A DNA stretch of 64,000 nucleotides from Natrinema sp. CBA1119 (GTDB lineage: Archaea > Halobacteriota > Halobacteria > Halobacteriales > Natrialbaceae): NCBI RefSeq assembly GCF_002572525.1, contig NZ_PDBS01000001.1, forward strand, positions 2,542,001-2,606,000. The letters are read 5' to 3'. Made by a program: the position numbers and the translations under genes. The notes below the pieces were generated by a model that searched no databases, was not told the origin of the DNA, and was given only the letters and a program-made list of their open reading frames with translations. Each line of letters begins with the position of its first letter. Position 1 is the first letter of the stretch. This document shows positions 1 to 64,000 of this stretch, one piece after another.

Positions 1-58
1 CGACCCGGAGGACGCCGTCTCGTCGGATCGTGTCGTAGTCCGTGTCCGTCGCAGTCAT
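1..58 (-). CDS. Partial gene following cobD (possibly cbiZ)
   Basis: Only the first 19 codons are inside the window. The ATG (56-58) overlaps the TGA of cobD as ATGA, so this is the next gene of the cobalamin operon and is translationally coupled to it. The visible N-terminus is acidic and polar and carries no diagnostic motif. In several haloarchaeal genomes the adenosylcobinamide amidohydrolase gene cbiZ sits next to cobD, so cbiZ is the best guess, from position only. Confidence 0.5.
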   Translation of the reverse strand, partial: MTATDTDYDTIRRDGVLRV

Positions 59-1113
59 CGATCGGTTTCGCGGTCGTCGTCTTTGTAATCGCGAACGCCG
101 AGCGCCGCGAGCAGTCGGTCGTTCGCCGCGCAGTCTTTGACCGCGACCCGGACGTGGGAGTCGAGCGCGCGGAATGTCGTCGCGTCGCGGATCGTCACGC
201 CGGCCGCTCGCGCGTCGTCGACCACGGTCGATACGTCGCGATCTCCCACGTCACAGAGGAGGTACGGGGCAACCGATTCGTGGACCTCGAACCGTTGCTC
301 GAGCGCCTCCCGCATCCGCTCGCGCTCGCCGGCGACGCGTTCGCGCGTGTCGCGAACGAACTCGTTTCGCCGCAGGCAGTGCGCCCCGACTCGAGCGGCC
401 GGCGTCCCGAGCGACCACGTGCGACGGGCGGTCGCGAGCGCGTCCCGCTGCTCGCCGCTCGCGACGGCGAAACCGGCTCGCAGCCCCGGCAGGCCGAACA
501 GTTTGGTGAGCGAGCGGGCGACAATGACGTTCTCCCGCTCGAGTTCGGCCGCCGACCGCCGGTCGGTGAAGCCGAGGAACGCCTCGTCGACCAGGAGCGT
601 CGTGTCGGCGTCCGCACAGCGGGCCGCGAACGCCTCGAGCGCGTCCGAATCGATCGCGTCCCCGGTGGGGTTGTTCGGGGTGCAGAGCACCGCGAGCGCA
701 GACGCCTCGAGTACGGTCGGCCCGATCTCGCACAGCTCATCGTAGCGAACGAACCGCGGTGTCGCTCCCTGTAACTCGACTTCGCGGGCGTACTCGCCGA
801 AGCTCGGATAGGGAACCAGCGCCTCGTCGCCCGGCTCGAGCGTGGCTTCCATCGCCAGCCGGATCGCGGCGAGTCCGCCCGGAGTGGGGATCACCCGGTC
901 CAGATCGCAGCCGATGAACGCCGCCGCGGCGGCCCGGAACTCCGGGTAGCCGTCGTCCGGATAGCGACGAGACTCCTCGAGCGCGCCAGCGTACACGTCC
1001 GCGACGCCGTCGGGAGTACACGGGTTCGTATTGGCCGAGAAATCCAGCAGGTCGCGATCGGTCTCGCCGCCGTGAGGGACTCGCTCCCCCGTTCGGATCG
1101 AATTAGGGTCCAT
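55..1113 (-). CDS. cobD: L-threonine-O-3-phosphate decarboxylase CobD (PLP aminotransferase fold)
   Basis: CobD is a PLP enzyme of the class I/II aminotransferase fold that makes (R)-1-amino-2-propanol O-2-phosphate, the linker joined to the corrin by CbiB. The 352-aa protein shows CTPNNPTG (144-151), the PLP-binding aspartate in DEAFLGF (176-182) and the Schiff-base lysine K204 in SLTKLFGLPG. The ATG at 1113 is chosen because the family alignment begins shortly after it; a longer reading would extend 28 residues into cobT. It overlaps the cobT stop by 11 bp and the following gene by ATGA. The function is firm from motifs and operon; a histidinol-phosphate aminotransferase is the only serious alternative and does not fit the context. 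Confidence 0.9.
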   Translation of the reverse strand: MDPNSIRTGERVPHGGETDRDLLDFSANTNPCTPDGVADVYAGALEESRRYPDDGYPEFRAAAAAFIGCDLDRVIPTPGGLAAIRLAMEATLEPGDEALVPYPSFGEYAREVELQGATPRFVRYDELCEIGPTVLEASALAVLCTPNNPTGDAIDSDALEAFAARCADADTTLLVDEAFLGFTDRRSAAELERENVIVARSLTKLFGLPGLRAGFAVASGEQRDALATARRTWSLGTPAARVGAHCLRRNEFVRDTRERVAGERERMREALEQRFEVHESVAPYLLCDVGDRDVSTVVDDARAAGVTIRDATTFRALDSHVRVAVKDCAANDRLLAALGVRDYKDDDRETDR

Positions 1114-2158
1114 GGGTACCCTCTTCGGCTCCGTCACTGCCTTCGTCGTTTTCGACACCCGATTCACCGCCCTCGCTCTCGATACCCAGTCGAGCACAGA
1201 CCGCCTCGAGCCGGTCCCTGACCTCGCCCATCCGGCCCTCGGGGATGAGCGAGAGCGCGCCGCCCATCGCGACGCCCTCCTTGGCCTCGCCGGCGCAGTA
1301 GCGCGCCATCGCGACGTGATCGCGCTCGTCGAAGCCGGGATCGGTGACGGTCACCTCGCAGGCGAAGCGCTCGCAGGCGTCCGTCAGTCGGTCCCCCTGT
1401 TCGTCGGCCACGAACGAGGTGGTCGCGATCGATAGCGGCGCGTCGATCCCGGCGTGACGCAACAGGGCTGCGACGGCGACCATCTGGGTCCCGCCGGCCA
1501 GCGTCACGTCGGTGCCGGCCTCGAGCGCGCCGGCTGCGATTCCGGTCACCGTCGGTTGGACGGGATCCCCCACGGCTTCGATCGCCTCGAGGGGCGCACC
1601 GTCGCAGTCGCCCGGCTCGAGGTCGCTCGCGGCCAGCGCCTCGTCGACGACTCGACGCTTGCGCTCGATCGGATTCTCGGGCAGCGAGGAGGAGACGCCG
1701 GCGGGTTCGCCGAGCGCGGTGAGAACCCCGAGCGCGGTCGTCGTCCCGCCGGGGACCGTCTCGCCGATTACGAGCCGGTCGTCCGGCAGGCTCGCGCCGT
1801 AGTTGGACGCGCGATCGAAGGTCGCTCTCGCGTCCGGCACGGCCACCGATTCGCGGATATCGTCGCCGGGGCCCACGTCGAGGTCGATCGTCGGCGCGGC
1901 CGTCGACTGCGTGAGTCCCGCGTCGATCACCGACACGTCGAAGCCGATCACTTCCCGAACTGCCCGGGTCACGGCGGCGGGCGTCGGACAGCCGTTCGGA
2001 CTTACTGGCGTCACCGGCGACATAACCGGTTCCCCGTACTCGAGGATCTCGACGTCCGCCGAGGGCGTGTGCTCCATCAGCTCCGGGGCGGCCCCGGCGG
2101 CGCTAATGCCGTCGATCAGGGCCGTCTCGGTCGTCCCGGCAGGGAGAAGGAGCCGCAT
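1103..2158 (-). CDS. cobT: Archaeal CobT-like nicotinate-nucleotide:dimethylbenzimidazole phosphoribosyltransferase family protein
   Basis: The 351-aa protein belongs to the archaeal branch of the CobT family, which activates the lower-ligand base of cobalamin as its alpha-riboside phosphate. The glycine/threonine-rich motif GETVPGGTTTALGV (132-145) and the repeated small-residue loops are characteristic. It starts with ATG two bases after the cobY stop and its end overlaps cobD, so it is inside the operon. Archaeal members are often annotated only as CobT-like because their base specificity is not well established. The family call is firm; the exact substrate is inferred. Confidence 0.85.
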   Translation of the reverse strand: MRLLLPAGTTETALIDGISAAGAAPELMEHTPSADVEILEYGEPVMSPVTPVSPNGCPTPAAVTRAVREVIGFDVSVIDAGLTQSTAAPTIDLDVGPGDDIRESVAVPDARATFDRASNYGASLPDDRLVIGETVPGGTTTALGVLTALGEPAGVSSSLPENPIERKRRVVDEALAASDLEPGDCDGAPLEAIEAVGDPVQPTVTGIAAGALEAGTDVTLAGGTQMVAVAALLRHAGIDAPLSIATTSFVADEQGDRLTDACERFACEVTVTDPGFDERDHVAMARYCAGEAKEGVAMGGALSLIPEGRMGEVRDRLEAVCARLGIESEGGESGVENDEGSDGAEEGTHGP

Positions 2159-2160
2159 CG

Positions 2161-2763
2161 TTAGCGTCCCTCCGCGGATCGGCGCTGCAGCCGGTCGGCC
2201 GCGACGCGGGCGTCTTCGAGTCGGTTCACGTTCACCGCCAGTCGTGGATCGTAGCGTACGTCTGTCATAGTCGTGGATTCATCCGTCGTCCCGACGACGT
2301 TGACCCCGGTCGGCGCGAGGTGGTCATCGGGCTCGAGTCGTGCGTCGATACTGACCCCGAGGCGCCGTTTGAGCGCCGCGGGAACGCAGACGGTCCGCGA
2401 GGCGTCGCTGTCGCCGTGCGCCGCGAGCACCCGGTCGACGACCGGTCCCTCGAGCAGCGGTAGGTCCGCGGCGACGGTCAGAATCGGCGGCGCGAGTTCG
2501 GACCGCTCGAGGAGGGCTATCAGGTCAGTCACGTAGCCGTCGCCGGCCGTCTCGATCGTCGCGACACTGTCGCGGTCCTCGAGGTGAGTCCGCGTCTCCG
2601 GTGCCTTCGGCGAGACGGCGGCGTAGATCGTCTCGACCTCGCTCTCCCGGAGTCCGGCCAGCATGCGATCGACCATCGCCGTTCCGTCGATCGGGTGCAA
2701 CGGCTTCTCGTGGGGACTCTCGAGGCGGGTGCCCTTCCCGCCACACATCACGACAGCGTCCAC
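2161..2763 (-). CDS. cobY: GTP:adenosylcobinamide-phosphate guanylyltransferase CobY
   Basis: CobY is the archaeal, non-orthologous replacement for bacterial CobU. It transfers GMP from GTP to adenosylcobinamide phosphate. The 200-aa protein has the nucleotidyltransferase signature GGKGTR at residues 8-13, followed by EKPLHPIDGTAMVDRML and an aspartate in AADLPLL. The GTG at 2763 is preferred over the internal ATG at 2748: the later start would delete the first beta strand (DAVVM) that carries the nucleotide-binding loop. The GTG start overlaps the cobS stop by 16 bp. It lacks the kinase activity of CobU, consistent with archaeal salvage passing through CbiZ and CbiB. Confidence 0.92.
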   Translation of the reverse strand: MDAVVMCGGKGTRLESPHEKPLHPIDGTAMVDRMLAGLRESEVETIYAAVSPKAPETRTHLEDRDSVATIETAGDGYVTDLIALLERSELAPPILTVAADLPLLEGPVVDRVLAAHGDSDASRTVCVPAALKRRLGVSIDARLEPDDHLAPTGVNVVGTTDESTTMTDVRYDPRLAVNVNRLEDARVAADRLQRRSAEGR

Positions 2764-3527
2764 GCGATCACCCCCAGGTGGACGCCGGCGACGCGACCGA
2801 TCTCGTTGGCCGCGCCGAAGATATCGCCGTTGATCCCTCCGAGATGCCGGTCGGCCCAGTACCAGGGGAGCGCGATCCCGGCGACGGCACCGGTGAGCGC
2901 GACCGCGACGGGGAGCGGCCGGCCCAGAGCGGCCCCGATACTGGCGGCCGCTGCGAGGGCGACCGCTACGGGCAGCAGGAACGATACGGGCGCGGCCGCG
3001 TCGGTGAACCGTTTGCCCATCCCGTCGGTCGCCGCGCGGCCGAAACAGGCCATCGCGGCCATCCCGAGTTTCGTTCCGACTTCCGCGCCGATCGCGACGC
3101 CGATCGCCGCGCGGATGGAGAGACCAGCCAGTCCGAGCCCAGCGAGCGCCAGCGCGGCGACGGTGATCGCCACTGCCAGTATCGCGCCGACGCCCGTCGT
3201 CGTGTCCTTCAGCACCCCTCGCCGCCGCTCCGCGTCGCCGTGGACGACCAGCGCGTCGCCCAGATCGGCGATACCGTCGAGATGGTGGATCCCCGTCACG
3301 GCGTACACCGACAGCAGGTATCCCAGCGCGACGGTCGGCGCTGCGAGTGTGCCCGCAGCAAGTAGCGGGATCGCCGTCAGCCCACCCGCCACGAGACCGG
3401 CGATCGGAAACGCCGCCGGCGTCGCCCGGAACGCGTCCCAGTCGCCGTCGCGGTAGCCGATCGGGAGCCGCGTCAGAAACCCGAGCGCGCCGCGAACGGC
3501 GCCGATCCAGCGGCCGGTCACCGCCAT
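2748..3527 (-). CDS. cobS: Adenosylcobinamide-GDP ribazoletransferase CobS
   Basis: CobS is an integral membrane enzyme that joins adenosylcobinamide-GDP to alpha-ribazole (phosphate), the last assembly step. The 259-aa protein has GFLTRLPIGY near the N-terminus and the metal-binding signature HHLDGIADLGDAL (81-93), followed by many alanine/glycine/valine-rich transmembrane segments. Its ATG overlaps the end of cbiB by 10 bp and its stop overlaps cobY. With CbiB, the other membrane enzyme, it probably forms a membrane-bound assembly. Confidence 0.93.
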   Translation of the reverse strand: MAVTGRWIGAVRGALGFLTRLPIGYRDGDWDAFRATPAAFPIAGLVAGGLTAIPLLAAGTLAAPTVALGYLLSVYAVTGIHHLDGIADLGDALVVHGDAERRRGVLKDTTTGVGAILAVAITVAALALAGLGLAGLSIRAAIGVAIGAEVGTKLGMAAMACFGRAATDGMGKRFTDAAAPVSFLLPVAVALAAAASIGAALGRPLPVAVALTGAVAGIALPWYWADRHLGGINGDIFGAANEIGRVAGVHLGVIAWTLS

Positions 3528-4594
3528 TTCGCGCTCACCGCCGTGATCCGACCGCCGACTGATTCACGGTCCGAACCCTCGAGCGACACGAGCGGGAACC
3601 GGGCGGCCGATGCACCGATCGGTGCGAACGGGAGCCCGACGGCCGCTCCGCGAGCGAACTCGAGTCCCTGGCCCGACTCCGAGACGAGCACTGCGAGCGC
3701 CACGGCGACGACGACGGAGACGACGGCAGCCCGCCCGACGACTGCAACGGCTCGTTCGCCGTCCGCTAGCGTCGGGAGGTCGGCGTCGGGGTTGAGCGCG
3801 TAGACGCCCGGCTTCTCGAGTCGAACGGAGAGCGCGCAGGCCAGCGTCGCCATCGGCCAGCCGGAGTTCGGCGATGGTGGGACGCGCGCCCACCGTCGAG
3901 CGCGACCGATCGCGAGCGGGTCGGCCGCGGCGACGGCGATCGTGACGGCCGCGATCCGGGCGGGCAGGGACATCACGAGGTCGTCGAGCCGCGCGCTGCC
4001 GGTGCCGATCGGCTTCGAGGGGTAGCCGAGCATCGAATCCAGCGTGTTGACGCCCTTGACCCACGCGGCGACCGCCGCGGCGGCCGGCAGCGACACCGGC
4101 GCGAGTACCGCGAAGGGGAGGAGGCTCGCGACGAGCCCGTCAGCGAGGTTCTCGGCCGCGCTCTCGACGGCCGCACTGCGAAGCTCGCCGGCCGAGAGGG
4201 TCGACGTGTCCCGGCCGACCAGTCCCCTAACCCGCTGGCGAGCCGTCTCGAGGTCGCTCTCGGTCGCCGCAACGACGTTCGCGGTGAGCTCGAGCAGCGA
4301 GCGCAGGCTGGTCGTCAGGAAGAGGACGAGCGCGGCGGCGACCCCGCCGGCCGTTGGATGGAACGTTGTCGCAGCGAGGACGATACCGCCGGCGATACCG
4401 GCGGGGACGAGCGGAGCGAGAACGGCGATTGCGACGCCGGCCAGCCGCTGGCCGCGCTCGGTCTCGCTCCACTCCCGGTCGAGCGCATCCACGAGCCGGC
4501 CGAACCAGGCCACCGGATGGGCGGCGGTCGGCGGCTCGCCGAGCAGGAGATCGAGGCTGAACGCCAGCCCGATGACCGAAAGCGTCGTCAGCAC
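3518..4594 (-). CDS. cbiB: Adenosylcobinamide-phosphate synthase CbiB
   Basis: CbiB attaches the aminopropanol phosphate made by CobD to adenosylcobyric acid. The 358-aa membrane protein has the family N-terminus with LLGEPPTAAHPVAWFGRLVD, and later KGVNTLDSMLGY and PNSGWPMA, all typical of CbiB. The start is GTG at 4594; the signal-like first helix (LTTLSVIGLAFSLDLLLG) begins immediately. It lies 39 bp after the HAD gene and overlaps cobS by 10 bp, so the six genes to the left edge appear to be one transcript. Confidence 0.93.
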   Translation of the reverse strand: MLTTLSVIGLAFSLDLLLGEPPTAAHPVAWFGRLVDALDREWSETERGQRLAGVAIAVLAPLVPAGIAGGIVLAATTFHPTAGGVAAALVLFLTTSLRSLLELTANVVAATESDLETARQRVRGLVGRDTSTLSAGELRSAAVESAAENLADGLVASLLPFAVLAPVSLPAAAAVAAWVKGVNTLDSMLGYPSKPIGTGSARLDDLVMSLPARIAAVTIAVAAADPLAIGRARRWARVPPSPNSGWPMATLACALSVRLEKPGVYALNPDADLPTLADGERAVAVVGRAAVVSVVVAVALAVLVSESGQGLEFARGAAVGLPFAPIGASAARFPLVSLEGSDRESVGGRITAVSAKWR

Positions 4595-4633
4595 GTCGCG
4601 GTCCCTTCCATGCTGCCAGGGGAATGTGACCGC

Positions 4634-5275
4634 TCAGTCATGACTGCTGCATTCGGCGACCGTCGCCAGTCGCGCCGGCACGTCCGCGAGCGATCGCCCC
4701 TCGAGCACCAGCGCCGTTCCGCCGACGGCCTCGATCCCGCCGTCGGCCTCCGGATCGTCGCCGACGTGGATCAGATCCGCGGGGGCGACGCCGAGTTCGT
4801 CGGCCGTCAGTTCGAAGATTTCCGGGGCGGGCTTGCGCCAGCCACAGCCGACGCTCGTCACGATCGCGTCGAAATCGTCGCGCTCGAAGTCGGACCTGAC
4901 GAGCGTCCGCCCGACCAACTCCGGGACGCTGCAGTTCGAACAGATCGCCACCGACCCCCGCTCGCGGGCGGCGTCGACCGCCTCGAGCGCTCCTGGTTTG
5001 GTCTCGACGGTCGGATCGAACGCCGCGACGACGGCTCGTCGGGCGGCGTTGTGCTCGTAGTCGACGCCGCAACTCGCGAGCGCGCGGGAGACGTGGGCCG
5101 GCAGCGGTACCTCCGCACCGTCTGGCGCATCGACGTGTGGTTCCGCATAGGCGTCGGCCCAGTCGTCGGGCACCGTCACGTCCCGCTTGGCGAGTTCGGT
5201 CGCCACGGCTGTGGCCGGATCGTCTGGCCGGTCGGCGGTCACGAGCGTCCCGAAAAGGTCGAACGATACTCCCAT
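4634..5275 (-). CDS. HAD-superfamily hydrolase at the head of the cobalamin operon
   Basis: The 213-aa protein has HAD motif I as DLFGT (6-10), motif II around ICSNCS (111-116), the motif III lysine K148 in GWRKPAPEIF and motif IV VGDDPEAD (171-178). The nucleophile Asp6 is present, but the +2 position is Phe rather than the Asp usual in phosphatases. The ATG at 5275 begins right before the first strand; an upstream extension is rich in Ser, His and Arg and unlikely to be coding. It is the first gene of the cobalamin operon, 39 bp before cbiB. The position suggests a role in late cobalamin assembly, possibly dephosphorylation of adenosylcobalamin 5'-phosphate. This is inference, and the missing acid residue weakens it. 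Confidence 0.8.
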   Translation of the reverse strand: MGVSFDLFGTLVTADRPDDPATAVATELAKRDVTVPDDWADAYAEPHVDAPDGAEVPLPAHVSRALASCGVDYEHNAARRAVVAAFDPTVETKPGALEAVDAARERGSVAICSNCSVPELVGRTLVRSDFERDDFDAIVTSVGCGWRKPAPEIFELTADELGVAPADLIHVGDDPEADGGIEAVGGTALVLEGRSLADVPARLATVAECSSHD

Positions 5276-5466
5276 AGAACTGTGACTAGAACAAGCTGAC
5301 TTCAATTCCTCGATCCGGCGGTGCGGGTCGGCCCGTCGCACAGTAGACCGCTCGAGCCGAACGAGCGCGGACTCGAGTCCGTTTCATACGGACTGCTGTC
5401 AGTCAGTTCCGGTGCGACCGCAGGCCGTATCGCGGTCACACCGGTAAATCGTTACAGCAGACCGTA

Positions 5467-6078
5467 TCAGTCGAGTCGGGCGAATGCGAGGTTGCCGGAG
5501 ATGTTCTTGATGTAGATCTCCACGACGTCGCCCTCTTCGGCACCGGGGACGAAGATCGTGTAGCTCCCCTTCTCCGCGACGCCGTCGCCCTTGCGGCCCG
5601 TCCCGGTGATTTCGACCGTGTAGGTTTGGCCCTCCTCGACGGCGTCTTGCTGTTGTTGCTGCTGGCTGCTGGTCGAGCGCTTGGTGACCGGTCGGAACGC
5701 ACCGCAGGCGTCACAGCGCAACATCGGCGTTCGGTCCTCGCGGACGAGGCGCGTATCCGGCAGGCCACACTCCGAACAGAGGACGTACTCGTCGACGTAG
5801 GCGTCGATCGCCGCGCTGAGGTCCGTCTGCGAGAATGTGCCGTTGTACCGGCCGCGGCCGTTCTCGAGTTTGCCGCTGGTCCCCAGTTCCCGCTGGATGA
5901 ACCGGTGGAGATGCTCCGTGTCCCGCGAGAGCACGTCGGCTATCTCGTCGAGATTCGTGACGCGCGTGAACGCACCGTCCTTCTGGGGCTGCGGATCGGG
6001 GATCTGTAGCCGCTCTTCGTCGCCCCCGATATCGGGGACTTCCTCCATCGCTCGGTCGAGACTCGCTTCGTAATCCAT
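5467..6078 (-). CDS. Translation initiation factor aIF2-beta with C-terminal TRAM domain
   Basis: This is the beta subunit of the heterotrimeric archaeal initiation factor 2, which delivers initiator Met-tRNA to the small ribosomal subunit. The 203-aa protein has the alpha/beta core (about 30-98, with LENGRGRYNGTF), a C2-C2 zinc ribbon (C101, C104, C122, C125), a six-glutamine run (139-144) and a TRAM beta-barrel (about 146-203, GRKGDGVAEKGSYTIFVPGA). The TRAM tail fused to aIF2-beta is a haloarchaeal feature. Transcription is separate from the cobalamin operon. Confidence 0.95.
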   Translation of the reverse strand: MDYEASLDRAMEEVPDIGGDEERLQIPDPQPQKDGAFTRVTNLDEIADVLSRDTEHLHRFIQRELGTSGKLENGRGRYNGTFSQTDLSAAIDAYVDEYVLCSECGLPDTRLVREDRTPMLRCDACGAFRPVTKRSTSSQQQQQQDAVEEGQTYTVEITGTGRKGDGVAEKGSYTIFVPGAEEGDVVEIYIKNISGNLAFARLD

Positions 6079-6148
6079 ACGCGAGAACAGGTGTTGGGAA
6101 CGTAAATCCGTTCTGCTATCACGATCCGCCCGGCGGTTCGGCGATATC

Positions 6149-6306
6149 GTAACTACTGAAAGTCATTGCACACCCGATCGCACGTCGGCTCTGCGATCGG
6201 GGTATGAGTCGTTTCAGTGACTACAGTATAGTAGCCACTGAAAGTCACTGCACACCTGATCGCATGACGGTGTTGCGATCAGTATGTAAATCGTTTCAGT
6301 GGCCAC
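6149..6306. repeat. Tandem pair of 76-nt imperfect palindromes
   Basis: Copy A is 6149-6224 and copy B 6231-6306, separated by 6 nt. Each has an outer stem ending ACTGAAA/TTTCAGT and an inner stem: CCGATCGCA with TGCGATCGG in A, CTGATCGCA with TGCGATCAG in B. The inner stems differ by a paired change (C-G to T-A), so base pairing is preserved. There is no ORF. This is probably a dispersed haloarchaeal palindromic element, MITE-like or encoding a structured RNA. Confidence 0.85.
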
Positions 6307-6375
6307 TATAGTGGGACGGGATCGATGCGGTGGGACCTCGCTGACTCAATACGTGCTGCCGCCGCTTTCGCTGAG

Positions 6376-6732
6376 CTACCCCTGTTTCTCCTCGTTCAGT
6401 TCGTCGAGATCACGCTCGGCGTTGGCCTCGTTGGGGCTCCCGGCCTCGCCGGTGAGCTCGCCGTAGGCCGCCTCGCGCACCGCCTCGGGAGAGTCGTACT
6501 GTTCGTCGGCCAACCGGTCGAAGACGCTGCCCAGCGATTCCGTCTCGTTGGGCATGTCGATCGGCTGGTCGGCGTACTCCGAGGCGAGCTCCTCGCTGGT
6601 CACCGGATACTCCATCTCGCCGAGATGGCGTTCGACGTCCTCGAGGATCGATTCCGTGTGGTCGGCCCGTTCGGATTTGCGTTGTTCGGCGCGATCCTGC
6701 GCGCGGTCTCGGTTAGGGCTCTCGTCGCTCAT
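6376..6732 (-). CDS. Small acidic haloarchaeal protein (DUF5789-like)
   Basis: The 118-aa soluble protein is rich in Asp/Glu and Arg in its first 35 residues. Its core reads LEDVERHLGEMEYPVTSEELASEY..PIDMPNETESL, with an LADEQYDSPEAV segment. This pattern resembles the haloarchaeal DUF5789 family of unknown function. It has no signal peptide or membrane segment. It is transcribed on its own, toward the palindrome pair. Confidence 0.7.
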   Translation of the reverse strand: MSDESPNRDRAQDRAEQRKSERADHTESILEDVERHLGEMEYPVTSEELASEYADQPIDMPNETESLGSVFDRLADEQYDSPEAVREAAYGELTGEAGSPNEANAERDLDELNEEKQG

Positions 6733-7049
6733 CGATGGAGGTATCGCGACCCGTCGGAAAAGCGGCCGGCCGGCGCTCGCGGGTTCGTCAGGGGAATCAA
6801 CTCACAGTGTCGGCTCGATCGCACTGTATCCGAAGAGTACACGTTGGTGCGGTCGTCGCCGTGTCGATGTGGGAGTTCTCTCAACCCCGCATAAATATGA
6901 CGGGCTGCCGAGATAACGCGACGCCCGCCGTAGCACGTGATTCTTCCGGAAGAACATGCGATTCCGGCGGGTTTACGGCGTCGATCGCTTCCGAACGGTG
7001 ACCGTCCGAACACGGAACGTAAATATGATTTCATGAACGAAACAGTACC
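6733..7049. other. Intergenic region with a perfect 14-bp palindrome
   Basis: This stretch lies between the divergently transcribed small acidic gene and the Lrp-type regulator gene. It contains the perfect palindrome TTCTTCCGGAAGAA (6941-6954), about 95 bp before the regulator start, and a TATA element at 7020-7026. No coding potential is visible. Confidence 0.5.
7020..7026 (+). promoter_or_regulatory. TATA element of the Lrp-type regulator gene
   Basis: TAAATAT lies 24-30 nt before the ATG at 7050, so the transcript is probably leaderless, the common haloarchaeal arrangement. Confidence 0.5.
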
Positions 7050-7574
7050 ATGCCCGGAGAGCCCCAACCGGACGACATCGACTGGGATTTCAAAGATCGG
7101 GACATCAAGATCCTTCGAGAGTTAGCGTCCGACCCGCAGATCACGAGTCGCGAGCTCGCGGACCTCCTCGAGGAGAAATACGATATCGATATCTCGAACG
7201 TCACGGTGAGTGAAACGATCCGGAAGATGCGGGAGTCGCGGATCTTTCACGAAGCCATCCTCCCGAACGAGGAGTTTTACAATTTCGCGCTGTTCGAGTT
7301 CAAATTCTTCCCGTGGGGATTCAGCGACAACTGGAAAGAGGCGATGGAGTACATCATCGATGACGAACACACCATGATGTACTTCATTTCGAACGGGGAG
7401 TATCAGTGGAAGACGATCATGATGTTCAGAACGCGCGAGGCGGAGTCGAAGTGGATCCACGACTTTTACCGGGAGTACGGCGACGTCGTCCTGAACGTTC
7501 GCAACTCCGTTGCACACAACATGTTGAAGTTCAGAACAGATCCGAAAATCTTCGAACTGCTCGACGAATCGTGA
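7050..7574 (+). CDS. Lrp/AsnC-type winged-helix transcriptional regulator
   Basis: The 174-aa protein begins with an acidic N-terminus and then a helix-turn-helix of the Lrp kind (DRDIKILRELASDPQ, SRELADLLEEKY, then SNVTVSETIRKMRESRIF). The remaining 100 residues are rich in Phe and Trp (FEFKFFPWGFSDNW) and differ from the usual RAM domain, so this is a divergent sensor. It converges with the last permease gene of the ABC operon, with 6 bp between the stops. It is the likely local regulator of the ABC importer and amidohydrolase genes; that role is inferred from position. Confidence 0.8.
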   Translation: MPGEPQPDDIDWDFKDRDIKILRELASDPQITSRELADLLEEKYDIDISNVTVSETIRKMRESRIFHEAILPNEEFYNFALFEFKFFPWGFSDNWKEAMEYIIDDEHTMMYFISNGEYQWKTIMMFRTREAESKWIHDFYREYGDVVLNVRNSVAHNMLKFRTDPKIFELLDES

Positions 7575-7580
7575 ACGGGG

Positions 7581-8402
7581 TCAGCTGGTGTCGCTGGTCA
7601 GCCAGCGCTGGATCGCGAGGCCGACGACCGGGACGACCATCGTGATCACGAGCACGAGCGTCGCGAGCACGTTCACCTTCGGCGTGATCGTCGTTCGCAC
7701 CATCGAGTAGATGACGACCGGTACCGTGGTCGTTTCCCGCTGCACCCAGAACTGCGAGGCGGTGAACTCGCCAAAGGAGATGACGAACGAGAGCACCATC
7801 GCCGTGATGATCGCGGGCGCGATCTGTGGAAGCGTGATCTCTCGGAACGTCACCAGCCGATCCGCGCCGAGGGTCATCGCCGCGTCCTCGAGCGTTTCGT
7901 CGAAGAGATAGAGGCGACTGCGGACGATCAGGAACGCGTAGGGCAACGCGAGCAGCGTGTGCATGACGATCAGCCACCAGATGCTCCGATCCAGTCCGAT
8001 CTCGGTGAAGAAGCTCGTCGCCGCGACGCCGACGATCACGGGCGGGACGATCATCGGGGTCAGGAGCGCGATCGAAAGCGCCTTTTTCATGGGAAACGGC
8101 TTCCGGACGAATCCCATGGCAGTGAGCGTGCCGATCGCGCCCGCCAGTATCGCGGCGGCGATTCCGACCTGCGTGCTCACCCAGACGGCGCTCAGGAACA
8201 TCTCGTCTCTGAAGAACTCGACGTACCACTCCAGCGTCAGCCCCTCCGGCGGGAAGGTCGCGATCCGTTGCGCGCTGAAGGAGTTGACGACGACGACGAC
8301 GAGCGGGAGGATCATGCTGAGGTAGACCAGCGCCGAGACGAGTTTGATCCCGTGCCAGTTCCAGTTCGTTTCAACGTCGGAGACGTACTCGCGAATGCTC
8401 AT
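7581..8402 (-). CDS. ABC transporter permease, PotC type
   Basis: The 273-aa membrane protein is the second permease of a spermidine/putrescine-type (2-aminoethylphosphonate, Fe3+, opine) ABC importer. It shows about six membrane helices and the cytoplasmic EAA loop AAMTLGADRLVTFREITLP, which contacts the ATPase. An early SAQRIATFPPEGLTLEWY segment is typical of PotC-like subunits. Its ATG overlaps the upstream permease stop as ATGA. Substrate is not inferable from the permease; the operon suggests an amide- or amino-group-bearing molecule. Confidence 0.9.
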   Translation of the reverse strand: MSIREYVSDVETNWNWHGIKLVSALVYLSMILPLVVVVVNSFSAQRIATFPPEGLTLEWYVEFFRDEMFLSAVWVSTQVGIAAAILAGAIGTLTAMGFVRKPFPMKKALSIALLTPMIVPPVIVGVAATSFFTEIGLDRSIWWLIVMHTLLALPYAFLIVRSRLYLFDETLEDAAMTLGADRLVTFREITLPQIAPAIITAMVLSFVISFGEFTASQFWVQRETTTVPVVIYSMVRTTITPKVNVLATLVLVITMVVPVVGLAIQRWLTSDTS

Positions 8403-9331
8403 AGCTGGGTTCCCTCGAGTGCTTCCTCGATATCCGCTTTTCTACTGAACAGGTAGAGTATACCCACGATCAGTGCCACGTAGACGAGCGACAGCGTCGC
8501 CGCGAACGGCCAGTTGAAGTCCTGGCTGAACACGGTCTCGATGACGGGTGCGATCAGTCGGTCGCCGGTCCCGCCGAGAAGCTGGGGTGCCAGATACGAT
8601 CCCGCCGAGAGGATGAACGTGAACAGGATGCCCGAGACGATGCCGGGCCAGGAGAGGGGAAACGTCACCTCCCGGAACGCCCGAGCATCGCTTGCACCCA
8701 GGGTCTTCGCCGCCTGGATGATTTCCTCGTCGATCGTGCTGACGATCGAGTACACCGGCAGTACCATGAACGGCAAGATGCTCACCGACAGGCCGAGAAT
8801 CATCCCGTGGGTCGTATAGAGTATCTCGACCGGTTGGCTAACGACGCCGAGCCACAGCAGGAAGTCGTTGACGATCCCCTGTCGGCCCAGGATCGGGATC
8901 CACGCGTAGGTACGGATCACGAGCGGGACCCAGAACTGGACGACGACGAGTCCCAACAGGATCGGCGTCCAGCGGCTTTTGGACCGTCCCAGGAAGTATC
9001 CGAGCGTGTACCCGAACGGTAACACGATCAGCGTCGTCACGACGCCGATCAGCAGCGATCGACCGATCACGCGCTGATAGACGGTTCCGTTGACGAACCG
9101 CCGGTAGTTCTCGAGCGTCGGTTCGTAAATGATGGTCCCGAACTCGCCGGCCCGGAAGAAACTGAACGCGACGATGACCGTCAACGGCAGGAACAGGAAC
9201 AACAGCACCCACAGCAGTCCTGATCCCGGGGAGAGCAGGTAGCCGAACCGCTCGCTCTCCATCAGTCGCTGTCGGATCGATTCGATTCGATCGGGCGTCT
9301 CTGCCGTCGTCGATGTGGTTTCGCTGCTCAT
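8399..9331 (-). CDS. ABC transporter permease, PotB type
   Basis: The 310-aa first permease has a polar 25-residue N-terminal extension, a first helix near residues 32-55, and the EAA loop QAAKTLGASDARAFREVTFP. It has the usual six-helix PotB/PotH architecture. Its start lies 9 bp after the stop of the M24 hydrolase gene and its stop overlaps the second permease. The two permeases are therefore coupled to a hydrolase within the importer operon. Confidence 0.9.
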   Translation of the reverse strand: MSSETTSTTAETPDRIESIRQRLMESERFGYLLSPGSGLLWVLLFLFLPLTVIVAFSFFRAGEFGTIIYEPTLENYRRFVNGTVYQRVIGRSLLIGVVTTLIVLPFGYTLGYFLGRSKSRWTPILLGLVVVQFWVPLVIRTYAWIPILGRQGIVNDFLLWLGVVSQPVEILYTTHGMILGLSVSILPFMVLPVYSIVSTIDEEIIQAAKTLGASDARAFREVTFPLSWPGIVSGILFTFILSAGSYLAPQLLGGTGDRLIAPVIETVFSQDFNWPFAATLSLVYVALIVGILYLFSRKADIEEALEGTQL

Positions 9332-9340
9332 TGGGTCACC

Positions 9341-10540
9341 TCAGAGGAACTTCTCATGATCGGGATGGGGGGTTCGCGAGAGTACCTCGCGGCCGCGATC
9401 GGTTACGAGTACCATGTCTTCGAAGCGAACGCCGGCGACGTCTGGCCGGAACAGGCCCGGCTCGATCATGACGATCATGTTCTCCTCGAGCGTGACGTCC
9501 GCGGTCGGACCGACGTACGGCGGTTCGTGGGCAACGACGCCGATGCCGTGGCCGATGTTGCCGTCGGTCAGCCACTCCTCGTAGCCGAACTCGACGAAGA
9601 TGTCGCGCGCAGCGTCGTACACTTCGCGACCGGTTACACCGGGTTCGATGGCATCGATCGCCGCCTCGTGGGCCGCAAACGTCGCCTGATACATCGATCG
9701 CTGTTCGTCGGACGGCGTGCCGGGGAACGCCATTCGGGCCAGTTCGCTGTAGTAGCCCTTCCACATCGGGCCTTCATCGAGCTGGACGAACTCTCCCCGA
9801 CGGATGCGCTTTCTGGAGGGATACTCCTGGCAGCGCGACCAACGGACGCCGGAGCTGACGATCGCTGGGAGGGCGTACGCGCCGGCTGCGCCGGCCGAGA
9901 TCATGGCGTCCATGATCGTCCCGGAGACCTCACACTCGCGGACGCCGACCTCGACCGCCTCGATGCCGGCCTCGATCGCGAGTTCGGCCACCGAGAGCCC
10001 TTCGTCGATGAGCGCGATCTCCGCGTCCGTCTTGACGGCCCGCGCCTCGAAAAGCAAGTCGCCTGCGTCGCACAGCCGGCACCCCGGGAGCGAGGCCTCG
10101 AGTTTCCGGGCGAACCGGTACTCCATGTGCGGATCGAGGGCGACGACGCCGTCCGCGACGCCGCGCTCTTCGAGCACCGTCGCGAACGTCTCCGCGGCCT
10201 CGCCCTTCGTCGTCGAGAACGGGACGACGTCCGCGAGCCAGTGACGGTCGTCGAGGTCCGCGGCCAGCCGGGGAGCGGCGACGATCGTCGGCTCTCCCGA
10301 CTGCGTTACGACCGCGCCGTGTTCGGCCGAGAGCGAGAAGCTGTCGTAGGGGCCGTAGCCGACGAGATATCGGAGGTTGTCGGACCGGTTGATGATCAGG
10401 GCGTCGACATCCGCGTCGGCCATTCGTTCCTGTACCAGCTCGAGGTTCTCTCGCGCGACGGGCTCGAGCACTCGAAACAACTCCTGTCGCTCGTAGTCTC
10501 GGTGGCCCGCGTCGCCGTGCTGGATCCGTGCGCCGGTCAT
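9341..10540 (-). CDS. M24 family (Xaa-Pro peptidase / creatinase fold) hydrolase
   Basis: The 399-aa protein has the creatinase N-terminal domain (about 30-165) and the pita-bread catalytic domain (about 175-399). Metal-ligand positions read D255 (LDEG), E266 (GYYSELARM), H331 (GHGIG), E360 (IEPG) and E374 (RFED). In canonical aminopeptidase P the second position is Asp, so Glu here is unusual; creatinase proper lacks the metals altogether. The gene is encoded inside the ABC importer operon, ATGA-coupled to the ATPase. It could cleave an imported X-Pro-like peptide, or a creatine-like C-N bond given the divergent creatininase gene. It is cytoplasmic. Confidence 0.85.
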   Translation of the reverse strand: MTGARIQHGDAGHRDYERQELFRVLEPVARENLELVQERMADADVDALIINRSDNLRYLVGYGPYDSFSLSAEHGAVVTQSGEPTIVAAPRLAADLDDRHWLADVVPFSTTKGEAAETFATVLEERGVADGVVALDPHMEYRFARKLEASLPGCRLCDAGDLLFEARAVKTDAEIALIDEGLSVAELAIEAGIEAVEVGVRECEVSGTIMDAMISAGAAGAYALPAIVSSGVRWSRCQEYPSRKRIRRGEFVQLDEGPMWKGYYSELARMAFPGTPSDEQRSMYQATFAAHEAAIDAIEPGVTGREVYDAARDIFVEFGYEEWLTDGNIGHGIGVVAHEPPYVGPTADVTLEENMIVMIEPGLFRPDVAGVRFEDMVLVTDRGREVLSRTPHPDHEKFL

Positions 10541-11649
10541 CGACTCTCCGCGGGGATTTCGGAACGTTCAGAGCCCTCGGCCGACGCCTGCGATGCCGTG
10601 TAAATGACGTCCGAGGGATCGATACTCACCCAGACCTCGTTGCCGGGCTCGAGCATACTCGCGTTCGCGTGGTGGTTCACCTGCATCGTCGTCCCGAACG
10701 CGGGGACGGACACGAAGTAGACGGCACCTTGTCCCTGATAATCCACGCTCTCGATGGTTCCTCGGAAGGTGTTCTCGACCGCGGGGCGCTCCGTACTGAG
10801 GGACGCGAGTTCGGTCCGGACGAAGACGGCGACGGTGTCGCCGTCGTCGAACCCGTCGCGGGCCTCGACGGTCATACTCGAGTCGCCAAACTGCACGTCG
10901 GGCGTCGATCCGAGTCGGAGGGTTCCGTCGATTCTGCTCGAGGTGCCGAGGAAGTCCGCGACGAACGGCGATGTCGGGTGTTCGTACGCCGTCTTCGGTT
11001 CGTCGTACTGTTCCAGGTTGCCGTCGTTCAGCACCGCGATCCGGTCGCCCATCGAGAGCGCCTCCGTCTGGTTGTGGGTGACGTAGACCGTCGTGATACC
11101 GGTTTCGCGCTGGATGCGTTTGAGTTCGGTTCGCATCTCTCCCCGAAGCTTCTTATCGAGGTTGGACAGCGGTTCGTCCATCAACACGAGGTCGGGATCG
11201 AAGGCGAGCGCTCGAGCGACGGCGACCCGCTGTTGCTGTCCCCCGCTGCACTCGTGGGGATACTCGTCTTCGTAGCCCTCGAGATTGATCATCGAGAGCA
11301 TCTCGGAGACTTTCGCCTCGCGCTCGCGTTCGTCGGCACCGCGCATCTTCAATCCGAAGGCGATGTTCTCCGCGACGGTCTTGTGCGGAAAGAGCGCGTA
11401 GTCCTGGAAGACGACGCCGATGTCGCGTTCGTACGGCGGGAGGTTCGTGAGGTCGGTTCCCTGCAGCCGGATCGATCCGGACGTTGGCGTCTGGAGACCG
11501 GCGATGTTGAGGAGCGTCGTCGTCTTCCCACAGCCGCTCGGACCGACGACGGTGACGAACTCCCCCTCCTCGACGGAAACGGAGATTCCGTCGACGGCGA
11601 CGGTTTCTCCGAACTCCTTTCGAAGGTTGTCAATATCGAGAAATGCCAT
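10537..11649 (-). CDS. ABC transporter ATP-binding protein, PotA type
   Basis: The 370-aa ATPase has Walker A GPSGCGKTT (36-44), Q-loop around VFQDYALFP, signature CSGGQ (134-138) and Walker B LVLMDEP (154-160). A C-terminal TOBE/OB regulatory domain follows (about 240-370), as in PotA/MalK-type proteins. It follows the binding-protein gene by 37 bp and is ATGA-coupled to the M24 hydrolase gene. It powers the importer formed by the two permeases downstream. Confidence 0.93.
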   Translation of the reverse strand: MAFLDIDNLRKEFGETVAVDGISVSVEEGEFVTVVGPSGCGKTTTLLNIAGLQTPTSGSIRLQGTDLTNLPPYERDIGVVFQDYALFPHKTVAENIAFGLKMRGADEREREAKVSEMLSMINLEGYEDEYPHECSGGQQQRVAVARALAFDPDLVLMDEPLSNLDKKLRGEMRTELKRIQRETGITTVYVTHNQTEALSMGDRIAVLNDGNLEQYDEPKTAYEHPTSPFVADFLGTSSRIDGTLRLGSTPDVQFGDSSMTVEARDGFDDGDTVAVFVRTELASLSTERPAVENTFRGTIESVDYQGQGAVYFVSVPAFGTTMQVNHHANASMLEPGNEVWVSIDPSDVIYTASQASAEGSERSEIPAESR

Positions 11650-11686
11650 GTGGTAATTGTATGTATGTCGTTAGTCAGCGGGATAA

Positions 11687-12820
11687 CTACGACGATTGGA
11701 TGCTCTCCCACTCCTGGGACCACTCGTCGGAGTGCTCCTCCTGGTAGCCGGGATTGAGGAACGTGAGTCGCTCACCGCCCGTCGGATCGTAGTCGCCGAG
11801 GGTTTCGATCACGTCGGAGGTCGCGCCGGTCGCCGGCGGGTAGCCGAGCGCCTCCGCGAGCGGGACCAGTACGTCCTCCTCAAGCAGGAAGTCGAAGAAA
11901 TCCATCGCGGTGCTTCGCTTGTCGTCGTCGATTCCGGACACCATCGCCCAGTTGTCAGACCAGCCGTACGCGCCCTCCTTCGGAATGACGTAGTCGAGGT
12001 GGTCGTGACCGTCGTCGACGGCGGCCTTGATTCGGCCGCCCCACGCTTCGCCGACGTAGGCCTCGTTTTGTGCATACATTCGGACGTGCTCGTCGCCCGT
12101 CGACCAGTAGCTGGAGATCAGATCCTTCTGCTCGCGGACCGAATCCCAGATCCGTCCGATGCCATCCTCGTAGGAGCTGTCGGCTCCGATCTCGTTGGGA
12201 TCCATTCCGAGGTAGAGGGCGGTCGTGAAGACGCGCACGAAGTCGGTCCCCTGCATGGTGACGTTGCCGGCGTTCGCCTGGTCCCAGCACGCTTCCCAGG
12301 AGTCGAGTTCGCCGAGTTCGTCGCGGTTGTACGCCATCCCGATGGTCCCGTATACGGTTGGAATGCCATGGACGTCGTCTCCGGCGTCGTAAACCGGGTT
12401 CTTGAAGGTGTCACCGAGGCTGTCGTAGTTATCCAGCTCATCGGTGTTGATCGGTTCCCAGACGTCATTAGTCGCGCCCATGTACAGCGTGTTCGCGGAG
12501 GTAATCGTCACGTGCGCGTCCGACTGCCCGGACTGAATCTGGTTGTATCCGTCGAACTGGTCGCTTATCTGGTTAACTGCGACGTCGACGTCCTGTTCCT
12601 CTTCGAACGCAGAGAACACCTCGCTCTCGTAGGAGTCGATGTAGTTTCCGCCGGTAACCTGAACGACGAACGGATCGCTCGAGCCGCCGCCGAGACAACC
12701 TGACAGTCCAACGACACCGGCGGCGCCGACGCCGCTGATCGATTGTAGTACTCGCCGCCGGCTTCGGCTCTCTGAACGACTGCCGATGTCGGAGGCCGAA
12801 CCAGTGTAGGATTCACTCAT
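11687..12820 (-). CDS. Extracellular solute-binding lipoprotein, PotD type
   Basis: The 377-aa protein has a Tat-type signal (SRRRVLQ near residue 20) and a lipobox ending at C42 (GLSGC), so it is exported folded and anchored as a lipoprotein. The mature part resembles PotD/opine-binding proteins: it starts with a VQVTGGNYIDSYESEVFSAF-type strand and helix and has IGMAYNRDEL. It is the first gene of the operon binding protein-ATPase-M24 hydrolase-permease-permease. An AT-rich stretch about 30 nt before the ATG likely holds the promoter. The ligand is unknown. Confidence 0.92.
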   Translation of the reverse strand: MSESYTGSASDIGSRSESRSRRRVLQSISGVGAAGVVGLSGCLGGGSSDPFVVQVTGGNYIDSYESEVFSAFEEEQDVDVAVNQISDQFDGYNQIQSGQSDAHVTITSANTLYMGATNDVWEPINTDELDNYDSLGDTFKNPVYDAGDDVHGIPTVYGTIGMAYNRDELGELDSWEACWDQANAGNVTMQGTDFVRVFTTALYLGMDPNEIGADSSYEDGIGRIWDSVREQKDLISSYWSTGDEHVRMYAQNEAYVGEAWGGRIKAAVDDGHDHLDYVIPKEGAYGWSDNWAMVSGIDDDKRSTAMDFFDFLLEEDVLVPLAEALGYPPATGATSDVIETLGDYDPTGGERLTFLNPGYQEEHSDEWSQEWESIQSS

Positions 12821-13019
12821 TGTACGGGACTAGCATGGAACAACCTCATAATAAATCTTGCTACCTGATTACCAGATATAGGGAAATGGCGATGGTGTTA
12901 ACTACTCTATTCTAAATCAGGATAAGAGAAACAGGGCGCAAAGCTTAACAGCATTTGGGATAATTGATGTCCGATGGCACCGTACGATTCACCTGAACGT
13001 CCACTGCTGGAGGCTGAAC

Positions 13020-14330
13020 ATGGAACCGCATGAGCGCGTCGCGGCCGCCGCGAGCGAGCGCGTCGAGGATGCCGTCGACCAAATCAGCGACGACCTCGTC
13101 GGATTCGCGAGCGATCTCGTTCGAGTCCGAAGCGTTCTGAACCACGAAGAACCGGCCCAGGAACTCGTCCGAGAGCGCCTCGAGGCGCTCGATCTCGAGG
13201 TCGAGGAGATCCGCGCAGACGAGGTCCCTGGCATCGAGGACCACGACGAGTACGTCGAACGCGACCTGTCTTACGAGGATCGGCCGAACCTCCTCGCGAC
13301 GCGCGAGGGTGCGGATGACGGTCCGTCGCTGCTGTTCAACGGACACGTCGATGTCGTCCCCGAGGGCGACCGCGACGCGTGGTCGTTCGACCCGTTCGCC
13401 GGAACCGTCGAGGACGGACGACTCCTCGGGCGGGGCGCGTCGGACATGAAAGGCGGCGTCGCCGCGATGATCTACGCGCTCGAGGCCCTCGATCGAGCGG
13501 GAATCGAGCTCCTCGGCGACCTGTCGTTCAACACCGTCATCGAGGAGGAGTACGGCGGCTCGGGCGGGACGCTCGCGAGCGTCCTGGCGGGCGTCGACGC
13601 GGACGCGGTCGTGATCCCAGAACCGACGGGCTTCGACTCGTGGATCGCGAACGACGGCGTCTCTTACTTTCGGGTGACCGTCGAGGGGAAAGGCGCCCAC
13701 GCAGCGGAGACCGACGCCGGCGTGAACGCCATCTCGAAGCTGTTGCCGATCTATCACGCGCTCGAGGGTCTCCACGACGAGCGCAAGACGACAGTGCACG
13801 ACGAGTTATTCGAGGAGTGGCACGAGCACACGGTCTCGCTGAACCTCGGCACGCTGCGCGGCGGCGAGTGGGTTTCGAGCGTTCCCGACGAAGCGGTTCT
13901 CGAGGCGCGGATCTCGCACGCGCCCGAGGAGACGCGCGAAGGTCTCCGCGAGACGGTCGAGCGGACGGTCGAGCGGGCTGCCGAGGGCGATCCGTGGCTC
14001 CAGGAGCACCCGCCCGAAATCGAGTGGTTCGGCTGGCGCGGGCGATCGGCGAAGATCGACCCCGACGAGCCGATCGTTCGGACCGTTGAGGCCGTCGCCG
14101 AAACGACGCTGGACCGGGAGAGTCACGCCAAAGGGTTCCCCGGGGGAATTGACTCCCGATTCTTCGTCAACGAGACCGGGACGCCGGCCGTCTGCTTCGG
14201 GCCGGGCGCGTACAACATCCACGGCACCGACGAGTACCTCCCGGTCGCGGAACTCGAGGAACTCACGCTCGCGCTCGCGTTGACTGCCATGTCGTGGTGT
14301 GGCTACAGGGTGACGCCGGATGAGTCGTAA
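13020..14330 (+). CDS. M20 family metallo-amidohydrolase (ArgE/DapE-like)
   Basis: The 436-aa cytoplasmic enzyme shows the M20 signatures FNGHVDVVPEGD (H109, D111), GRGASDMKGG (bridging D142) and the catalytic/metal pair EE (176-177) in IEEEYGGSGG. Members remove acyl, succinyl or carbamoyl groups from amino nitrogen. A good Shine-Dalgarno (GGAGG) stands 7-8 nt before the ATG at 13020. It is the first gene of an operon divergent from the ABC importer, and the next gene overlaps its stop by 11 bp. Acetylornithine deacetylase is unlikely because no arginine genes are nearby. Confidence 0.88.
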   Translation: MEPHERVAAAASERVEDAVDQISDDLVGFASDLVRVRSVLNHEEPAQELVRERLEALDLEVEEIRADEVPGIEDHDEYVERDLSYEDRPNLLATREGADDGPSLLFNGHVDVVPEGDRDAWSFDPFAGTVEDGRLLGRGASDMKGGVAAMIYALEALDRAGIELLGDLSFNTVIEEEYGGSGGTLASVLAGVDADAVVIPEPTGFDSWIANDGVSYFRVTVEGKGAHAAETDAGVNAISKLLPIYHALEGLHDERKTTVHDELFEEWHEHTVSLNLGTLRGGEWVSSVPDEAVLEARISHAPEETREGLRETVERTVERAAEGDPWLQEHPPEIEWFGWRGRSAKIDPDEPIVRTVEAVAETTLDRESHAKGFPGGIDSRFFVNETGTPAVCFGPGAYNIHGTDEYLPVAELEELTLALALTAMSWCGYRVTPDES

Positions 14331-15201
14331 CGACGGCTCGGCACCCCGTCGCTACGACGAACTCACGTCGCCCGAAATCGACGAGGCCGCCGAGGACGGC
14401 GCGACGATCGTCGTCCCCGTCGGTGCGACCGAAGACCACGGTCCCCACCTCCCGCTCGACGTCGACCGTCGGATCGTCGAGGCGGTCTGCGAACCGGCCG
14501 TCGCCGCCAGTGACGACGCGTTGCTGTTCCCGACGATCGATCACGGCTACCTCCCCCACCACATGGATTTTCCGGGCGGGATCACGATCGACTGGCGCAC
14601 GTTCGTCGACTACGTCATCGACGTCTGCGTCTCGCTCGCCCACCACGGGTTCGAGCGGATCCTGCTCGTCAACGGCCACGGGTCGAACCACCACCTCCTC
14701 GAACTGGCCAGCCGGCAGGTCATGCTGCAGTATCCCGACATCCACTGCGCGATGCTCTCGTGGTGGGAGATCGACGAGGTTCGCGAGACCGCGAGCGCGG
14801 TTCGCGAGGCCGGCCCGCAGGGGTCGGCCCACGCGGGCGAGATGGAGACATCGATTTACATGCATCTCTACCCCGAGCGCGTCGATATGGACGCCGCTCC
14901 CCGAGACGTCGACTACCCGGAGAGCCGGCACTTCAACAACCTCGATCTCGCGGGCCAGACTCGCCCCGAAGACTCGACGCCCGTGACGATGCTCGGGTGG
15001 TGGTCGACGATCTCCGAGACCGGCGTCTTGGGCGACGCGACCGTCGCGACCCCCGAGACCGGTGAGTTGCTTCTCGAGGCCGCGGTCGAGGGGCTCGGCT
15101 CCGTCCTCGAGGAGTTCGCCACGTACCCAATCCGACCGATCGACGACCACCACGCACGGACCGTAACCGATCGCGAATACGACGCTTTCAGACCACGATG
15201 A
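14320..15201 (+). CDS. Creatininase family protein (creatinine amidohydrolase-like)
   Basis: The 293-aa protein has the creatininase metal sites: GATEDHGPHLPLDVD (E38, H40, D47), VNGHGSN (H120) and HAGEMET (171-177). The family opens cyclic amides (creatinine; formamides in archaeal riboflavin/F420 synthesis; mycofactocin processing). It sits between the M20 hydrolase (11-bp overlap) and the CoA-transferase alpha gene (ATGA overlap), so all are co-translated. Context favours a catabolic amidohydrolase rather than the biosynthetic ArfB role, but the substrate is not shown. Confidence 0.88.
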   Translation: MSRNDGSAPRRYDELTSPEIDEAAEDGATIVVPVGATEDHGPHLPLDVDRRIVEAVCEPAVAASDDALLFPTIDHGYLPHHMDFPGGITIDWRTFVDYVIDVCVSLAHHGFERILLVNGHGSNHHLLELASRQVMLQYPDIHCAMLSWWEIDEVRETASAVREAGPQGSAHAGEMETSIYMHLYPERVDMDAAPRDVDYPESRHFNNLDLAGQTRPEDSTPVTMLGWWSTISETGVLGDATVATPETGELLLEAAVEGLGSVLEEFATYPIRPIDDHHARTVTDREYDAFRPR

Positions 15202-16181
15202 CACACGCCATAGACGCCAGAGAGACCCCCGATAGACGGGCCGGAATCGGCGACGAAACAACCGATCGGGAGAAGGTCACGGACCTCGTCTCCGCAATCG
15301 AAGCGTACGTTACGGACGGCTCGAGCATCGCCTTCGGCGGAATGGGTGGGCGCGATCCCGAGGCGGCCGCCCGCGAAATCGTCCGCCAGGGAACGACGGG
15401 ACTGACCGTCCTCGACGACGCCCGGACGACCTTGCTCGATATCATGGTCGGTGCGGGCTGCGTCGACGAGTACGTCGGCTCCTGGGTGGGGACGAGCCTC
15501 ATCTCGCAGGGACACAACATCCGAAACGCCGTCGAGAACGGCGTCCCCCACCACCTCGAGATGCGCGACGTCTCGAACTTCGGCTCCTCGCTGATGTTTC
15601 TCGCGGGGGCGATGGACCTTCCGTTCGTGCCGACGCGGTCGATGCTCGAGACGGACATTCCAGAGTACAACGACGACCTCGAGGTGATCGAGGACCCGCT
15701 CGGGTCGGGGGATCCGCTCGTGCTGGTCCCCCCGGCGCGACCCGATGTCGCGATCATCCACGTGCAGCGGTGCGATCCGATGGGAAATGCACAGATCGAG
15801 GGCAACGTCGTCAACGATCACCTCAAGGCTCGGGCCGCCGAACACACCATCGTCACCTGTGAGGAACTCGTCTCGACCGATGAGATCCGGCGACAGCCCG
15901 AATTCACCCGCATCCCGTTCTACACGGTCGACGCGGTCGCCGAGGTCCCCTTCGGCTCCCACCCGTGGCACTGTTACGGGCGGTACTACGCCGACCTCCC
16001 GTTCTACCGGGAGTACGGCCTCCGGTCGCAAGACCGCGAGGAGTTTCTCGAGTGGCTCGAGGAGTGGATCCGTCCCCACGACGAGTACATCGAGAAGGTC
16101 GGCGCCGACCGACTGGAAACGCTCGAGCACATGGAACGGACGATCAACGGTGCCGGCTCCGCGGAGGGTGCCGATGAGTGA
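15198..16181 (+). CDS. CoA-transferase family I, subunit A (glutaconate CoA-transferase-like)
   Basis: The 327-aa subunit has the CoA-transferase alpha fold with SIAFGGMGGRDPEAAAREIV (residues about 35-54), corresponding to the glycine-rich CoA-binding loop of GctA/AtoD-like proteins. It pairs with the beta subunit encoded next, whose start overlaps this stop by 8 bp. Together they would move CoA from an acyl-CoA donor to a carboxylic acid. The likely acceptor is the deaminated product of the aminotransferase downstream; that is inference. Confidence 0.88.
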   Translation: MTHAIDARETPDRRAGIGDETTDREKVTDLVSAIEAYVTDGSSIAFGGMGGRDPEAAAREIVRQGTTGLTVLDDARTTLLDIMVGAGCVDEYVGSWVGTSLISQGHNIRNAVENGVPHHLEMRDVSNFGSSLMFLAGAMDLPFVPTRSMLETDIPEYNDDLEVIEDPLGSGDPLVLVPPARPDVAIIHVQRCDPMGNAQIEGNVVNDHLKARAAEHTIVTCEELVSTDEIRRQPEFTRIPFYTVDAVAEVPFGSHPWHCYGRYYADLPFYREYGLRSQDREEFLEWLEEWIRPHDEYIEKVGADRLETLEHMERTINGAGSAEGADE

Positions 16182-17124
16182 GCGCTCGACGGCGGGCGAG
16201 GCCGCCGAGCCATCCACGGAATCGGTGAACCCGGTTCGCGTCGATCGGCCGGACGAGACGGCAGACGACTACACGACGACCGAACTCCTCGCCGTCGCCG
16301 CCGCACGCGAGATCGATGACGGGGAGACCGCGTTTATCGGCGTCGGCATGTCGCTGATGTCCGGTATTCTCGCCAAGCACACCCACGCGCCGGACTGTCA
16401 GCTCGTGACCGAGTCGGGCTACATCGGCTCCGTCCCTCCGGGCGTGGTCCAGTCGATCTCCGATACCATCCTCGGAGTCGACGCGCTCGTCGCGACCGAT
16501 CAGTGTGAGATCTTCATCGACAACCAGCGCGGTGCGTTCGACGTCGGCATCATCGGCGCGGGACAGATCGACAGCCGCGGGAACACGAACTCGACGGCAG
16601 TTATCGGCGACGCGACGTACGATCGGCCGAAAGTTCGCCTGCCCGGCTCCGGCGGGAGCAACGATATCATGACCTCCTGTGGCCGGACCGTCGTCATGAT
16701 GCGCCAGCAGCGCCGCGCGTTCACGACCGAAGTCGACTACGTGACCGCGCCGGGTCACCTCGATCGCTCTGGCCGGCGCGAGGAACTCGGCTTCGTCGGC
16801 GGCGGTCCGGCCGCCGTCGTCACCGACATGGCGGTGTTCGGTTTCGACGACGACGGCGAGATGCTCCTCGAGACGATACATCCCGGTGTCAGCGTCGACG
16901 ACGTTCGCGACGAAGTCCAGTGGGACCTCCGCGTCGCAGACGACGTCCGGACGACGCCGGAGCCGACGCGGGGCGAGGTCGCGATGTTACGCGCCATCGA
17001 CCCCGCGGACGTCGTCCTTCGAGGGACCGACTACGTCTACGAAGTGGGCTTCGAGGAGTGGAGCAACACCGTCCTCGACCACTGGGAGCAACTGCGAACG
17101 GTTCAGAACGAAACCGACGACTGA
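16174..17124 (+). CDS. CoA-transferase family I, subunit B (glutaconate CoA-transferase-like)
   Basis: The 316-aa subunit starts at ATG 16174, overlapping the alpha gene by 8 bp; a long open frame continues upstream but only inside the alpha gene. The putative catalytic glutamate is E80 in LVTESGYIG, matching the E-x-G position that forms the glutamyl-CoA thioester in the beta subunit of the glutaconate CoA-transferase group. PGSGGSNDI follows at about 155. Alpha plus beta form the complete enzyme. Confidence 0.88.
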   Translation: MSERSTAGEAAEPSTESVNPVRVDRPDETADDYTTTELLAVAAAREIDDGETAFIGVGMSLMSGILAKHTHAPDCQLVTESGYIGSVPPGVVQSISDTILGVDALVATDQCEIFIDNQRGAFDVGIIGAGQIDSRGNTNSTAVIGDATYDRPKVRLPGSGGSNDIMTSCGRTVVMMRQQRRAFTTEVDYVTAPGHLDRSGRREELGFVGGGPAAVVTDMAVFGFDDDGEMLLETIHPGVSVDDVRDEVQWDLRVADDVRTTPEPTRGEVAMLRAIDPADVVLRGTDYVYEVGFEEWSNTVLDHWEQLRTVQNETDD

Positions 17125-17151
17125 ACGAGACAGACGACTGCGACACAGATA

Positions 17152-18537
17152 ATGACGACACACGACACACCCCAACGACAGACGAGAGCGGGCACCGACC
17201 TCGGGGGAATGTTCCCCCGCGCGTTCGCCGACGAGTACGTTACCATCGTCCGCGGCGACGGGCCGTGGGTCTGGGACGCGGACGGGAACCGGTACCTCGA
17301 CGCCGTCTCCGGAAACCAGAACGTCAACATCGGCCACGGCCGTGAGGAGGTCGCAGCGGCCGCGAAAGAACAGCTCGAGCGCCTCGAGTACGCCTCGAGC
17401 ATGCTGTTCGCGAACGAACCCGCGATGGAGTACACCGAGAAGATCGCCGAGTTCACGCCCGACGGGTTCGAGAAGACGTGGCTCGTCTCGAGCGGCTCAG
17501 AGGCCAACGAGAGCGCGATCAAGATGGCCCGCCAGTACCACTACGAGCGGGGGAACGAGGGCAAGTACAAGGTAATTTCGCGCCGTCGCAGCTACCATGG
17601 CAACACCGCCGGCGCGATGGCGGTATCGGGATTTCCGGCACGGAAGACGAAGATGGAGCCGCTGTTCGCGAACTTTCCGAAAGCGCCGAGCGCGACGCCG
17701 TACCGCTGTGAGCGCTGCGACGGGGACGGCGGGCACGCCTGCGGCGTCGAGTGCGCGAACGACCTCGAGCGGCTCATCCAGGACGAGGGGCCGGAGACGG
17801 TCTCGGCGTTCATCACGGAGCCGGTCACCGGTGCCGCCAACGCCGGCGCGTCTCCACACGATGGCTACTTCGAGCGGATCCGCGAGATCTGCGACGAGTA
17901 CGACGTGTTGTTCATCGTCGACGAGGTCATGGCCGGGTTCGGACGGACCGGCGAGAACTTCGCGATCGAACACTGGGACGTCACGCCCGACATCATCACC
18001 GGCGCGAAGGGGATGAGCGGCGGCTACTCGCCCATCGGCGGTACGATGCCCCATCGCCGCGTCGCGGAGGTCTTCGAAACTATCGAGGACGGATTCCAGC
18101 ACGGCCACACCTTCTGTTTCAACCCGGCGTCGGCCGCGATCGGCACGGCCGTCCTCGAGTACATGGACGAGCACGACCTCGTGGCCAACGCCCGCGAGGT
18201 CGGCGCGCATCTCCGTGAACGGTGCGAGGAGTTCGACGAGTACGACTTCGTCGGCGACGTCCGCGGCAAGGGACTGATGATCGGCGTGGAGTTCGTCGGC
18301 GATCGCGAGACGAAGGAACCGCTCGCGGAGACCGGCACGGCGTTCCAGTCGCTCCTCTTCGAGGCGGGACTGGACAACGGAATCGTTACCTACCCCGGCG
18401 GCGGCCACGTCGACGGACAGGACGGCGATCACGTGCTGATCACGCCGCCGCTGACGATCGACAACGAACTCGCCGACGAGGTCGTCGACCGGATGCACGC
18501 GACCTTCGCGGACGTGGAATCGGCGCTCGGATGGTGA
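17152..18537 (+). CDS. Class III (omega) aminotransferase
   Basis: The 461-aa PLP enzyme shows the cofactor motif DEVMAGFGRTG (257-267) and Schiff-base lysine K286 in TGAKGMSGGY. The SSGSEANE phosphate-binding loop is at 113-120. Between about 185 and 201 it has the Cys-rich segment often found in archaeal class III enzymes. It is the last gene of the M20-creatininase-CoA-transferase operon, 27 bp after the beta subunit. It probably transfers an omega- or beta-amino group from the product of the upstream hydrolases, giving a semialdehyde or oxo-acid. Confidence 0.88.
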   Translation: MTTHDTPQRQTRAGTDLGGMFPRAFADEYVTIVRGDGPWVWDADGNRYLDAVSGNQNVNIGHGREEVAAAAKEQLERLEYASSMLFANEPAMEYTEKIAEFTPDGFEKTWLVSSGSEANESAIKMARQYHYERGNEGKYKVISRRRSYHGNTAGAMAVSGFPARKTKMEPLFANFPKAPSATPYRCERCDGDGGHACGVECANDLERLIQDEGPETVSAFITEPVTGAANAGASPHDGYFERIREICDEYDVLFIVDEVMAGFGRTGENFAIEHWDVTPDIITGAKGMSGGYSPIGGTMPHRRVAEVFETIEDGFQHGHTFCFNPASAAIGTAVLEYMDEHDLVANAREVGAHLRERCEEFDEYDFVGDVRGKGLMIGVEFVGDRETKEPLAETGTAFQSLLFEAGLDNGIVTYPGGGHVDGQDGDHVLITPPLTIDNELADEVVDRMHATFADVESALGW

Positions 18538-18567
18538 CCGCAGCCCCGGAACCGGACCGGTCCGCTA

Positions 18568-20154
18568 TCAGTTGATCCGTCGATCCTCGTCGCTCCAGTA
18601 TCGATCGCGCAACGCTTCTCTGTCGATTTTTCCGTACGGCGTCGTTGGAAGGGCGTCGAATACGTCGACTGACTTGGGCCGCTTGTAGCCCGCCAGCCGC
18701 TCGCCGGCGAACCCGAGGAGGTCATCGACATCGATCTCCTGTCCCTCGGTCGGGACGACGACCGCGTGGACGGCCTCACCCCACTCTTCGTCTGGGACGC
18801 CGATGACGGCAACGTCGCCGACGGCCCGGTGCTCGCCGAGCGCGCGCTCGACCTCGCTGGTGTAGACGTTCATCCCGCCGGTGACGACGACATCGTTGCG
18901 TCGGTCGAGCAGATAGAGGTAGCCTTCGTCGTCGACCCGGCCGACGTCACCGGTCCGCACCCAGCCGTCGACGAGCGTCTCGTCGGTCGCCTCCGGCAGT
19001 CCGAAGTAGCCGTCGAAGGTGTACGGTGCCCGCACGAGCAGTTCGCCCGGCTCGTCGGGTCCGCGTTCCTCGCCGGTGTCGGGATCGACGACCTTCACCT
19101 CCGAGAGCAGACATGGTTGCCCGGCGGACCGCAACAGTCGGTCGTCGCCGTCCTCGAGCACGCGGGCGTGATCGCGCCGGTCGAGCGTAGTGATGAGGTT
19201 GGGGACCTCGGTCTGTCCGTAAAACTGGGTCAGAACCGGTCCGAGTCGGTCGAGCGCTTCCCGCAACCGGTCGGGACGGATCGGTGCAGCCCCGTAGATC
19301 ACGTTCTCGAGCGAGGACACGTCGTGGACCGCGAGCGGCCCGTCCAGCAGCCTGTAGAGCATCGTCGGGACGAGAAAGGTCCACGTCACGCCGTGGGTCT
19401 CGACGGCCGTACAGAAGTCGGTCTCGTCGAACCCGCGCCGGAGGACGACCGTCCCGCCCGCGAGTAACGCCGAGAGCAAGAACGTTCCCGCGGAGTGCGA
19501 GATCGGCGTCGCGACGAGTCCGGTGTCGGTACTCGAGAAGCCGAGATCGGCGTGGTGTGCGAGCAGATTCGTCGTGAGACACGATTGCGTGTAGCAGACG
19601 CCTTTCGGGTCGCCCGTCGTCCCGCCGGTGTAGAAGTGGCCGGCGATCGCGTCCGGTTCGACCGACACGGACGGGCTATCCGCGGCCGCTCCGTCCTCGA
19701 GCCGCGCCGCGGAACGCCAGCCTGCCGGCGGATCCGCCGATTCGACGGCGACACACTCTGGTCGCATCGGAAGGCCGTCGACGAGGTCCGCAACGTCGTC
19801 GAGACGGGCCGAGTCACAGACGACGACGGCCGGTTCGGCGTCCGAGAGGATGTACTCGATCGCCGTCGTGGAGAGCTCTGGATTGATCGGGAGCCGCGCC
19901 GCACCCGCCTTGTACGTCGCGATGTCGACGACCGGTGCCTCGAGCCGGTTGGGGAGTATCGTCGCCACGCGCCCTTCGGGTTCGAGTCCGAACTCGAGCA
20001 AGGCGTTAGCAAGCGCGTTCGAGCGCCGATCCAGTTCGCCGTACGTGAGCGATCCGGTTTCATCCCGCAGTGCGATCCGCTCGGGACGCCGGGAGAACGC
20101 TGCGGTGAGAAGTGATGGGAGTGTTTGTCCGTTCGTCCGAGTACCTGAGATCAC
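18568..20154 (-). CDS. AMP-dependent acyl-CoA synthetase
   Basis: The 528-aa ANL-superfamily enzyme has the P-loop TGGTTGDPKG (176-185), the core YGAAPIRPDRL and GQTEVPN regions, RTGDVGRVDDEGYLYLLDR (hinge region) and the C-terminal catalytic lysine in TTPYGKIDREAL. It activates a carboxylic acid to acyl-AMP and then acyl-CoA. The GTG at 20154 gives a plausible N-terminus; no ATG is better placed. It converges on the aminotransferase gene with 30 bp between stops. It may serve the same catabolic route, but its separate transcription leaves that open. Confidence 0.88.
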   Translation of the reverse strand: MISGTRTNGQTLPSLLTAAFSRRPERIALRDETGSLTYGELDRRSNALANALLEFGLEPEGRVATILPNRLEAPVVDIATYKAGAARLPINPELSTTAIEYILSDAEPAVVVCDSARLDDVADLVDGLPMRPECVAVESADPPAGWRSAARLEDGAAADSPSVSVEPDAIAGHFYTGGTTGDPKGVCYTQSCLTTNLLAHHADLGFSSTDTGLVATPISHSAGTFLLSALLAGGTVVLRRGFDETDFCTAVETHGVTWTFLVPTMLYRLLDGPLAVHDVSSLENVIYGAAPIRPDRLREALDRLGPVLTQFYGQTEVPNLITTLDRRDHARVLEDGDDRLLRSAGQPCLLSEVKVVDPDTGEERGPDEPGELLVRAPYTFDGYFGLPEATDETLVDGWVRTGDVGRVDDEGYLYLLDRRNDVVVTGGMNVYTSEVERALGEHRAVGDVAVIGVPDEEWGEAVHAVVVPTEGQEIDVDDLLGFAGERLAGYKRPKSVDVFDALPTTPYGKIDREALRDRYWSDEDRRIN

Positions 20155-20517
20155 AATTGGTCTCTGTCAAGGTGTATTCCGTCACACATACTCAAACTAG
20201 CGGTTGTGTCCGTATTTTCGCGACTTCTTCGAGTTTCTCGAGGGCCACACGGAGTCCATCAATGGTGTCCGTGAGCCGGTTCCGTGAGGGCAATAGTACC
20301 ACGGTGTCCGTGAGCCGGTTCCGTGAGGGCAATAGTACCACGGTGTCCGTGAGCCGGTTCCGTGAAATCAGTAGTACCACGCTGTCCGCTGGTGTGCGTG
20401 GCGAACAGCCACTCGAGTTCCCGATCGGTGTTGTTTCGATCGAAGTAACGACGACGATGTCGCTCGAGTCCTCACGGCGGATACTTGTGATCCGTATCAC
20501 GACGTGACAGTGACGAT
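20155..20517. repeat. Intergenic region with three 39-bp tandem repeats
   Basis: Copies lie at 20264-20302, 20303-20341 and 20342-20380. The first two are identical and the third differs at a few bases near its end. The unit of 39 bp is 13 codons and keeps a minus-strand reading frame open, which ends in a helix-like 23-residue tail and stops at 20192. That frame has only moderate G/C at third positions, so it may be the relic of a gene expanded by slippage. No product is recognised. Confidence 0.7.
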
Positions 20518-20712
20518 ATGGACGATAGCGACGACAATCGACGAACGATCGCCGCGTGCGAACAGTGCGGGTCGCTCTACGCGGCACTCGAGCTGTCCGA
20601 AGACAAGATTCGCCCGATCGGTCGCCGGGACGGCTGTCGGTGTGGCGGAACTGATTTCACCGCTGTCGACGATTCGCTCCCGGATCTCTCGCTCGAGGAG
20701 AGCGACGAATAA
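20518..20712 (+). CDS. Small zinc-ribbon protein
   Basis: The 64-aa acidic protein has CEQCG near residue 14 and CRCGG near residue 41, which could form one C4 zinc ribbon. Small CPxCG-type zinc proteins of this size are frequent in haloarchaea and many are regulators. It lies between the tandem repeats and the second aminotransferase gene, which converges on it. The function is unknown. Confidence 0.65.
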   Translation: MDDSDDNRRTIAACEQCGSLYAALELSEDKIRPIGRRDGCRCGGTDFTAVDDSLPDLSLEESDE

Positions 20713-20816
20713 GGACCGCAACGGTACAACCGGCAGGAAACGGCGGTCACCAATGGTGCTTTCGAGACGGTCGTAGCCGACCTCTCGGACGATCACCGCC
20801 CGAAGCAACCATCTCC

Positions 20817-22151
20817 TCAGGCGGTCGTCTCGAGCGCCGTCCGAAGCTCGTCGACGGCGTACTCGAGTTGCTCGCGCGAGATAGTTAGCGGCGGCTGGAA
20901 CCGCATGACGTTCTTGTAGTAGCCGCCGACGCCGATCACGACGTTCGACTCCTCGCGGAGGTGCTCGCTCACGGCCGATGCGAGATCGCTGTCCGGTCGC
21001 GGGGCAACGTTCTGTGGCCCTGCCGTTCCCGGTTCTACGAGCTCGATACCGCGCATCAGTCCGAGGCCTCGCGCCTGCCCGACGACGTCGTACTCGTCCT
21101 CGAGGGTCGCGAGCTCGGACTCGAGCCACTGTCCCTGCTCGCGGGCGTTGTCGACGATGCCGTCCTGCAGTTCGTCGATCGTCGCCAGCGCGGCGGCGCA
21201 GGCGACGGGGTTGCCACCGAACGTCGAGAGGTGGTCGCCGGACTCGAAGGCGTCCGCGATTTCTGCGGAGGCGGTGAACGCGCCCAGTGGCAGCCCGTTC
21301 GCGATCCCCTTCGCCTGCGTCAGGATGTCGGGCTCGACATCGAAGTGGCTACTCGCGAACAGCTCTCCGGTTCGACCGTAGCCGGTCTGGACCTCGTCGG
21401 CGATGAGTAGCGCGCCGTGGTCGTGGGCGATCTCCTGGACTCGCTCGAGCCACCCCGCCGGTGGAACGATGATTCCGGCCTCGCCCATGACGGGCTCGAC
21501 GACGACCGCCGCGAGGTCGCCGCTGGTGTGCGAGCCGATGATCCGCTCGAGTTCCTCGGCACAGCTGGCGTCGCACTGGTCGCCGTCACAGCGCGGACAG
21601 CGGTAGCCGTACGGCGGCGCGGTGTGGGCGACGTCGTTGAGCGTCGGGGCCATTCCCTGCTTGTAGGCCTTGTTCCCCGTCAGCGCCAGACTACCGAGAG
21701 TGCGGCCGTGAAAGCCCATCTCGAGGGCGATGACCTCCTTCGAGCCGGTGTACTTCCGCGCGAGTTTGACGGCCCCCTCGACGGCTTCCGTCCCGGAGTT
21801 ACAGAAGAAGCTCTTCTGGAGGTCGCCCGGCGTCACGTCGGCGATCCGCTCGGCGAGGTCGGCGACCGGCTCGTTCGGGTGGACGTACGAGCAGCCGTGG
21901 ACGAACTCCTCGAGTTGTTCCGTCGCGGCGTCGACGACGGCGTCGTTACCGTGGCCGACGTTCGTCACCGAGATGCCCGAGAAGACGTCGAGGTACTCGT
22001 TGCCCTCGAAGTCTTCGAGCGTACACCCCGAGGCCCGTTTCACCGGTACATCGAGCGATTTCCAGATCGGCATCAGATGCTCGTCGTACGCCGACACGAC
22101 GGCCGAATTCGACTGCGCCCCGTCCGCGGATCCTGATTGTTGTTCGGACAT
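20817..22151 (-). CDS. Class III aminotransferase (4-aminobutyrate aminotransferase-like)
   Basis: The 444-aa PLP enzyme has NSGTEAVEGAVK (118-129), DEVQTGYGRTG (252-262) and Schiff-base lysine K281 in TQAKGIANGLPLG. A CPRCDGDQC segment (185-193) matches the Cys-containing insert of archaeal GABA/ornithine-type transaminases. The ATG at 22151 is chosen because it lies about 28 nt from a TTTAATA element and the family alignment starts soon after; a longer reading adds 35 residues unlike the family. It is divergent from an Lrp regulator, which probably controls it. Confidence 0.88.
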   Translation of the reverse strand: MSEQQSGSADGAQSNSAVVSAYDEHLMPIWKSLDVPVKRASGCTLEDFEGNEYLDVFSGISVTNVGHGNDAVVDAATEQLEEFVHGCSYVHPNEPVADLAERIADVTPGDLQKSFFCNSGTEAVEGAVKLARKYTGSKEVIALEMGFHGRTLGSLALTGNKAYKQGMAPTLNDVAHTAPPYGYRCPRCDGDQCDASCAEELERIIGSHTSGDLAAVVVEPVMGEAGIIVPPAGWLERVQEIAHDHGALLIADEVQTGYGRTGELFASSHFDVEPDILTQAKGIANGLPLGAFTASAEIADAFESGDHLSTFGGNPVACAAALATIDELQDGIVDNAREQGQWLESELATLEDEYDVVGQARGLGLMRGIELVEPGTAGPQNVAPRPDSDLASAVSEHLREESNVVIGVGGYYKNVMRFQPPLTISREQLEYAVDELRTALETTA

Positions 22152-22175
22152 AGTCGCTATATCTATACCATGTCC

Positions 22176-22182
22176 TATTAAA
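22176..22182 (-). promoter_or_regulatory. TATA element of the second aminotransferase gene
   Basis: TTTAATA on the minus strand lies 25-31 nt before the ATG at 22151, which fits a leaderless transcript and supports that start over a longer one. Confidence 0.6.
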
Positions 22183-22332
22183 CCATACTTCTTCGGATAG
22201 ATGGCAGTCTTGGCCGCGTTATTCAAATAGGGGGCGATGATAGTTGATCGAGTCACATGGATCCTCGCGATCGACGAGCTATCGAACTGAATCCAACTTT
22301 GGGCCGAGTACAGGCTTCGTATTCGAATGTTG

Positions 22333-22338
22333 TTTATT
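22333..22338 (+). promoter_or_regulatory. TATA element of the second Lrp-type regulator gene
   Basis: TTTATT lies 23-28 nt before ATG 22361. It faces the aminotransferase promoter across about 150 bp, giving a shared divergent control region. Confidence 0.5.
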
Positions 22339-22360
22339 GTCGGGTTCCCTTCGGCGAGAT

Positions 22361-22852
22361 ATGGACGAGCGAAATATCCGCATTCTGCAGGCCGTTGCAG
22401 ATCTGGGGACCGGCAGTCCGGACGAAATCTCCGAGTACACCGATATTCCGAAGTCGACCGTCCACTATCGACTGACGAAGCTCAAAGAAGACGGGATCGT
22501 AACAGACGACCTGTTCGATGTCGATCTCGAGAAACTGGGCCTCGAGATTACGGTTATCTCGGAAGTCATCGCGGAATATGAGGAGCAGTATCACGACGAA
22601 GTCGGGGAGAAACTCGCCGCCGTCGAGGGGGTCAATCAGGTGTACTTCACGATGGGGGATACGGATTTCGTCGTTATCGCACACCTCTCGGATCGCAAGA
22701 TGGTTCAGCGGCTCATCAGCGACTACGAGATGATCGATGAGATCGTCCGAACGAGTTCGCAGTTCGTCGTCGAAACCGTCAAAGACGAACCCCATCCACT
22801 GAACGACTTCGAATTAGAGACGTTGGTAGCGGCCACAACGGACTCCGACTGA
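22361..22852 (+). CDS. Lrp/AsnC-family transcriptional regulator
   Basis: The 163-aa protein has a winged helix at 1-60 (DERNIRILQAVADLGTGSPDEI, then IPKSTVHYRLTKLKEDGIV) and a RAM-like effector domain at about 65-150 containing VNQVYFTMGDTDFVVIAHL. The ATG at 22361 is preferred over an upstream reading because the helix-turn-helix starts at once and a TATA box is correctly spaced. It is divergent from the aminotransferase and followed 12 bp later by the convergent APC permease gene. Amino-acid-responsive control of both is likely from family and position. Confidence 0.87.
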   Translation: MDERNIRILQAVADLGTGSPDEISEYTDIPKSTVHYRLTKLKEDGIVTDDLFDVDLEKLGLEITVISEVIAEYEEQYHDEVGEKLAAVEGVNQVYFTMGDTDFVVIAHLSDRKMVQRLISDYEMIDEIVRTSSQFVVETVKDEPHPLNDFELETLVAATTDSD

Positions 22853-22864
22853 TCGATCGAGGGG

Positions 22865-24262
22865 CTACTCGAGTTTCTCCGTCTCCAGGTCCGCCACGTC
22901 GACCGCCGAGTCGGTCGACGAGACGCTGTACAGGACGACGCCCAGGAGCGCCCAGCAGAGAACGATCAGCCACTCGTAGGGCCACAGGAGCGCCGACGGG
23001 CCCCCGGGCAAGTAGAGACCGATGAAGCCGAGCGTCAAGACGAGTGCGGCGGCGCCGAACGCGTAGCCGAACGGGAGTTTGAGCGGTCGATCCAGGTCGG
23101 GTTCGTTGCGCCGAAGCACGAAGAAGGAAACGACGACGAAGAACCACGCGACGACGAGCCCGAGCCCGCTCGCGTTGACGATCCAGACCAGCATCTGCTC
23201 GCCGAACAGCGGAGCGAAGATAGAGAGGCCACCGATGAGGACGACGGCCGTCGACGGCGTGTTGTATTCGGGGTGAATCGTGCTGATTTGCTTCGGAATC
23301 ATCCCGGAGTCTGCGAGTGCGAAGACCGCGCGACTGGCACCGAGCAAGAACGAGTTCCAACTCGTAAGGACGCCCGCAATTCCCGCCAGGGCCATAATGC
23401 GGCCGATAAATTGGCTGTCGAAGATCGTTTCCATCGCCGCGGCGGCGGGCAGCGGGCTCTCGACGAGTGCGGAGCCGGGCATCGCCTGTCCGGACGCCCA
23501 GATGACGCCGATATAAAATAGGGCGGCCAGCGTGACGGAGGCCGGGATGAGAAGACCGATGAGACGGGGCGGTACGTCCGCCTCCTCCGCGGATTGGGGA
23601 ATGACGTCGAATCCGACGAACATGAACGGCGTCATGATCGCGACCGTGGCTACCCCCGTCGCACCGACATCGGACAGCGGCGGATTCGCCTGCGATTGAC
23701 CGTTCAGGACGGCCCCGACGGCGAGCATGATTCCGGCCAGCGCGATAACGAGCGTCAGTATCGTCTGGAACTGCGCCGCGGGTTTCACGCCGCGATAGTT
23801 AAGCGCCGTCATCACGATCGCACCGATACCACCGACCAGGATCCAGGACGCGTACACCGGTTCTCCGGCCACCGACCAGAGCTCGAGGACGTTAAATCCC
23901 GGGACGATGTACGCCATCGCGGACGGCAGTGCGATGACTTCGAACACGACAACGCCGACGTACCCGAGAACGAGCGACCACGTACACACGAACGATCCGA
24001 CCGGGCCGAGCGCCCGAAGGCTGTACACGTGCTCTCCGCCGACGAACGGTAACGCCGAGGCGAGTTCGCCGTAAATCAGGCCGACGATACAGACCATGAT
24101 CGCCCCGACGACGAACCCAAGAACCGAGCCGGCCACGCCGGCTTCGTCGATCCAGAACCCCGTCTGGATGATCCATCCCCAGCCGATCATTGCACCGAAC
24201 GCGAGCACGAAGAGGTCCTTTTTCGTCAGGATCCGCTCAAATTTTCTGGTATCTTCTCCCAT
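22865..24262 (-). CDS. APC-family amino acid permease
   Basis: The 465-aa protein has about twelve membrane helices and the APC hallmark in helix 1 (LAFGAMIGWGWII, about 19-31). GELASALPFVGGEHVYSLRALG in the helix 2-3 region is also typical. It would import amino acids or amines by proton or sodium coupling. With the neighbouring aminotransferase and Lrp regulator it suggests a small amino acid or amine uptake-and-degradation unit. Confidence 0.9.
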   Translation of the reverse strand: MGEDTRKFERILTKKDLFVLAFGAMIGWGWIIQTGFWIDEAGVAGSVLGFVVGAIMVCIVGLIYGELASALPFVGGEHVYSLRALGPVGSFVCTWSLVLGYVGVVVFEVIALPSAMAYIVPGFNVLELWSVAGEPVYASWILVGGIGAIVMTALNYRGVKPAAQFQTILTLVIALAGIMLAVGAVLNGQSQANPPLSDVGATGVATVAIMTPFMFVGFDVIPQSAEEADVPPRLIGLLIPASVTLAALFYIGVIWASGQAMPGSALVESPLPAAAAMETIFDSQFIGRIMALAGIAGVLTSWNSFLLGASRAVFALADSGMIPKQISTIHPEYNTPSTAVVLIGGLSIFAPLFGEQMLVWIVNASGLGLVVAWFFVVVSFFVLRRNEPDLDRPLKLPFGYAFGAAALVLTLGFIGLYLPGGPSALLWPYEWLIVLCWALLGVVLYSVSSTDSAVDVADLETEKLE

Positions 24263-24572
24263 ACCACATGCTGCTATATAGTGGGTGTTAAACTTAACTA
24301 AGTCCCAATCTTCCGGACGATGTACACTTTATCTCGATTTCACTGAACTATATCCAATCCCCGTCGTGGTCGCTGATTCGGAACGACACAGCTGCGCAAC
24401 TGCGATGACGCCGAGCGAGAACCGCTCCGAACGAACGAATCCACGATCACCCAGTAGCAGGTGCTTTATGCACGGTACAGGGATCCAAACGACTGCCTAC
24501 CAGAGGTAGCGACCAGCTACCTCGGGAGTACGCTGCTCATATATAGAACGGGGAACCCGGTACCCCAGTTCG
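24263..24572. other. Intergenic region with an 8-bp inverted repeat
   Basis: This stretch separates the divergent permease and surface-protein genes. It holds the perfect inverted repeat GAGGTAGC / GCTACCTC with a 5-nt loop (24503-24523), followed by the TATA element ATATATA (24539-24545). The repeat ends about 15 bp before the TATA box, a position suited to an operator or a BRE-overlapping site. Nothing else is seen. Confidence 0.5.
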
Positions 24573-24659
24573 ATGACCACTACCGCTGGACGACAGTCGT
24601 CGCTGCAGAACAGTCACAAAATCGATGACTCGGCAATCGAACTCGGTGACGGGGTATAA
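24573..24659 (+). CDS. Possible 28-codon leader peptide
   Basis: An ATG at 24573 lies about 30 nt after the TATA element and opens a 28-codon frame that stops at 24657-24659, two bases before the ATG of the surface protein. If transcription starts where the TATA box predicts, this is the first start codon on the mRNA and would couple translation to the next gene. The peptide is hydrophilic and matches nothing known to me. It may be spurious. Confidence 0.35.
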   Translation: MTTTAGRQSSLQNSHKIDDSAIELGDGV

Positions 24660-24661
24660 GC

Positions 24662-25615
24662 ATGTCCGGACTATGGGGGTCTCGAGGCTCGATCCCAGGC
24701 GGGCGACGCGGACTTCTCGCTCTCGGCCTCGGACTGGTCGTGATCGCCAGTCTCGTCGCAACGGGTGCAGCGGGCACGGGCGCCATCACCCAGGATTCGA
24801 ACGGGAACGTCTCCGAGGAAGCGTACGTCGAGCCCGCGCCGGAGCCGGGCGATCCCTACTTCGAGGCGGCGGCGAGCGACGGGAGCTGGGTCAGTTACGA
24901 GAACCCGCGCGACGAGTACCGTAGTCCGTACCTCGGGGACGGCTCCGGGAAGGTCTGCGTTACGCTGGTCAACGAAAACGGTGACCCGGTGGTCGGCGAG
25001 TCGGTACCGAACACGTCCGTGACGATTCCGACGAACGACGTGACGAGCTGGCACTCCGACGCCGATCCGATGACCGTCGACTTCCCCATGACGGACAACT
25101 ACGAGCGGCCGCTCGACGCCGATCAGTTCGGAACGAGCCCGGACGTCGCGCAGGGCGACGGCTACATGGACTCTCACTGCATCGAGCTGCACGGCCTCCC
25201 GGAGGACGCGACCGTCGAATACGGCGAAGCGCAGATCACCGGCGAACACGCCGATAGGATCGACGTGGCCGGCTACATCCAGCAGGTTCCCGAAGGGGAC
25301 GGCTGGGACACGGACATCGACCCGGTCGCGGCCGCGGAACCGTACGCGGACGCCGGCGGCGGCTGGACCTACGAAACCGATGCCTCACACGGACAGGTCG
25401 TCGTCGTCCTGCAACTCGACGCACCGGCCGACGAACGGCTCGAGCCCGGCGGGTCGAACAGCACCGATCCGCCGAAAAACGACTCGAATAACTCCCAACA
25501 GAGAGCCAACACGCAGTCCGACGGGGACGGAGGAGGCGACGAGATGCCCGGATTCGGCGCGCTCGCGGCCGTCGTCGCGCTGTCGGTCGCCGCCCTCGCT
25601 CGACATCGAGGGTAA
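24662..25615 (+). CDS. Secreted surface protein with PGF-CTERM anchor
   Basis: The 317-aa protein starts with a basic stretch (GGRRG) and a hydrophobic segment (about 18-38), a Sec-type signal. The mature part is acidic and rich in aromatic residues and includes several possible N-glycosylation sequons near residues 265-285 in an Asn/Ser-rich linker. It ends with EMPGFGALAAVVALSV followed by ALARHRG: the PGF motif, a membrane helix and a basic tail. This is the archaeosortase A (PGF-CTERM) sorting signal. The fold of the ectodomain is not recognised. It should be lipid-anchored on the cell surface. Confidence 0.85.
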   Translation: MSGLWGSRGSIPGGRRGLLALGLGLVVIASLVATGAAGTGAITQDSNGNVSEEAYVEPAPEPGDPYFEAAASDGSWVSYENPRDEYRSPYLGDGSGKVCVTLVNENGDPVVGESVPNTSVTIPTNDVTSWHSDADPMTVDFPMTDNYERPLDADQFGTSPDVAQGDGYMDSHCIELHGLPEDATVEYGEAQITGEHADRIDVAGYIQQVPEGDGWDTDIDPVAAAEPYADAGGGWTYETDASHGQVVVVLQLDAPADERLEPGGSNSTDPPKNDSNNSQQRANTQSDGDGGGDEMPGFGALAAVVALSVAALARHRG

Positions 25616-26066
25616 GGGTGTATCGGCAACACATCCGAATCAATTGGGTTCGATCCCGACACGTTCACCGCGAAGAGAGACAGCGGACAGCCCTCCCTCT
25701 CAATGACAGAAACGATGGTTCAGAGAAAGACAGGGAACGGCTACGGGTGTAGCCGGGAACCATGGAGTTCCTCGCACGTCGTGACGGGGTGACCAAACCG
25801 AGCGGGATGACCCGCTGACAGACTGTCGTACCCCCGTCTATCAGATTGTTCGCCGCAATTAGTATAATACTGCTGGCCAACGACGCCGGGAAGCGACGAA
25901 AACGAACCGATAGACCGGCTTAGCCGTGATATTTGTGTTGGTATACCATGACAGGGAAAAGGCTCCTATCGACGAGCTGTCACCGATGGAATGAGTTGAT
26001 ACACGACTGCGTCGGACGGGAAGCGAACCAATGGGGCTTTGATGATCGGCACGAGATACACGACAA
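25616..26066. other. Intergenic region with a cluster of stem-loops
   Basis: Three perfect hairpins lie close together: CGGCTAC/GTAGCCG with a 4-nt loop (25738-25755), GGAAC/GTTCC with a 6-nt loop (25756-25771) and AGCGGG/CCCGCT with an ATGA loop (25801-25816). No open frame in the region has haloarchaeal codon bias. It could be a small structured RNA or the end of a lost mobile element. The right half (25860-26066) holds nothing I can name. Confidence 0.45.
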
Positions 26067-26291
26067 ATGACGAACACAAGCGAGTCGGACGAAGACGCCC
26101 CGCGCGTCCCGGTCGTCTGTCCTGACTGCGAAACGACCTCCCGCGTCCCCCTGTCGGAGCTCGCCGATGCCATCGACCGACACAACGAGCAGCTCCACGA
26201 CGGAGACGATGTCGCCGCAGTCGATCCCGACATCGCCGATCAGATCGCGAATCTGGCCGCGACCGATCTCGGACTCCTCGAGGACGACTGA
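26067..26291 (+). CDS. Small conserved haloarchaeal zinc-binding-type protein
   Basis: The 74-aa protein has one CPDC pair (18-21) followed by RVPLSELADAIDRHNEQLHDG and a C-terminal helix with ADQIANLAATDLGLL. The core VVCPDCET..RVPL.EL recurs in small haloarchaeal proteins of unknown function. The CxxC plus the downstream HN..LHDG histidines could bind a metal. It is monocistronic. Confidence 0.65.
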   Translation: MTNTSESDEDAPRVPVVCPDCETTSRVPLSELADAIDRHNEQLHDGDDVAAVDPDIADQIANLAATDLGLLEDD

Positions 26292-26514
26292 CCACGGATT
26301 CCTCCGACTCGAGTGGGGTCGAACGGGCGAGAGAAGCCGTCACTCGCCCACCTCGAGTGTCTCGAATCGGCCTCGCGTCTCACGCCGGCTGTCGCCGAGG
26401 AATCATCGATCAGAGAGACGATATAAAACCCCGATACGAACGCGCAAAATTACGCCGAGATCCGGCTTGTGTGGTTATATATCGCCAGTTCTTACCGTTA
26501 TTTCAGTGAGAAGG

Positions 26515-26520
26515 TTTATA
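26515..26520 (+). promoter_or_regulatory. TATA element before the 26547 gene
   Basis: TTTATA is 27-32 nt before ATG 26547. The match supports that start and a leaderless mRNA. Confidence 0.6.
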
Positions 26521-26546
26521 CGGTCATACTCGACTCTGTCCACCAT

Positions 26547-26975
26547 ATGGAACCCGAGAACGCAACTGGAAATCGTGACGACAGCCGTGTTACCGTGGAA
26601 CTGACGGACCGTGGCAGTACACCGATCCAGACCGAGACGCCGGCGACAGCGACCATCGCGGCGACGAGATCGACGTCGAATGCGACCGACGCAAACGGTG
26701 ACCGGCCGAACGTGCTGACGATCATCGGGCAGGGGACGCCCTCGAGTTTCGAACTCACCGTCGACGGCGCGATCGAGCTGGCCGACGAGGAACGGGAAGC
26801 GAACGTGACCGTCCTCTCGGGCACTACCGTCGAAGGGACGATCGAGAGCGGAACGGTGACGTTCCGATTCACCGGCGACTTGACTGACGTCACGTTCGTC
26901 GATCGCGGAATCACGGGGCACGAACCAGCCACGATTCCGAACGTACACGTCGATTACGCTGTCCCGGAGCAGTAA
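26547..26975 (+). CDS. Stand-alone beta-rich domain found in haloarchaeal extracellular enzymes
   Basis: The 142-aa protein has a Thr/Ala-rich first third and then a beta-strand domain (about 55-140). Its motif order is LTIIGQGTPSSFELTVDGAI, then TVLSGTTVEGTI, then VTFRFTGDLTDVTF. This resembles the small accessory domain repeated in haloarchaeal secreted hydrolases (xGxGxxxxYxFxVSGxLE ... FxGxL). Here it stands alone and no signal peptide is visible. The ATG at 26547 is fixed by the TATA spacing. Function unknown; it may bind a carbohydrate or partner protein. Confidence 0.6.
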   Translation: MEPENATGNRDDSRVTVELTDRGSTPIQTETPATATIAATRSTSNATDANGDRPNVLTIIGQGTPSSFELTVDGAIELADEEREANVTVLSGTTVEGTIESGTVTFRFTGDLTDVTFVDRGITGHEPATIPNVHVDYAVPEQ

Positions 26976-27131
26976 TGACCAGCGGCGAGGCCGGCCGCCC
27001 ACGTTCGCCCCTCTCACTCGACGGGGCCGAGTCGTTCACGGGTGTTCCGTCCCGGTAACGAAGCCGCCGATCCGTGACGGGCCTCGAGCGATTGGGAAAC
27101 ACATTCCTCCGCGGAGGGAGTCTTGCAATTC

Positions 27132-27515
27132 ATGGACGATTCGACGACGGACGATCCGGCGGAGTCATCGGACGCTGCCGACGGCCCCGAGACTGGTACC
27201 GACGACTCCGAAACCAGTGCCGACGCGTCCGTGAGCGAAACGGAAACGGAAACGGAAGCGGAAACGGACGCCGAGTGGATGGAACCCGCGGATAAACCGA
27301 TCCTCGAGTTCCTCCAGTCCGAAGACGCCTTCGAGCCGAACCAGATCGACGACGAGGGGATCGCCCCGGCGAAATACGCGGCCTATCGATGCCGCGAGAT
27401 GACCAAGCGCGGCCTCCTGACGAAACACATGCCCGGCGTCTACGAGGTGTCCGAACTGGGCGAACGGTATCTCGAGGGGACGCTCGATCCGAGCGAGCTC
27501 GAGGCCGACAAGTAG
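27132..27515 (+). CDS. Winged-helix-type regulator with acidic N-terminal tail
   Basis: The 127-aa protein has about 45 residues of Asp/Glu/Thr/Ser repeats, including an ETETETEAETD run, then a compact winged-helix region (about 50-120) with PADKPILEFLQSE, APAKYAAYRCREM, KRGLLTKHMPGVYEVSELG and a C-terminal ERYLEGTLD. Such single-domain PhiH1-repressor-like winged helices are frequent in haloarchaea. ATG 27132 is chosen over a TTG three codons earlier. No clear target; its neighbour is the convergent helicase gene. Confidence 0.75.
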   Translation: MDDSTTDDPAESSDAADGPETGTDDSETSADASVSETETETEAETDAEWMEPADKPILEFLQSEDAFEPNQIDDEGIAPAKYAAYRCREMTKRGLLTKHMPGVYEVSELGERYLEGTLDPSELEADK

Positions 27516-27579
27516 GAGTTGGACCGACACGCCCGTCCCGAATCCGTTCTCGGTCGTGTTTTCCCGCCGCTCGCCGTGG

Positions 27580-30111
27580 CTACGAAACTGATGCTGGTGG
27601 GCGACGTTCGGTGCCGTCGTCGGGGTCGGCGTTCGCGCTCGAGCGCAACGCGGCCGGATCGACCTCGCCGAGCAGCGCGTCGATCACGTCCGTCGCCGCG
27701 GGCGCGTACAGCGGCCGGTTGTCGTTGCCACAGCGATCGTCCATGAGACAGGCGGGACAGCCCTCGTCGCGCCCGCACGGGCAGTCAGCCATCAGGTTTC
27801 GCGCCCGGCGGGCGACCGCCTCGTACTCCTCGTAGATGCGCCGGGAAAAGCCCAAGCCGCCCTCGACCCCGTCGTAGATGAACCAGCCGCTCGCGTCGGT
27901 CCCATCGGGGAGACGATTGGTCGCGAGCCCGCCGAGATCCGCAGCGTCTACGGTCAACTCGAGTGGGGCGACGGCGATCATCGCGTGCTCGATGGCGTGG
28001 ATGCCGCCGAGGTAGCCGTGGAGTCGCGGCGGCAGCTCCTCGCACTCGTCGTTGTGATAGTCGCTGTGAGCCGCCGTCACCGCCCGTTCGACGTCGTCGG
28101 GCACTTCGGCCCAGCACAGTTGCGTTCGCATCTCGAGCGGTGGGACGCCGGTCTCGAGCCCCACCGCGAGAACGTCGCCGGTCCCGATCTCCCGTTTCGT
28201 GTAGATATCGTGGTGGACCGTGACGGTGCCGTACCCCCAGTTGAGCCGGAAGGGCCCGACGTCGCGGGACTCGCGGACCTCGGTGTCGTAGATCGTCGTC
28301 CGGCGCTGGGACTGGGTGTAGTAGTCCACATCGACCGGCTCGAGCGTGACGGATGGCTGGGGTCGATCCTCCCGCAGTTCGACGACCTCGTACTGGTCGC
28401 CCCGATACAGCACCGTCGCGCCCTCGTGGTAGTCCCGATACGCGCGCGCTTTGCCGATGGCCTGGTGGTCGAACGTCTCCTCGCCGGCCAGCCGGACCTC
28501 GAAGGCGTTTCCGCCGGAGGCGTACAGATTGATCTCGCTCTGCGGTCGGTCGCGGTGGGCGTACGTAACGCCGCCCGCGAGCGATCCCTCGAAATTCCCC
28601 GTCCGTCGGCCGTACTCGACGGCTCGTTCCAGTCGCTCGATCCCGCCGAAGCGGTCCGCGTCCTCGCGGCGCAACGGCAGTTCCTGGGCGGCACAGCGCA
28701 GATGCTGGAGGTAGACCGGGTTGTTCCCGAGGTCGACGACCGCGCTCTCGGGTTCCTCCTCGAGGAGGTACTCCGGATGGCGCAGGATGTACTGGTCCAG
28801 CGTCGCGTGGCTGGGGACGAACACGGAGAGCGCCTCGCGCTCGTCGCGTCCCGAGCGGCCGAGGCGCTGCCAGAACGACTGTCGGGAGCCGGGATACCCC
28901 ATGAGGATCGTGCCGTCGATCCCGCCGACGTCGATGCCGACCTCGAGTGCGCTGGTCGTCGCGACGCCGTCGAGCTCCCCGCTTTTGAGTCGGTTCTCGG
29001 TCCCCCGCCGGGACCGCTTTCCGTGACCCGCGTTGTACGCCGCGAGGTCGGCGGTGCCCCGGTAGGGCAAGGTGGGGTTCTCGAGGTACTCCCGCGCGCG
29101 CCCGACAGCCAATTCGGTCTGTTTGCGGGAGTCACAGAACAACAGCGAGGGGACGCCGTGATAGCAGCAGTGCGCCCAGACCTCGGGGGCCTCGACGGTT
29201 GCTGGACGTTTGCTCGGCGACCACTCAGTATCACTATCACCGCTCCCGTCTTCGTACCCGCTCCCACCGCCGTCCGTCGGCGGGTCCCAGAACGCGAGGT
29301 GGCGGCGACCGCTGGGCGAGCCGTCCTCGTCGATCACCGTCGCCGGCTCCCCGGTCAGCGCGCGGGCGTGTTCGGCCGGGTTGCCGATCGTCGCGGTCGT
29401 CAGCACGTACTGCGGGTCGCCGCCGTACCAGTCGATCAGCCGTCGGGTCCGCCGGAGGATCCAGGCGGCGTGCATCCCGCTGATTCCCGTCCACGAGTGC
29501 GCCTCGTCGATCACGATCAGTTCGCACTCCGCGTGGAACCCGGCCCAGCGGTGGTGTCCCTCGAGGTACTGGTTCAGTCCGGCAAAATTCGTGATGACGA
29601 CGTTCGCCTCCTCGCGGATGCGGGCCTTCGCCTCGCGGTTCGTGTCGCCGTCGTAGACGCCGACGGTGACGTCCAGCCCGAGCGAATCGAAGAGATCGTT
29701 GAGCTCCCGCTCCTGGTCGCGGCTGAGCGCCTTCGTCGGATAGACGAGCAACGCGCGCACGTTCGGATTCTCCCGGAAGCGTCGCGCGACGTGTAATCCG
29801 TAGACGTAGGTCTTCCCGGAGGACGTCGAGGTCGCGACGCAGACGTTCTCGCCGTCGGCCAGCGCCTCGAGCGCCGCGGCCTGGTGGCTCCAGGGATCGA
29901 CCTCGAGCGTCGCCGCGAGGTCTGCGGGCAACACCTCGCGGGCCGGGACGTGACTGGCCGGCTCGGCCGGCAACGTGAACCGTTCGTGAAGCTGTCCGTG
30001 GTAGCGACGCGACGGAAAGGTGTCCCGTAGCTCCGCGCCGGTCAGCGCGAGGCCGTCCGCTCCGGTACTGTCCTGCCCGTCGGTCAGATCGTCTATGTCG
30101 TCGGTTGGCAT
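27580..30111 (-). CDS. DEAD/DEAH-box helicase with C-terminal Cys cluster (MrfA/Hrq1-like)
   Basis: The 843-aa SF2 helicase shows Q-like region WSHQAAALEAL (74-84), Walker A TSSGKT (96-101), DEAH (202-205), motif III TTATIGNP, and a second RecA domain with ATTSALEVGIDVGGIDG and QRLGRSGRDE. The C-terminal part is the DUF1998-type region ending in a five-Cys cluster (C777, C779, C785, C788, C794). This architecture is that of Bacillus MrfA and yeast Hrq1, which act on cross-linked DNA. It lies 2 bp after a RNase H-fold exonuclease gene, the same partnership as mrfA-mrfB. The repair role is inferred. Confidence 0.88.
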   Translation of the reverse strand: MPTDDIDDLTDGQDSTGADGLALTGAELRDTFPSRRYHGQLHERFTLPAEPASHVPAREVLPADLAATLEVDPWSHQAAALEALADGENVCVATSTSSGKTYVYGLHVARRFRENPNVRALLVYPTKALSRDQERELNDLFDSLGLDVTVGVYDGDTNREAKARIREEANVVITNFAGLNQYLEGHHRWAGFHAECELIVIDEAHSWTGISGMHAAWILRRTRRLIDWYGGDPQYVLTTATIGNPAEHARALTGEPATVIDEDGSPSGRRHLAFWDPPTDGGGSGYEDGSGDSDTEWSPSKRPATVEAPEVWAHCCYHGVPSLLFCDSRKQTELAVGRAREYLENPTLPYRGTADLAAYNAGHGKRSRRGTENRLKSGELDGVATTSALEVGIDVGGIDGTILMGYPGSRQSFWQRLGRSGRDEREALSVFVPSHATLDQYILRHPEYLLEEEPESAVVDLGNNPVYLQHLRCAAQELPLRREDADRFGGIERLERAVEYGRRTGNFEGSLAGGVTYAHRDRPQSEINLYASGGNAFEVRLAGEETFDHQAIGKARAYRDYHEGATVLYRGDQYEVVELREDRPQPSVTLEPVDVDYYTQSQRRTTIYDTEVRESRDVGPFRLNWGYGTVTVHHDIYTKREIGTGDVLAVGLETGVPPLEMRTQLCWAEVPDDVERAVTAAHSDYHNDECEELPPRLHGYLGGIHAIEHAMIAVAPLELTVDAADLGGLATNRLPDGTDASGWFIYDGVEGGLGFSRRIYEEYEAVARRARNLMADCPCGRDEGCPACLMDDRCGNDNRPLYAPAATDVIDALLGEVDPAALRSSANADPDDGTERRPPASVS

Positions 30112-30113
30112 AG

Positions 30114-31634
30114 TTAAAAGTCGGCGAGGCCGGTCTGCGTCGAGTCGTCGGCCGATCGTCCACGTCCCGTTTCTGTCTGCGTTTCGCCCGTCTCGAGCGG
30201 GGCCGCCGCGATCGCCTCGGCGACCGCGGCCAGTTCCCGGACGTCCGCCTCGCAGTACTCTCGGGCGGCCGCCCAGTCGATAGCGGTTCCAGTCGAGGCC
30301 GCCGTCGCGGCCGCGCGGTCCTCGGAGCCGGCACCCGAGGGCCGTTCGCTCTCGAGCAGCCGTCGAATCCGCTCCGCGAGGCTCTTCCCGTCGAGGGCTG
30401 CCGCGGCTCCCGACCGGTCACAGCCCAGCGCCTCGGCCACGTCCTCGAGTCGGTTCGTTCGGCCGGGCAACACGGCGTGTTCGCGTCGCACCGCCCAGTC
30501 GTAGAGATCGTACGTGAAAACGTCTTCCCGCCAGTAGTCGCGGAACTCGGGCACGTCGCGGGCGATGAACCGCTCGAGGTGTTTGTAGTCGAACGCGTGG
30601 CCGTTCCACGCGACGAGCGACGGCGCGTCGTACTCGGCGGCCAGCCACGAGACGAACTCGCGGGTCGTCGCGCCCGGCTCGTCGCGGGACGGATCGGTGT
30701 CGACGAAGTCCACGTACGCGTCGCGTTGGGGATCGTAGACCCCGATCAACCAGATGATCGTCGGCTGTAGCCCGTCGGTTTCGATGTCGACGAACAGCGG
30801 CGTCGCGGTCTCGGCCGCCGGCGGGACCGGCTCGTCGGTGCGGCGCACGACACGTGACTCCGCGAGCGAGCGCGCGCTGTGGCGGATCGCTCGAGCCGTC
30901 GACGCGCCGATCCCGTCGATCGAGCGGAGGTCCGCCTCGGTGGTCTCGGCGACGGCCGCGCGCGTCTCGTACCCGTTCGTTCGGAGCCGATCGGCGGTCG
31001 TGGGCCCGACGTTGGCAAGCGCTCGCAGCCCGAACCGGTCGGCCGGGGCCGACGAGACGGCCACCGAACCGCGTCGGTCGCAGGTGAGACAGGCGATCTC
31101 GGCCGCGCCGGAGCGACGCAGCGGGGCGACTCCCCGAACCGGTATCTCGACTTGCTCCCCGTCGACGGTCGGCTCCCAGACGTGATCGTAACTCGCCTCG
31201 AGTGCCCCGGTCAGCACGGTCGCCGTCCCGCTCGCTCGCGATTGGTAGCGGGCGAGCGGCTCGCGGCCGGCGAGGGTCGCCTCCAGCATGACGGCGTCGG
31301 TCGTCGGCTCGATATCGTCGCAGACGACGTAGTCTGCGACCGGCGTCCCGTCGTCTTCGGGACGGTCCTCGAGCAGCGACGCCGACCCCGCGAAGACGAA
31401 CGTGATACCGGCGACCGTCTCCGTCCGAACGTCGGCGGGGCCGCCGGCGGAGACGACCGGCCCGTCAAACGCGCGATGGAGGCGGCTGACGACGCGGACG
31501 TCCGACGACTCGCGAACGACGTAGACGAGGTCCGGATCGAAGTACTCGAGCGCGTCACGCAGCGCTGTGTCGTCCAGATCGGCGACGGCGTCACAGCGCA
31601 GCGCCAGCAGGTCGGCACCGTCCTCGTCGGACAT
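30114..31634 (-). CDS. RNase H-fold 3'-5' exonuclease with helix-hairpin-helix motifs (MrfB/YprB-like)
   Basis: The 506-aa protein has an N-terminal domain (1-180) of unknown fold ending near a CLTC pair, two helix-hairpin-helix motifs (about 203-222 and 236-256, LANVGPTTADRL and IDGIGASTARAI), and a DEDD exonuclease domain: D283 and E285 (FVDIETDGL), D349 (WNGHAFDYKHLE) and D464 (YCEADVREL). It ends in a Ser/Thr-rich tail. ATG 31634 is preferred; an upstream extension lacks support. YprB/MrfB is the exonuclease partner of MrfA in mitomycin repair, and here both are in one operon with a 2-bp gap. Confidence 0.87.
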   Translation of the reverse strand: MSDEDGADLLALRCDAVADLDDTALRDALEYFDPDLVYVVRESSDVRVVSRLHRAFDGPVVSAGGPADVRTETVAGITFVFAGSASLLEDRPEDDGTPVADYVVCDDIEPTTDAVMLEATLAGREPLARYQSRASGTATVLTGALEASYDHVWEPTVDGEQVEIPVRGVAPLRRSGAAEIACLTCDRRGSVAVSSAPADRFGLRALANVGPTTADRLRTNGYETRAAVAETTEADLRSIDGIGASTARAIRHSARSLAESRVVRRTDEPVPPAAETATPLFVDIETDGLQPTIIWLIGVYDPQRDAYVDFVDTDPSRDEPGATTREFVSWLAAEYDAPSLVAWNGHAFDYKHLERFIARDVPEFRDYWREDVFTYDLYDWAVRREHAVLPGRTNRLEDVAEALGCDRSGAAAALDGKSLAERIRRLLESERPSGAGSEDRAAATAASTGTAIDWAAAREYCEADVRELAAVAEAIAAAPLETGETQTETGRGRSADDSTQTGLADF

Positions 31635-31692
31635 AGAAGGGGAATACGAGCGAGCGATGATAAGCGTTCGCGGACGTAGCACACCAGCACTT

Positions 31693-31698
31693 TTTATA
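31693..31698 (+). promoter_or_regulatory. TATA element of the 31724 membrane protein gene
   Basis: TTTATA is 26-31 nt before ATG 31724, within a TTTTTATAC context that predicts leaderless transcription and fixes the start. Confidence 0.6.
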
Positions 31699-31723
31699 CT
31701 GTCTGGTAGTAAAATAACTCAAT

Positions 31724-32107
31724 ATGAGAAGTATGGGAGAAAAAACGAACCGAATCAGAATTATTGTGAGCGCAGTAGTACTTTCCGTCGTCGGGTACGT
31801 AACCTTCCCGCTGGGTGACGTGTGGCGGTGGATTTCACTGCTTCCCACAAGGGGAGACATTGGAGTCTTTGCGGTAATCACGATCGTGATTGGACTGATC
31901 GGTTTCGGGATAACGACAGCAAGTAGTATTCGTCTTTCCGAATTCGCTATCGGTGGCGTTCTCGCCTATGTTTTCGGGATGGTAGTACTGAGTTTCGTTA
32001 TCCCAGAAATGTTGATGGCATATTTTGTATACGGATTTGTACTCGTTTGCGCTCTCCTTGGGTCTGTTATTGCGACAGTAATCGGGAACTGGTCGACGTC
32101 GCCATAG
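31724..32107 (+). CDS. Small four-helix membrane protein of unknown function
   Basis: The 127-aa protein has a short basic N-terminus and four hydrophobic helices (about 11-25, 43-64, 70-93, 96-119). Its codons are notably less G/C-rich than those of its neighbours, so it may be a recent arrival. It is divergent from the exonuclease gene. I do not recognise a family. Confidence 0.65.
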   Translation: MRSMGEKTNRIRIIVSAVVLSVVGYVTFPLGDVWRWISLLPTRGDIGVFAVITIVIGLIGFGITTASSIRLSEFAIGGVLAYVFGMVVLSFVIPEMLMAYFVYGFVLVCALLGSVIATVIGNWSTSP

Positions 32108-32224
32108 TGGGTCTGCGCCCGGTTGAGGAACTCCGGCACGACCAGTGATTAGTGTATACATGACACGGTTCACTGGCGAAGCATACGATTGTTTCGGCGC
32201 GCTGCAGTGACGAACCAGATTCTG

Positions 32225-32575
32225 TCAGTCGGCGTCGACGGCGGTCGGAACGTGCTCGGCCAGGAACTCAGTGACGGCGTCGCCGCCTTGGAACCCCTCC
32301 GCCAGCCGCGCGGTTTCCGCTCCGTCCTCGAAGAGGATCAGCGTCGGCACCGATCGGATATCGAACCGGTCGACGAGTTCGATGTCGTCGCCGGGGTTGA
32401 CCATCCCGATCGCGACGTCCGTGGCGCGAGCGACGTTTCCCAGGACGGGTTCCATGGCCTGGCACATCGCACAGCCGCTGGTGTAAAACTCCACGAGCGC
32501 CACGTCGCGGGCGTCTACGAAGTCGTCGAGTTCGTCGCCGGTCTCGAGTCGGCGCGGTTTACTGGTCGCGGCCAT
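32225..32575 (-). CDS. Thioredoxin-fold protein
   Basis: The 116-aa protein has the thioredoxin fold with redox motif CAMC (about 33-36) after VALVEFYTSG, and the cis-proline segment RSVPTLILFEDG. ATG 32575 is chosen; an upstream extension is not thioredoxin-like. It is a cytoplasmic disulfide reductase or electron donor. The dipeptide Ala-Met between the cysteines is not the standard Gly-Pro, which would change its redox potential. Confidence 0.85.
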   Translation of the reverse strand: MAATSKPRRLETGDELDDFVDARDVALVEFYTSGCAMCQAMEPVLGNVARATDVAIGMVNPGDDIELVDRFDIRSVPTLILFEDGAETARLAEGFQGGDAVTEFLAEHVPTAVDAD

Positions 32576-32782
32576 GGCGACGGGTACGTGACCGGTGCGG
32601 AAATCCGTGACGCCGGAGCGGGGCGAGTCGACGGTCGGGTCGTCCCGCCGGTCTGACTCTCGTGAACACACCGCATTTCTCGGATCGGGTGACGGTGTCG
32701 CAGCGGAGATTCACCGATCGATCGTATTGTGTGAATCGAGTACGGAAGGTGATTTTATAGCTGGGGCCTGTACCCACGCCCG

Positions 32783-33133
32783 ATGACCCAGCCAGCATCC
32801 GCCCGCGGTGACGGTGTGCCGACGCAACGGAAAGCGACGCTGTTCTGCTGGGAGTGCGACCACTCGAGCCCGGTCGACGGCGACTGGGTGTTGGAATCGA
32901 ACGACCGGTACGTCGCGTACGTCTGTCCGAACTGCGAGACGACGCTGACGAAGCGGCCGCGACCGACCGAGCCGGCACGCGAACGAGCGCCGATCGTCTC
33001 GATCGCGGCGTGGCAGCGAGCGATCCGCACCTCCGCGACCGTCTGGCGGGCGACCGTCGAGATTGGCCTCTCGAGCCTGACGATACTGACCGGAGCCGGG
33101 CACGTCCCAAGTGTGCAGGCCGCTTCGGCGTAG
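32783..33133 (+). CDS. Conserved haloarchaeal zinc-ribbon protein
   Basis: The 116-aa protein has two Cys pairs, FCWECDHSSPVDGDW (about 21-35) and VCPNCETTLTKRP (47-59), forming a C4 zinc ribbon, and a C-terminal half rich in Ala/Thr with a weak amphipathic helix. The sequence FCWECDH.SPVDGDW is a conserved haloarchaeal family of unknown function. It is monocistronic and divergent from the thioredoxin-like gene. Confidence 0.7.
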   Translation: MTQPASARGDGVPTQRKATLFCWECDHSSPVDGDWVLESNDRYVAYVCPNCETTLTKRPRPTEPARERAPIVSIAAWQRAIRTSATVWRATVEIGLSSLTILTGAGHVPSVQAASA

Positions 33134-33202
33134 CGACTCGATCCGCGAGATCGACGAGTTCGACGCGATCGAGGCGTGACTCGAGACGAGACCTGGAACG
33201 CG

Positions 33203-33372
33203 ACTCGAGGGTCGATGAGTGTCCGACGAACCGGCGCCTCGAGGGTCGATGAGTGTCCGACGAACCGGCGCCTCGAGGGTCGATGAGTGTCCGACGAACC
33301 GGCGCCTCGAGGGTCGATGAGTGTCCGACGAACCGGCGCCTCGAGGGTCGATGAGTGTCCGACGAACCGGCG
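33203..33372. repeat. Five tandem copies of a 34-bp repeat
   Basis: Copies start at 33203, 33237, 33271, 33305 and 33339, with a truncated sixth at 33373. They are identical except for one base at the start of the first. Each contains the 8-bp palindrome CCTCGAGG (CTCGAGG in copy 1) and GATGAGTGTCCGACGAACC. The 34-bp period breaks every reading frame, so it is not coding. It lies 180-350 bp upstream of glnA. Confidence 0.92.
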
Positions 33373-33513
33373 CCTCGAGCGACTACTACACGATTATTCA
33401 TTTCTACCGGTATTTTTTCAGCCGATGTCAGCCACATACCGAGCATATCATATTATAAACTACAACCGTCCATCTGAGAGGGGATTTGCGTATATTCGCC
33501 CACAACAATAGAA

Positions 33514-33521
33514 TTTTAATA
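33514..33521 (+). promoter_or_regulatory. TATA element of glnA
   Basis: TTTTAATA stands 31-38 nt before the ATG at 33552. The intergenic stretch around it (33380-33551) is strongly AT-rich compared with the genome. Confidence 0.55.
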
Positions 33522-33551
33522 GTGGGATTCGTTGGCTTACGCGAGTAGAAG

Positions 33552-34904
33552 ATGACGAACGGAAATCTCACCGCTTCGGAAGAAGAGGTACTGGACGAAA
33601 TCGAGGAGGAAGACATCGACTTCCTTCGGCTGCAGTTCACCGACATTCTGGGGACCGTCAAGAACGTCTCCGTGCCCGCCCGGCAGGCCGAGAAGGCGTT
33701 CACCGAAGGGATCTACTTCGACGGCTCCTCGATCGAGGGATTCGTGCGCATTCAGGAATCGGACATGCGGCTCAAGCCCGATCCCGACACGTTCGCGATC
33801 CTCCCGTGGCAAAACCGTGAGGACGGCGCATCGGCCCGAATGATCTGCGACGTCATCGACACCTCGACCGGTGAGCCCTTCGAGGGCGACCCGCGCCGCG
33901 TCCTCAAGAACGCCCTCGAGCGCGCCGACGACCTTGGATACACGGTCAACGCCGCGCCCGAACCGGAGTTCTTCCTCTTCGAGGAAGACGAGGAGGGGCG
34001 CGCGACGACGAAGACGGGCGACCACGGCGGCTACTTCGACCTCGCGCCGAAAGACCTCGCGAGCGACGTTCGACGTGACATCATCTACGGCCTTGAGGAC
34101 ATGGGCTTCGAGATCGAAGCGAGCCACCACGAGGTCGCCAGGGGCCAACACGAGATCAACTTCGAGTACGACGACGCGCTCTCGACGGCGGACAACGTCG
34201 GTACCTTCCGCACCGTCGTCCGCGCCATCGCCGCACAGCATGACTTGCACGCGACGTTCATGCCGAAACCGATCCCGCGCATCAACGGCTCGGGCATGCA
34301 CACGCACCTCTCGCTGTTCGAGGACGGCGAGAACGCCTTCCACGACGAGGACGACGAGTTCGATCTCTCCGAAACGGCACACTCCTTCATCGCAGGGATC
34401 CTCGAGCACGCGCCGGCGATCACGGCCGTCTCGAACCCCACCGTGAACAGTTACAAGCGACTGGTGCCGGGCTACGAGGCACCGGTCTACGTCGCCTGGT
34501 CCGATCGCAACCGCTCGGCGCTGATCCGTAAACCGGCGGCCCGCGTCCCGGCGGCTTCGCGCATCGAAGCGCGCTTCCCCGACCCGTCCTGTAACCCGTA
34601 CCTCGCGCTCGCGGCGCTCATCCACGCCGGCCTCGACGGAGTGGAAAAGGATCTCGACTGTCCGGACCCGGTCCGGGAGAACATCTACGAGTTCGACGAA
34701 CAGAAGCGCGAAGAGTACGGCATCGACACGCTGCCGACGAACCTCGGCGAGGCTGTCGAGGCACTCGAGGAGGACGAGGTCATCTACAGCGCCCTCGGCG
34801 AGCACGTCGGACCGAAGTTCGTCGAAGCCAAAGAACAGGAGTTCGAGGACTACCTCGTCGACGTCTCCGAGTGGGAACTCGACCGCTACCTCGAGACGTT
34901 CTAA
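33552..34904 (+). CDS. glnA: Glutamine synthetase type I
   Basis: GlnA condenses glutamate and ammonia with ATP and is the main ammonium-assimilation enzyme. The 450-aa protein has the beta-Grasp N-domain ([10 protein letters not shown] about 57-66) and catalytic domain motifs including [24 protein letters not shown], the ATP-binding region with [13 protein letters not shown] and the substrate-binding RIEARFPD. The final residues correspond to the family C-terminus, without a bacterial adenylylation tyrosine loop being obvious. It has its own promoter and a repeat array upstream. Confidence 0.96.
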
Positions 34905-35027
34905 CCAGCCGCCCCGAAAACGACGTGTTTCGGCGCGTCGAGCGCCGATACGCTGCCTTCCAGTTTCTGACGACACGCCGGCAGAACGAGCGCCGATCTC
35001 GTCGTCCCAGTCGTCGCGACTCGCCGA

Positions 35028-35261
35028 TCAGTTCGCGACGACGTACGTCGCGCCCGTCTGGGTGACGTAGTCGGCACTCGAAAGCGAGTTCAGCACGCTC
35101 AGAATGTCGATCTTCTTCATCGCCAGTATCTCTCCCAGTTCTTCGACCGTCGCGCCGTCGGCCGCTTCGAGATAGATGTACACGAGTTTCGCCTGGGCCG
35201 ACTCGAGGTCGTCGGGAACCGGATCGATCCGCGCTGTCGGTCGGTGTTTCTGTGATTCCAT
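35028..35261 (-). CDS. Small winged-helix DNA-binding protein
   Basis: The 77-aa protein is essentially one winged helix: LESAQAKLVYIYLEAADGATVEELGEIL, then MKKIDILSVLNSLSSADYVTQTGATYV. It resembles TrmB/MarR-type helix-turn-helix proteins. ATG 35261 is set by a TATA element at 35288-35295 (leaderless). It converges on glnA; a regulatory link to glutamine metabolism is possible but not shown. Confidence 0.75.
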   Translation of the reverse strand: MESQKHRPTARIDPVPDDLESAQAKLVYIYLEAADGATVEELGEILAMKKIDILSVLNSLSSADYVTQTGATYVVAN

Positions 35262-35287
35262 TGTCACCAGTACGGATCCCGTTCTGG

Positions 35288-35295
35288 TATATAAA
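35288..35295 (-). promoter_or_regulatory. TATA element of the small winged-helix gene
   Basis: TTTATATA on the minus strand, 27-34 nt before the ATG at 35261. Confidence 0.6.
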
Positions 35296-35429
35296 TCCAC
35301 ACGTGGATGGGTACTAAGGAATTCTAGGACTCAATACAGGCCACGTCATCACCCCGCAAATCGTGACACGGAAGACGGTCTCGAACGGAACAACGACGTT
35401 TTACGGTCGCCCACCTCCCACCGGAAGAC

Positions 35430-35744
35430 ATGACCGTCGACGAGCGACCGACCCCGCCGCCGGAGTTGGACCGCGTGGACCGTGAGGCGCTCGCGGAACT
35501 CGCGAAACGAGACGCAGCGACGCTTCGCGAAGTGAGCGCCTATCTCAAGGAGGTGGCGGCGTGGCGGGAGCGCCGTGAGGGGCCAGCCGACGAATCCGCA
35601 TCGGACGAGGGTGATTCCGAATCCTACCCCGATGGCGTCCCGGAACGGGCGACCGTCTCGGTGACGGAAATCGCCGGGACCGAGTACGACTACTATCAGT
35701 GGCGCGAGGGCGACGAGATCCGATCGGAAACCGTCCGGCGGTAG
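35430..35744 (+). CDS. Conserved haloarchaeal hypothetical protein
   Basis: The 104-aa soluble acidic protein has a helical N-half (VDREALAELAKRDAATLREVSAYLKEVAAW), an acidic Ser-rich linker, and a C-terminal beta segment with TVSVTEIAGTEYDYYQWREGDEI. The helical part looks like a coiled coil. It has no known domain. A weak GGAAG precedes the ATG. Confidence 0.65.
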   Translation: MTVDERPTPPPELDRVDREALAELAKRDAATLREVSAYLKEVAAWRERREGPADESASDEGDSESYPDGVPERATVSVTEIAGTEYDYYQWREGDEIRSETVRR

Positions 35745-35878
35745 ACGGCAGCGGGAACTACAACGTCCAACCGATCGTGATCGGACCAAACTGACAGCCG
35801 ACGGAGTCCGATCCTTTTTCGAACCGTAGGAGTATCGATAACTAACGATCCCGTGCTCAGGTGAACGTTCGCGAACGG

Positions 35879-36700
35879 TCAGTTGCGGTCGTCAACCGGC
35901 GTGGACGTGAGTACCCGTGTAAGTGCGTCCGCGACCTGCCTCGGTCGTCTGATCGTTGCGGTGGCACATCGAATCGGAAACGGCCACGGGAATCCGCGTC
36001 GGATCGCGAGCCGATCGTCCGTGAGGTCGACCGACCGTAACTGCTTGCGAGGAACGAACTGGTAATTGATCGTGCCCGGTCGGTGGATGCACAGTCCGCT
36101 TTCGAAGAGCACGTACTCACGACGTCGACCGGAAAAGAACGCCTGGACCAGCAATACACCGCCAATGCCGGGAAATGGGTTGACGATCGGATCGACGACG
36201 AACCCGAGGACCAGACACCCGAAACCGACACCGACACTGGCCGCTCGAACGAGTCGACGATATCGGGCGTCCGGCTCCGCGATCCAGTCGACCACCACCG
36301 AGTCCTGTTCATAGCGGATTGCGACGTGACGATTTATCGAAACGAGATAGAACACGAAGCCTGCAACGGTGATCACGAGCAGTTCGGAGAGCCACGTCGT
36401 CAGCCAGCTTTCGTACTTCGGGATATCGATTACGGGGGACAACGCCCCGCTGAAAACGAGGACGAACGGGACTCCGGCCAGCAGATGCGGCAGGCACGTC
36501 CGGACGAGTCTCGTCGCGAGGTCGGCGCGGGTATAACTGCCGGCAGCCGCGAGGAGGCCGACACACGCACCGATAGTCAGCGGCCACGGCGTCACGTATC
36601 CAACGCCCAGCGCAAGGCCCGTCACGCCGAGGCCGAACAGACCGACGTACCAGCCGGTAGCGACCGAGAAGAACGTGGCCGACGGACGGCGAAACGGCAT
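35879..36700 (-). CDS. Membrane protein with C-terminal PH-like domain
   Basis: The 273-aa protein has about six hydrophobic segments in its first 190 residues and ends with a beta-rich cytoplasmic region (VLFESGLCIHRPGTINYQFV..RSVDLTDDRLAI) resembling the bacterial PH domain of DUF304-type membrane proteins. ATG 36700 is chosen over an upstream extension without support. No neighbour suggests a role. Confidence 0.65.
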   Translation of the reverse strand: MPFRRPSATFFSVATGWYVGLFGLGVTGLALGVGYVTPWPLTIGACVGLLAAAGSYTRADLATRLVRTCLPHLLAGVPFVLVFSGALSPVIDIPKYESWLTTWLSELLVITVAGFVFYLVSINRHVAIRYEQDSVVVDWIAEPDARYRRLVRAASVGVGFGCLVLGFVVDPIVNPFPGIGGVLLVQAFFSGRRREYVLFESGLCIHRPGTINYQFVPRKQLRSVDLTDDRLAIRRGFPWPFPIRCATATIRRPRQVADALTRVLTSTPVDDRN

Positions 36701-36891
36701 GCCCGCGACTATTATTTCGGGGGTGAAACGTCTTCCGAATAACACGTTTACGTTCGATCCCCTCGAGATAGTAGCACTCCAGACAGTTGCTCTCCGGCGA
36801 TAGTCGCGTTGCAATCCGCGAAACGATCGAATCTCTCCCGTGAGGAAACGTCTCGGACTGCTTTCCTGCCCGCTGAACCCTCTCCGTTTCG

Positions 36892-37731
36892 TTATATCGA
36901 CTCGTAGGGTCCGAGTCGCGTGCCGTCCAGCAGGTACGCCTCCCCCGAAGCCAGCCCCGCCGGAAGAAACGGCGAGAGAAACGACTGTCCGCTCACGTTA
37001 ATCCACGTCCCGCCGACGAGGTCGTTGAACGCCGGTACGACAACCGCGCGCGGAGGGGTTTCGTCCGCAGCCTCGAGCCACGATACTTCCTCGTACTCGG
37101 GCCGGTCGCGAAACGGGCCGGGATCGAGCCGACCGCGGAGCCACGCGCGCTCGACGCGACTCCCGCCGACCTCGTCCTCGAGTCGCACGCAGGGGTGTTC
37201 GTGACCCAGACAGACCACCTCGCTCTCGAGGACCGCTCGGGAGGGCCACGTGTGCCCGTGACAGACGCCGATATCGCCGAGCGCGATTCCCTCGCCGGGG
37301 ACCACGGTAACCGTCGCCCCGATATCGTTGCCGTCCGCGAGCCAGGTTTCGATTCTCCCGTCGTGGTTGCCCTTGACGACAGTGACCTCGAGATCGTCCG
37401 AAAAAGACTCGAACAGCACCTCGAGTTCGCCGCGTTCGGCCCCGCCCGGATCGCCGATCGAGTGCATGAGGTCGCCGAGGACGACCAGCCGATCGGGATC
37501 GGTTCGCTCGAGCAGCGCCAGCAGTCGCTCGCGGCGGTCGGGCGCGCGGCTCGGAACGTCGACGCCGCGCTCGGAGCGCAAGCCGGCCTCGTAGCCGGCG
37601 TGATAGTCGGCGACGAGCAACGCGCTCTCGCCCTCGATCGCCGCGGTCGCGGCCGGTTCGCCGGGAACCGGTTCGACGCGAGCGGGCGGCGACGGGGTCT
37701 CGGCCGGAGGCCGGTCAGAATCGTCTCGCAT
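36892..37731 (-). CDS. rpe: Calcineurin-like phosphoesterase of the RPA operon (Rpe)
   Basis: The 279-aa metallophosphoesterase has DYHAG (42-46), GDLMH (86-90), GNHD (121-124), HGHTW (158-162) and GHEHP (176-180), the complete metal-binding set of the SbcD/Mre11-related archaeal family. It lies 9 bp after the rpa-associated gene. The order rpa-rpap-rpe is the one described for one of the RPA operons of Haloferax volcanii, so the enzyme may process DNA at RPA-bound sites. Its actual substrate is unknown. Confidence 0.88.
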   Translation of the reverse strand: MRDDSDRPPAETPSPPARVEPVPGEPAATAAIEGESALLVADYHAGYEAGLRSERGVDVPSRAPDRRERLLALLERTDPDRLVVLGDLMHSIGDPGGAERGELEVLFESFSDDLEVTVVKGNHDGRIETWLADGNDIGATVTVVPGEGIALGDIGVCHGHTWPSRAVLESEVVCLGHEHPCVRLEDEVGGSRVERAWLRGRLDPGPFRDRPEYEEVSWLEAADETPPRAVVVPAFNDLVGGTWINVSGQSFLSPFLPAGLASGEAYLLDGTRLGPYESI

Positions 37732-37740
37732 CGCGGCCGC

Positions 37741-39579
37741 TCAGATAGCTTTCAGCGTCTCGTCGTCGGGCTCGTAACACTGGCCGCCCATCAGCGCGTC
37801 TTGGATGGCGTCCTCCACGTCGTCGGCGGACGCCCCTGTGTCGGCGGCGACCGTCTCGATCAGCTCCGTCCGATCGGCACCGTCGCCGTCGTCGAGGTCG
37901 TTCATCGTCTCGACGACGGCGGCCTCGAGATCGACGTCTTCGGCCGGTTCGTCGTTCGCGACCGACTCGTCATCCGGTTCGGTGCCATCGGGTTCGGATT
38001 CCACGTCGGCTGCAGGTTCTGACTCGGCGGCTTCGTCCGATTCCGCGTCTTCGAGTCCGGATTCGGGCGGTGTTCCGATATCGTCGTCGGACTCGTCGGA
38101 TTCCCCACCGGTGATCGCGTCGCCGTCGTCGGATTCGGCGTCGTCCGGTTCCGATTCCCCCTCGAGCTCGTCGGCCGCGGCGTCTTCGGGTTCGGGAACG
38201 TCGATTCCCGCTTCCCCGGGCTCGTCGACCTCGGAGCCGGCGGTGAACTCCGTGCCGAACTCCTCCTCGAGCTCTTCGCGTTCCGACTCGTCCATCTCGT
38301 ACATGCCGTCGTCGACGTCGCCGGCGTCGAAGTCGCCGAGTTCGTCGTCGGCTTGGTCATCGTTGTCGTCGGGTTCCGACGCCGCGACGACGGTAGTCTC
38401 GTCGTCGACCTCGCTCATCGCCTCGTCACTGCGTGCCGTCTCGTCACCGTCGTCCTCGGCCTCGAGGGTATCGGCTGCCGTCTCGCCCGTATCGACCTCG
38501 ACGTCAGATTCGTCAGTGTCGTCCGACTCGACGGCCGGTTCGTCGGCATCGCTCAATTCGTCGGAACCGTCGGATTCGTCGGTATCGTCCACATCGGCAT
38601 CGGGCTCTACCGCGGCGTCCGCAGTCTCGAGATCCGCATCGATGTCGGTACTCTCGTGTCCCTCACTCGTCGCCGTTCCGGCCGCGGAGCCGGAATGCGT
38701 GTCTTCGGGGTCGGCCGCGGCCGTACCGCTCCCGTCGGTCGTCGCCGCGACCGGCTCCGCCGTTTCGGGTTCGGATTCGAAACGTGCCTCGAGCGCGTCG
38801 GTATCGACGCCGTCGAGGTCGGCGAGCGAGGCAAACGTCGCGTCGTACTCGGGGCTCGTCGCGTCGGGTGCGAGAGCGAGTCCGCTCACCTGATCGCGCT
38901 CGCCCGCGACGACTTCGACCGCCTCGAGGGCGCACGCTCGCAGCGCCGCGAGGTACGACGGCGTCGTCCCGTAGTGCTCCCGTGCGAGCGGAATCCCCGC
39001 CGCGAGGCCGGATTCGACGCCGGCCTCGAGCAGCGCGTCGGTCAGTTCCTCGCTATCCGCGGAGCGTGGCTCCGCACTTCCCTTGAACTCGGCGGCTCCG
39101 GCGTAGGTTCCGATGCGATCGAGGGTCTGCTCGGCCGCGCTGACGACCCAGCGGTCCCGGGTGTCGGCGTCGACCGTCGCGATGGTCTCCGGTCGGATCG
39201 AGGTGTAGACCTGATCCGAATCGTCGGGCTGGAAGGTCCGGGCCTTTCCCGTCACCGCGACGAACGCGGGCGGTTCGGCCTGCTCGAGGAAGGCCAGTTC
39301 GTCGGGCTGGTACTGGCCGGCGTAGACGACGAACGCGCCGGTCGGATCGACGACGCGGGCCCGAACCATCTCGTCGTTGACCGATGTGACTTCGGTCAGC
39401 GTTCCGACGGCGAAGACGCGGTTGAGTCGCGCGCCGGTCGGCGTGATCACGTAGTTCGGCGCGCGTTCCTCGTCGCTCTCCGCGTAGGAGAACGAGGCGT
39501 CGTCGTACTCGGCAGCGAAGAGCCGGTAGGCGAGTTCCCGCCCCGGAATCTCGTCGTCGCCGTCGCCGTTCGCGCTCAT
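37741..39579 (-). CDS. rpap: RPA-associated protein (Rpap, COG3390-type)
   Basis: The 612-aa protein has an N-terminal OB-fold (about 15-150, ELAYRLFAAEYDDASFSY and TPTGARLNRVFAVGTLTEV) and a very acidic low-complexity region (about 280-530) made almost entirely of Asp, Glu, Ser, Ala and Thr. A C-terminal helical wing (about 545-612, TELIETVAADTGASADDVEDAI) follows. Rpap proteins form complexes with their partner RPA in Haloferax. It overlaps rpa as ATGA. The acidic middle is unusually long and could mimic nucleic acid or tether other proteins. Confidence 0.88.
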   Translation of the reverse strand: MSANGDGDDEIPGRELAYRLFAAEYDDASFSYAESDEERAPNYVITPTGARLNRVFAVGTLTEVTSVNDEMVRARVVDPTGAFVVYAGQYQPDELAFLEQAEPPAFVAVTGKARTFQPDDSDQVYTSIRPETIATVDADTRDRWVVSAAEQTLDRIGTYAGAAEFKGSAEPRSADSEELTDALLEAGVESGLAAGIPLAREHYGTTPSYLAALRACALEAVEVVAGERDQVSGLALAPDATSPEYDATFASLADLDGVDTDALEARFESEPETAEPVAATTDGSGTAAADPEDTHSGSAAGTATSEGHESTDIDADLETADAAVEPDADVDDTDESDGSDELSDADEPAVESDDTDESDVEVDTGETAADTLEAEDDGDETARSDEAMSEVDDETTVVAASEPDDNDDQADDELGDFDAGDVDDGMYEMDESEREELEEEFGTEFTAGSEVDEPGEAGIDVPEPEDAAADELEGESEPDDAESDDGDAITGGESDESDDDIGTPPESGLEDAESDEAAESEPAADVESEPDGTEPDDESVANDEPAEDVDLEAAVVETMNDLDDGDGADRTELIETVAADTGASADDVEDAIQDALMGGQCYEPDDETLKAI

Positions 39580-40850
39580 GCGTCCACCTCCTCGAGGAAG
39601 GCACTCGCACGGGTCGCCGGATCGTCGTCGCTCTCCTCGAAGGTCTCGGCGTCGAGATTCGCGCCGTACTCGTCGACCGAGAGGTGCCCTCGGACGCGGT
39701 ACTCGCGACCGACGATGCGTTCGCGGATCCGATCCGCCACGACCTCCTGGTCCATCGCCTCGCGGGCCTGCTCGAGGGCGTCTTCGAGGGTCCCGTCGTA
39801 GACTCGCTCGGTAAGGTCGTCGTCGAGGACGACGGTGACGGTCCCGGTGCCGTCGTCGAGGATCGCCTTGACGCGCAGGTCGTCGATCCCGTCAACGTCG
39901 CCGTGGGTTCGGCACTGTCCCTTCTGGATGACCCGATAACACTCCGGACAGCGCTGAATGAGCCCGGAGCCGTCGCGGACCGCGAGCAGGTTCCCCACGA
40001 CTTCGACGTCGTAGATGCCGCCGGTGGCGACGGCGTCGCCGACGTCCATCGTCGACGTGTCGGTTCCGACGTCGATCTCGCGGTCGAGTTCGGTGACTCG
40101 AGAGAATTCCGAGACGTTGACCTCGGGCACCCCGCGGAACTCCTGTACGTAGGCGTTCTCGATGCGGACCGTTCCGCCGTCTTCGATTTCGGGGGCCGGA
40201 TCCCAGTTCGTGAAGGGGAGCCGCCCGCTCTCGTCGCCGAAGACGCCGCTCAGGATGTCCGTCTCGCCGTCGCGGCCATCGATCGTCTTTCGCTCGCACT
40301 CGAGGACGCTGACCTCGATGGTGACCGCGCGGTCGCCGGTCCGCAGCTCGGCCAGTTGCGCGTCGCCGCCGCTCTCGTAGGGCACCTCGAGGGACTCCTC
40401 CTGGAAGGACAGCGAGGTGCTCTCGCCGAGGTTGAGTTCGGGTTCGCCGTCCCACTCGCGGACGCCCGCGTTGCCCGCGGTGATCGTGTCGCCCGCCGAG
40501 AGGCCGAAGTCCTCCCACGCGGTGTAGTCGATGACGCCGGTGTCGTCGGCCAGTCGGCCTTCGACGATGACGTGATCGGAGCCCTGATAGCGGATCGATC
40601 GCTCGCCCGCGGTCAGGACGACGCCCGTGACGGTGACGTTGCCGTCGTCGGTCGTGATTTCGGCGATATCCTTCGCCGACGGCGCGCCGCCACCGCCGCT
40701 GGAGCCGCCGCCGTACTTCCGCCGGAGGCTCTGTTTCGCCTCGTCGATCGGGACGCTGTACTCCACCAAGTTCTGCAGGTCGTCTGTGACCTCCTCTTTG
40801 TCAACACCGAGGTCGGAGGCGAGATCCTCGGCATGATCGTCGAGTTCCAT
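39576..40850 (-). CDS. rpa: Replication protein A (single-stranded DNA-binding, multi-OB)
   Basis: RPA coats single-stranded DNA in replication and repair. The 424-aa protein has an N-terminal helical segment (1-50), a Gly-rich linker (47-56), at least three OB folds (about 60-145, 165-255, 265-390) and an embedded zinc site C301, C304, C313, H316 (CPECYRVIQKGQCRTH). ATG 40850 is chosen; an upstream extension is Arg-rich and not conserved-looking. It is the first gene of rpa-rpap-rpe. Confidence 0.93.
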   Translation of the reverse strand: MELDDHAEDLASDLGVDKEEVTDDLQNLVEYSVPIDEAKQSLRRKYGGGSSGGGGAPSAKDIAEITTDDGNVTVTGVVLTAGERSIRYQGSDHVIVEGRLADDTGVIDYTAWEDFGLSAGDTITAGNAGVREWDGEPELNLGESTSLSFQEESLEVPYESGGDAQLAELRTGDRAVTIEVSVLECERKTIDGRDGETDILSGVFGDESGRLPFTNWDPAPEIEDGGTVRIENAYVQEFRGVPEVNVSEFSRVTELDREIDVGTDTSTMDVGDAVATGGIYDVEVVGNLLAVRDGSGLIQRCPECYRVIQKGQCRTHGDVDGIDDLRVKAILDDGTGTVTVVLDDDLTERVYDGTLEDALEQAREAMDQEVVADRIRERIVGREYRVRGHLSVDEYGANLDAETFEESDDDPATRASAFLEEVDA

Positions 40851-41068
40851 CACTTGCCTTTGGAGTTGGGGTGTAAAAAGCGTTCCCGGAGGAGGGTGGA
40901 AGTGAACGGATCGACCGACGTCGACGTCGACGAAGTCGTCGGTGTCTCGGCACCGATCAGGACCCGTAGCGCCACGGCGGACCACCCGCAGCGTCGCGGC
41001 GGACCCGTCATAGTAGCTGTCGATTTGCAGGCCGAAGCATAGAACGGTCCCGTTGGAGAACGAGACGA

Positions 41069-41407
41069 ATGGCTACCGTCGAGACCGTCCTTTCGTCAAT
41101 TTTTAGCACCGTTCCCGAACTTCATTCGGGCCAGCTCGGGCTTCTCTCCGGTATTCTCATCGGAATCATCTACTGGCACGGCTACCGCCGGTCGTCGCTC
41201 GCGCTTTGCACCGCGTTCTATCTGCTGGCGCTCGGTATCGTGCCCGCTTCCACGAGGGGTCTCACAGTGATACAGTCCAAGCCGTGGTACTTCTGCTCGT
41301 TCCTGGTTCTCACCTCGTTCGTCGCCGTCGGCGGACACGCCGTACGGTCGCGGTTCTCCCCCTCGAGCCGCACTCGATCGCTGACGGTCGGACGGAAGGA
41401 CGCTTGA
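41069..41407 (+). CDS. Small membrane protein of unknown function
   Basis: The 112-aa protein has three hydrophobic stretches (about 22-38, 43-60 and 72-89) and a basic Ser/Arg-rich tail. GGAG lies 11 nt before the ATG. No family is recognised. It converges on the arylsulfotransferase-like gene. Confidence 0.6.
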   Translation: MATVETVLSSIFSTVPELHSGQLGLLSGILIGIIYWHGYRRSSLALCTAFYLLALGIVPASTRGLTVIQSKPWYFCSFLVLTSFVAVGGHAVRSRFSPSSRTRSLTVGRKDA

Positions 41408-41479
41408 CCGGTCCGCTCTCCCTCGCCGACGGGACGGAGGCGGGTATCACCCGCGGAGCAACGGAGGCCACCGACCGCG

Positions 41480-42877
41480 CTACTCCCGTTCGCGGGAGAC
41501 GGGGAGGCGGAACCTGATACCGGCATCGCGGAGCTTCCATCTGATCTCGAGCCCCGCCCAGGTCAGCCCCGACAGGAGTCCGACGGCGATCGCGGCGGCT
41601 GCAGTTTCGCCGACCCAGACCGGCGCGACGAAGATGAGCGCGTTATAGACTCGATGGGGGAGGATCGACTCGACGACGCCGCCGAGGAACGCGAACGCGT
41701 CGATCCCGGAGCCGTCGGTTCCGCCGTCGTCTTCGGTTACCGTCCGAGACTCGAGGCCGAGTTCCCGGGCGCTCTGCCCGCTTTCGCTCTCGGCACCGGT
41801 CTCGAGGCGCTCGGCGTCGTAGGGGAGGGTCGACTCGACCGTCCAGACGATGTCGCCGGACTCGTCGACCTCGATGACGCGGTTGCCGTGGGTGTCGGTG
41901 ATCAAGGTGTTCCCGTTCGGAAGCCGGTCCGCGTCGCGGGGCCACTGGATCCGATCGTCTTCCCACAGCCAGCTTCGGTTCCACTCGCCGTCCTCGCGCT
42001 GGAACTCCTTGATCCGGCCGTTCTCGGAGTCGGCGACGAGGACGGCCGGTCCGCCTCGACTCTCGGGGATGAAGTCGGGGTTGTGCTGTTCGTTCAGAAC
42101 GTCGGCATCGTTCTCGCCGCCGAGGGTCCAGTTCTCGAGCAGGCCCTCCTCTCGGTCGAGGAAGACGACCCGATTCTGGTTTCGAACACTGACCATGATC
42201 CGGCCTTCCATCCGGCCGTCCTCGATATACTCGACGTCGTTGATGTGCGTCCAGTCGTTCGGGAACGAGTGGCCGCTCTCCAGCGGGAACTCGCTCTGGG
42301 CGTCCCAGAGCCACTCGACGATCTCGGTCTCCGTGTCGACGATGAAGACCTGATCCGCGACGATGTCGGCGACGAGAACGTGGCGCTCGTCGATGCGGTC
42401 CATGTCGTGCCACTCGGCGGCGGTCTCCTTGTGATCGTAGCGTTCGTAGACGACCTCGACCGCGCCGGTCTCGAGGTCGACGCGCTCGATGACGTTCCTG
42501 GCGCACGGCGGATCGCCGCAGTTGGCCCCTTCCGTGTGGATCGTGTCGGTCGCGGTGTACTCGACGGTCAGCGGATCGCCCTCGACCGGATCGACGTCAA
42601 AGTACTTCGTTCGCGAGTTGTTGTAGTAGCGGACCTCCCCGTTAGGTTGGTAGGCCGTAATCGTCCCCGCTCGACCCGATTCGGTCACGACGGTGTGATT
42701 CTCGGTCGGCGGTGCCTCCGGGACGGCTTCTTTCGACGCCGTCGAGAGGCCGCCCGACGCCGCGGCGGCGACGACGGCGGTCGAGAGCAGCACGACGACG
42801 CCAAGGCCGACCCGAATTCGGGTGCGCGTGAGCGCCGATCGGACTCGAGCGAGCGACGAACGCGGGCGGGTCGTCAC
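41480..42877 (-). CDS. Arylsulfotransferase (ASST)-like beta-propeller membrane protein
   Basis: The 465-aa protein has an N-terminal membrane helix (about 21-42), a long extracellular beta-propeller-like region (50-375) and a C-terminal helix (about 420-445). Repeats such as NGNTLITDTHGNRVIEVDESGDIVW and WTHINDVEYIEDGR match the haloarchaeal arylsulfotransferase family. The catalytic His of bacterial ASST is not assigned with confidence, so it may be only a structural relative. Translation starts at GTG 42877. Confidence 0.8.
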   Translation of the reverse strand: MTTRPRSSLARVRSALTRTRIRVGLGVVVLLSTAVVAAAASGGLSTASKEAVPEAPPTENHTVVTESGRAGTITAYQPNGEVRYYNNSRTKYFDVDPVEGDPLTVEYTATDTIHTEGANCGDPPCARNVIERVDLETGAVEVVYERYDHKETAAEWHDMDRIDERHVLVADIVADQVFIVDTETEIVEWLWDAQSEFPLESGHSFPNDWTHINDVEYIEDGRMEGRIMVSVRNQNRVVFLDREEGLLENWTLGGENDADVLNEQHNPDFIPESRGGPAVLVADSENGRIKEFQREDGEWNRSWLWEDDRIQWPRDADRLPNGNTLITDTHGNRVIEVDESGDIVWTVESTLPYDAERLETGAESESGQSARELGLESRTVTEDDGGTDGSGIDAFAFLGGVVESILPHRVYNALIFVAPVWVGETAAAAIAVGLLSGLTWAGLEIRWKLRDAGIRFRLPVSRERE

Positions 42878-43028
42878 GGTATTACCTCCGCGACCCGAAA
42901 CGGAGCCGCTCGGGGAGCCATCAGTCGTCGATTTCAGGGAGAGGTAGTAGTAGTTTTCCCGCTCGTTCGCAACGCGACCGCGGATCGGGCCGAGTGAGAC
43001 GCTGATCGGTGCGGTCCGATCGAACGTG

Positions 43029-44024
43029 TCAGGGCCGCGGTGCAGCTTTCTGTAGCGCCGTCTCGGCGATGTTGCCGCCGTAATCGGCGCTCCGTGACAG
43101 CGAGTCGACGATCAGCCCCAGTGACTGGGCCTGCACCGGGTCGAGATCCCGGAGCATATCGTCGATCTGGCGGGTGTGCTCGTCGATCTCGAGGACGGCC
43201 TCCCGGGCGTCGTGGCCGAGCCGGTTCGCCTCCCCGGTTTCGTCGGCGAACAGCGCGTCCATCGACTTCTCGAGGACGGTGGAGGCGTCCGTATGCAGTT
43301 CCTCGAGCGCCTCGGCGACCGGCTCGGGGATCTCCTCGAGCTTGAGTGCGATGTTGCTGATCTTGGCGGCGTGGTCGGCGACGCGCTCGAGCTGGCGGGC
43401 GCTCGAGTGGAAGTCGAAGCAGTCCTCGCGCGGGACGCCGAGTTCCTCGGCGGCGCGGGGCGACCGCAGGGTGGCGCGGAAGATCCGCGAGACGACGAGC
43501 CAGAGCCGGTCGACGTCGTCGTCGCGCTCGATCACGTCGCGAGCGATGTCGTCGTCGTTTTCGATCAGTGCAGTCACCGCGTCCTCGAGCATCGACTGGG
43601 CGATCAGGCGCATCCGCGTGACGGCGTTGACGATCGACAGCTCCGAGGAATCGAGGAGGTCCTGAATGACCACGCTGTCGGTGGTCTCCTCGAGGACTTC
43701 GACGCCGACCAGCCCCTGGGTCGCACTTCGGATCGCGCGACGCTGCTCGGTCGTGATGCGCCCTGCCTCGAGTCTGATGATGTCGAAGCCGCTGACGTAC
43801 ATCGTCATCACGGCGCGGGTCAGTCGTTCGCCCTCGATGCTCGAGATGTCGAGGGTCCCCTCCTGGCGCTCCGTTTCGCTCTGGGGCGTCAGCAATAGCG
43901 CGCTGTCTTCGGGATAGAACTCGACGGTTGTGCCGGCGCTGACGTCGTTATCGTTCGCCCACGTTTTCGGCAGCGAGACCGTGTACGTCGATCCGCCCGT
44001 CACCTGGACCTTTCGCGTCTCCAT
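43029..44024 (-). CDS. PhoU-domain regulator with N-terminal AbrB-type DNA-binding domain
   Basis: The 331-aa protein starts with an AbrB/SpoVT swapped-hairpin domain (1-48, TYTVSLPKTWANDNDVSAGTTVEFY) and continues with PhoU-like helical bundles (about 110-325, with VERDDD-type Glu/Asp metal motifs, RDVIERDDDVDRLW and ERVADHAAKISN). Such fusions are typical haloarchaeal phosphate-linked or transporter-linked regulators. Leaderless promoter at 44049-44055. No phosphate transporter gene is next to it. Confidence 0.85.
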   Translation of the reverse strand: METRKVQVTGGSTYTVSLPKTWANDNDVSAGTTVEFYPEDSALLLTPQSETERQEGTLDISSIEGERLTRAVMTMYVSGFDIIRLEAGRITTEQRRAIRSATQGLVGVEVLEETTDSVVIQDLLDSSELSIVNAVTRMRLIAQSMLEDAVTALIENDDDIARDVIERDDDVDRLWLVVSRIFRATLRSPRAAEELGVPREDCFDFHSSARQLERVADHAAKISNIALKLEEIPEPVAEALEELHTDASTVLEKSMDALFADETGEANRLGHDAREAVLEIDEHTRQIDDMLRDLDPVQAQSLGLIVDSLSRSADYGGNIAETALQKAAPRP

Positions 44025-44331
44025 GTGGCCGGATGTAGTCCGCTAGAATATAAATATGGGCGCATCTATAGAGGCTCGCTGGAAGACTAATAACACCCGA
44101 TACAGCTGGTATTCTCGCAATTATACTCGAAATTCGTCCGCGTAGAACGTCGTGAAACTTGTGAGAAGCGACATCTATATAGATCTACTCGAGCCGCTTT
44201 CTGCGCGTCGCAGTCCGAATGATCGATCATCTCGTTCGAGGACCCGCCTGTTCGAGAATCGCCTCGTTCGAGGATCGCAACTTCCCTACGAAAGCCTCGC
44301 CCTCTTCCGCGTTCCAGTGCAATCTTCGTTC
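44025..44331. other. Divergent control region with two 12-bp palindromes and a triple repeat
   Basis: Perfect palindromes ATCTATATAGAT (44173-44184) and ATGATCGATCAT (44219-44230) are followed by three degenerate copies of a CTCGTTCGAGGATCGC-like unit between 44230 and 44278. The region separates the PhoU/AbrB gene from the membrane protein gene at 44332 and holds no ORF I support. Confidence 0.6.
44049..44055 (-). promoter_or_regulatory. TATA element of the PhoU/AbrB gene
   Basis: ATTTATA on the minus strand is 25-31 nt before the ATG at 44024, so the mRNA should be leaderless. Confidence 0.6.
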
Positions 44332-44694
44332 ATGATTGGCGCCTACACGATCGGCAAGAAAGCGGTTCAGTTCGGCTACAAACGCTACGGAATCCCAGGA
44401 GCCATCGCGACCGGCGGCGCGGCGCTCGCGGGTTACCTGATCGTTCGCCGAGCGCTGAAATCGTCGACGAACGGCGGGAACGTCGACTCGGCGATCGACG
44501 CCGGGGAGATCCAGTCCGCGGTCGAGGAGAAGGGGCTGAGCGCGGTGACCGATACGGGGACCCTCGAGCGGGCGATCAACGAGGAGGAAGTCGGCTCCGC
44601 CGTTGACATGGACGACGTGCAGTCGTCGGCCGAAGAAGAGACCGACGAGTTCGCCGACAACACGGGAGACGGCGACTCGAGCGCCGAGAGCTGA
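44332..44694 (+). CDS. Small membrane-anchored acidic protein
   Basis: The 120-aa protein begins with a basic/aromatic stretch (KKAVQFGYKRYG), has one Gly/Ala-rich membrane helix (about 21-40, PGAIATGGAALAGYLIVRRAL) and a long acidic tail. ATG 44332 is used because the membrane helix follows directly; an upstream reading crosses the repeat-rich control region. The next gene has a similar start and may share its function. No known family. Confidence 0.65.
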   Translation: MIGAYTIGKKAVQFGYKRYGIPGAIATGGAALAGYLIVRRALKSSTNGGNVDSAIDAGEIQSAVEEKGLSAVTDTGTLERAINEEEVGSAVDMDDVQSSAEEETDEFADNTGDGDSSAES

Positions 44695-44858
44695 ACCGGG
44701 AACTGGCTCGCCCGTCTCGAGACGGGTATCAGCTATCAGCCACCAGCCACCAGCAGCCAGCGACCAAATAGCCACACCGACCAGACGCGTTCCGTGCCGC
44801 ACCGCGTTCTCACTACTCGAGAGGGCGCCTGTGACGGATCGAAACAGCCAACTCGAAC

Positions 44859-45860
44859 ATGAGCAAGCGAGATCCCACCACCGAAACCGGTGACAGTCCC
44901 GCGACCGAATCCGAGCACAGCGAATCGAAACGCAGCCGCGAGTCCGTCTCGAGGGCGCTCCAGTCCGTCCGAGGGGGCATCGAATCGGGCCTCCCGGCGG
45001 GTATCGGCGGCGGCGTGAGTCTCCTCCGCGGCGTCCGAGCGCTCCGCCGGGGCGAGCGCGAGCACGGCGTCGGCCAACTCGTTCTGGGTGGCGTGCTCGT
45101 CGCGGTCGCGATCGCCCAGCGGCGGGCGGACGGGAGGCGCGACGAGACTCGAGCCGACATCGATCAGACGGACGTCGTCAGCACCGCGCCCGAGATCGAC
45201 GACCTCGAGGACCGAGACGCCGTCGGCGGCCGGCACACCGGTGACGAGGCCCGGCGCGTCGCCGGGACCAGCATCGACATCGAGGACGTGGACTCGAGTC
45301 CCGACCTCGAGAGCGACGTGGACGCGAGTAAGATCGATCAGTTGGACGTCGTCGAGACCGGCACCGATGAGGACCGACTCGCGGACGTGGCGAACGAGTC
45401 CACCGCCGCTGAGAGCGAGTCGGAGACCGCGAGCGAATCCGCCAGTCCCGACAGCGGCGAACGCGAATCGTACGAGCGACTTGGCGCAGCAGCGTTCGAC
45501 GAACACAGCAACGAAATCCCGGTTCCCCAACGCGCGTTCGATCAGAACATCCTGTCACTCAGCTCCGAAGCGTTCTGGGGGATTCGGGAGGACGACGCCG
45601 TCTTCGTCTCACAGGAATTCGATCCGATTCAGGACGCTGGCGGAATCCGTTACGTCGCCAGCACCGAAATCGACGGCGAGCGAACCCTGACGATCCCCGA
45701 CACCGTCCTGAATCACTGGGATTCCGTCGCGGGCGGTGGAATGGCCGTCGCCGGCGGCGATGAAATCGTGTTCGTCACCGCCGATTCCCTGCAGGTCGAC
45801 AGTCAGATACGAGTCGTCCCGGAGCAGTGGATCGACGACGTGCTCGAGGACGGCGAGTAG
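44859..45860 (+). CDS. Haloarchaeal hypothetical protein with a membrane segment
   Basis: The 333-aa protein has a polar N-terminus, a hydrophobic Gly/Val-rich segment (about 68-83, GVGQLVLGGVLVAVAI), an acidic Ser/Thr/Glu-rich linker (about 90-200) and a C-terminal globular domain (about 205-333). The last contains VPQRAFDQNILSLSSEAFWGI and QVDSQIRVVPEQWIDDVL. No known motif is found. It is 164 bp after the small membrane protein and may be in the same transcript. Confidence 0.65.
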   Translation: MSKRDPTTETGDSPATESEHSESKRSRESVSRALQSVRGGIESGLPAGIGGGVSLLRGVRALRRGEREHGVGQLVLGGVLVAVAIAQRRADGRRDETRADIDQTDVVSTAPEIDDLEDRDAVGGRHTGDEARRVAGTSIDIEDVDSSPDLESDVDASKIDQLDVVETGTDEDRLADVANESTAAESESETASESASPDSGERESYERLGAAAFDEHSNEIPVPQRAFDQNILSLSSEAFWGIREDDAVFVSQEFDPIQDAGGIRYVASTEIDGERTLTIPDTVLNHWDSVAGGGMAVAGGDEIVFVTADSLQVDSQIRVVPEQWIDDVLEDGE

Positions 45861-45873
45861 CGACGGATTCGAA

Positions 45874-46563
45874 TCAGGGCCGTCCGTCCGCACGTACCCG
45901 CTCGAGCACCGCGAGCGTCCCGTCAGCGTGCACCTCGTCGAGCACCTCGTCGGCGGCCGCTTTCGCGAGTTCGTCGGCGTTTCCGACGGCGAAACTCCGG
46001 CCGACCGCTTCGAACGTCGAGACGTCGTTGATCGAGTCGCCGATGGCGACGCAGTCCGCGAGGTCGATCCCGACGTGGGCGGCGATCCGCTCGAGTCCAT
46101 CGCCCTTGTTCGGATCGGTGTCCTTGACGTGGTAGGCGTAGCCGGTGTCGATCACCTCGAGGCCGTGTTTCGCGGCGATCTCGCGCAAGGGGTCGATCGG
46201 CTGCTCGAGATTGACGGCGATCTCGGTCTCCCGCCAGCGGTTGACGGTGTCTTCCGCGCCCCAGCCGAGCTCGTAGCCGGCGGCTCTGTACTCCTCGGTG
46301 ACGGCTCGAGCGGCCTCGCGATCGGCGGTGAAGAAAACGTCATCGCCGGTGTAGACGACGCCGCCGTTTTCGGCGACGACGAGCTCGGGGATCCCGACGA
46401 AGTGACAGAGTGCGACGGGGTAGGGGAAGGCCTTCCCGGTCGCGATCACGACGGGCGCGTCCCACCCGCGGAGCGGATCGAAGACGCGGGGATCGATCCC
46501 CCAGCCTTCGGGGCGGGTCAGGGTGCCGTCGATGTCGAGGACGAGCGGCGGATCGGCGGTCAT
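45874..46563 (-). CDS. Phosphoglycolate phosphatase (HAD, archaeal type)
   Basis: The 229-aa HAD phosphatase has the DIDGT catalytic motif with D10 and D12, motif II around VIATGKAFP, the motif III lysine in DPNKGDGL and motif IV GDSINDVSTF. A type IIB cap is between motifs II and III, as in archaeal phosphoglycolate phosphatases (PGP/SPP-like). ATG 46563 starts just before the first strand. Sucrose-phosphate phosphatase-like activity is an alternative. Confidence 0.85.
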   Translation of the reverse strand: MTADPPLVLDIDGTLTRPEGWGIDPRVFDPLRGWDAPVVIATGKAFPYPVALCHFVGIPELVVAENGGVVYTGDDVFFTADREAARAVTEEYRAAGYELGWGAEDTVNRWRETEIAVNLEQPIDPLREIAAKHGLEVIDTGYAYHVKDTDPNKGDGLERIAAHVGIDLADCVAIGDSINDVSTFEAVGRSFAVGNADELAKAAADEVLDEVHADGTLAVLERVRADGRP

Positions 46564-46759
46564 ATGCGTCACTCGAGGGCTGTGTGCCCTAAAAGAGTCG
46601 GTTCGGGCGTGCCTCGAGGCTGACGGGTCAATCAATGACGACCTTCGGTCATCCGGTTGGAGTCTGCGCTGCAGGTCCGCTCGACGGTCGCTTCTTCGAA
46701 CCGTTTCTCCGTGGAAGACGTTGGGCTAAGCAGACGGTTGATAGCAACAGTCAGAAGCC

Positions 46760-47080
46760 TCAGGGGCCAGGTAACGCCGTCTCTGACGTGACAGTGAAGC
46801 GAGTGAGTTCCGCCTCTTCAGCGAGGCAGGGAGTGATCTCTGACTGAAACCGGTCGAGGTGGGTGCTCGATTCATGTGATTCGAAGGCAGCTTCGTCCTC
46901 GTACTGTTCTATGATCCTGAACGTATTGGGATCCTCGAGGTCAACTGTGACTCGGTAGTCGATCACACCGGCTTCCGCACGCGACCTGACCGCCATCGTT
47001 TCGAGCAGTTCCATCGCAGTCTCTCGAGATGCCGGTTTCACCGGAACTTCGGAGTGGGCAACTAGCATGATTTCAGTCAC
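46760..47080 (-). CDS. Antibiotic biosynthesis monooxygenase (ABM) domain protein
   Basis: The 106-aa protein is a dimeric alpha+beta barrel of the ABM/quinol-monooxygenase kind: HSEVPVKPASRETAMELLETMAVRSRAEAGVIDYRV, then IIEQYEDEAAFESHESSTHLDRF. It starts at GTG 47080, whose GTGA overlaps the P450 stop, so the two are translationally coupled. Cofactor-free oxidation or detoxification of a quinone-like intermediate, or a helper role for the P450, is likely from context. Confidence 0.82.
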   Translation of the reverse strand: MTEIMLVAHSEVPVKPASRETAMELLETMAVRSRAEAGVIDYRVTVDLEDPNTFRIIEQYEDEAAFESHESSTHLDRFQSEITPCLAEEAELTRFTVTSETALPGP

Positions 47081-48285
47081 GTCGGAGTCACAGAGACGGG
47101 CAATCGTTCAAAACCGAGTTTCGACGCCTTGGGCTTCGGTGTCGCTTCGTCGTGACGGATCTCAATATCATCGACACGGTCGACGACTGTACGCAGTACT
47201 ATCGGTCCTTCAAGACGCGCGAGCGGAGCGCCGATACAGACGTGTGTCCCGCTGCCGAACGCTAGATGGTCGGGATCTCTGTCAGGCACGAACGTATCGG
47301 GATCGTCATACTTTTGCGGGTCTCGGTTCGCCGCGCCAATCCAGAGGACGACGGATTCGCCGTCCGGGATCTCCATCCCGTGTAGTGTCACGGATTCGGT
47401 AGTCTCGCGAACCCGAGATTGCAACGGACTCCTGTACCGCAACACCTCCTCAAGCACGACCTCCATCTCGTACTGGATAAGCTGTTCGAACAGGCCGTGA
47501 CGGTCGAAGAGAGAGAGGGCGTTTGAGAGAAACTCGGACATCGTTCCCTGTCCCGCCATGATGAAGTCGAAACAATTCGCGCCGATCTCCGCATCACTCA
47601 ATTCGGATTCCACGACGAGACGGGAGATGAGATCGTCCTTGGGGTCCGTTTTCCGAGCATCTACCAACCGTTCGAAGTAGTCAACTGTGGCTTCCATCGC
47701 GGCCGGATTCTTGCTCTCGACAGCGCTGTACTCCGTGTTCATCACCCCCCGAAATGTCTCCAACCACGACAGCAGCTGCTTGTGGTCACGCTGTGGGATA
47801 CCGACTAACTGCATAACGATCCGCAACGGGACAGGGACCGCGAAATCCGTTACGAAGTCGAACTCCGGGCCGTCCTCGAGCGCGATGTCGAGTTGCGAGC
47901 GGGCGATATCCTCGATGGTGTGTCGAAGATCGTGTAGCATATCCGGCCTGAAGTATTCGAACAGTTGATGTTTCATCTGGCTGTGATCCGATCCGTCCGA
48001 CCACACCATCGCGTTGTCGATGTACGAAAATGGGTTCGGAACCGTCATCTGGGGTCGAGAGAGTGGTTTGCGGACGAACCGCTCGTCGTTCTGTAAGGCC
48101 GATTTGACATGTTCATACGAGAATACGTCGTACACTTCCCGATCACTGTCGTAGTGGACTGGACTGGTTCGGCGCTTCCTGTGGTACCACTCGAAGGGGT
48201 CGTGTAACGCCTCCGAGGAGCGTAACGGCTCCGGGTGTGATTCGGGAAACTCTCCGTTCCCGTTTGAATACGATTGTGAGGTCAT
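47077..48285 (-). CDS. Cytochrome P450
   Basis: The 402-aa P450 has the heme-thiolate loop FGSGTHVCIGAPLARLE (Cys350), the K-helix ExxR (E280-R283) and an I-helix reading AGQGTM (244-249). In this I-helix the usual Asp/Glu before the conserved Thr is Gly. It is soluble, class I in size, so it needs a ferredoxin and reductase not seen nearby. ATG 48285 is preferred over a TTG four codons earlier. It heads a two-gene unit with the ABM protein, at the edge of the catabolic island. Confidence 0.9.
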   Translation of the reverse strand: MTSQSYSNGNGEFPESHPEPLRSSEALHDPFEWYHRKRRTSPVHYDSDREVYDVFSYEHVKSALQNDERFVRKPLSRPQMTVPNPFSYIDNAMVWSDGSDHSQMKHQLFEYFRPDMLHDLRHTIEDIARSQLDIALEDGPEFDFVTDFAVPVPLRIVMQLVGIPQRDHKQLLSWLETFRGVMNTEYSAVESKNPAAMEATVDYFERLVDARKTDPKDDLISRLVVESELSDAEIGANCFDFIMAGQGTMSEFLSNALSLFDRHGLFEQLIQYEMEVVLEEVLRYRSPLQSRVRETTESVTLHGMEIPDGESVVLWIGAANRDPQKYDDPDTFVPDRDPDHLAFGSGTHVCIGAPLARLEGPIVLRTVVDRVDDIEIRHDEATPKPKASKLGFERLPVSVTPT

Positions 48286-48645
48286 ATCTGCCAACAAGAA
48301 TCGGCTATCCTAAACTATTCCGTAATATATATGAATATCTCATTTGCGTTCCCAACATATTCGTATCTTGTACCCACAGTACTTGCTGTTCAGTGGTCGT
48401 ATAAGCAATAGTAGTCTCTTCTTTGTGTTTAAGGGCGGGACGGAGCCAGAAACGGGAGACTGCACGAAGAACTTCGTCCGCTTGACCGCTGTCTCACGGC
48501 TTGGAAACGCGTTGCTGATATTCGTACACCATCGCACCAGTGGCTCTTCGACCTTCGTGTTGGAAGACATTGAGTATTCCACCTCATTCTTGCACAGACC
48601 CGAACCTCTTCCTCCTTTCACTACCTATTCGTAGTGTATACCGTC
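48286..48645. other. AT-rich intergenic region between P450 and first cysteine hydrolase gene
   Basis: The 360-bp divergent region includes TATATATT about 40 nt before the P450 start and low GC compared with its surroundings. Short open frames on both strands lack haloarchaeal codon bias. A minus-strand fragment around 48420-48580 could be the remnant of a gene, but I cannot name it. Confidence 0.4.
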
Positions 48646-49329
48646 ATGCTACCAACTCAGCCCGGTCCTCTCGGCACGACACCGGCGTTGCTCATCATCG
48701 ACCCGCAGTACGACTTTCTAGACCCTGACGGAGCAGTGTATTGCCCGTGTTCGTCAGTCGATTCGACGGCAGAGGTCGTCGAGAATATCCGTTCGTTGGT
48801 CGCCGCCGCTCGCAGGGCGGACCTACCAGTCATCTGGACGAAAGAGTCTCACCGAGACGACCGATCGGATTACGGTGCTGAGTTACTCTCCGTCGAGCGA
48901 GATCACACCCTCGCCGGTACCGAGGGGGAGCAGTTCCTGTCGACGTTCAACAGCGAACAGGACCTTCCCCCAGCGGAGTATCTGGTGCGAAAACGTCGCT
49001 ACAATTGCTTTCACAACACTGATCTCGACCATCTCCTCTCGACGTTCGATATCGACACGCTGGTACTCGCCGGCGTCACGACCAACGTCTGCGTCCACTA
49101 CACCGCTCAGGGCGCACACGAGCGCGACTACGTATTCCGTGTCGTTGAGGAGTGTACAGCCGGTACTAGCCAATCGCTCCATGACGCTGCCTTGGAGATG
49201 CTCACCTACCTACAACCGAGTGGCGTGCAGCCGCTCGAGTCAGTCACGGATGCGCTTGCTGACTACGATGGAAACGAGACTGTCAAACGCGTCAAACGGA
49301 CCGGAAGCGTGGTCGATCTCGAAAAGTAA
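48646..49329 (+). CDS. Isochorismatase-family cysteine hydrolase (copy 1)
   Basis: The 227-aa protein has the triad of the family: D19 (IIDPQYDF), K116 (VRKRRYN) and Cys149 (TTNVCVHYTA), so it acts by a nucleophilic cysteine on an amide or ureido bond. Known relatives include biuret hydrolase, N-carbamoylsarcosine amidase and ureidoacrylate hydrolase. ATG 48646 (MLP...) matches the start of the paralog at 55192. It is single-gene and divergent from the P450 gene. Substrate unknown. Confidence 0.88.
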   Translation: MLPTQPGPLGTTPALLIIDPQYDFLDPDGAVYCPCSSVDSTAEVVENIRSLVAAARRADLPVIWTKESHRDDRSDYGAELLSVERDHTLAGTEGEQFLSTFNSEQDLPPAEYLVRKRRYNCFHNTDLDHLLSTFDIDTLVLAGVTTNVCVHYTAQGAHERDYVFRVVEECTAGTSQSLHDAALEMLTYLQPSGVQPLESVTDALADYDGNETVKRVKRTGSVVDLEK

Positions 49330-49332
49330 GTC

Positions 49333-49998
49333 TCAGTCAGTCACCCAGTCGCCCTTGTTCGGGAAGTCGAGGTACGAATCCACTTTATCGCGGGCGTCCT
49401 CGAGCACGGAGGAGCCGTGGAAGACGAGTCCGACATCGAACGCGTAATCCTGGAAGCGCTCGGCGTTGCGTTCGGCCGCACGGAGGTCGTCCGAGTAGAC
49501 CCCTTCGACCAGAACGAAATACCCCGCTGGAAGGCCCCGCCAGTCGGCGCCGATCAGTGCGTCGCCCATGATCGCCAGGTTGTGCTCCGGTGCGACCAAC
49601 GCGTAGTTATCATCGGTGTGACCGGGAACGTGGACGGCCGTAAACGGCTCGAGCTGGTCCTCGTGGCCGTACCGCCGGTCGGGATCGTGTTCCGTTTCGA
49701 GGCAGGACTGTTCGGGGACCCACGTTGTCGGGTCGTAGCGATCGACGACCGCGTCGAATCCGCCGACGTGATCGTGATCCGCGTGCGTGAGGATGAGCCG
49801 CTCGGGAGCAACGTCACACGTGGCGATTCGATCGAGCAGCGTGTCGCTCGCCTCGGCGGGCCCGCAATCGACCAACGTTGGGACGTCCCAGTCGAACAGG
49901 TACGCCCGGTACCGTGCCGGCTCACGCGTGAGCGTGAGGTCGTAGACGCCTTCGCTGATCTCGGTGACCGGTCGGCACGTATCGGATCGGTCAGTCAT
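49333..49998 (-). CDS. MBL-fold metallohydrolase
   Basis: The 221-aa metallo-beta-lactamase-fold enzyme has the dinuclear metal motif THADHDHVGG (H72, H74, D76, H77), preceded by TLVDCGP and followed by HVPGHTDDN. It is typical of glyoxalase-II/lactonase-like hydrolases. Its ATG overlaps the ureohydrolase stop (TGATG), making it the last gene of the ABC-ureohydrolase operon. It might open a lactone or hydrolyse a thioester formed in the pathway. Confidence 0.85.
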   Translation of the reverse strand: MTDRSDTCRPVTEISEGVYDLTLTREPARYRAYLFDWDVPTLVDCGPAEASDTLLDRIATCDVAPERLILTHADHDHVGGFDAVVDRYDPTTWVPEQSCLETEHDPDRRYGHEDQLEPFTAVHVPGHTDDNYALVAPEHNLAIMGDALIGADWRGLPAGYFVLVEGVYSDDLRAAERNAERFQDYAFDVGLVFHGSSVLEDARDKVDSYLDFPNKGDWVTD

Positions 49999-50981
49999 CA
50001 GCAGAACTGCCGTTCGACGAACCGGGTGATCGCCATTGCCCCGAGCATCTGGGTCGCATCGGTCGGGTCGAGACGGGGTGCGACCTCCATCATGTCCATC
50101 GCCTGAATGTCGGAACAGGCTCCTAACAGGTCCATCGCGGTGAGCAGTTGAGCGCTGGTGAGACCACCCGGCTCCGGCGTTCCGGTCCCCGGCGCGAACG
50201 ATGGGTCTACGGCGTCGATATCGACGGTGAGGTACACTGCATCCGTGCCGTCCGTCGCATGTTCGATGGCGTCCTCGACACAGGTTCTAATCCCTTTCTC
50301 TCGAACGTCGCGAGCATAGTCGACCTGAATGCCGCGATCCGCGACGATATCAGGGAAGTCGGCCCGCTCGTAGCTACGGATCCCGATCATGGCGTGGTTT
50401 TCGTACCCCCCTTTCGGAAGGTCGTCGATGCGGGCCATCGGAGAGCCGTGCCAGTGCGGTCCGTAGATCTCTTCGTCGTCCATCGTGTCCGAGTGTGCGT
50501 CGAGGTGGATCAGCCCCACATCGCCGTCAATGGTGTTTGCGACGCCCGCAAAGGACGGGTATGTGATGTAGTGGTCACCGCCGAGGATAACTGGGAACGC
50601 GGACTCGGCGACAGCCTCGACGTAGGCCGCGACGTGATCGCGGGTCTGCTCGACGTCGTTCGGGACGGTCGGCGCGTCACCGCAGTCGCGCATGGTGATG
50701 TCGTTGTGATTGACGTGGCGATCAGTGTCGACGTTGTGCGTTCCGTCGGGCTGGCCGCCGAAGTGGTTGTACCAGCTACTGGCCGACCGAAGTGCGCTCG
50801 GACCGTACCGAGTACCGGGCCGGCGCGATACCGAGCCGTCGAAGGGAACGCCAACGAACCCAACGTCGATATCGGGGGTGAGCCCCTCTGGTTCGGCCGT
50901 CTCGGCACCGAGGAAGGTGTCGATACCGGCGTAGGAGAGTTCTGGAAGTCGATTCGTCGGTTTAGTGATGTCGTTCGTCAT
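49998..50981 (-). CDS. Ureohydrolase (agmatinase/arginase family), copy 1
   Basis: The 327-aa protein has all six metal ligands of the family: H137 (GGDH), D161, H163, D165 (DAHSD), D254 and D256 (DIDAVDP), with PGTGTPEPGG following. It hydrolyses a guanidino group to urea plus an amine. ATG 50981 is used; a GTG at 51044 immediately after the permease stop would add 21 residues. It is co-transcribed with the ABC importer. Agmatinase is the nearest name, but guanidinobutyrase, guanidine hydrolase or another specificity is equally possible. Confidence 0.87.
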   Translation of the reverse strand: MTNDITKPTNRLPELSYAGIDTFLGAETAEPEGLTPDIDVGFVGVPFDGSVSRRPGTRYGPSALRSASSWYNHFGGQPDGTHNVDTDRHVNHNDITMRDCGDAPTVPNDVEQTRDHVAAYVEAVAESAFPVILGGDHYITYPSFAGVANTIDGDVGLIHLDAHSDTMDDEEIYGPHWHGSPMARIDDLPKGGYENHAMIGIRSYERADFPDIVADRGIQVDYARDVREKGIRTCVEDAIEHATDGTDAVYLTVDIDAVDPSFAPGTGTPEPGGLTSAQLLTAMDLLGACSDIQAMDMMEVAPRLDPTDATQMLGAMAITRFVERQFC

Positions 50982-51044
50982 TGGTGGATACTGTGTTAGT
51001 TGGTTGGTTGCTGTTCGATACGTCACTGTGCGAGAATCGCTCAC

Positions 51045-51851
51045 TCAGTCCCATACCCCTCCTGTCATGCGATCGACGGCGGTCATGAGGACGAACGTCG
51101 CCACGATGAATATCAGACTCACGGCCGCGATGACCGGTGAGTAGGTGTACCGGAGACTGGTGAAAATCTGGATCGGGATCGTCTGGAACGAGAACCCGGA
51201 AATCAGCCAGCTGATGATGTACTCGTTGAGCGAGAGGATGAACGCGAAGATCGCTCCCGCAAAGACGTTCGCCCGTAGCAAGGGGAGCGTCACCGTTCGG
51301 ATCACGGTGAGCGGTTGCGAACCGAGATCGCGAGCCGCTTCCTCGTAGGTCCGGTCGACATCGTCGAGGCCTTGGGAAACGAGGATGAACGGGAACGGGG
51401 CGAAAAAGATGCTGTGGGCGACCGCGAGCGTCCACAGCTGTCCGCCGACTCCAATGGCCCCGAAGAAGATGACAAACGCTACGCCGACGATCACCGGCGG
51501 TAGGAGGGTCGGTAGCACTGCTACGCCGGTAAACGCCCAATCGAATCGGTAGTCGTATCGATCAAGCGCGAACGCTGCGGTCCCACCGATCGACGTTGCA
51601 CCGAGAGCTGAGATCGTAGCGATGAGCAGACTGTTCTGCATCGCCGTGAGCCACGTGAGCGAACTGAAGAATTCCCCGTACCACCGGAGTGACACTCCTT
51701 GTGGTGGGAACTCCATGAACTCGCCCGGCGTAAACGACATGACGCCGATAACGATCAGGGGAAGCAGGATGAACCCGACTACCAGCCACGTGTACGCGCC
51801 GAGTAGCGCTTTGATGATCGCGTCGCGGCTAGTCCAGCGATTTGCTGTCAC
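51045..51851 (-). CDS. ABC transporter permease, PotC type (second importer)
   Basis: The 268-aa permease starts with GTG 51851, whose GTGA overlaps the stop of the preceding permease gene. It has about six helices and the EAA loop EAARDLGSQPLTVIRTVTLP. The stretch FMEFPPQGVSLRWYGEFF near the N-terminus is the PotC-type periplasmic-side segment. It belongs to the importer encoded at 49.3-55 kb. Confidence 0.9.
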   Translation of the reverse strand: MTANRWTSRDAIIKALLGAYTWLVVGFILLPLIVIGVMSFTPGEFMEFPPQGVSLRWYGEFFSSLTWLTAMQNSLLIATISALGATSIGGTAAFALDRYDYRFDWAFTGVAVLPTLLPPVIVGVAFVIFFGAIGVGGQLWTLAVAHSIFFAPFPFILVSQGLDDVDRTYEEAARDLGSQPLTVIRTVTLPLLRANVFAGAIFAFILSLNEYIISWLISGFSFQTIPIQIFTSLRYTYSPVIAAVSLIFIVATFVLMTAVDRMTGGVWD

Positions 51852-52762
51852 GCATCGCCACCTCCGTTGCCGAGTTCGAACGTCCCGACGCCGGTGAGTC
51901 GGACGGTTACCAGGACTAGGAGGACGACGACGAGCATCAGGACGATGCTCAGTGCCGCTGCGAACGGGACGTTCGATTCGATGGTCACCTGATTGCCGAT
52001 GACGACGGCCAACGTCCACTGCGGTGGGCTACCGAGAATGCGCGGAAGGACGTACACGCCCAGCGAAAGGACGAACACCAGCAACGATCCGCTGACGATG
52101 CCGCTTTTCGTCAAGGGGAGCGTCACATGACGGAACGTCGTGACCGGACCGGCACCGAGATTCTTCGATGCTTCAAGTAACTCAGTATCGACGTTCTTGA
52201 TACTCGTGTACAGTGTCAACACCATGAACGGTAAAAACACGTACACCATGCTAACGACGAGAGCCCAATAGCCCGGGACAAACGAGACGGGTTCGTCTAA
52301 CAGGCCCACACCGGCGGCGGCAACGGGAATCACCCCGTCACTGCTCAGCATCACCGCCCATGCGTAGCCCCGAATGATGAACGTGAGCCATAAGCTCGAG
52401 ACGATGATGGTCAGCACGGTCCGTCGAACCCGCGAGCGACGCGTTCTGGCCAATCGATACGCGAGTGGATATCCGAGTAGCAACGAAACGATAGTCGTCA
52501 TCGCTGCGATTCGGAGCGTGAAGACGAGCCGATCCAGGTACAGCGGCTCCCGTCCCAACCGCAGGTAGTTCGCCAGCGTCAGCGTCCGCTCGAGGTAGCC
52601 GCCGCTAACGTTCGTATAGAAGCTGTATACGAACAACAGGCAGAAGGGGACCAGAAATAGCAACACGAGTACCGTAGCCGGGTACGAAGCGACGAGATAC
52701 TTCGTCTGCGGTACCCTCCCGGTCCAACCCGTTGCTTCCGGGGTATCGGTCCCGTGAGACAT
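51848..52762 (-). CDS. ABC transporter permease, PotB type (second importer)
   Basis: The 304-aa permease begins at ATG 52762, sharing one base with the TGA of the ATPase gene (TGATG). It has a short polar N-terminus, six predicted helices and the EAA loop EASKNLGAGPVTTFRHVTLP. It forms the membrane channel with the PotC-type partner. Confidence 0.9.
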   Translation of the reverse strand: MSHGTDTPEATGWTGRVPQTKYLVASYPATVLVLLFLVPFCLLFVYSFYTNVSGGYLERTLTLANYLRLGREPLYLDRLVFTLRIAAMTTIVSLLLGYPLAYRLARTRRSRVRRTVLTIIVSSLWLTFIIRGYAWAVMLSSDGVIPVAAAGVGLLDEPVSFVPGYWALVVSMVYVFLPFMVLTLYTSIKNVDTELLEASKNLGAGPVTTFRHVTLPLTKSGIVSGSLLVFVLSLGVYVLPRILGSPPQWTLAVVIGNQVTIESNVPFAAALSIVLMLVVVLLVLVTVRLTGVGTFELGNGGGDA

Positions 52763-53829
52763 CAATCAGTCACCACCAGACAGTCCTCGGCGTCGATCCC
52801 GACGGTGACCTGACTACCGGTCGTCGGCGACGGGCCGTCCGGCGTGACTATGCCGACTGCCTCGGTTCCGGTGGGGAGCGAGATATGGCACTCCACGTGG
52901 TCGCCTAAGAACCGGCTCACTTCCACGTTGCCCTCGATGACATTCGAAGCTTCGGTAGTCGTCTCTACACGGGTATGTTCGGGACGAACAACGACGCTAA
53001 CCGTCTCACCGACGGTGACGCCGTCGTGTGGTGTCGCCAGGATTTCGAACGCGCCACAGTCGACGGTGAGTTTCTCGGGAGACTGATCGACGACGGTCCC
53101 GTCGAAGATGTTTGCAGTTCCGACGAAATCGGCGACAAACCGCGTTTCCGGCCGATTGTATACTTCCTGAGGCGTTCCAACCTGATCGAATTGGCCGTCG
53201 TTCATCACCGCGATTCGGTCCGACATCGTCAGCGCCTCTTTCTGATTGTGGGTTACCAATACAGTCGTGATCCCGACGCGTTCCTGGATGCGACGCAGTT
53301 CGACCTGCATGCTCTCGCGGAGTTTCTTGTCGAGACTCGCGAGTGGTTCGTCCAGTAACAACACTTCTGGCTCCGGGGCGAGCGCGCGAGCGAGGGCGAC
53401 GCGCTGTTGCTGGCCGCCCGAGAGCTGTTCGGGGTCGCGGTCGGCAAACCCCGGCAGCTCCACGAGCTCGAGCATTTCCTCGACGCGGTTCTGCGCGTCC
53501 GCTTCGTCCCAGCCGCCTCCGATGGTCAACCCGTACGCGATGTTCTCACCGACGGTCATGTGGGGAAACAGGGCGAAGTCCTGAAACACCATGCCGGTAT
53601 TGCGCTCGTCGGGTGGGACGTCGGTCATGCCGTCACCGCCGATGCCGACCCTCCCGTGGGTGGGATGCTCGAAACCTGCAATCATCCGTAGCGTCGTCGT
53701 CTTGCCACAGCCCGATGGACCGACGATCGTCACAAACTCTCCGTCCTTGACGACCAATGACGCCCCCGTAACTGCCTCGACGCCGCCGGGATACACTTTA
53801 TCGACACCTTCGAGAACGATGTCACTCAT
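52762..53829 (-). CDS. ABC transporter ATP-binding protein, PotA type (second importer)
   Basis: The 355-aa ATPase has Walker A GPSGCGKTT (37-45), signature LSGGQ (136-140), Walker B LLLDEP (157-162) and a C-terminal TOBE domain (about 275-355). It resembles the ATPase at 10537-11649 over its whole length, so the two importers are paralogous systems. Its start overlaps the binding-protein gene by 8 bp. Confidence 0.93.
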   Translation of the reverse strand: MSDIVLEGVDKVYPGGVEAVTGASLVVKDGEFVTIVGPSGCGKTTTLRMIAGFEHPTHGRVGIGGDGMTDVPPDERNTGMVFQDFALFPHMTVGENIAYGLTIGGGWDEADAQNRVEEMLELVELPGFADRDPEQLSGGQQQRVALARALAPEPEVLLLDEPLASLDKKLRESMQVELRRIQERVGITTVLVTHNQKEALTMSDRIAVMNDGQFDQVGTPQEVYNRPETRFVADFVGTANIFDGTVVDQSPEKLTVDCGAFEILATPHDGVTVGETVSVVVRPEHTRVETTTEASNVIEGNVEVSRFLGDHVECHISLPTGTEAVGIVTPDGPSPTTGSQVTVGIDAEDCLVVTD

Positions 53830-54943
53830 TGATTATGAGTTCGTTCCACTGTTGGTTGATGAACTGCTGGCGATCGACGTACATCTCGAAGTTCGGCGTG
53901 ATGGCCGCCTCCAGTCCGGGTCCGGCAATTTTCTGGTACGTCTCGTCGTCCAGGTTCGAGTGTTGTGCCTCTATCGTCGGGACCGTGTACAGATTCTCGG
54001 AGACCCGGTCCTGGACCTCCGGTTTTGAAGCGTAATCGATGAACTGTGTGACCGCATCGTGGTTTTCCGAGGTCCGTGGTGACACCCAGCGTCCACTACC
54101 GAGCACGGACCCTTCGTCGACGAACGTACTCTCGACGGGAGCACCCTGATCCTGTAACACCAGCGTGATATCATTGTACAACATCCCCATCGGAACTTCG
54201 CCGTCCGCCAGTCGCGACTGGAAGTTCGCTTCGTTGGTGTACCACATGTTCGCCTGTGATTTCACTTCTTGGAGCTTTCCGAAGACCTCGCGAATTCCAT
54301 CTTCAGTTTGGAGCGACTCGGCGCCGTCGAAGTGGACGTGTGCCGTGATATCGAGCATGTATCCGGTGACGGCCGGCGTCATCATCGCCATCTGGTCCTC
54401 GTACGAAGAATCCCAAAGTGCCTCCCAAGAACTCGGTGAAGCGTCGGTTGCCTCGGAGTTGTGGACGAGATTGATGAGCCAGCCCTGAGAGCCGACTCCG
54501 ACGAGATTGTCCTCGTCGTCGTACTCGTTGAGATCGTCGGAGATGTACTCGAGGTTCTCGAAGGACGACTCGTCGAACGTCGCCCAGAGATCCGAGTTGA
54601 GTCCTCGCAAGACACCGGGCACGGTCATAATCAGCAGGTCCACCGGCGCATTACCGTTCTCGACTGCGCTCCTGATTCGGGGGAGTACTTCGGACGTCCC
54701 TCCCTGGGCCTGTGATTGTACCGTGATATCAGTCTCGTCTTCGAACGGGCCGAACAACTGCTCGTCGAGTATTTCCTTGAACGCGCCGCCGAAACTCGAG
54801 ACCGTCAGGGTCGTCCCGTCCGAACCGGCGAACATCGAGACACACCCGCTCAGACCGGTGAGCCCTGCCGCACCAGCAGTGCCTGCGTATTTAACAAAAT
54901 CTCTTCTCCGCTTCGATATTGACTTATCTTTTTCTCGTATCAT
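53822..54943 (-). CDS. Extracellular solute-binding lipoprotein, PotD type (second importer)
   Basis: The 373-aa protein has a Tat signal with RRR at 12-14 and a lipobox Cys34 (GLSGC). The mature protein has the PotD/opine-binding fold (TLTVSSFGGAFKEILDEQLF start; GVGSQGWLINLVHN). ATG 54943 is chosen because a long upstream extension precedes the signal. It is the first gene of an operon binding protein-ATPase-permease-permease-ureohydrolase-MBL hydrolase. A cationic guanidino or polyamine-like ligand fits the operon. Confidence 0.92.
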   Translation of the reverse strand: MIREKDKSISKRRRDFVKYAGTAGAAGLTGLSGCVSMFAGSDGTTLTVSSFGGAFKEILDEQLFGPFEDETDITVQSQAQGGTSEVLPRIRSAVENGNAPVDLLIMTVPGVLRGLNSDLWATFDESSFENLEYISDDLNEYDDEDNLVGVGSQGWLINLVHNSEATDASPSSWEALWDSSYEDQMAMMTPAVTGYMLDITAHVHFDGAESLQTEDGIREVFGKLQEVKSQANMWYTNEANFQSRLADGEVPMGMLYNDITLVLQDQGAPVESTFVDEGSVLGSGRWVSPRTSENHDAVTQFIDYASKPEVQDRVSENLYTVPTIEAQHSNLDDETYQKIAGPGLEAAITPNFEMYVDRQQFINQQWNELIINE

Positions 54944-55191
54944 TGTGTAGTGCGCAAGCTTTGTTGCGACATAATCAGACAAACAGAAGATATTGAAAAG
55001 GTTTCTCCATATATGCGGGTGATATCTCTTATCGGTTCCAGTAGGTAGGTGTCGTCGGAGGGTACATGTGTACCTAATATACATTCGTACGAGTACTAGG
55101 TACGCTCGTATCAACGGATTCCTCTATTACTCCCCTACTGGCCTAGGGGAAGGTTCAAGCGGACGTTCTCGAGATGAAGTTGATACATATC

Positions 55192-55905
55192 ATGTTACCA
55201 ATGACCAACTCACCGGTCGGTGGAACTCCGGCACTGATCGTAATCGATGCCCAACAGGGAAGTTCCGATCGATCGGACCAGATGCACTCCGGATCGGGTT
55301 CCGTCCCAGGCGGACGCGAAGCGATCCTCGAACGAATCAACGAGGTCGTTTCACACGCCCGAGCTGCCGACGTCCCCATCGTCTGGGGGAAAGAACTCCA
55401 CCGGCCCGACTTCGCCGACTACGGGGCGGAGTTCGAGTCCAGTGAACCCGAACACGGACTGTATGGGACCGCTGCAGAACATCTAGACGACCGACTGGCG
55501 GTAGACGAGGACGATATGGAACCCGCCGAGTACGTCATCGCCAAACGACGGTACAATTTCTTTCACCGGACGGACCTCGAGCATCTACTCGCAACGTACG
55601 ACGTCGACACCGTCGTACTCGTCGGGTTCATGACGAATATCTGCGTCCACTACACGGCTCACGGCGCACACGAGCGCGACTACGCCTTCCGCGTCGTCGA
55701 AGAAGGAACGGGTGCACCGAGCGACGAACTCCACGAACTCGGCCTCCGATGTATCCGGTACCTCCAGCCGCGGGGGGTCCGTTCGCTCGAGGCCGTCACA
55801 GAATCGTTCGACGCATACGAGGGGAACTCGGTGGTCCGACGCGTCAAAGAGACGGGACGGGTGTACCCGGACACCGGACCGGTCACCCCGGGGAGTGAGA
55901 CGTGA
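55192..55905 (+). CDS. Isochorismatase-family cysteine hydrolase (copy 2)
   Basis: The 237-aa paralog of the enzyme at 48646 carries the same triad (D19, K118 in AKRRYN, Cys151 in MTNICVHYTA). The C-terminal halves of the two are highly similar (HYTA.GAHERDY.FRVVEE), so they are duplicates that diverged mainly in the N-terminal lid region. ATG 55192 (MLP...) aligns with the other copy and is preferred over the ATG at 55174. It is coupled to the amidase gene by GTGA. Confidence 0.88.
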   Translation: MLPMTNSPVGGTPALIVIDAQQGSSDRSDQMHSGSGSVPGGREAILERINEVVSHARAADVPIVWGKELHRPDFADYGAEFESSEPEHGLYGTAAEHLDDRLAVDEDDMEPAEYVIAKRRYNFFHRTDLEHLLATYDVDTVVLVGFMTNICVHYTAHGAHERDYAFRVVEEGTGAPSDELHELGLRCIRYLQPRGVRSLEAVTESFDAYEGNSVVRRVKETGRVYPDTGPVTPGSET

Positions 55906-57440
55906 TATCGACCCTCTCAGACATCGCTGCGGAGTGGGGGATCGACCTCACTGCCGCGGAACGGGAGGACTATCGGACGCTAGTCGAGGAAATGGAGTCG
56001 GCGTTGTCGGCCGTCGAGTCGATGTCGCCGCCGCGTTTCGAAACGCTTCACGGATCGCCTGACCGGCACGGCGGCCGTGACGGAGCCACGCAACCGGGAG
56101 CCGACCGCGACCCGTACAACGCCTGGCTACGTCGGTGCCGAATCGACGGTACGTCTGGAGGGCCACTCGACGGGTATACGCTCGGCATCAAGGACAACGT
56201 TGCCGTTGCGGATATCCCGTGTACCTCCGGCTCACAGGCATTAGAACGGTTCGAACCGGAGATCGACGCGACAGTCGTCGGCCGCCTCCTCGATGCAGGG
56301 GCGACGGTACTCGGCAAGACCAACATGGACGCGTTCGCGATGGGTGACGCAGGCGAACTCCAGGACTACGGTCCGACGGTGAATCCCTCCAATGACGATA
56401 TGCTCGCGGGAGGGTCGAGCAGCGGTTCCGCCGCCGCTGTCGCGGCCGGTGACTGTGTCGCCGCTATCGGGACTGACCAAGCGGGATCGGTCCGTACTCC
56501 GGCCGCTTGGTGTGGCGTCGTCGGCTGCAAACCCACCTATGGACTGGTCCCGTACACCGGAATCTTCGGGATGGATTTTGGTTTCGATCACGTCGGCGTT
56601 ATCTCGCAAACGGTCCGGGATGCCGGGCGGGTTCTCAATGTAATCGCGGGCGAGGATCGACAAAACGGCTGTCGGCTCGACCCACGCCAACCGAGGAGTG
56701 TCACGCCAGACAACTACGTTGCGGCATCAAATCGCGACGTGACGGAGAAAACTGTTGGCGTCTTGAAAGAGGGGTTCGACTGGCCCCAATCGGAGCCTCC
56801 AGTCGACGAAACGATCCGGAAGGCGATCGATCGGCTCGAAAAGTCTGGCGTCGAAGTCGTCTCTGTCTCCGTTCCTGATCATCGACTCGCACCGTCGCTC
56901 GTAGGCGTTACGGCTGCGATCGGGGCAGCTATCACCTACCGGCAGGGAGGTGTCGGAACGACAACGCCCGGGTGGCACTGGACGGATGGCCGTGTGGCCT
57001 TCGAAGGAGCTCTCGACGACTTCCCTGGAGCGCTCTCACCCGCAGTCGTCGCGTCGCTACTTTTCGCCCGTCAGTGCTGGAAGACAACGGGGTGGAGCGG
57101 GTATGCCCGCGCCAAGAACCGCGTACTCGCACTCAGCCGGGAGTACGACGAGAAACTCACCCGGTGCGACGCTCTCGCCCTTCCAACATCGCCGACGACG
57201 GCAGTCGAACACGATCCTGACGCCGACCGCGTCAAGCGGGTCGAACGACTATCAACGATCCCTGTTAACACCGGTGTATTTAACCAGACCGGCCATCCTG
57301 CCATGTCGGTACCGTGTGGAGTGGTCGACGGGTTGCCGGTCGGTCTCCAACTCGTCGGCCGCCGATTCGACGAGTCGACCCTGTTCCAACTCGCCGCTGC
57401 AGTCGAAGCCGATTTCGACGGATCTGTTGCTCTCTCTTAA
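55902..57440 (+). CDS. Amidase signature family enzyme
   Basis: The 512-aa Ser-cisSer-Lys hydrolase has K97 (GIKDNVAV), the Ser-rich segment GGSSSGSA (170-177, cis-Ser about 173) and nucleophile Ser196 in GTDQAGSVRTP. It starts at GTG 55902, overlapping the cysteine hydrolase stop by 4 bp, so the two hydrolases are co-translated. A pair of isochorismatase-type and amidase-type enzymes recalls biuret/ureido degradation, but this protein lacks the extra C-terminal domain of allophanate hydrolase. GatA is excluded by context. Confidence 0.87.
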   Translation: MISTLSDIAAEWGIDLTAAEREDYRTLVEEMESALSAVESMSPPRFETLHGSPDRHGGRDGATQPGADRDPYNAWLRRCRIDGTSGGPLDGYTLGIKDNVAVADIPCTSGSQALERFEPEIDATVVGRLLDAGATVLGKTNMDAFAMGDAGELQDYGPTVNPSNDDMLAGGSSSGSAAAVAAGDCVAAIGTDQAGSVRTPAAWCGVVGCKPTYGLVPYTGIFGMDFGFDHVGVISQTVRDAGRVLNVIAGEDRQNGCRLDPRQPRSVTPDNYVAASNRDVTEKTVGVLKEGFDWPQSEPPVDETIRKAIDRLEKSGVEVVSVSVPDHRLAPSLVGVTAAIGAAITYRQGGVGTTTPGWHWTDGRVAFEGALDDFPGALSPAVVASLLFARQCWKTTGWSGYARAKNRVLALSREYDEKLTRCDALALPTSPTTAVEHDPDADRVKRVERLSTIPVNTGVFNQTGHPAMSVPCGVVDGLPVGLQLVGRRFDESTLFQLAAAVEADFDGSVALS

Positions 57441-57451
57441 AAAGTAGACGT

Positions 57452-58561
57452 TCAGTCGTCCGCTTGCGTCTCAACCTCCTTGCTCGGGCCCAGCGGTTCC
57501 TTCGGTTTTATCGGTGATCCTTCCTCTAGCCCCTTCTCTGCGAGAGCCATGCTCCCCATCACTTCGATGATGAGACGGTTAGCGAAGCCACTGGTGATTC
57601 CACCATTGTAGGAGTTCGAATCACTCACGTCGTACGCCGGCGAAACCTCGACCACGTCGAAGCCGAACTCGGACGGCTCGAGCGCCTTTACGACTTCACG
57701 AACCATGTAAATGGCTTCGCGGGGGATGAGTCCGCCCGGTTCAGGTTCGCCGGTGCCCGGTGCGTAGGCTGGTTCCATCACGTCCACGTCGAACGAAACC
57801 CACACTGCGTCGGTTCCATCCGTGGCACGCTGGACCGCATCGGCCACGATCTCATCGAGGTTCATCTGCCCGACTTCCATCGCGGTGTACCACTTCATGT
57901 CCGCCTCGCGCATATCTTCGTACGTGTCGGGACCGGGCCAGAAGCCACGCGGACCGATGAGTGTGTAGTTCTCGCCGGCCATTAGCTCGTCGTCGAAGAC
58001 GCGTTTGACCCACGCGCCGTGGTCGTACTTGAAGCCGGTTAGCCCGTCATCGCCGGTATCGGCGTGACAGTCGAAGTGAATGAGGCCGATGTCTTCGTAG
58101 CCGTTGGCTTCCGCCCAGCCCTTGATATCGGGGTAAGAGATGGAGTGGTCACCGCCGATGACGATCGGCGTGGCCTGTTCGCTCACTTCCGCGACGGCGT
58201 CCTCGATGTTCAGTTGACTCTGTCGCGTATCGCCGGGAGAGACGGGAGCATCGCCGGTATCTGCGACCTTGAACGTATCGAACGGATCGATGCCGGTCTC
58301 GATATTGAAATGCTCGTACGGCGGTGATGGGACTGTCGAGGCCGCGCGAACAGCACGCGGGCCGTAGCGAGTTCCGGGACGAATCGTCGTGGCCGTATCG
58401 AGGGGGGCACCGATGATACCGATGTCGACGTCCTCTTCCGCTAGCTGGTCCCGTTCGACCTCGGGGAGCTTGAGGAACGTCGGGATGCCGCTGAAGATGG
58501 GTTCGTTTGCTTCCTTGTACTCGTCGCCGTAGATATCTTCGCCAGATCGTTCGTCAGTCAT
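57452..58561 (-). CDS. Ureohydrolase (agmatinase/arginase family), copy 2
   Basis: The 369-aa protein has the six metal ligands H139, D164, H166, D168, D258, D260, but the DxDxxDP signature ends in EP (E263) and DCH replaces DAH. It is 42 residues longer than copy 1, with extra residues at the N-terminus and after the last helix. It is a divergent ureohydrolase and its substrate probably differs from that of copy 1. It is convergent with the amidase gene. Confidence 0.87.
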   Translation of the reverse strand: MTDERSGEDIYGDEYKEANEPIFSGIPTFLKLPEVERDQLAEEDVDIGIIGAPLDTATTIRPGTRYGPRAVRAASTVPSPPYEHFNIETGIDPFDTFKVADTGDAPVSPGDTRQSQLNIEDAVAEVSEQATPIVIGGDHSISYPDIKGWAEANGYEDIGLIHFDCHADTGDDGLTGFKYDHGAWVKRVFDDELMAGENYTLIGPRGFWPGPDTYEDMREADMKWYTAMEVGQMNLDEIVADAVQRATDGTDAVWVSFDVDVMEPAYAPGTGEPEPGGLIPREAIYMVREVVKALEPSEFGFDVVEVSPAYDVSDSNSYNGGITSGFANRLIIEVMGSMALAEKGLEEGSPIKPKEPLGPSKEVETQADD

Positions 58562-58942
58562 GTGTTAGTTTGTCTTCTTCCAGCGCAATTTAGAGTGCAT
58601 TCGGACTCTTCCTTGCCCATCAAGTACCAATATCAGATTGTACTAAAGACTTTCTTGAGATATGTTCCAACTATTCGCATGAGTGTGTGCACGCTCGAAC
58701 AATTCGAGTGTCATAATACACCTTAAGGCCCGAACCCAGGTACGAGCACAACATGTAGCAAAGGGCACTCTAAACGCTCGTCTCTCGCGGAGCGATCTAG
58801 GTCGGCGGTGAGCGAGTCCGGGCTATTACCCCCAACGGGAGAAATCCTCGCGCTCTAGCGGTGGCGGTGAGGGTATCAAGCCCGCCCTGAAGGAGCGTCC
58901 GAGGGCGGGGAGGAGGCCGGCTAGTTCACCGCGGGGAGGATA
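58562..58942. mobile_element. Intergenic region with IS200/IS605-type right-end remnant
   Basis: From about 58828 to 58919 the sequence matches the 3' ends of haloarchaeal tnpB-type elements: GGGAGAAATCCTCGCGCTCTAGCG followed by a perfect 8-bp stem CCCGCCCT/AGGGCGGG with a 13-nt loop (58881-58909) and GGAGGAGG. The end appears twice in tandem. No transposase gene remains here, so this is a scar of one or two insertions. The AT-rich left half (58562-58740) is the promoter side of ureohydrolase copy 2. Confidence 0.6.
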
Positions 58943-59992
58943 TCAAGTCGAGTCCTGTCTGACGACGTCTGGACTCTCTCTGAACGCGAGATGAGTCGCC
59001 ACATCCAGCGTGTCCCCAGCGTGACGTGCGCTTCGTTCGAGGAGGAAGTGAACCCGGTTGAGAGCGAGTAGCGGTTCGGGTCGTTCTTTTTCGAGCCGGT
59101 CGATGGCCGCTGTCGAGTGATCCTCGACACGTTGGAGACTCGTGCGGGCGTCGGTCACCAACTCGTAGTCCGGATCGATAACGGCTTTCCGAACCTTCTC
59201 AGCAGCTGTATCGAGTGCGTCGTGGACTGATCGGACATCGTCTGCGACCGGGTCGTCGAGCGGCTCAGTCACTCGCTCGGTGGCGATTGTCGCAATATCA
59301 TCGGCGATTCCGGCCATCAGCGACACGTCCTGAGCGGCGGAGCGGTAGCCGATGAGCGGGAATCCCGTTCCGATACCCACCGCTTGGTTGAGCCGCGGAT
59401 TTCGGTACGTGGTGAAGACGAGTCTGAGAAAGAGAGAGAAGAGTTTCTCGAGTTGCGAGCCCCGATTACGTGCTCGCCGGGCTGCGTCGGCGTCACCGTC
59501 TAACAGGGCCGAGACGGCACTCGACCGAATCGTCGCCTCCGTGCGCCCTAATCGGCCGAGCAGTGTCGGGAGATCGAAGTCGTCGGGATCCACCGAGCAG
59601 CGGACGGTGATATGGTTCGTCGTCTCCTCGACGATGCCGAGTCCCATCAACCGGCGTTCGGCCTCGAGGACTGCGTCGTAGTTTTGCGGGTCTAGCGCCT
59701 CCGCCGCCTCGATGCGGATGAGGCCGCGGCCGAGAACGTACTGCGTGATGACGGCTCGGGAGAGTGCGTCCGTACTCATTGCATCGGCGTTGATCGTCGT
59801 TTCGACATCCTCGACCGCGGGTTGATCCGGTGTGACGAGAAGCGAGTTGCCGTTCTCGTCACGTTGCACGATCAGTTCGTCACCCTTCGTGAGATCGTGG
59901 TACTGCGCCCATTCAGCGGGTACCGATACTGCGAGCGTCGAGGAGCCCAACTGCTGGGCCTTCCGGCGAATGCGCAGATCGCTCCCCTTCAT
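58943..59992 (-). CDS. PhoU-domain regulator with AbrB-type N-terminus (second copy)
   Basis: The 349-aa protein has an AbrB-like domain (1-50, GSSTLAVSVPAEWAQYHDLTKGDEL) and PhoU-type helices (about 120-340, with SAAQDVSLMAGIADDIATIA). ATG 59992 is used; a GTG three codons earlier is possible. It is related to the protein at 43029 but diverged. It sits 124 bp after the symporter gene on the same strand and may regulate that transport and the island. In this fusion the PhoU part is a sensor of unknown ligand. Confidence 0.83.
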   Translation of the reverse strand: MKGSDLRIRRKAQQLGSSTLAVSVPAEWAQYHDLTKGDELIVQRDENGNSLLVTPDQPAVEDVETTINADAMSTDALSRAVITQYVLGRGLIRIEAAEALDPQNYDAVLEAERRLMGLGIVEETTNHITVRCSVDPDDFDLPTLLGRLGRTEATIRSSAVSALLDGDADAARRARNRGSQLEKLFSLFLRLVFTTYRNPRLNQAVGIGTGFPLIGYRSAAQDVSLMAGIADDIATIATERVTEPLDDPVADDVRSVHDALDTAAEKVRKAVIDPDYELVTDARTSLQRVEDHSTAAIDRLEKERPEPLLALNRVHFLLERSARHAGDTLDVATHLAFRESPDVVRQDST

Positions 59993-60115
59993 CCACGCCA
60001 CCTTAAAATATTACTAACTCGAACCATTGGGGCAGATACTACAATGTTACTCATACACATATATCTATAGGTGCCATACTGTGGCCGTATATGCTATTAA
60101 AGTGGACGCACACCG

Positions 60116-61675
60116 TTATTCATCCTCGTTCTCCCCGGCTGCGACGATGGTTCGGCGCCCCTCTCGATTGAGGGTGCGCGCTTCGTGAGTCTCCTTCGTT
60201 GCGTAGGCGACCGTTACGAAGGTGACGAGGCTCACTCCCGCCGCAATGAACGTCGGCAAGCCGTCGAAGGCGGCCGTAAAGACGTCGTTCGGGATGTAGA
60301 GCAGGGTATTCTCGTAGGCGTACGTCGTCGGTAGGAGGACGAAGAAGAACAGTCGCGTTCCCGATCCGGCGAGCATGGAGGTAAGCGCCGCGGGCGTGTT
60401 CGCCATGTCCGACCAGTAGAGTCCCATCACGAGCGGAACGAACGCGCCGGCGAGCATGATGTCGAACGCCAGAACGAGCAACATCCCGGTGGCAGAGACC
60501 TGAATCGCGAAGAAGATACCGAGCAGCGTGATCGGGATCGCCATCAGACGGGTAACGGTGAGCAGTTCATCGCTTTTACTCCCGAGGACTCCTTCGTCAA
60601 CGCCGCCGTCCGCCGCCGCTGCGGGCGTGCTCTCGTCGACGCGAATACCGCCGATGTTTCGTGCGATGACCGATGAGGTACCCAATATTGCACCGTCGCT
60701 CGTCGAGAACGACGCGGCGACGATGCCCGCGATGACGATCGCCGCGAGCCACGGCGGGACCGCATTCTGTAACAGCACGTACAACACCGCTTGATTACCG
60801 GCTTCGACGCCCAGAGAGGCCAGAATCGAGTTAGCCGAGAGCGCCACGATCGAAAACGGCACCCCGATTATCAGCGTGCCGGCACCGCCGATGAAGCAGG
60901 CCTTCTGTGCGGTTTCGGGACTATCGGCCGCGAAGACGCGTTCCATGAAATCGATAGCCACGATGTCGCCCAGACCGAGCGCGACGATCGTGGCGAGATT
61001 GATGTACGCCCCCTGACTCGGATCGGTGAGCTGTCCCAGGTTCGAGGGACCCATCCCGGCAGGGATCGTGATCCCGTACTGCGTTGCGACGAAGACGATG
61101 AGTGCGATCGAACCGACGAACGCAATGCCGGCCTGGAGCACGTCGGTGTACGCGACGGCGAACAGGCCGCCAGCGAGGGTGTACGAGAGAACGAGTCCGG
61201 CGATGATGAAGACGCCGAGTTCGAAGCTCGTTCCGACGAAGATCTGGAAGAGGTAGCCGCCGGCGACGAGGTTCCCCGCCAACAGGAACGCGTAGGCGAT
61301 CGACATGATAAAACTCGCGACGATCTCCGTTGTGCGACCGTACTTCCGGCGGAAAAAGTCCGGGAGCGTCGTGAGGTTCATTCGATTCATCGGCTTGGCG
61401 AAGAACAGGCCAGTGAGGAAGAGACAAAGCGCCAAGCCGATGGGCAACGCTGCGCCGGCCCAGAAGCCGGCGGCCGAAGCGAGGTCGGTGTTCCCGAGGG
61501 TGGCGTTCGAATCCAGCGACTGGGCCATCAACGTCGCCGCAGCCAGTGGAAGGATCAGTCCTCGACCCGCGACGATGTAGTTGACGCTGTCGCCTTTGAC
61601 CTTCCGGGACACGTAGAAGCCGACAGCCAGCATCGCGACGATGACGGCCGCGATCACGTAGGTGATGACACTCAT
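60116..61675 (-). CDS. Sodium:solute symporter (SSS family)
   Basis: The 519-aa protein has about 13 helices with the SSS sequence features: the polar SRKVKGDSVNYIVAGRG after helix 1, a Na+-site region AAATLMAQSLDSNATLG, and AVAYTDVLQAGIAFVG. It is a secondary importer for a small organic substrate (proline, pantothenate, urea and others are known family substrates). It is the first gene of a unit with the PhoU/AbrB regulator, at the end of the catabolic island. Confidence 0.9.
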   Translation of the reverse strand: MSVITYVIAAVIVAMLAVGFYVSRKVKGDSVNYIVAGRGLILPLAAATLMAQSLDSNATLGNTDLASAAGFWAGAALPIGLALCLFLTGLFFAKPMNRMNLTTLPDFFRRKYGRTTEIVASFIMSIAYAFLLAGNLVAGGYLFQIFVGTSFELGVFIIAGLVLSYTLAGGLFAVAYTDVLQAGIAFVGSIALIVFVATQYGITIPAGMGPSNLGQLTDPSQGAYINLATIVALGLGDIVAIDFMERVFAADSPETAQKACFIGGAGTLIIGVPFSIVALSANSILASLGVEAGNQAVLYVLLQNAVPPWLAAIVIAGIVAASFSTSDGAILGTSSVIARNIGGIRVDESTPAAAADGGVDEGVLGSKSDELLTVTRLMAIPITLLGIFFAIQVSATGMLLVLAFDIMLAGAFVPLVMGLYWSDMANTPAALTSMLAGSGTRLFFFVLLPTTYAYENTLLYIPNDVFTAAFDGLPTFIAAGVSLVTFVTVAYATKETHEARTLNREGRRTIVAAGENEDE

Positions 61676-61912
61676 TGTCCGCTCCCCCGTTCCCTCGCCA
61701 GATTTGATGAGTGTTCGTCTACTTTTTCTCGACTACTGCGTTCTTCCGTGAGCATATTATCGACATATCTTGAGATCTATTCACCGATGAAAAGGTTTGG
61801 CCTGTATTTGTATATTTAATTGTGTAACGAGGGTACACGCATGAACTACCCATGCCTGTTGGTGAACGGTTATACAATATATATCCGTAATCGGATACCG
61901 GAACTGTGTGGA

Positions 61913-62395
61913 TTACGTCGGGTTCGTGGCGACTTCGACGAGGAGTTCTCGCCAACGGAGCAACCCGCGCTTGAACGTTCGGTAGCTGAGCGCCGTTCCG
62001 TGGGGGGCGAAGATCACGAGAGCAAACGGCTCGGGAATCGATCGTTCGTCGACCGTGGAGAGGCCAGAGGGTGATCGTGCGCTCGTGTGAGAGTGGTAAA
62101 ACACTCGCGGTGGCGGCGGAACACGCCCGTCGACGACCGTCTCGAAGCGGGTCTCCGGCGTCGACGACCCGTTTGGAACCGGGACGTGACGCGTCGCGTG
62201 CAACCGGTTACTGCGTCGCTCACACGCGAGGAAGCCGCCCGCCTCGTGTGGGTGTTCCTCGGCGACGTGACTCTCGATAGAGCGACGTATACTCGACGAG
62301 ATGACGATCCCTCGTACGGCCCACGGAAACACGGTATGAACTATCCGCGACTGCGGTACAGTCCTTTCGAAAGGCCAGTCAGTTCGGTCGAGCAC
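61913..62395 (-). CDS. JAMM/MPN-domain metalloprotease-like protein
   Basis: The 160-aa protein has the JAMM residues E51 (HPHEAGGFL), H101 and H103 (FYHSH), S113 and D116 (GLSTVDE). The spacing between the second His and the Asp is two residues longer than the usual HxHx10D. JAMM proteins cleave isopeptide bonds of SAMPs/ubiquitin-like proteins or act in tRNA/amino-acid pathways. GTG 62395 is chosen because it lies one base after the stop of the decayed gene upstream, as in an operon. Its host operon is broken. Confidence 0.6.
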   Translation of the reverse strand: MLDRTDWPFERTVPQSRIVHTVFPWAVRGIVISSSIRRSIESHVAEEHPHEAGGFLACERRSNRLHATRHVPVPNGSSTPETRFETVVDGRVPPPPRVFYHSHTSARSPSGLSTVDERSIPEPFALVIFAPHGTALSYRTFKRGLLRWRELLVEVATNPT

Positions 62396-62396
62396 G

Positions 62397-62915
62397 TCAA
62401 TCGAAGCGGTCTCGCAGCTGGGCGACGGAGGGGCCGGTTCCCCGGCTTCGGTGTGGACTACTCGTTGCTAACAGCGCTCGGGCCTCCTCGTGGGTCGTCT
62501 GACCGTTCCGAGCGTCGCCACAGATGAGCCGTGGTGTGAGGACGATCCGCAGCACCTGCAACACCGCGTGGATCAACGCGAAACCCGTCCCGTCGAACTC
62601 GTCGGTCGGAAGCCGTCGATGGCGAAGGCGTTCGCGAGGACGAGCCCGTCGTCGAGGCCGAGCGTCGGGAGACTACAGCGGGCGCAGATCTAAATCGGTC
62701 CCTCGAGATGTCTATGTTCGACGCGAAACCACCTGAGCCGGGCGGGACCGAAGGTCCTGCTGGAATGAAACGCCGGCCACGCTGCGAGCGTGTCGACAAC
62801 GAGTCCGGAGCCGTCGTAGGAGTATGGTCGCGCTCGTCGGGATCCAGCCGGTGATAGCACAGTCGACACAGATCGAGTGGATGACTCGTTCGCCCTGCCT
62901 TCGGGTATCACTCAC
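62397..62915 (-). pseudogene. Frameshifted zinc-ribbon-type gene
   Basis: Pieces in three minus-strand frames read as one plausible protein: DLCRLCYHRLDPDERDHT, then YDGSGLVVDTLAAWPAF with a later stop, then ICARCSLPTLGLDDGLVLAN, then TGFALIHAVLQVLRIVLTP and a C-terminus SVAQLRDRFD ending at 62397. At least two frameshifts and one stop interrupt it. The two CxxC pairs (CRLC, CARC) suggest a zinc finger. No intact relative is known to me. Confidence 0.5.
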
Positions 62916-63040
62916 TCTGTTTCTCTCACAGTAATCACAGGAACGGGTGCCGACCGGAAAGTCTTCTCAGCTACACTGTCAAGCGTGATTCGCTCAGTAC
63001 CTCGTCTTCCCGTCGTTCCCATTACGAGAGCGTCGATACC
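62912..63040 (-). pseudogene. Remnant of a universal stress protein (UspA) gene
   Basis: The minus-strand frame ending at 62912 reads GIDALVMGTTGRRGTERI, then SVAEKTFRSAPVPVITVRE, the C-terminal ATP-binding and dimer part of UspA proteins. The first two thirds of the domain are missing and the frame upstream is not homologous. Its stop TGA lies beside a GTG that could start the decayed gene, as in a former operon. Confidence 0.65.
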
Positions 63041-63156
63041 GTTTGGTCCGACACAACCTAAGTTTGTTTCGACAGGCGATCCCTGCTCAAGACACCGGAC
63101 AGCGGCCGTGGTTCTTCGCTCCGTCAAGACGGGGCGCAGTTACAGTCCGAATTCCG

Positions 63157-64000
63157 TCAGAGCCCGAGGTAGCCCGCGTTGGGGAGCACCCCGAGCAGAT
63201 AGAGGACGCCGAGAACGAACATGAACGCCGCGATGGCCATCGCCGGCGGGTCGACGTGTGTGCCGGAGTGCGAGTAGAACACGCGCTGGGAGAGTTCGCC
63301 GATGAGGGCGCTGATCGCGCCGAACGCACCGGCGACGAGTAGCACGATCGGGTCGCTCCCGACGGCCGACGCTGCGATCACCGCGCCCGTCGACCCCAAC
63401 AGCGTGATGTGGTGGGTGACGGGAATCTTCTCGACGCCGAGGTTGAGAAACAGCAGGCTCATCGCGGAAATCGCGTAGCCCAGGAAGATGCTCCCGGTCT
63501 CGAGCCAGATGAAGCCGCCGAGGATCCCGCCGACGATGCCGATGGCGGTGACGCCCGACCACTCGTACTGGTGTGGCAGCCAGGGTTCGGTCGTCAGCCG
63601 ATTGGTCTCGGTGCCGCCGTCGGCAGCCACGCGCTTCTCCTCGCGCTCGAAGGGCGACATGTCGAGAATGCTTGAGCCGCCGACCCTGCCCACGAGCGGG
63701 TAGCCGAACACGAGCCGGGCCAGGAAGGCGGTCGCCACGACCGAAAGTGCGATGTTGTCCGTCGGAAAGCCGAGTCCGGCCATCACCTGGGTGATGAGCA
63801 TGCCGAGGACGCCGAAGATCGCGCCGACCGCGAGGATGTCGGGCTTGGTTCCGAACGCGTACAAAATGTTCTTCCCGAAATGATAGTCCCAGTCGTCGGG
63901 TTCCATCTCGGGGTACTTCCGGCCGGCGTACGCCGTCGCGGCCACGCCGCCGGCGAACGCGATATGGGGACCGGTGACCGCGCCGAAGCCGATCGTCCCG
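63157..64000 (-). CDS. Haloarchaeal multi-pass membrane protein (partial)
   Basis: The coding frame enters from the right edge and ends at 63157; at least 280 residues are visible and the true start lies outside the window. It has about seven hydrophobic helices, with a polar loop KRVAADGGTETNRLTTEPW between the third and fourth. The sequences AFAGGVAATAYAGRKYPEMEPDDWDY and FYSHSGTHVDPPAMAIA belong to a haloarchaeal permease-like family of unknown function. It is not related in an obvious way to the decayed operon beside it. Confidence 0.7.
   Translation of the reverse strand, partial: GTIGFGAVTGPHIAFAGGVAATAYAGRKYPEMEPDDWDYHFGKNILYAFGTKPDILAVGAIFGVLGMLITQVMAGLGFPTDNIALSVVATAFLARLVFGYPLVGRVGGSSILDMSPFEREEKRVAADGGTETNRLTTEPWLPHQYEWSGVTAIGIVGGILGGFIWLETGSIFLGYAISAMSLLFLNLGVEKIPVTHHITLLGSTGAVIAASAVGSDPIVLLVAGAFGAISALIGELSQRVFYSHSGTHVDPPAMAIAAFMFVLGVLYLLGVLPNAGYLGL

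Follow-up and report, generated by a model that had tools for sequence, protein, structure and literature searches.

A helicase–exonuclease gene pair of haloarchaea that looks like a distinct variant of the MrfAB-type repair machine

The window, i.e. the 64,000 nucleotides from Natrinema sp. CBA1119 analysed here, harbours adjacent genes for an MrfA/YprA-type helicase and a DEDDy exonuclease, which together are probably a DNA-repair module of haloarchaea, a distant relative of MrfAB that acts as a PCNA-tethered 3'-5' exonuclease–helicase. The pair looks like a distinct variant of the MrfAB-type repair machine because the exonuclease uses another catalytic residue, begins with a degenerate domain resembling a phosphoesterase and has a tail predicted to attach it to the replication clamp. 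No experiments on any member of the haloarchaeal pair were found in the literature. The features are as follows.

27580..30111, reverse strand: helicase gene, DUF1998/MZB (MrfA/YprA-type) SF2 helicase of 843 aa, from Pfam and PDB profile matches
27745..27993, reverse strand: MZB (DUF1998) zinc-binding domain, residues 707-789, with C777, C779, C785 and C788 invariant
28846..29148, reverse strand: RecA2/Helicase_C domain, residues 322-422, from Pfam and the homologue alignment
29380..29889, reverse strand: RecA1/DEAD domain, residues 75-244, with Walker A TSSGKT at 96-101 and DEAH at 202-205
30112..30113, no strand: 2 bp spacer from exonuclease stop to helicase start, the operon junction, from the sequence
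30114..31634, reverse strand: exonuclease gene, 506 aa, with MPE-like (predicted), HHH and DEDDy exonuclease domains and a PIP-like tail
30117..30137, reverse strand: PIP-box-like motif QTGLADF, residues 500-506, C-terminal, QxxLxx[FW] in 78/78 homologues
30195..30812, reverse strand: DEDDy exonuclease domain, residues 275-480, with D283, E285, D349, Y460 and D464
30858..31031, reverse strand: helix-hairpin-helix (HHH) DNA-binding domain, residues 202-259, from HHH_5 (3.7e-8) and RadA/eL32 HHH matches
31035..31634, reverse strand: N-terminal domain, residues 1-200, predicted to adopt a calcineurin-like metallophosphoesterase (MPE) fold, without conserved metal ligands
31691..31698, reverse strand: TATA-like element TATAAAAA, located about 60 nt before the start codon (ATG) of the exonuclease gene, seen in the sequence itself

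Both ORFs lie next to each other with 2 bp between them, just as an earlier note on this DNA had described; the exonuclease gene comes first and the helicase lies downstream, and the TATA-like element is a possible operon promoter. The helicase directly follows the exonuclease in 79/79 assessable loci, the 80th (L097) being left out of the count since it ends near a contig edge. Intergenic gaps at these 79 loci are usually -11 to +82 bp, with one of 802 bp, and large negative tabulated gaps are an artefact of over-long ORF starts. The exonuclease is found in 151 of 392 genomes of the order (39 %), every one of which (151/151) also carries a close helicase (E <= 1e-128). Genomes without the exonuclease either lack a DUF1998 helicase or have only a distantly related one (E > 1e-115), except for G391, the sole genome with a close helicase but no exonuclease match, where a frameshifted exonuclease copy sits beside the helicase. 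Considering the 79/79 adjacency and the joint presence across the 392 genomes, the pairing is not due to chance. The exonuclease and helicase trees are congruent as well (20 of 28 splits in common, whereas none of 500 label shuffles gave more than three; the distances correlate with r 0.94), i.e. the genes are both adjacent and co-inherited, as in an operon. Three Natrinema genomes possess neither gene and keep the flanking genes, with a spacer of about 110-280 bp. Neighbourhood comparison revealed no universal third gene conserved across the clade, and a small membrane ORF adjoining the pair (31724-32107) was rejected as a module member, being missing from loci L044-L058 and from pair-less loci.

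The helicase shows the DEAD, Helicase_C, WHD_HRQ1 and MZB/DUF1998 (E 7e-19) domains in Pfam searches, and its best PDB match is Bacillus subtilis MrfA/YprA (6znp, E 3e-105). With DEAD, Helicase_C and a C-terminal MZB/DUF1998 domain carrying the four cysteines, it has the make-up of an MrfA/YprA helicase, and the motifs and zinc cysteines are invariant across eight haloarchaeal homologues. In the unrooted helicase tree, the paired haloarchaeal helicases form their own clade (support 100/100). The unrooted analyses disfavoured their grouping with MrfA alone (AU p 0.026, in the set without methanogens) and did not reject their grouping with the MrfA-type helicases of methanogens (AU p 0.54). An Lhr-rooted tree was discarded, because the ORF chosen for it, a reverse-strand frame, was questionable and its branch very long. 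The helicases that occur alone (SftH/YprA-only), i.e. the unpaired haloarchaeal clade and Sulfolobus acidocaldarius SftH, share the architecture with the paired helicase (33 % identity to the unpaired haloarchaeal clade) but have no neighbouring exonuclease and form a separate clade (100/100).

The exonuclease matches RNase_H_2 (1e-16) besides HHH_5 in Pfam. Its five catalytic residues are intact in 78/78 homologues, and Tyr (Y460) stands in place of the DEDDh His in all of them, making the enzyme DEDDy and not DEDDh. The modelled domain matches the PolB proofreading fold (Z 15.5, rmsd 2.8 over 167 aa), so that conserved residues and predicted fold both indicate a DnaQ/DEDD exonuclease core. 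Family B DNA polymerases share this active site and fold, but the haloarchaeal exonuclease is free-standing and lacks a polymerase domain. Compared with MrfB (PDB 8un9), there is a weak match only (E 0.04-0.09), whereas the profile aligns with that of methanogen MrfB over both HHH and exonuclease domains (hhalign probability 98, E ~1e-14, i.e. 3.5e-14), which suggests an only remote homologue of MrfB. No C-terminal TPR was seen, the exonuclease domain being followed in the predicted model by just a ~25-residue low-confidence tail.

In B. subtilis, MrfA and MrfB likewise combine a DUF1998/MZB SF2 helicase with a DEDD-superfamily 3'-5' exonuclease in one operon. The Bacillus order is mrfA then mrfB, and in haloarchaea it is reversed. 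The catalytic His of MrfB is H258, i.e. DEDDh (PMC11194089), whereas the haloarchaeal exonuclease is DEDDy, harbours HHH and MPE-like domains and a PIP-like tail, and lacks the TPR. Thus, of the MrfAB-like label given in the earlier note, the helicase domains, the strict linkage, the congruent trees and the remote homology to methanogen MrfB hold up, and the likeness to MrfB is lost in the catalytic residue, domain content and gene order. The survey across archaea that the same note had suggested found the linkage strict in the order and canonical DEDDh pairs in methanogen-type archaea. In the latter (YprAB, loci L206-L214), the exonuclease gene also lies directly upstream of the DUF1998 helicase gene and encodes HHH and exonuclease domains, but these enzymes are DEDDh (H-N-x-x-D), have an unrelated N-terminus of ~70-110 aa and no PIP tail. 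Archaea therefore have two or more types of DUF1998-helicase/exonuclease pair, i.e. DEDDh in methanogen types and DEDDy with PIP in haloarchaea, which makes it unsafe to transfer 'mitomycin C (MMC) repair' from Bacillus.

The N-terminal ~200 aa gave no match in Pfam and nothing useful in PDB profile searches, in line with the unassigned domain of ~180 residues reported previously. Structure prediction, as had been proposed, now assigns it a fold: the AF2 model (pLDDT 88.7) resembles Vps29, YfcE-like proteins, Mre11, YmdB and the Pol delta/zeta B-subunits in Foldseek (6.9e-5), and superimposes on 2hy1 with Z 10.7 and rmsd 4.0 over 177 aa, as for an MPE fold. The conserved Asp/His/Asn metal ligands of MPEs were not found among 74 N-domain sequences, in which D27, D35, D106 and D113 alone are Asp/His/Asn/Glu/Cys in >=60 %, with no His or Asn. 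The domain is thus predicted to be a degenerate calcineurin-like MPE, differing from Mre11/SbcD, Vps29 and the Pol delta/zeta B-subunits in lacking conserved metal ligands and any sequence match. A RecB-like domain as in TM0106/TIGR03491 was rejected, since the only hint, a weak match, came from the HHH/RNase H portion, and modelling gave an MPE-like fold instead.

The protein ends in QxxLxx[FW] in 78/78 complete homologues, versus 2/640 other ORFs, and the linker before it is poorly conserved (top-residue fraction 0.31 vs 0.76 within the motif). The motif fits the archaeal PIP consensus (PMC4929162, PMC7776575), i.e. the usually terminal QXXhXXaa, with most homologues stopping after one aromatic residue, not two. 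We infer from this pattern that the tail should hook the enzyme onto the PCNA clamp. In Haloferax volcanii, NreA acts in PIP-dependent MMC repair (PMC4929162).

A repair module of this kind would probably work as follows. The MrfA-type helicase would load on single-stranded or damaged DNA and unwind it, presumably translocating 3'-5' as MrfA does, and the exonuclease would strip the strand 3'-5' using the PolB-like active site, with the HHH domain guiding it and the PIP box holding it on PCNA. Gap filling by a PCNA-bound polymerase could follow at once. The MPE-like domain would serve as a scaffold that probably binds the helicase or DNA, and not as a nuclease; the two proteins would form a physical complex.

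As for the lesion, MMC is only a guess. The earlier note had taken the pairing to suggest UvrABC-independent repair of interstrand or bulky adducts. In its strict form, an MrfAB orthologue with the mitomycin-specific, UvrABC-independent pathway of Bacillus, this reading has the MrfA domain architecture (E 3e-105) and the permitted clade with methanogen helicases on its side. It is nevertheless quite improbable, given an exonuclease that is DEDDy, lacks the TPR and barely matches MrfB, while one methanogen exonuclease tested matched MrfB at 2e-22 with the catalytic His present. Moreover, MrfA is equally similar to unpaired (30-35 % identity) and paired (26-34 %) haloarchaeal helicases. The B. 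subtilis studies indicate monoadducts and intrastrand crosslinks as the lesions (PMC11194089), Hfx. volcanii repairs MMC damage via UvrABC with NreA (PMC4929162), and UvrA is present in the window genome. The S. acidocaldarius SftH mutant is mildly cisplatin-sensitive and strongly H2O2-sensitive (PMC10003305), so by analogy the lesion may not be MMC-type. Primer or flap processing by a DEDD, HHH and PIP enzyme, as RNA or replication housekeeping instead of lesion repair, would agree with the RNase_H_2 membership, the PolB-like fold and a PIP motif that Fen1 and RNase H2 also have (PMC4929162). Still, it is very improbable, as most haloarchaea lack the exonuclease, it is always accompanied by the helicase and the whole pair is missing from close relatives.

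Gene neighbourhoods bear on a defence role, in which the pair, like other YprA-family systems such as DISARM, Druantia and ARMADA, would attack invading replication intermediates by unwinding and degradation, or benefit plasmids. The distribution is patchy, with 36 plasmid records; Halobacterium salinarum R1, for instance, has the two genes (OE_RS12870/OE_RS12865) on PHS3. Plasmid islands that are almost identical between several families carry PLD nuclease, ThiF/JAB, a second DUF1998 helicase, RecB-helicase, Piwi, integrase and ParA genes, the pair lies near SAVED and ThiF in one setting and a restriction endonuclease in another, and a Cas4-like gene sits immediately upstream in one subclade. 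Since plasmid copies have Mre11-Rad50, nucleases (RecB-like and PLD) or defence genes next to them, such a role is possible, yet we consider it unlikely. YprA defence, defined by BrxA-like/ZBM helicase inserts and system-specific partner genes, was judged by length and PADLOC: the exonuclease matched no PADLOC model, the helicase matches were partial and far below defence full length, and 843 aa hardly suffice for the large inserts that defence YprA helicases carry (PMC12458937). Nor is any third gene conserved clade-wide, the plasmid island also carries Mre11-Rad50, and chromosomal synteny with ThyA spans many Natrialbaceae genera, divergent ThyA lying ~1-2.3 kb from the pair in 22 Natrialbaceae-type loci. 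A photolyase gene lies near the pair in L069, and on plasmids Mre11-Rad50 and an AddA-like helicase-nuclease are neighbours; like ThyA, these genes favour the repair reading. Viral contigs gave sixteen short partial matches to the exonuclease, and phages gave two matches to the helicase that were weak and partial; the pair is seen in neither. Rather unlikely, too, is a mobile, PCNA-coupled combination of repair and defence, exchanged between haloarchaeal plasmids and chromosomes. In it, an inactive Mre11/DP1-like domain would take the place of the usual MrfB N-terminus and direct the exonuclease to replication intermediates that are stalled or foreign; such a module appears undescribed.

Against the proposed clamp-tethered repair module speaks that the pair occurs in just 39 % of the sampled genomes and often on plasmids, unlike a core repair enzyme. 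If true, the link of an MrfAB-like unit to the PCNA clamp would explain how strand removal is coupled to gap filling.

The close spacing of the two genes described in the earlier note was found as reported, i.e. 2 bp apart in the window sequence, in the order exonuclease then helicase, and Pfam identified the helicase and HHH exonuclease domains:

30114-31634, minus strand: exonuclease, 506 aa (Pfam HHH_5 and RNase_H_2)
27580-30111, minus strand: helicase, 843 aa (Pfam DEAD, Helicase_C, WHD_HRQ1 and MZB/DUF1998)

Their adjacency is not due to chance, and the module is strictly linked. Among 84,980 species genomes scanned for the exonuclease, 115 relatives were found and 80 kept, all of them haloarchaeal; a close helicase lies directly 3' in 79/79 assessable loci, the exonuclease always coming first. 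Within the order, 151 of 392 genomes (49 of 95 genera) harbour the exonuclease and all 151 also a helicase with E <= 1e-128; exonuclease-free genomes contain at best a distant DUF1998 helicase (E > 1e-115). The sole exception among the 392 is genome G391:

L184:5521-7187 (locus of a relative): broken exonuclease gene of G391, split over two frames and adjoining an intact helicase

Judging by this case, the helicase may outlast loss of the exonuclease for a time. In three pair-less Natrinema genomes, the gene for a protein of ~130 aa adjoins the thioredoxin gene (gap about 110-280 bp); since the flanking genes are adjacent there, exonuclease and helicase occur, or are missing, as a unit. The trees of the two proteins have 20 of 28 splits in common (at most three in 500 label shuffles), and their distances correlate with r 0.94; this congruence comes partly from the common history of the species and partly from transfer of both genes together. 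The window also has a small hydrophobic ORF (31724-32107, plus strand) that separates the thioredoxin gene from the pair; it is absent from this site in the relatives checked and looks like a local insertion.

The earlier note had likened the pair to Bacillus MrfAB. This stands for the linkage of the genes and for the helicase, whose closest solved structure is B. subtilis MrfA (E 3e-105) and whose motifs and four MZB cysteines show no variation across eight haloarchaeal homologues, but the exonuclease is no standard MrfB. While MrfB is a DEDDh enzyme with His258 and a TPR domain (PMC11194089), the haloarchaeal protein is DEDDy, with D283, E285, D349, Y460 and D464 kept in 78/78 homologues, and no TPR was found after its exonuclease domain. 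The predicted domain best matches family B polymerase proofreading domains (Z 15.5, rmsd 2.8, 167 residues); compared directly, the exonuclease is marginally similar to MrfB (E 0.04-0.09).

In nine of 25 other Halobacteriota genomes surveyed, an RNase_H_2 protein of 320-413 aa is encoded directly upstream of a DUF1998 helicase. These are canonical archaeal YprAB pairs: the gene order is the same, but the exonucleases carry His (H-N-x-x-D) in place of the haloarchaeal Tyr, and the single one tested matches MrfB at 2e-22. Profile comparison relates them to the haloarchaeal exonuclease over HHH and exonuclease (prob 98, E 3.5e-14). Paired and unpaired haloarchaeal helicases each form a clade (both 100/100). 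In an unrooted tree with methanogens, a 96/96 split separates the unpaired clades from the side on which the paired haloarchaeal clade stands beside MrfA, an actinobacterial helicase and the helicases paired in methanogens. Constraining paired haloarchaeal and methanogen paired helicases together was not rejected (AU p 0.54); uniting paired and unpaired haloarchaeal helicases was disfavoured (p 0.058). Considering this placement and the AU results, the simplest view is that the paired haloarchaeal module would be a fast-evolving descendant of archaeal YprAB, a descent that falls short of proof because the tree is unrooted, the branch long and the bacterial sampling limited to two sequences.

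The genome of the window itself encodes a further, short RNase_H_2 protein (L143:7731-8483; on C1 at about 69.7-70.5 kb) of 250 aa, matched with 150 bits. It appears to be DEDDy (EYNRAD), has no helicase nearby and may be a relative of archaeal MrfB that has become separated. In Halobacterium salinarum R1, the pair on plasmid PHS3 is followed directly by the gene for a second RNase H/PolB-exonuclease-like protein, of 214 aa (L185:12654-13298).

Behind a poorly conserved linker, a PIP-like motif that would bind PCNA, QxxLxx[FW], closes the C-terminus in 78/78 complete exonuclease homologues. Of 640 other ORFs, two share this ending, including at least one photolyase; no such tail was found in the methanogen exonucleases compared. 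Haloarchaeal PIP boxes read QxxLxxFx (PMC7776575), the archaeal consensus peptide is KTTQSTLDSFFK, and in Hfx. volcanii NreA loss of the terminal PIP motif abolishes MMC repair (both PMC4929162). ORFs adjoining the pair in two relatives (L069:10244-11926, a photolyase by Pfam, and L072:10263-11891) end in a PIP-like QTDLTRF.

Pfam and PDB profile searches with the N-terminal domain gave no useful match. Residues 1-200 were modelled by AlphaFold2 from 74 sequences (pLDDT 88.7), and the model matched calcineurin-like metallophosphoesterases, i.e. Vps29, YfcE-like proteins, Mre11, YmdB and DNA polymerase delta/zeta B-subunits; with Rv0805 it gave Z 10.7 and rmsd 4.0 across 177 residues, and although moderate Z values are common, nearly all of the upper match list is this one fold. 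Since no His or Asn is conserved at 60%, the modelled metallophosphoesterase-like domain should be catalytically dead, presumably comparable to Vps29 or the polymerase B-subunits.

The window copy is chromosomal, near glnA, and across the 22 loci of a Natrialbaceae-type group a divergent thymidylate synthase gene adjoins the pair. The pair also occurs on 36 haloarchaeal plasmid records; in the plasmid clade nearest the window copy it lies within near-identical islands, together with genes for an AddA-like UvrD/PD-(D/E)XK protein, a PLD protein, ThiF, a second DUF1998 helicase and Mre11-Rad50. An example is L196:260-19644 on a Natronosalvus amylolyticus plasmid (also L036, L053, L058, L186 and L189-L191); the islands come from several haloarchaeal families, their shared genes have mostly 85-98% identity, and Mre11-Rad50 is present in some islands only. 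In one subclade, the gene directly upstream of the pair is weakly Cas4-like (PADLOC E 5e-4, ~280-316 aa):

L184:4472-5422: Cas4-like gene
L040:11088-12038: Cas4-like gene
L114, L117, L119, L120 and L123: further loci with this gene

Plasmid and chromosomal neighbours point to DNA repair or defence, without separating the two. Bell et al. related the YprA-only and MrfAB branches to repair and other branches to defence (PMC12458937), and the closest known phenotype is that of S. acidocaldarius delta-sftH, which is sensitive to H2O2 and cisplatin (PMC10003305). Among open-licence papers, we found none that describes the haloarchaeal exonuclease, and none on its MPE-like domain or PIP-like tail. 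Taken together, the module is a real, new variant of the MrfAB kind, and its putative role is most likely repair.
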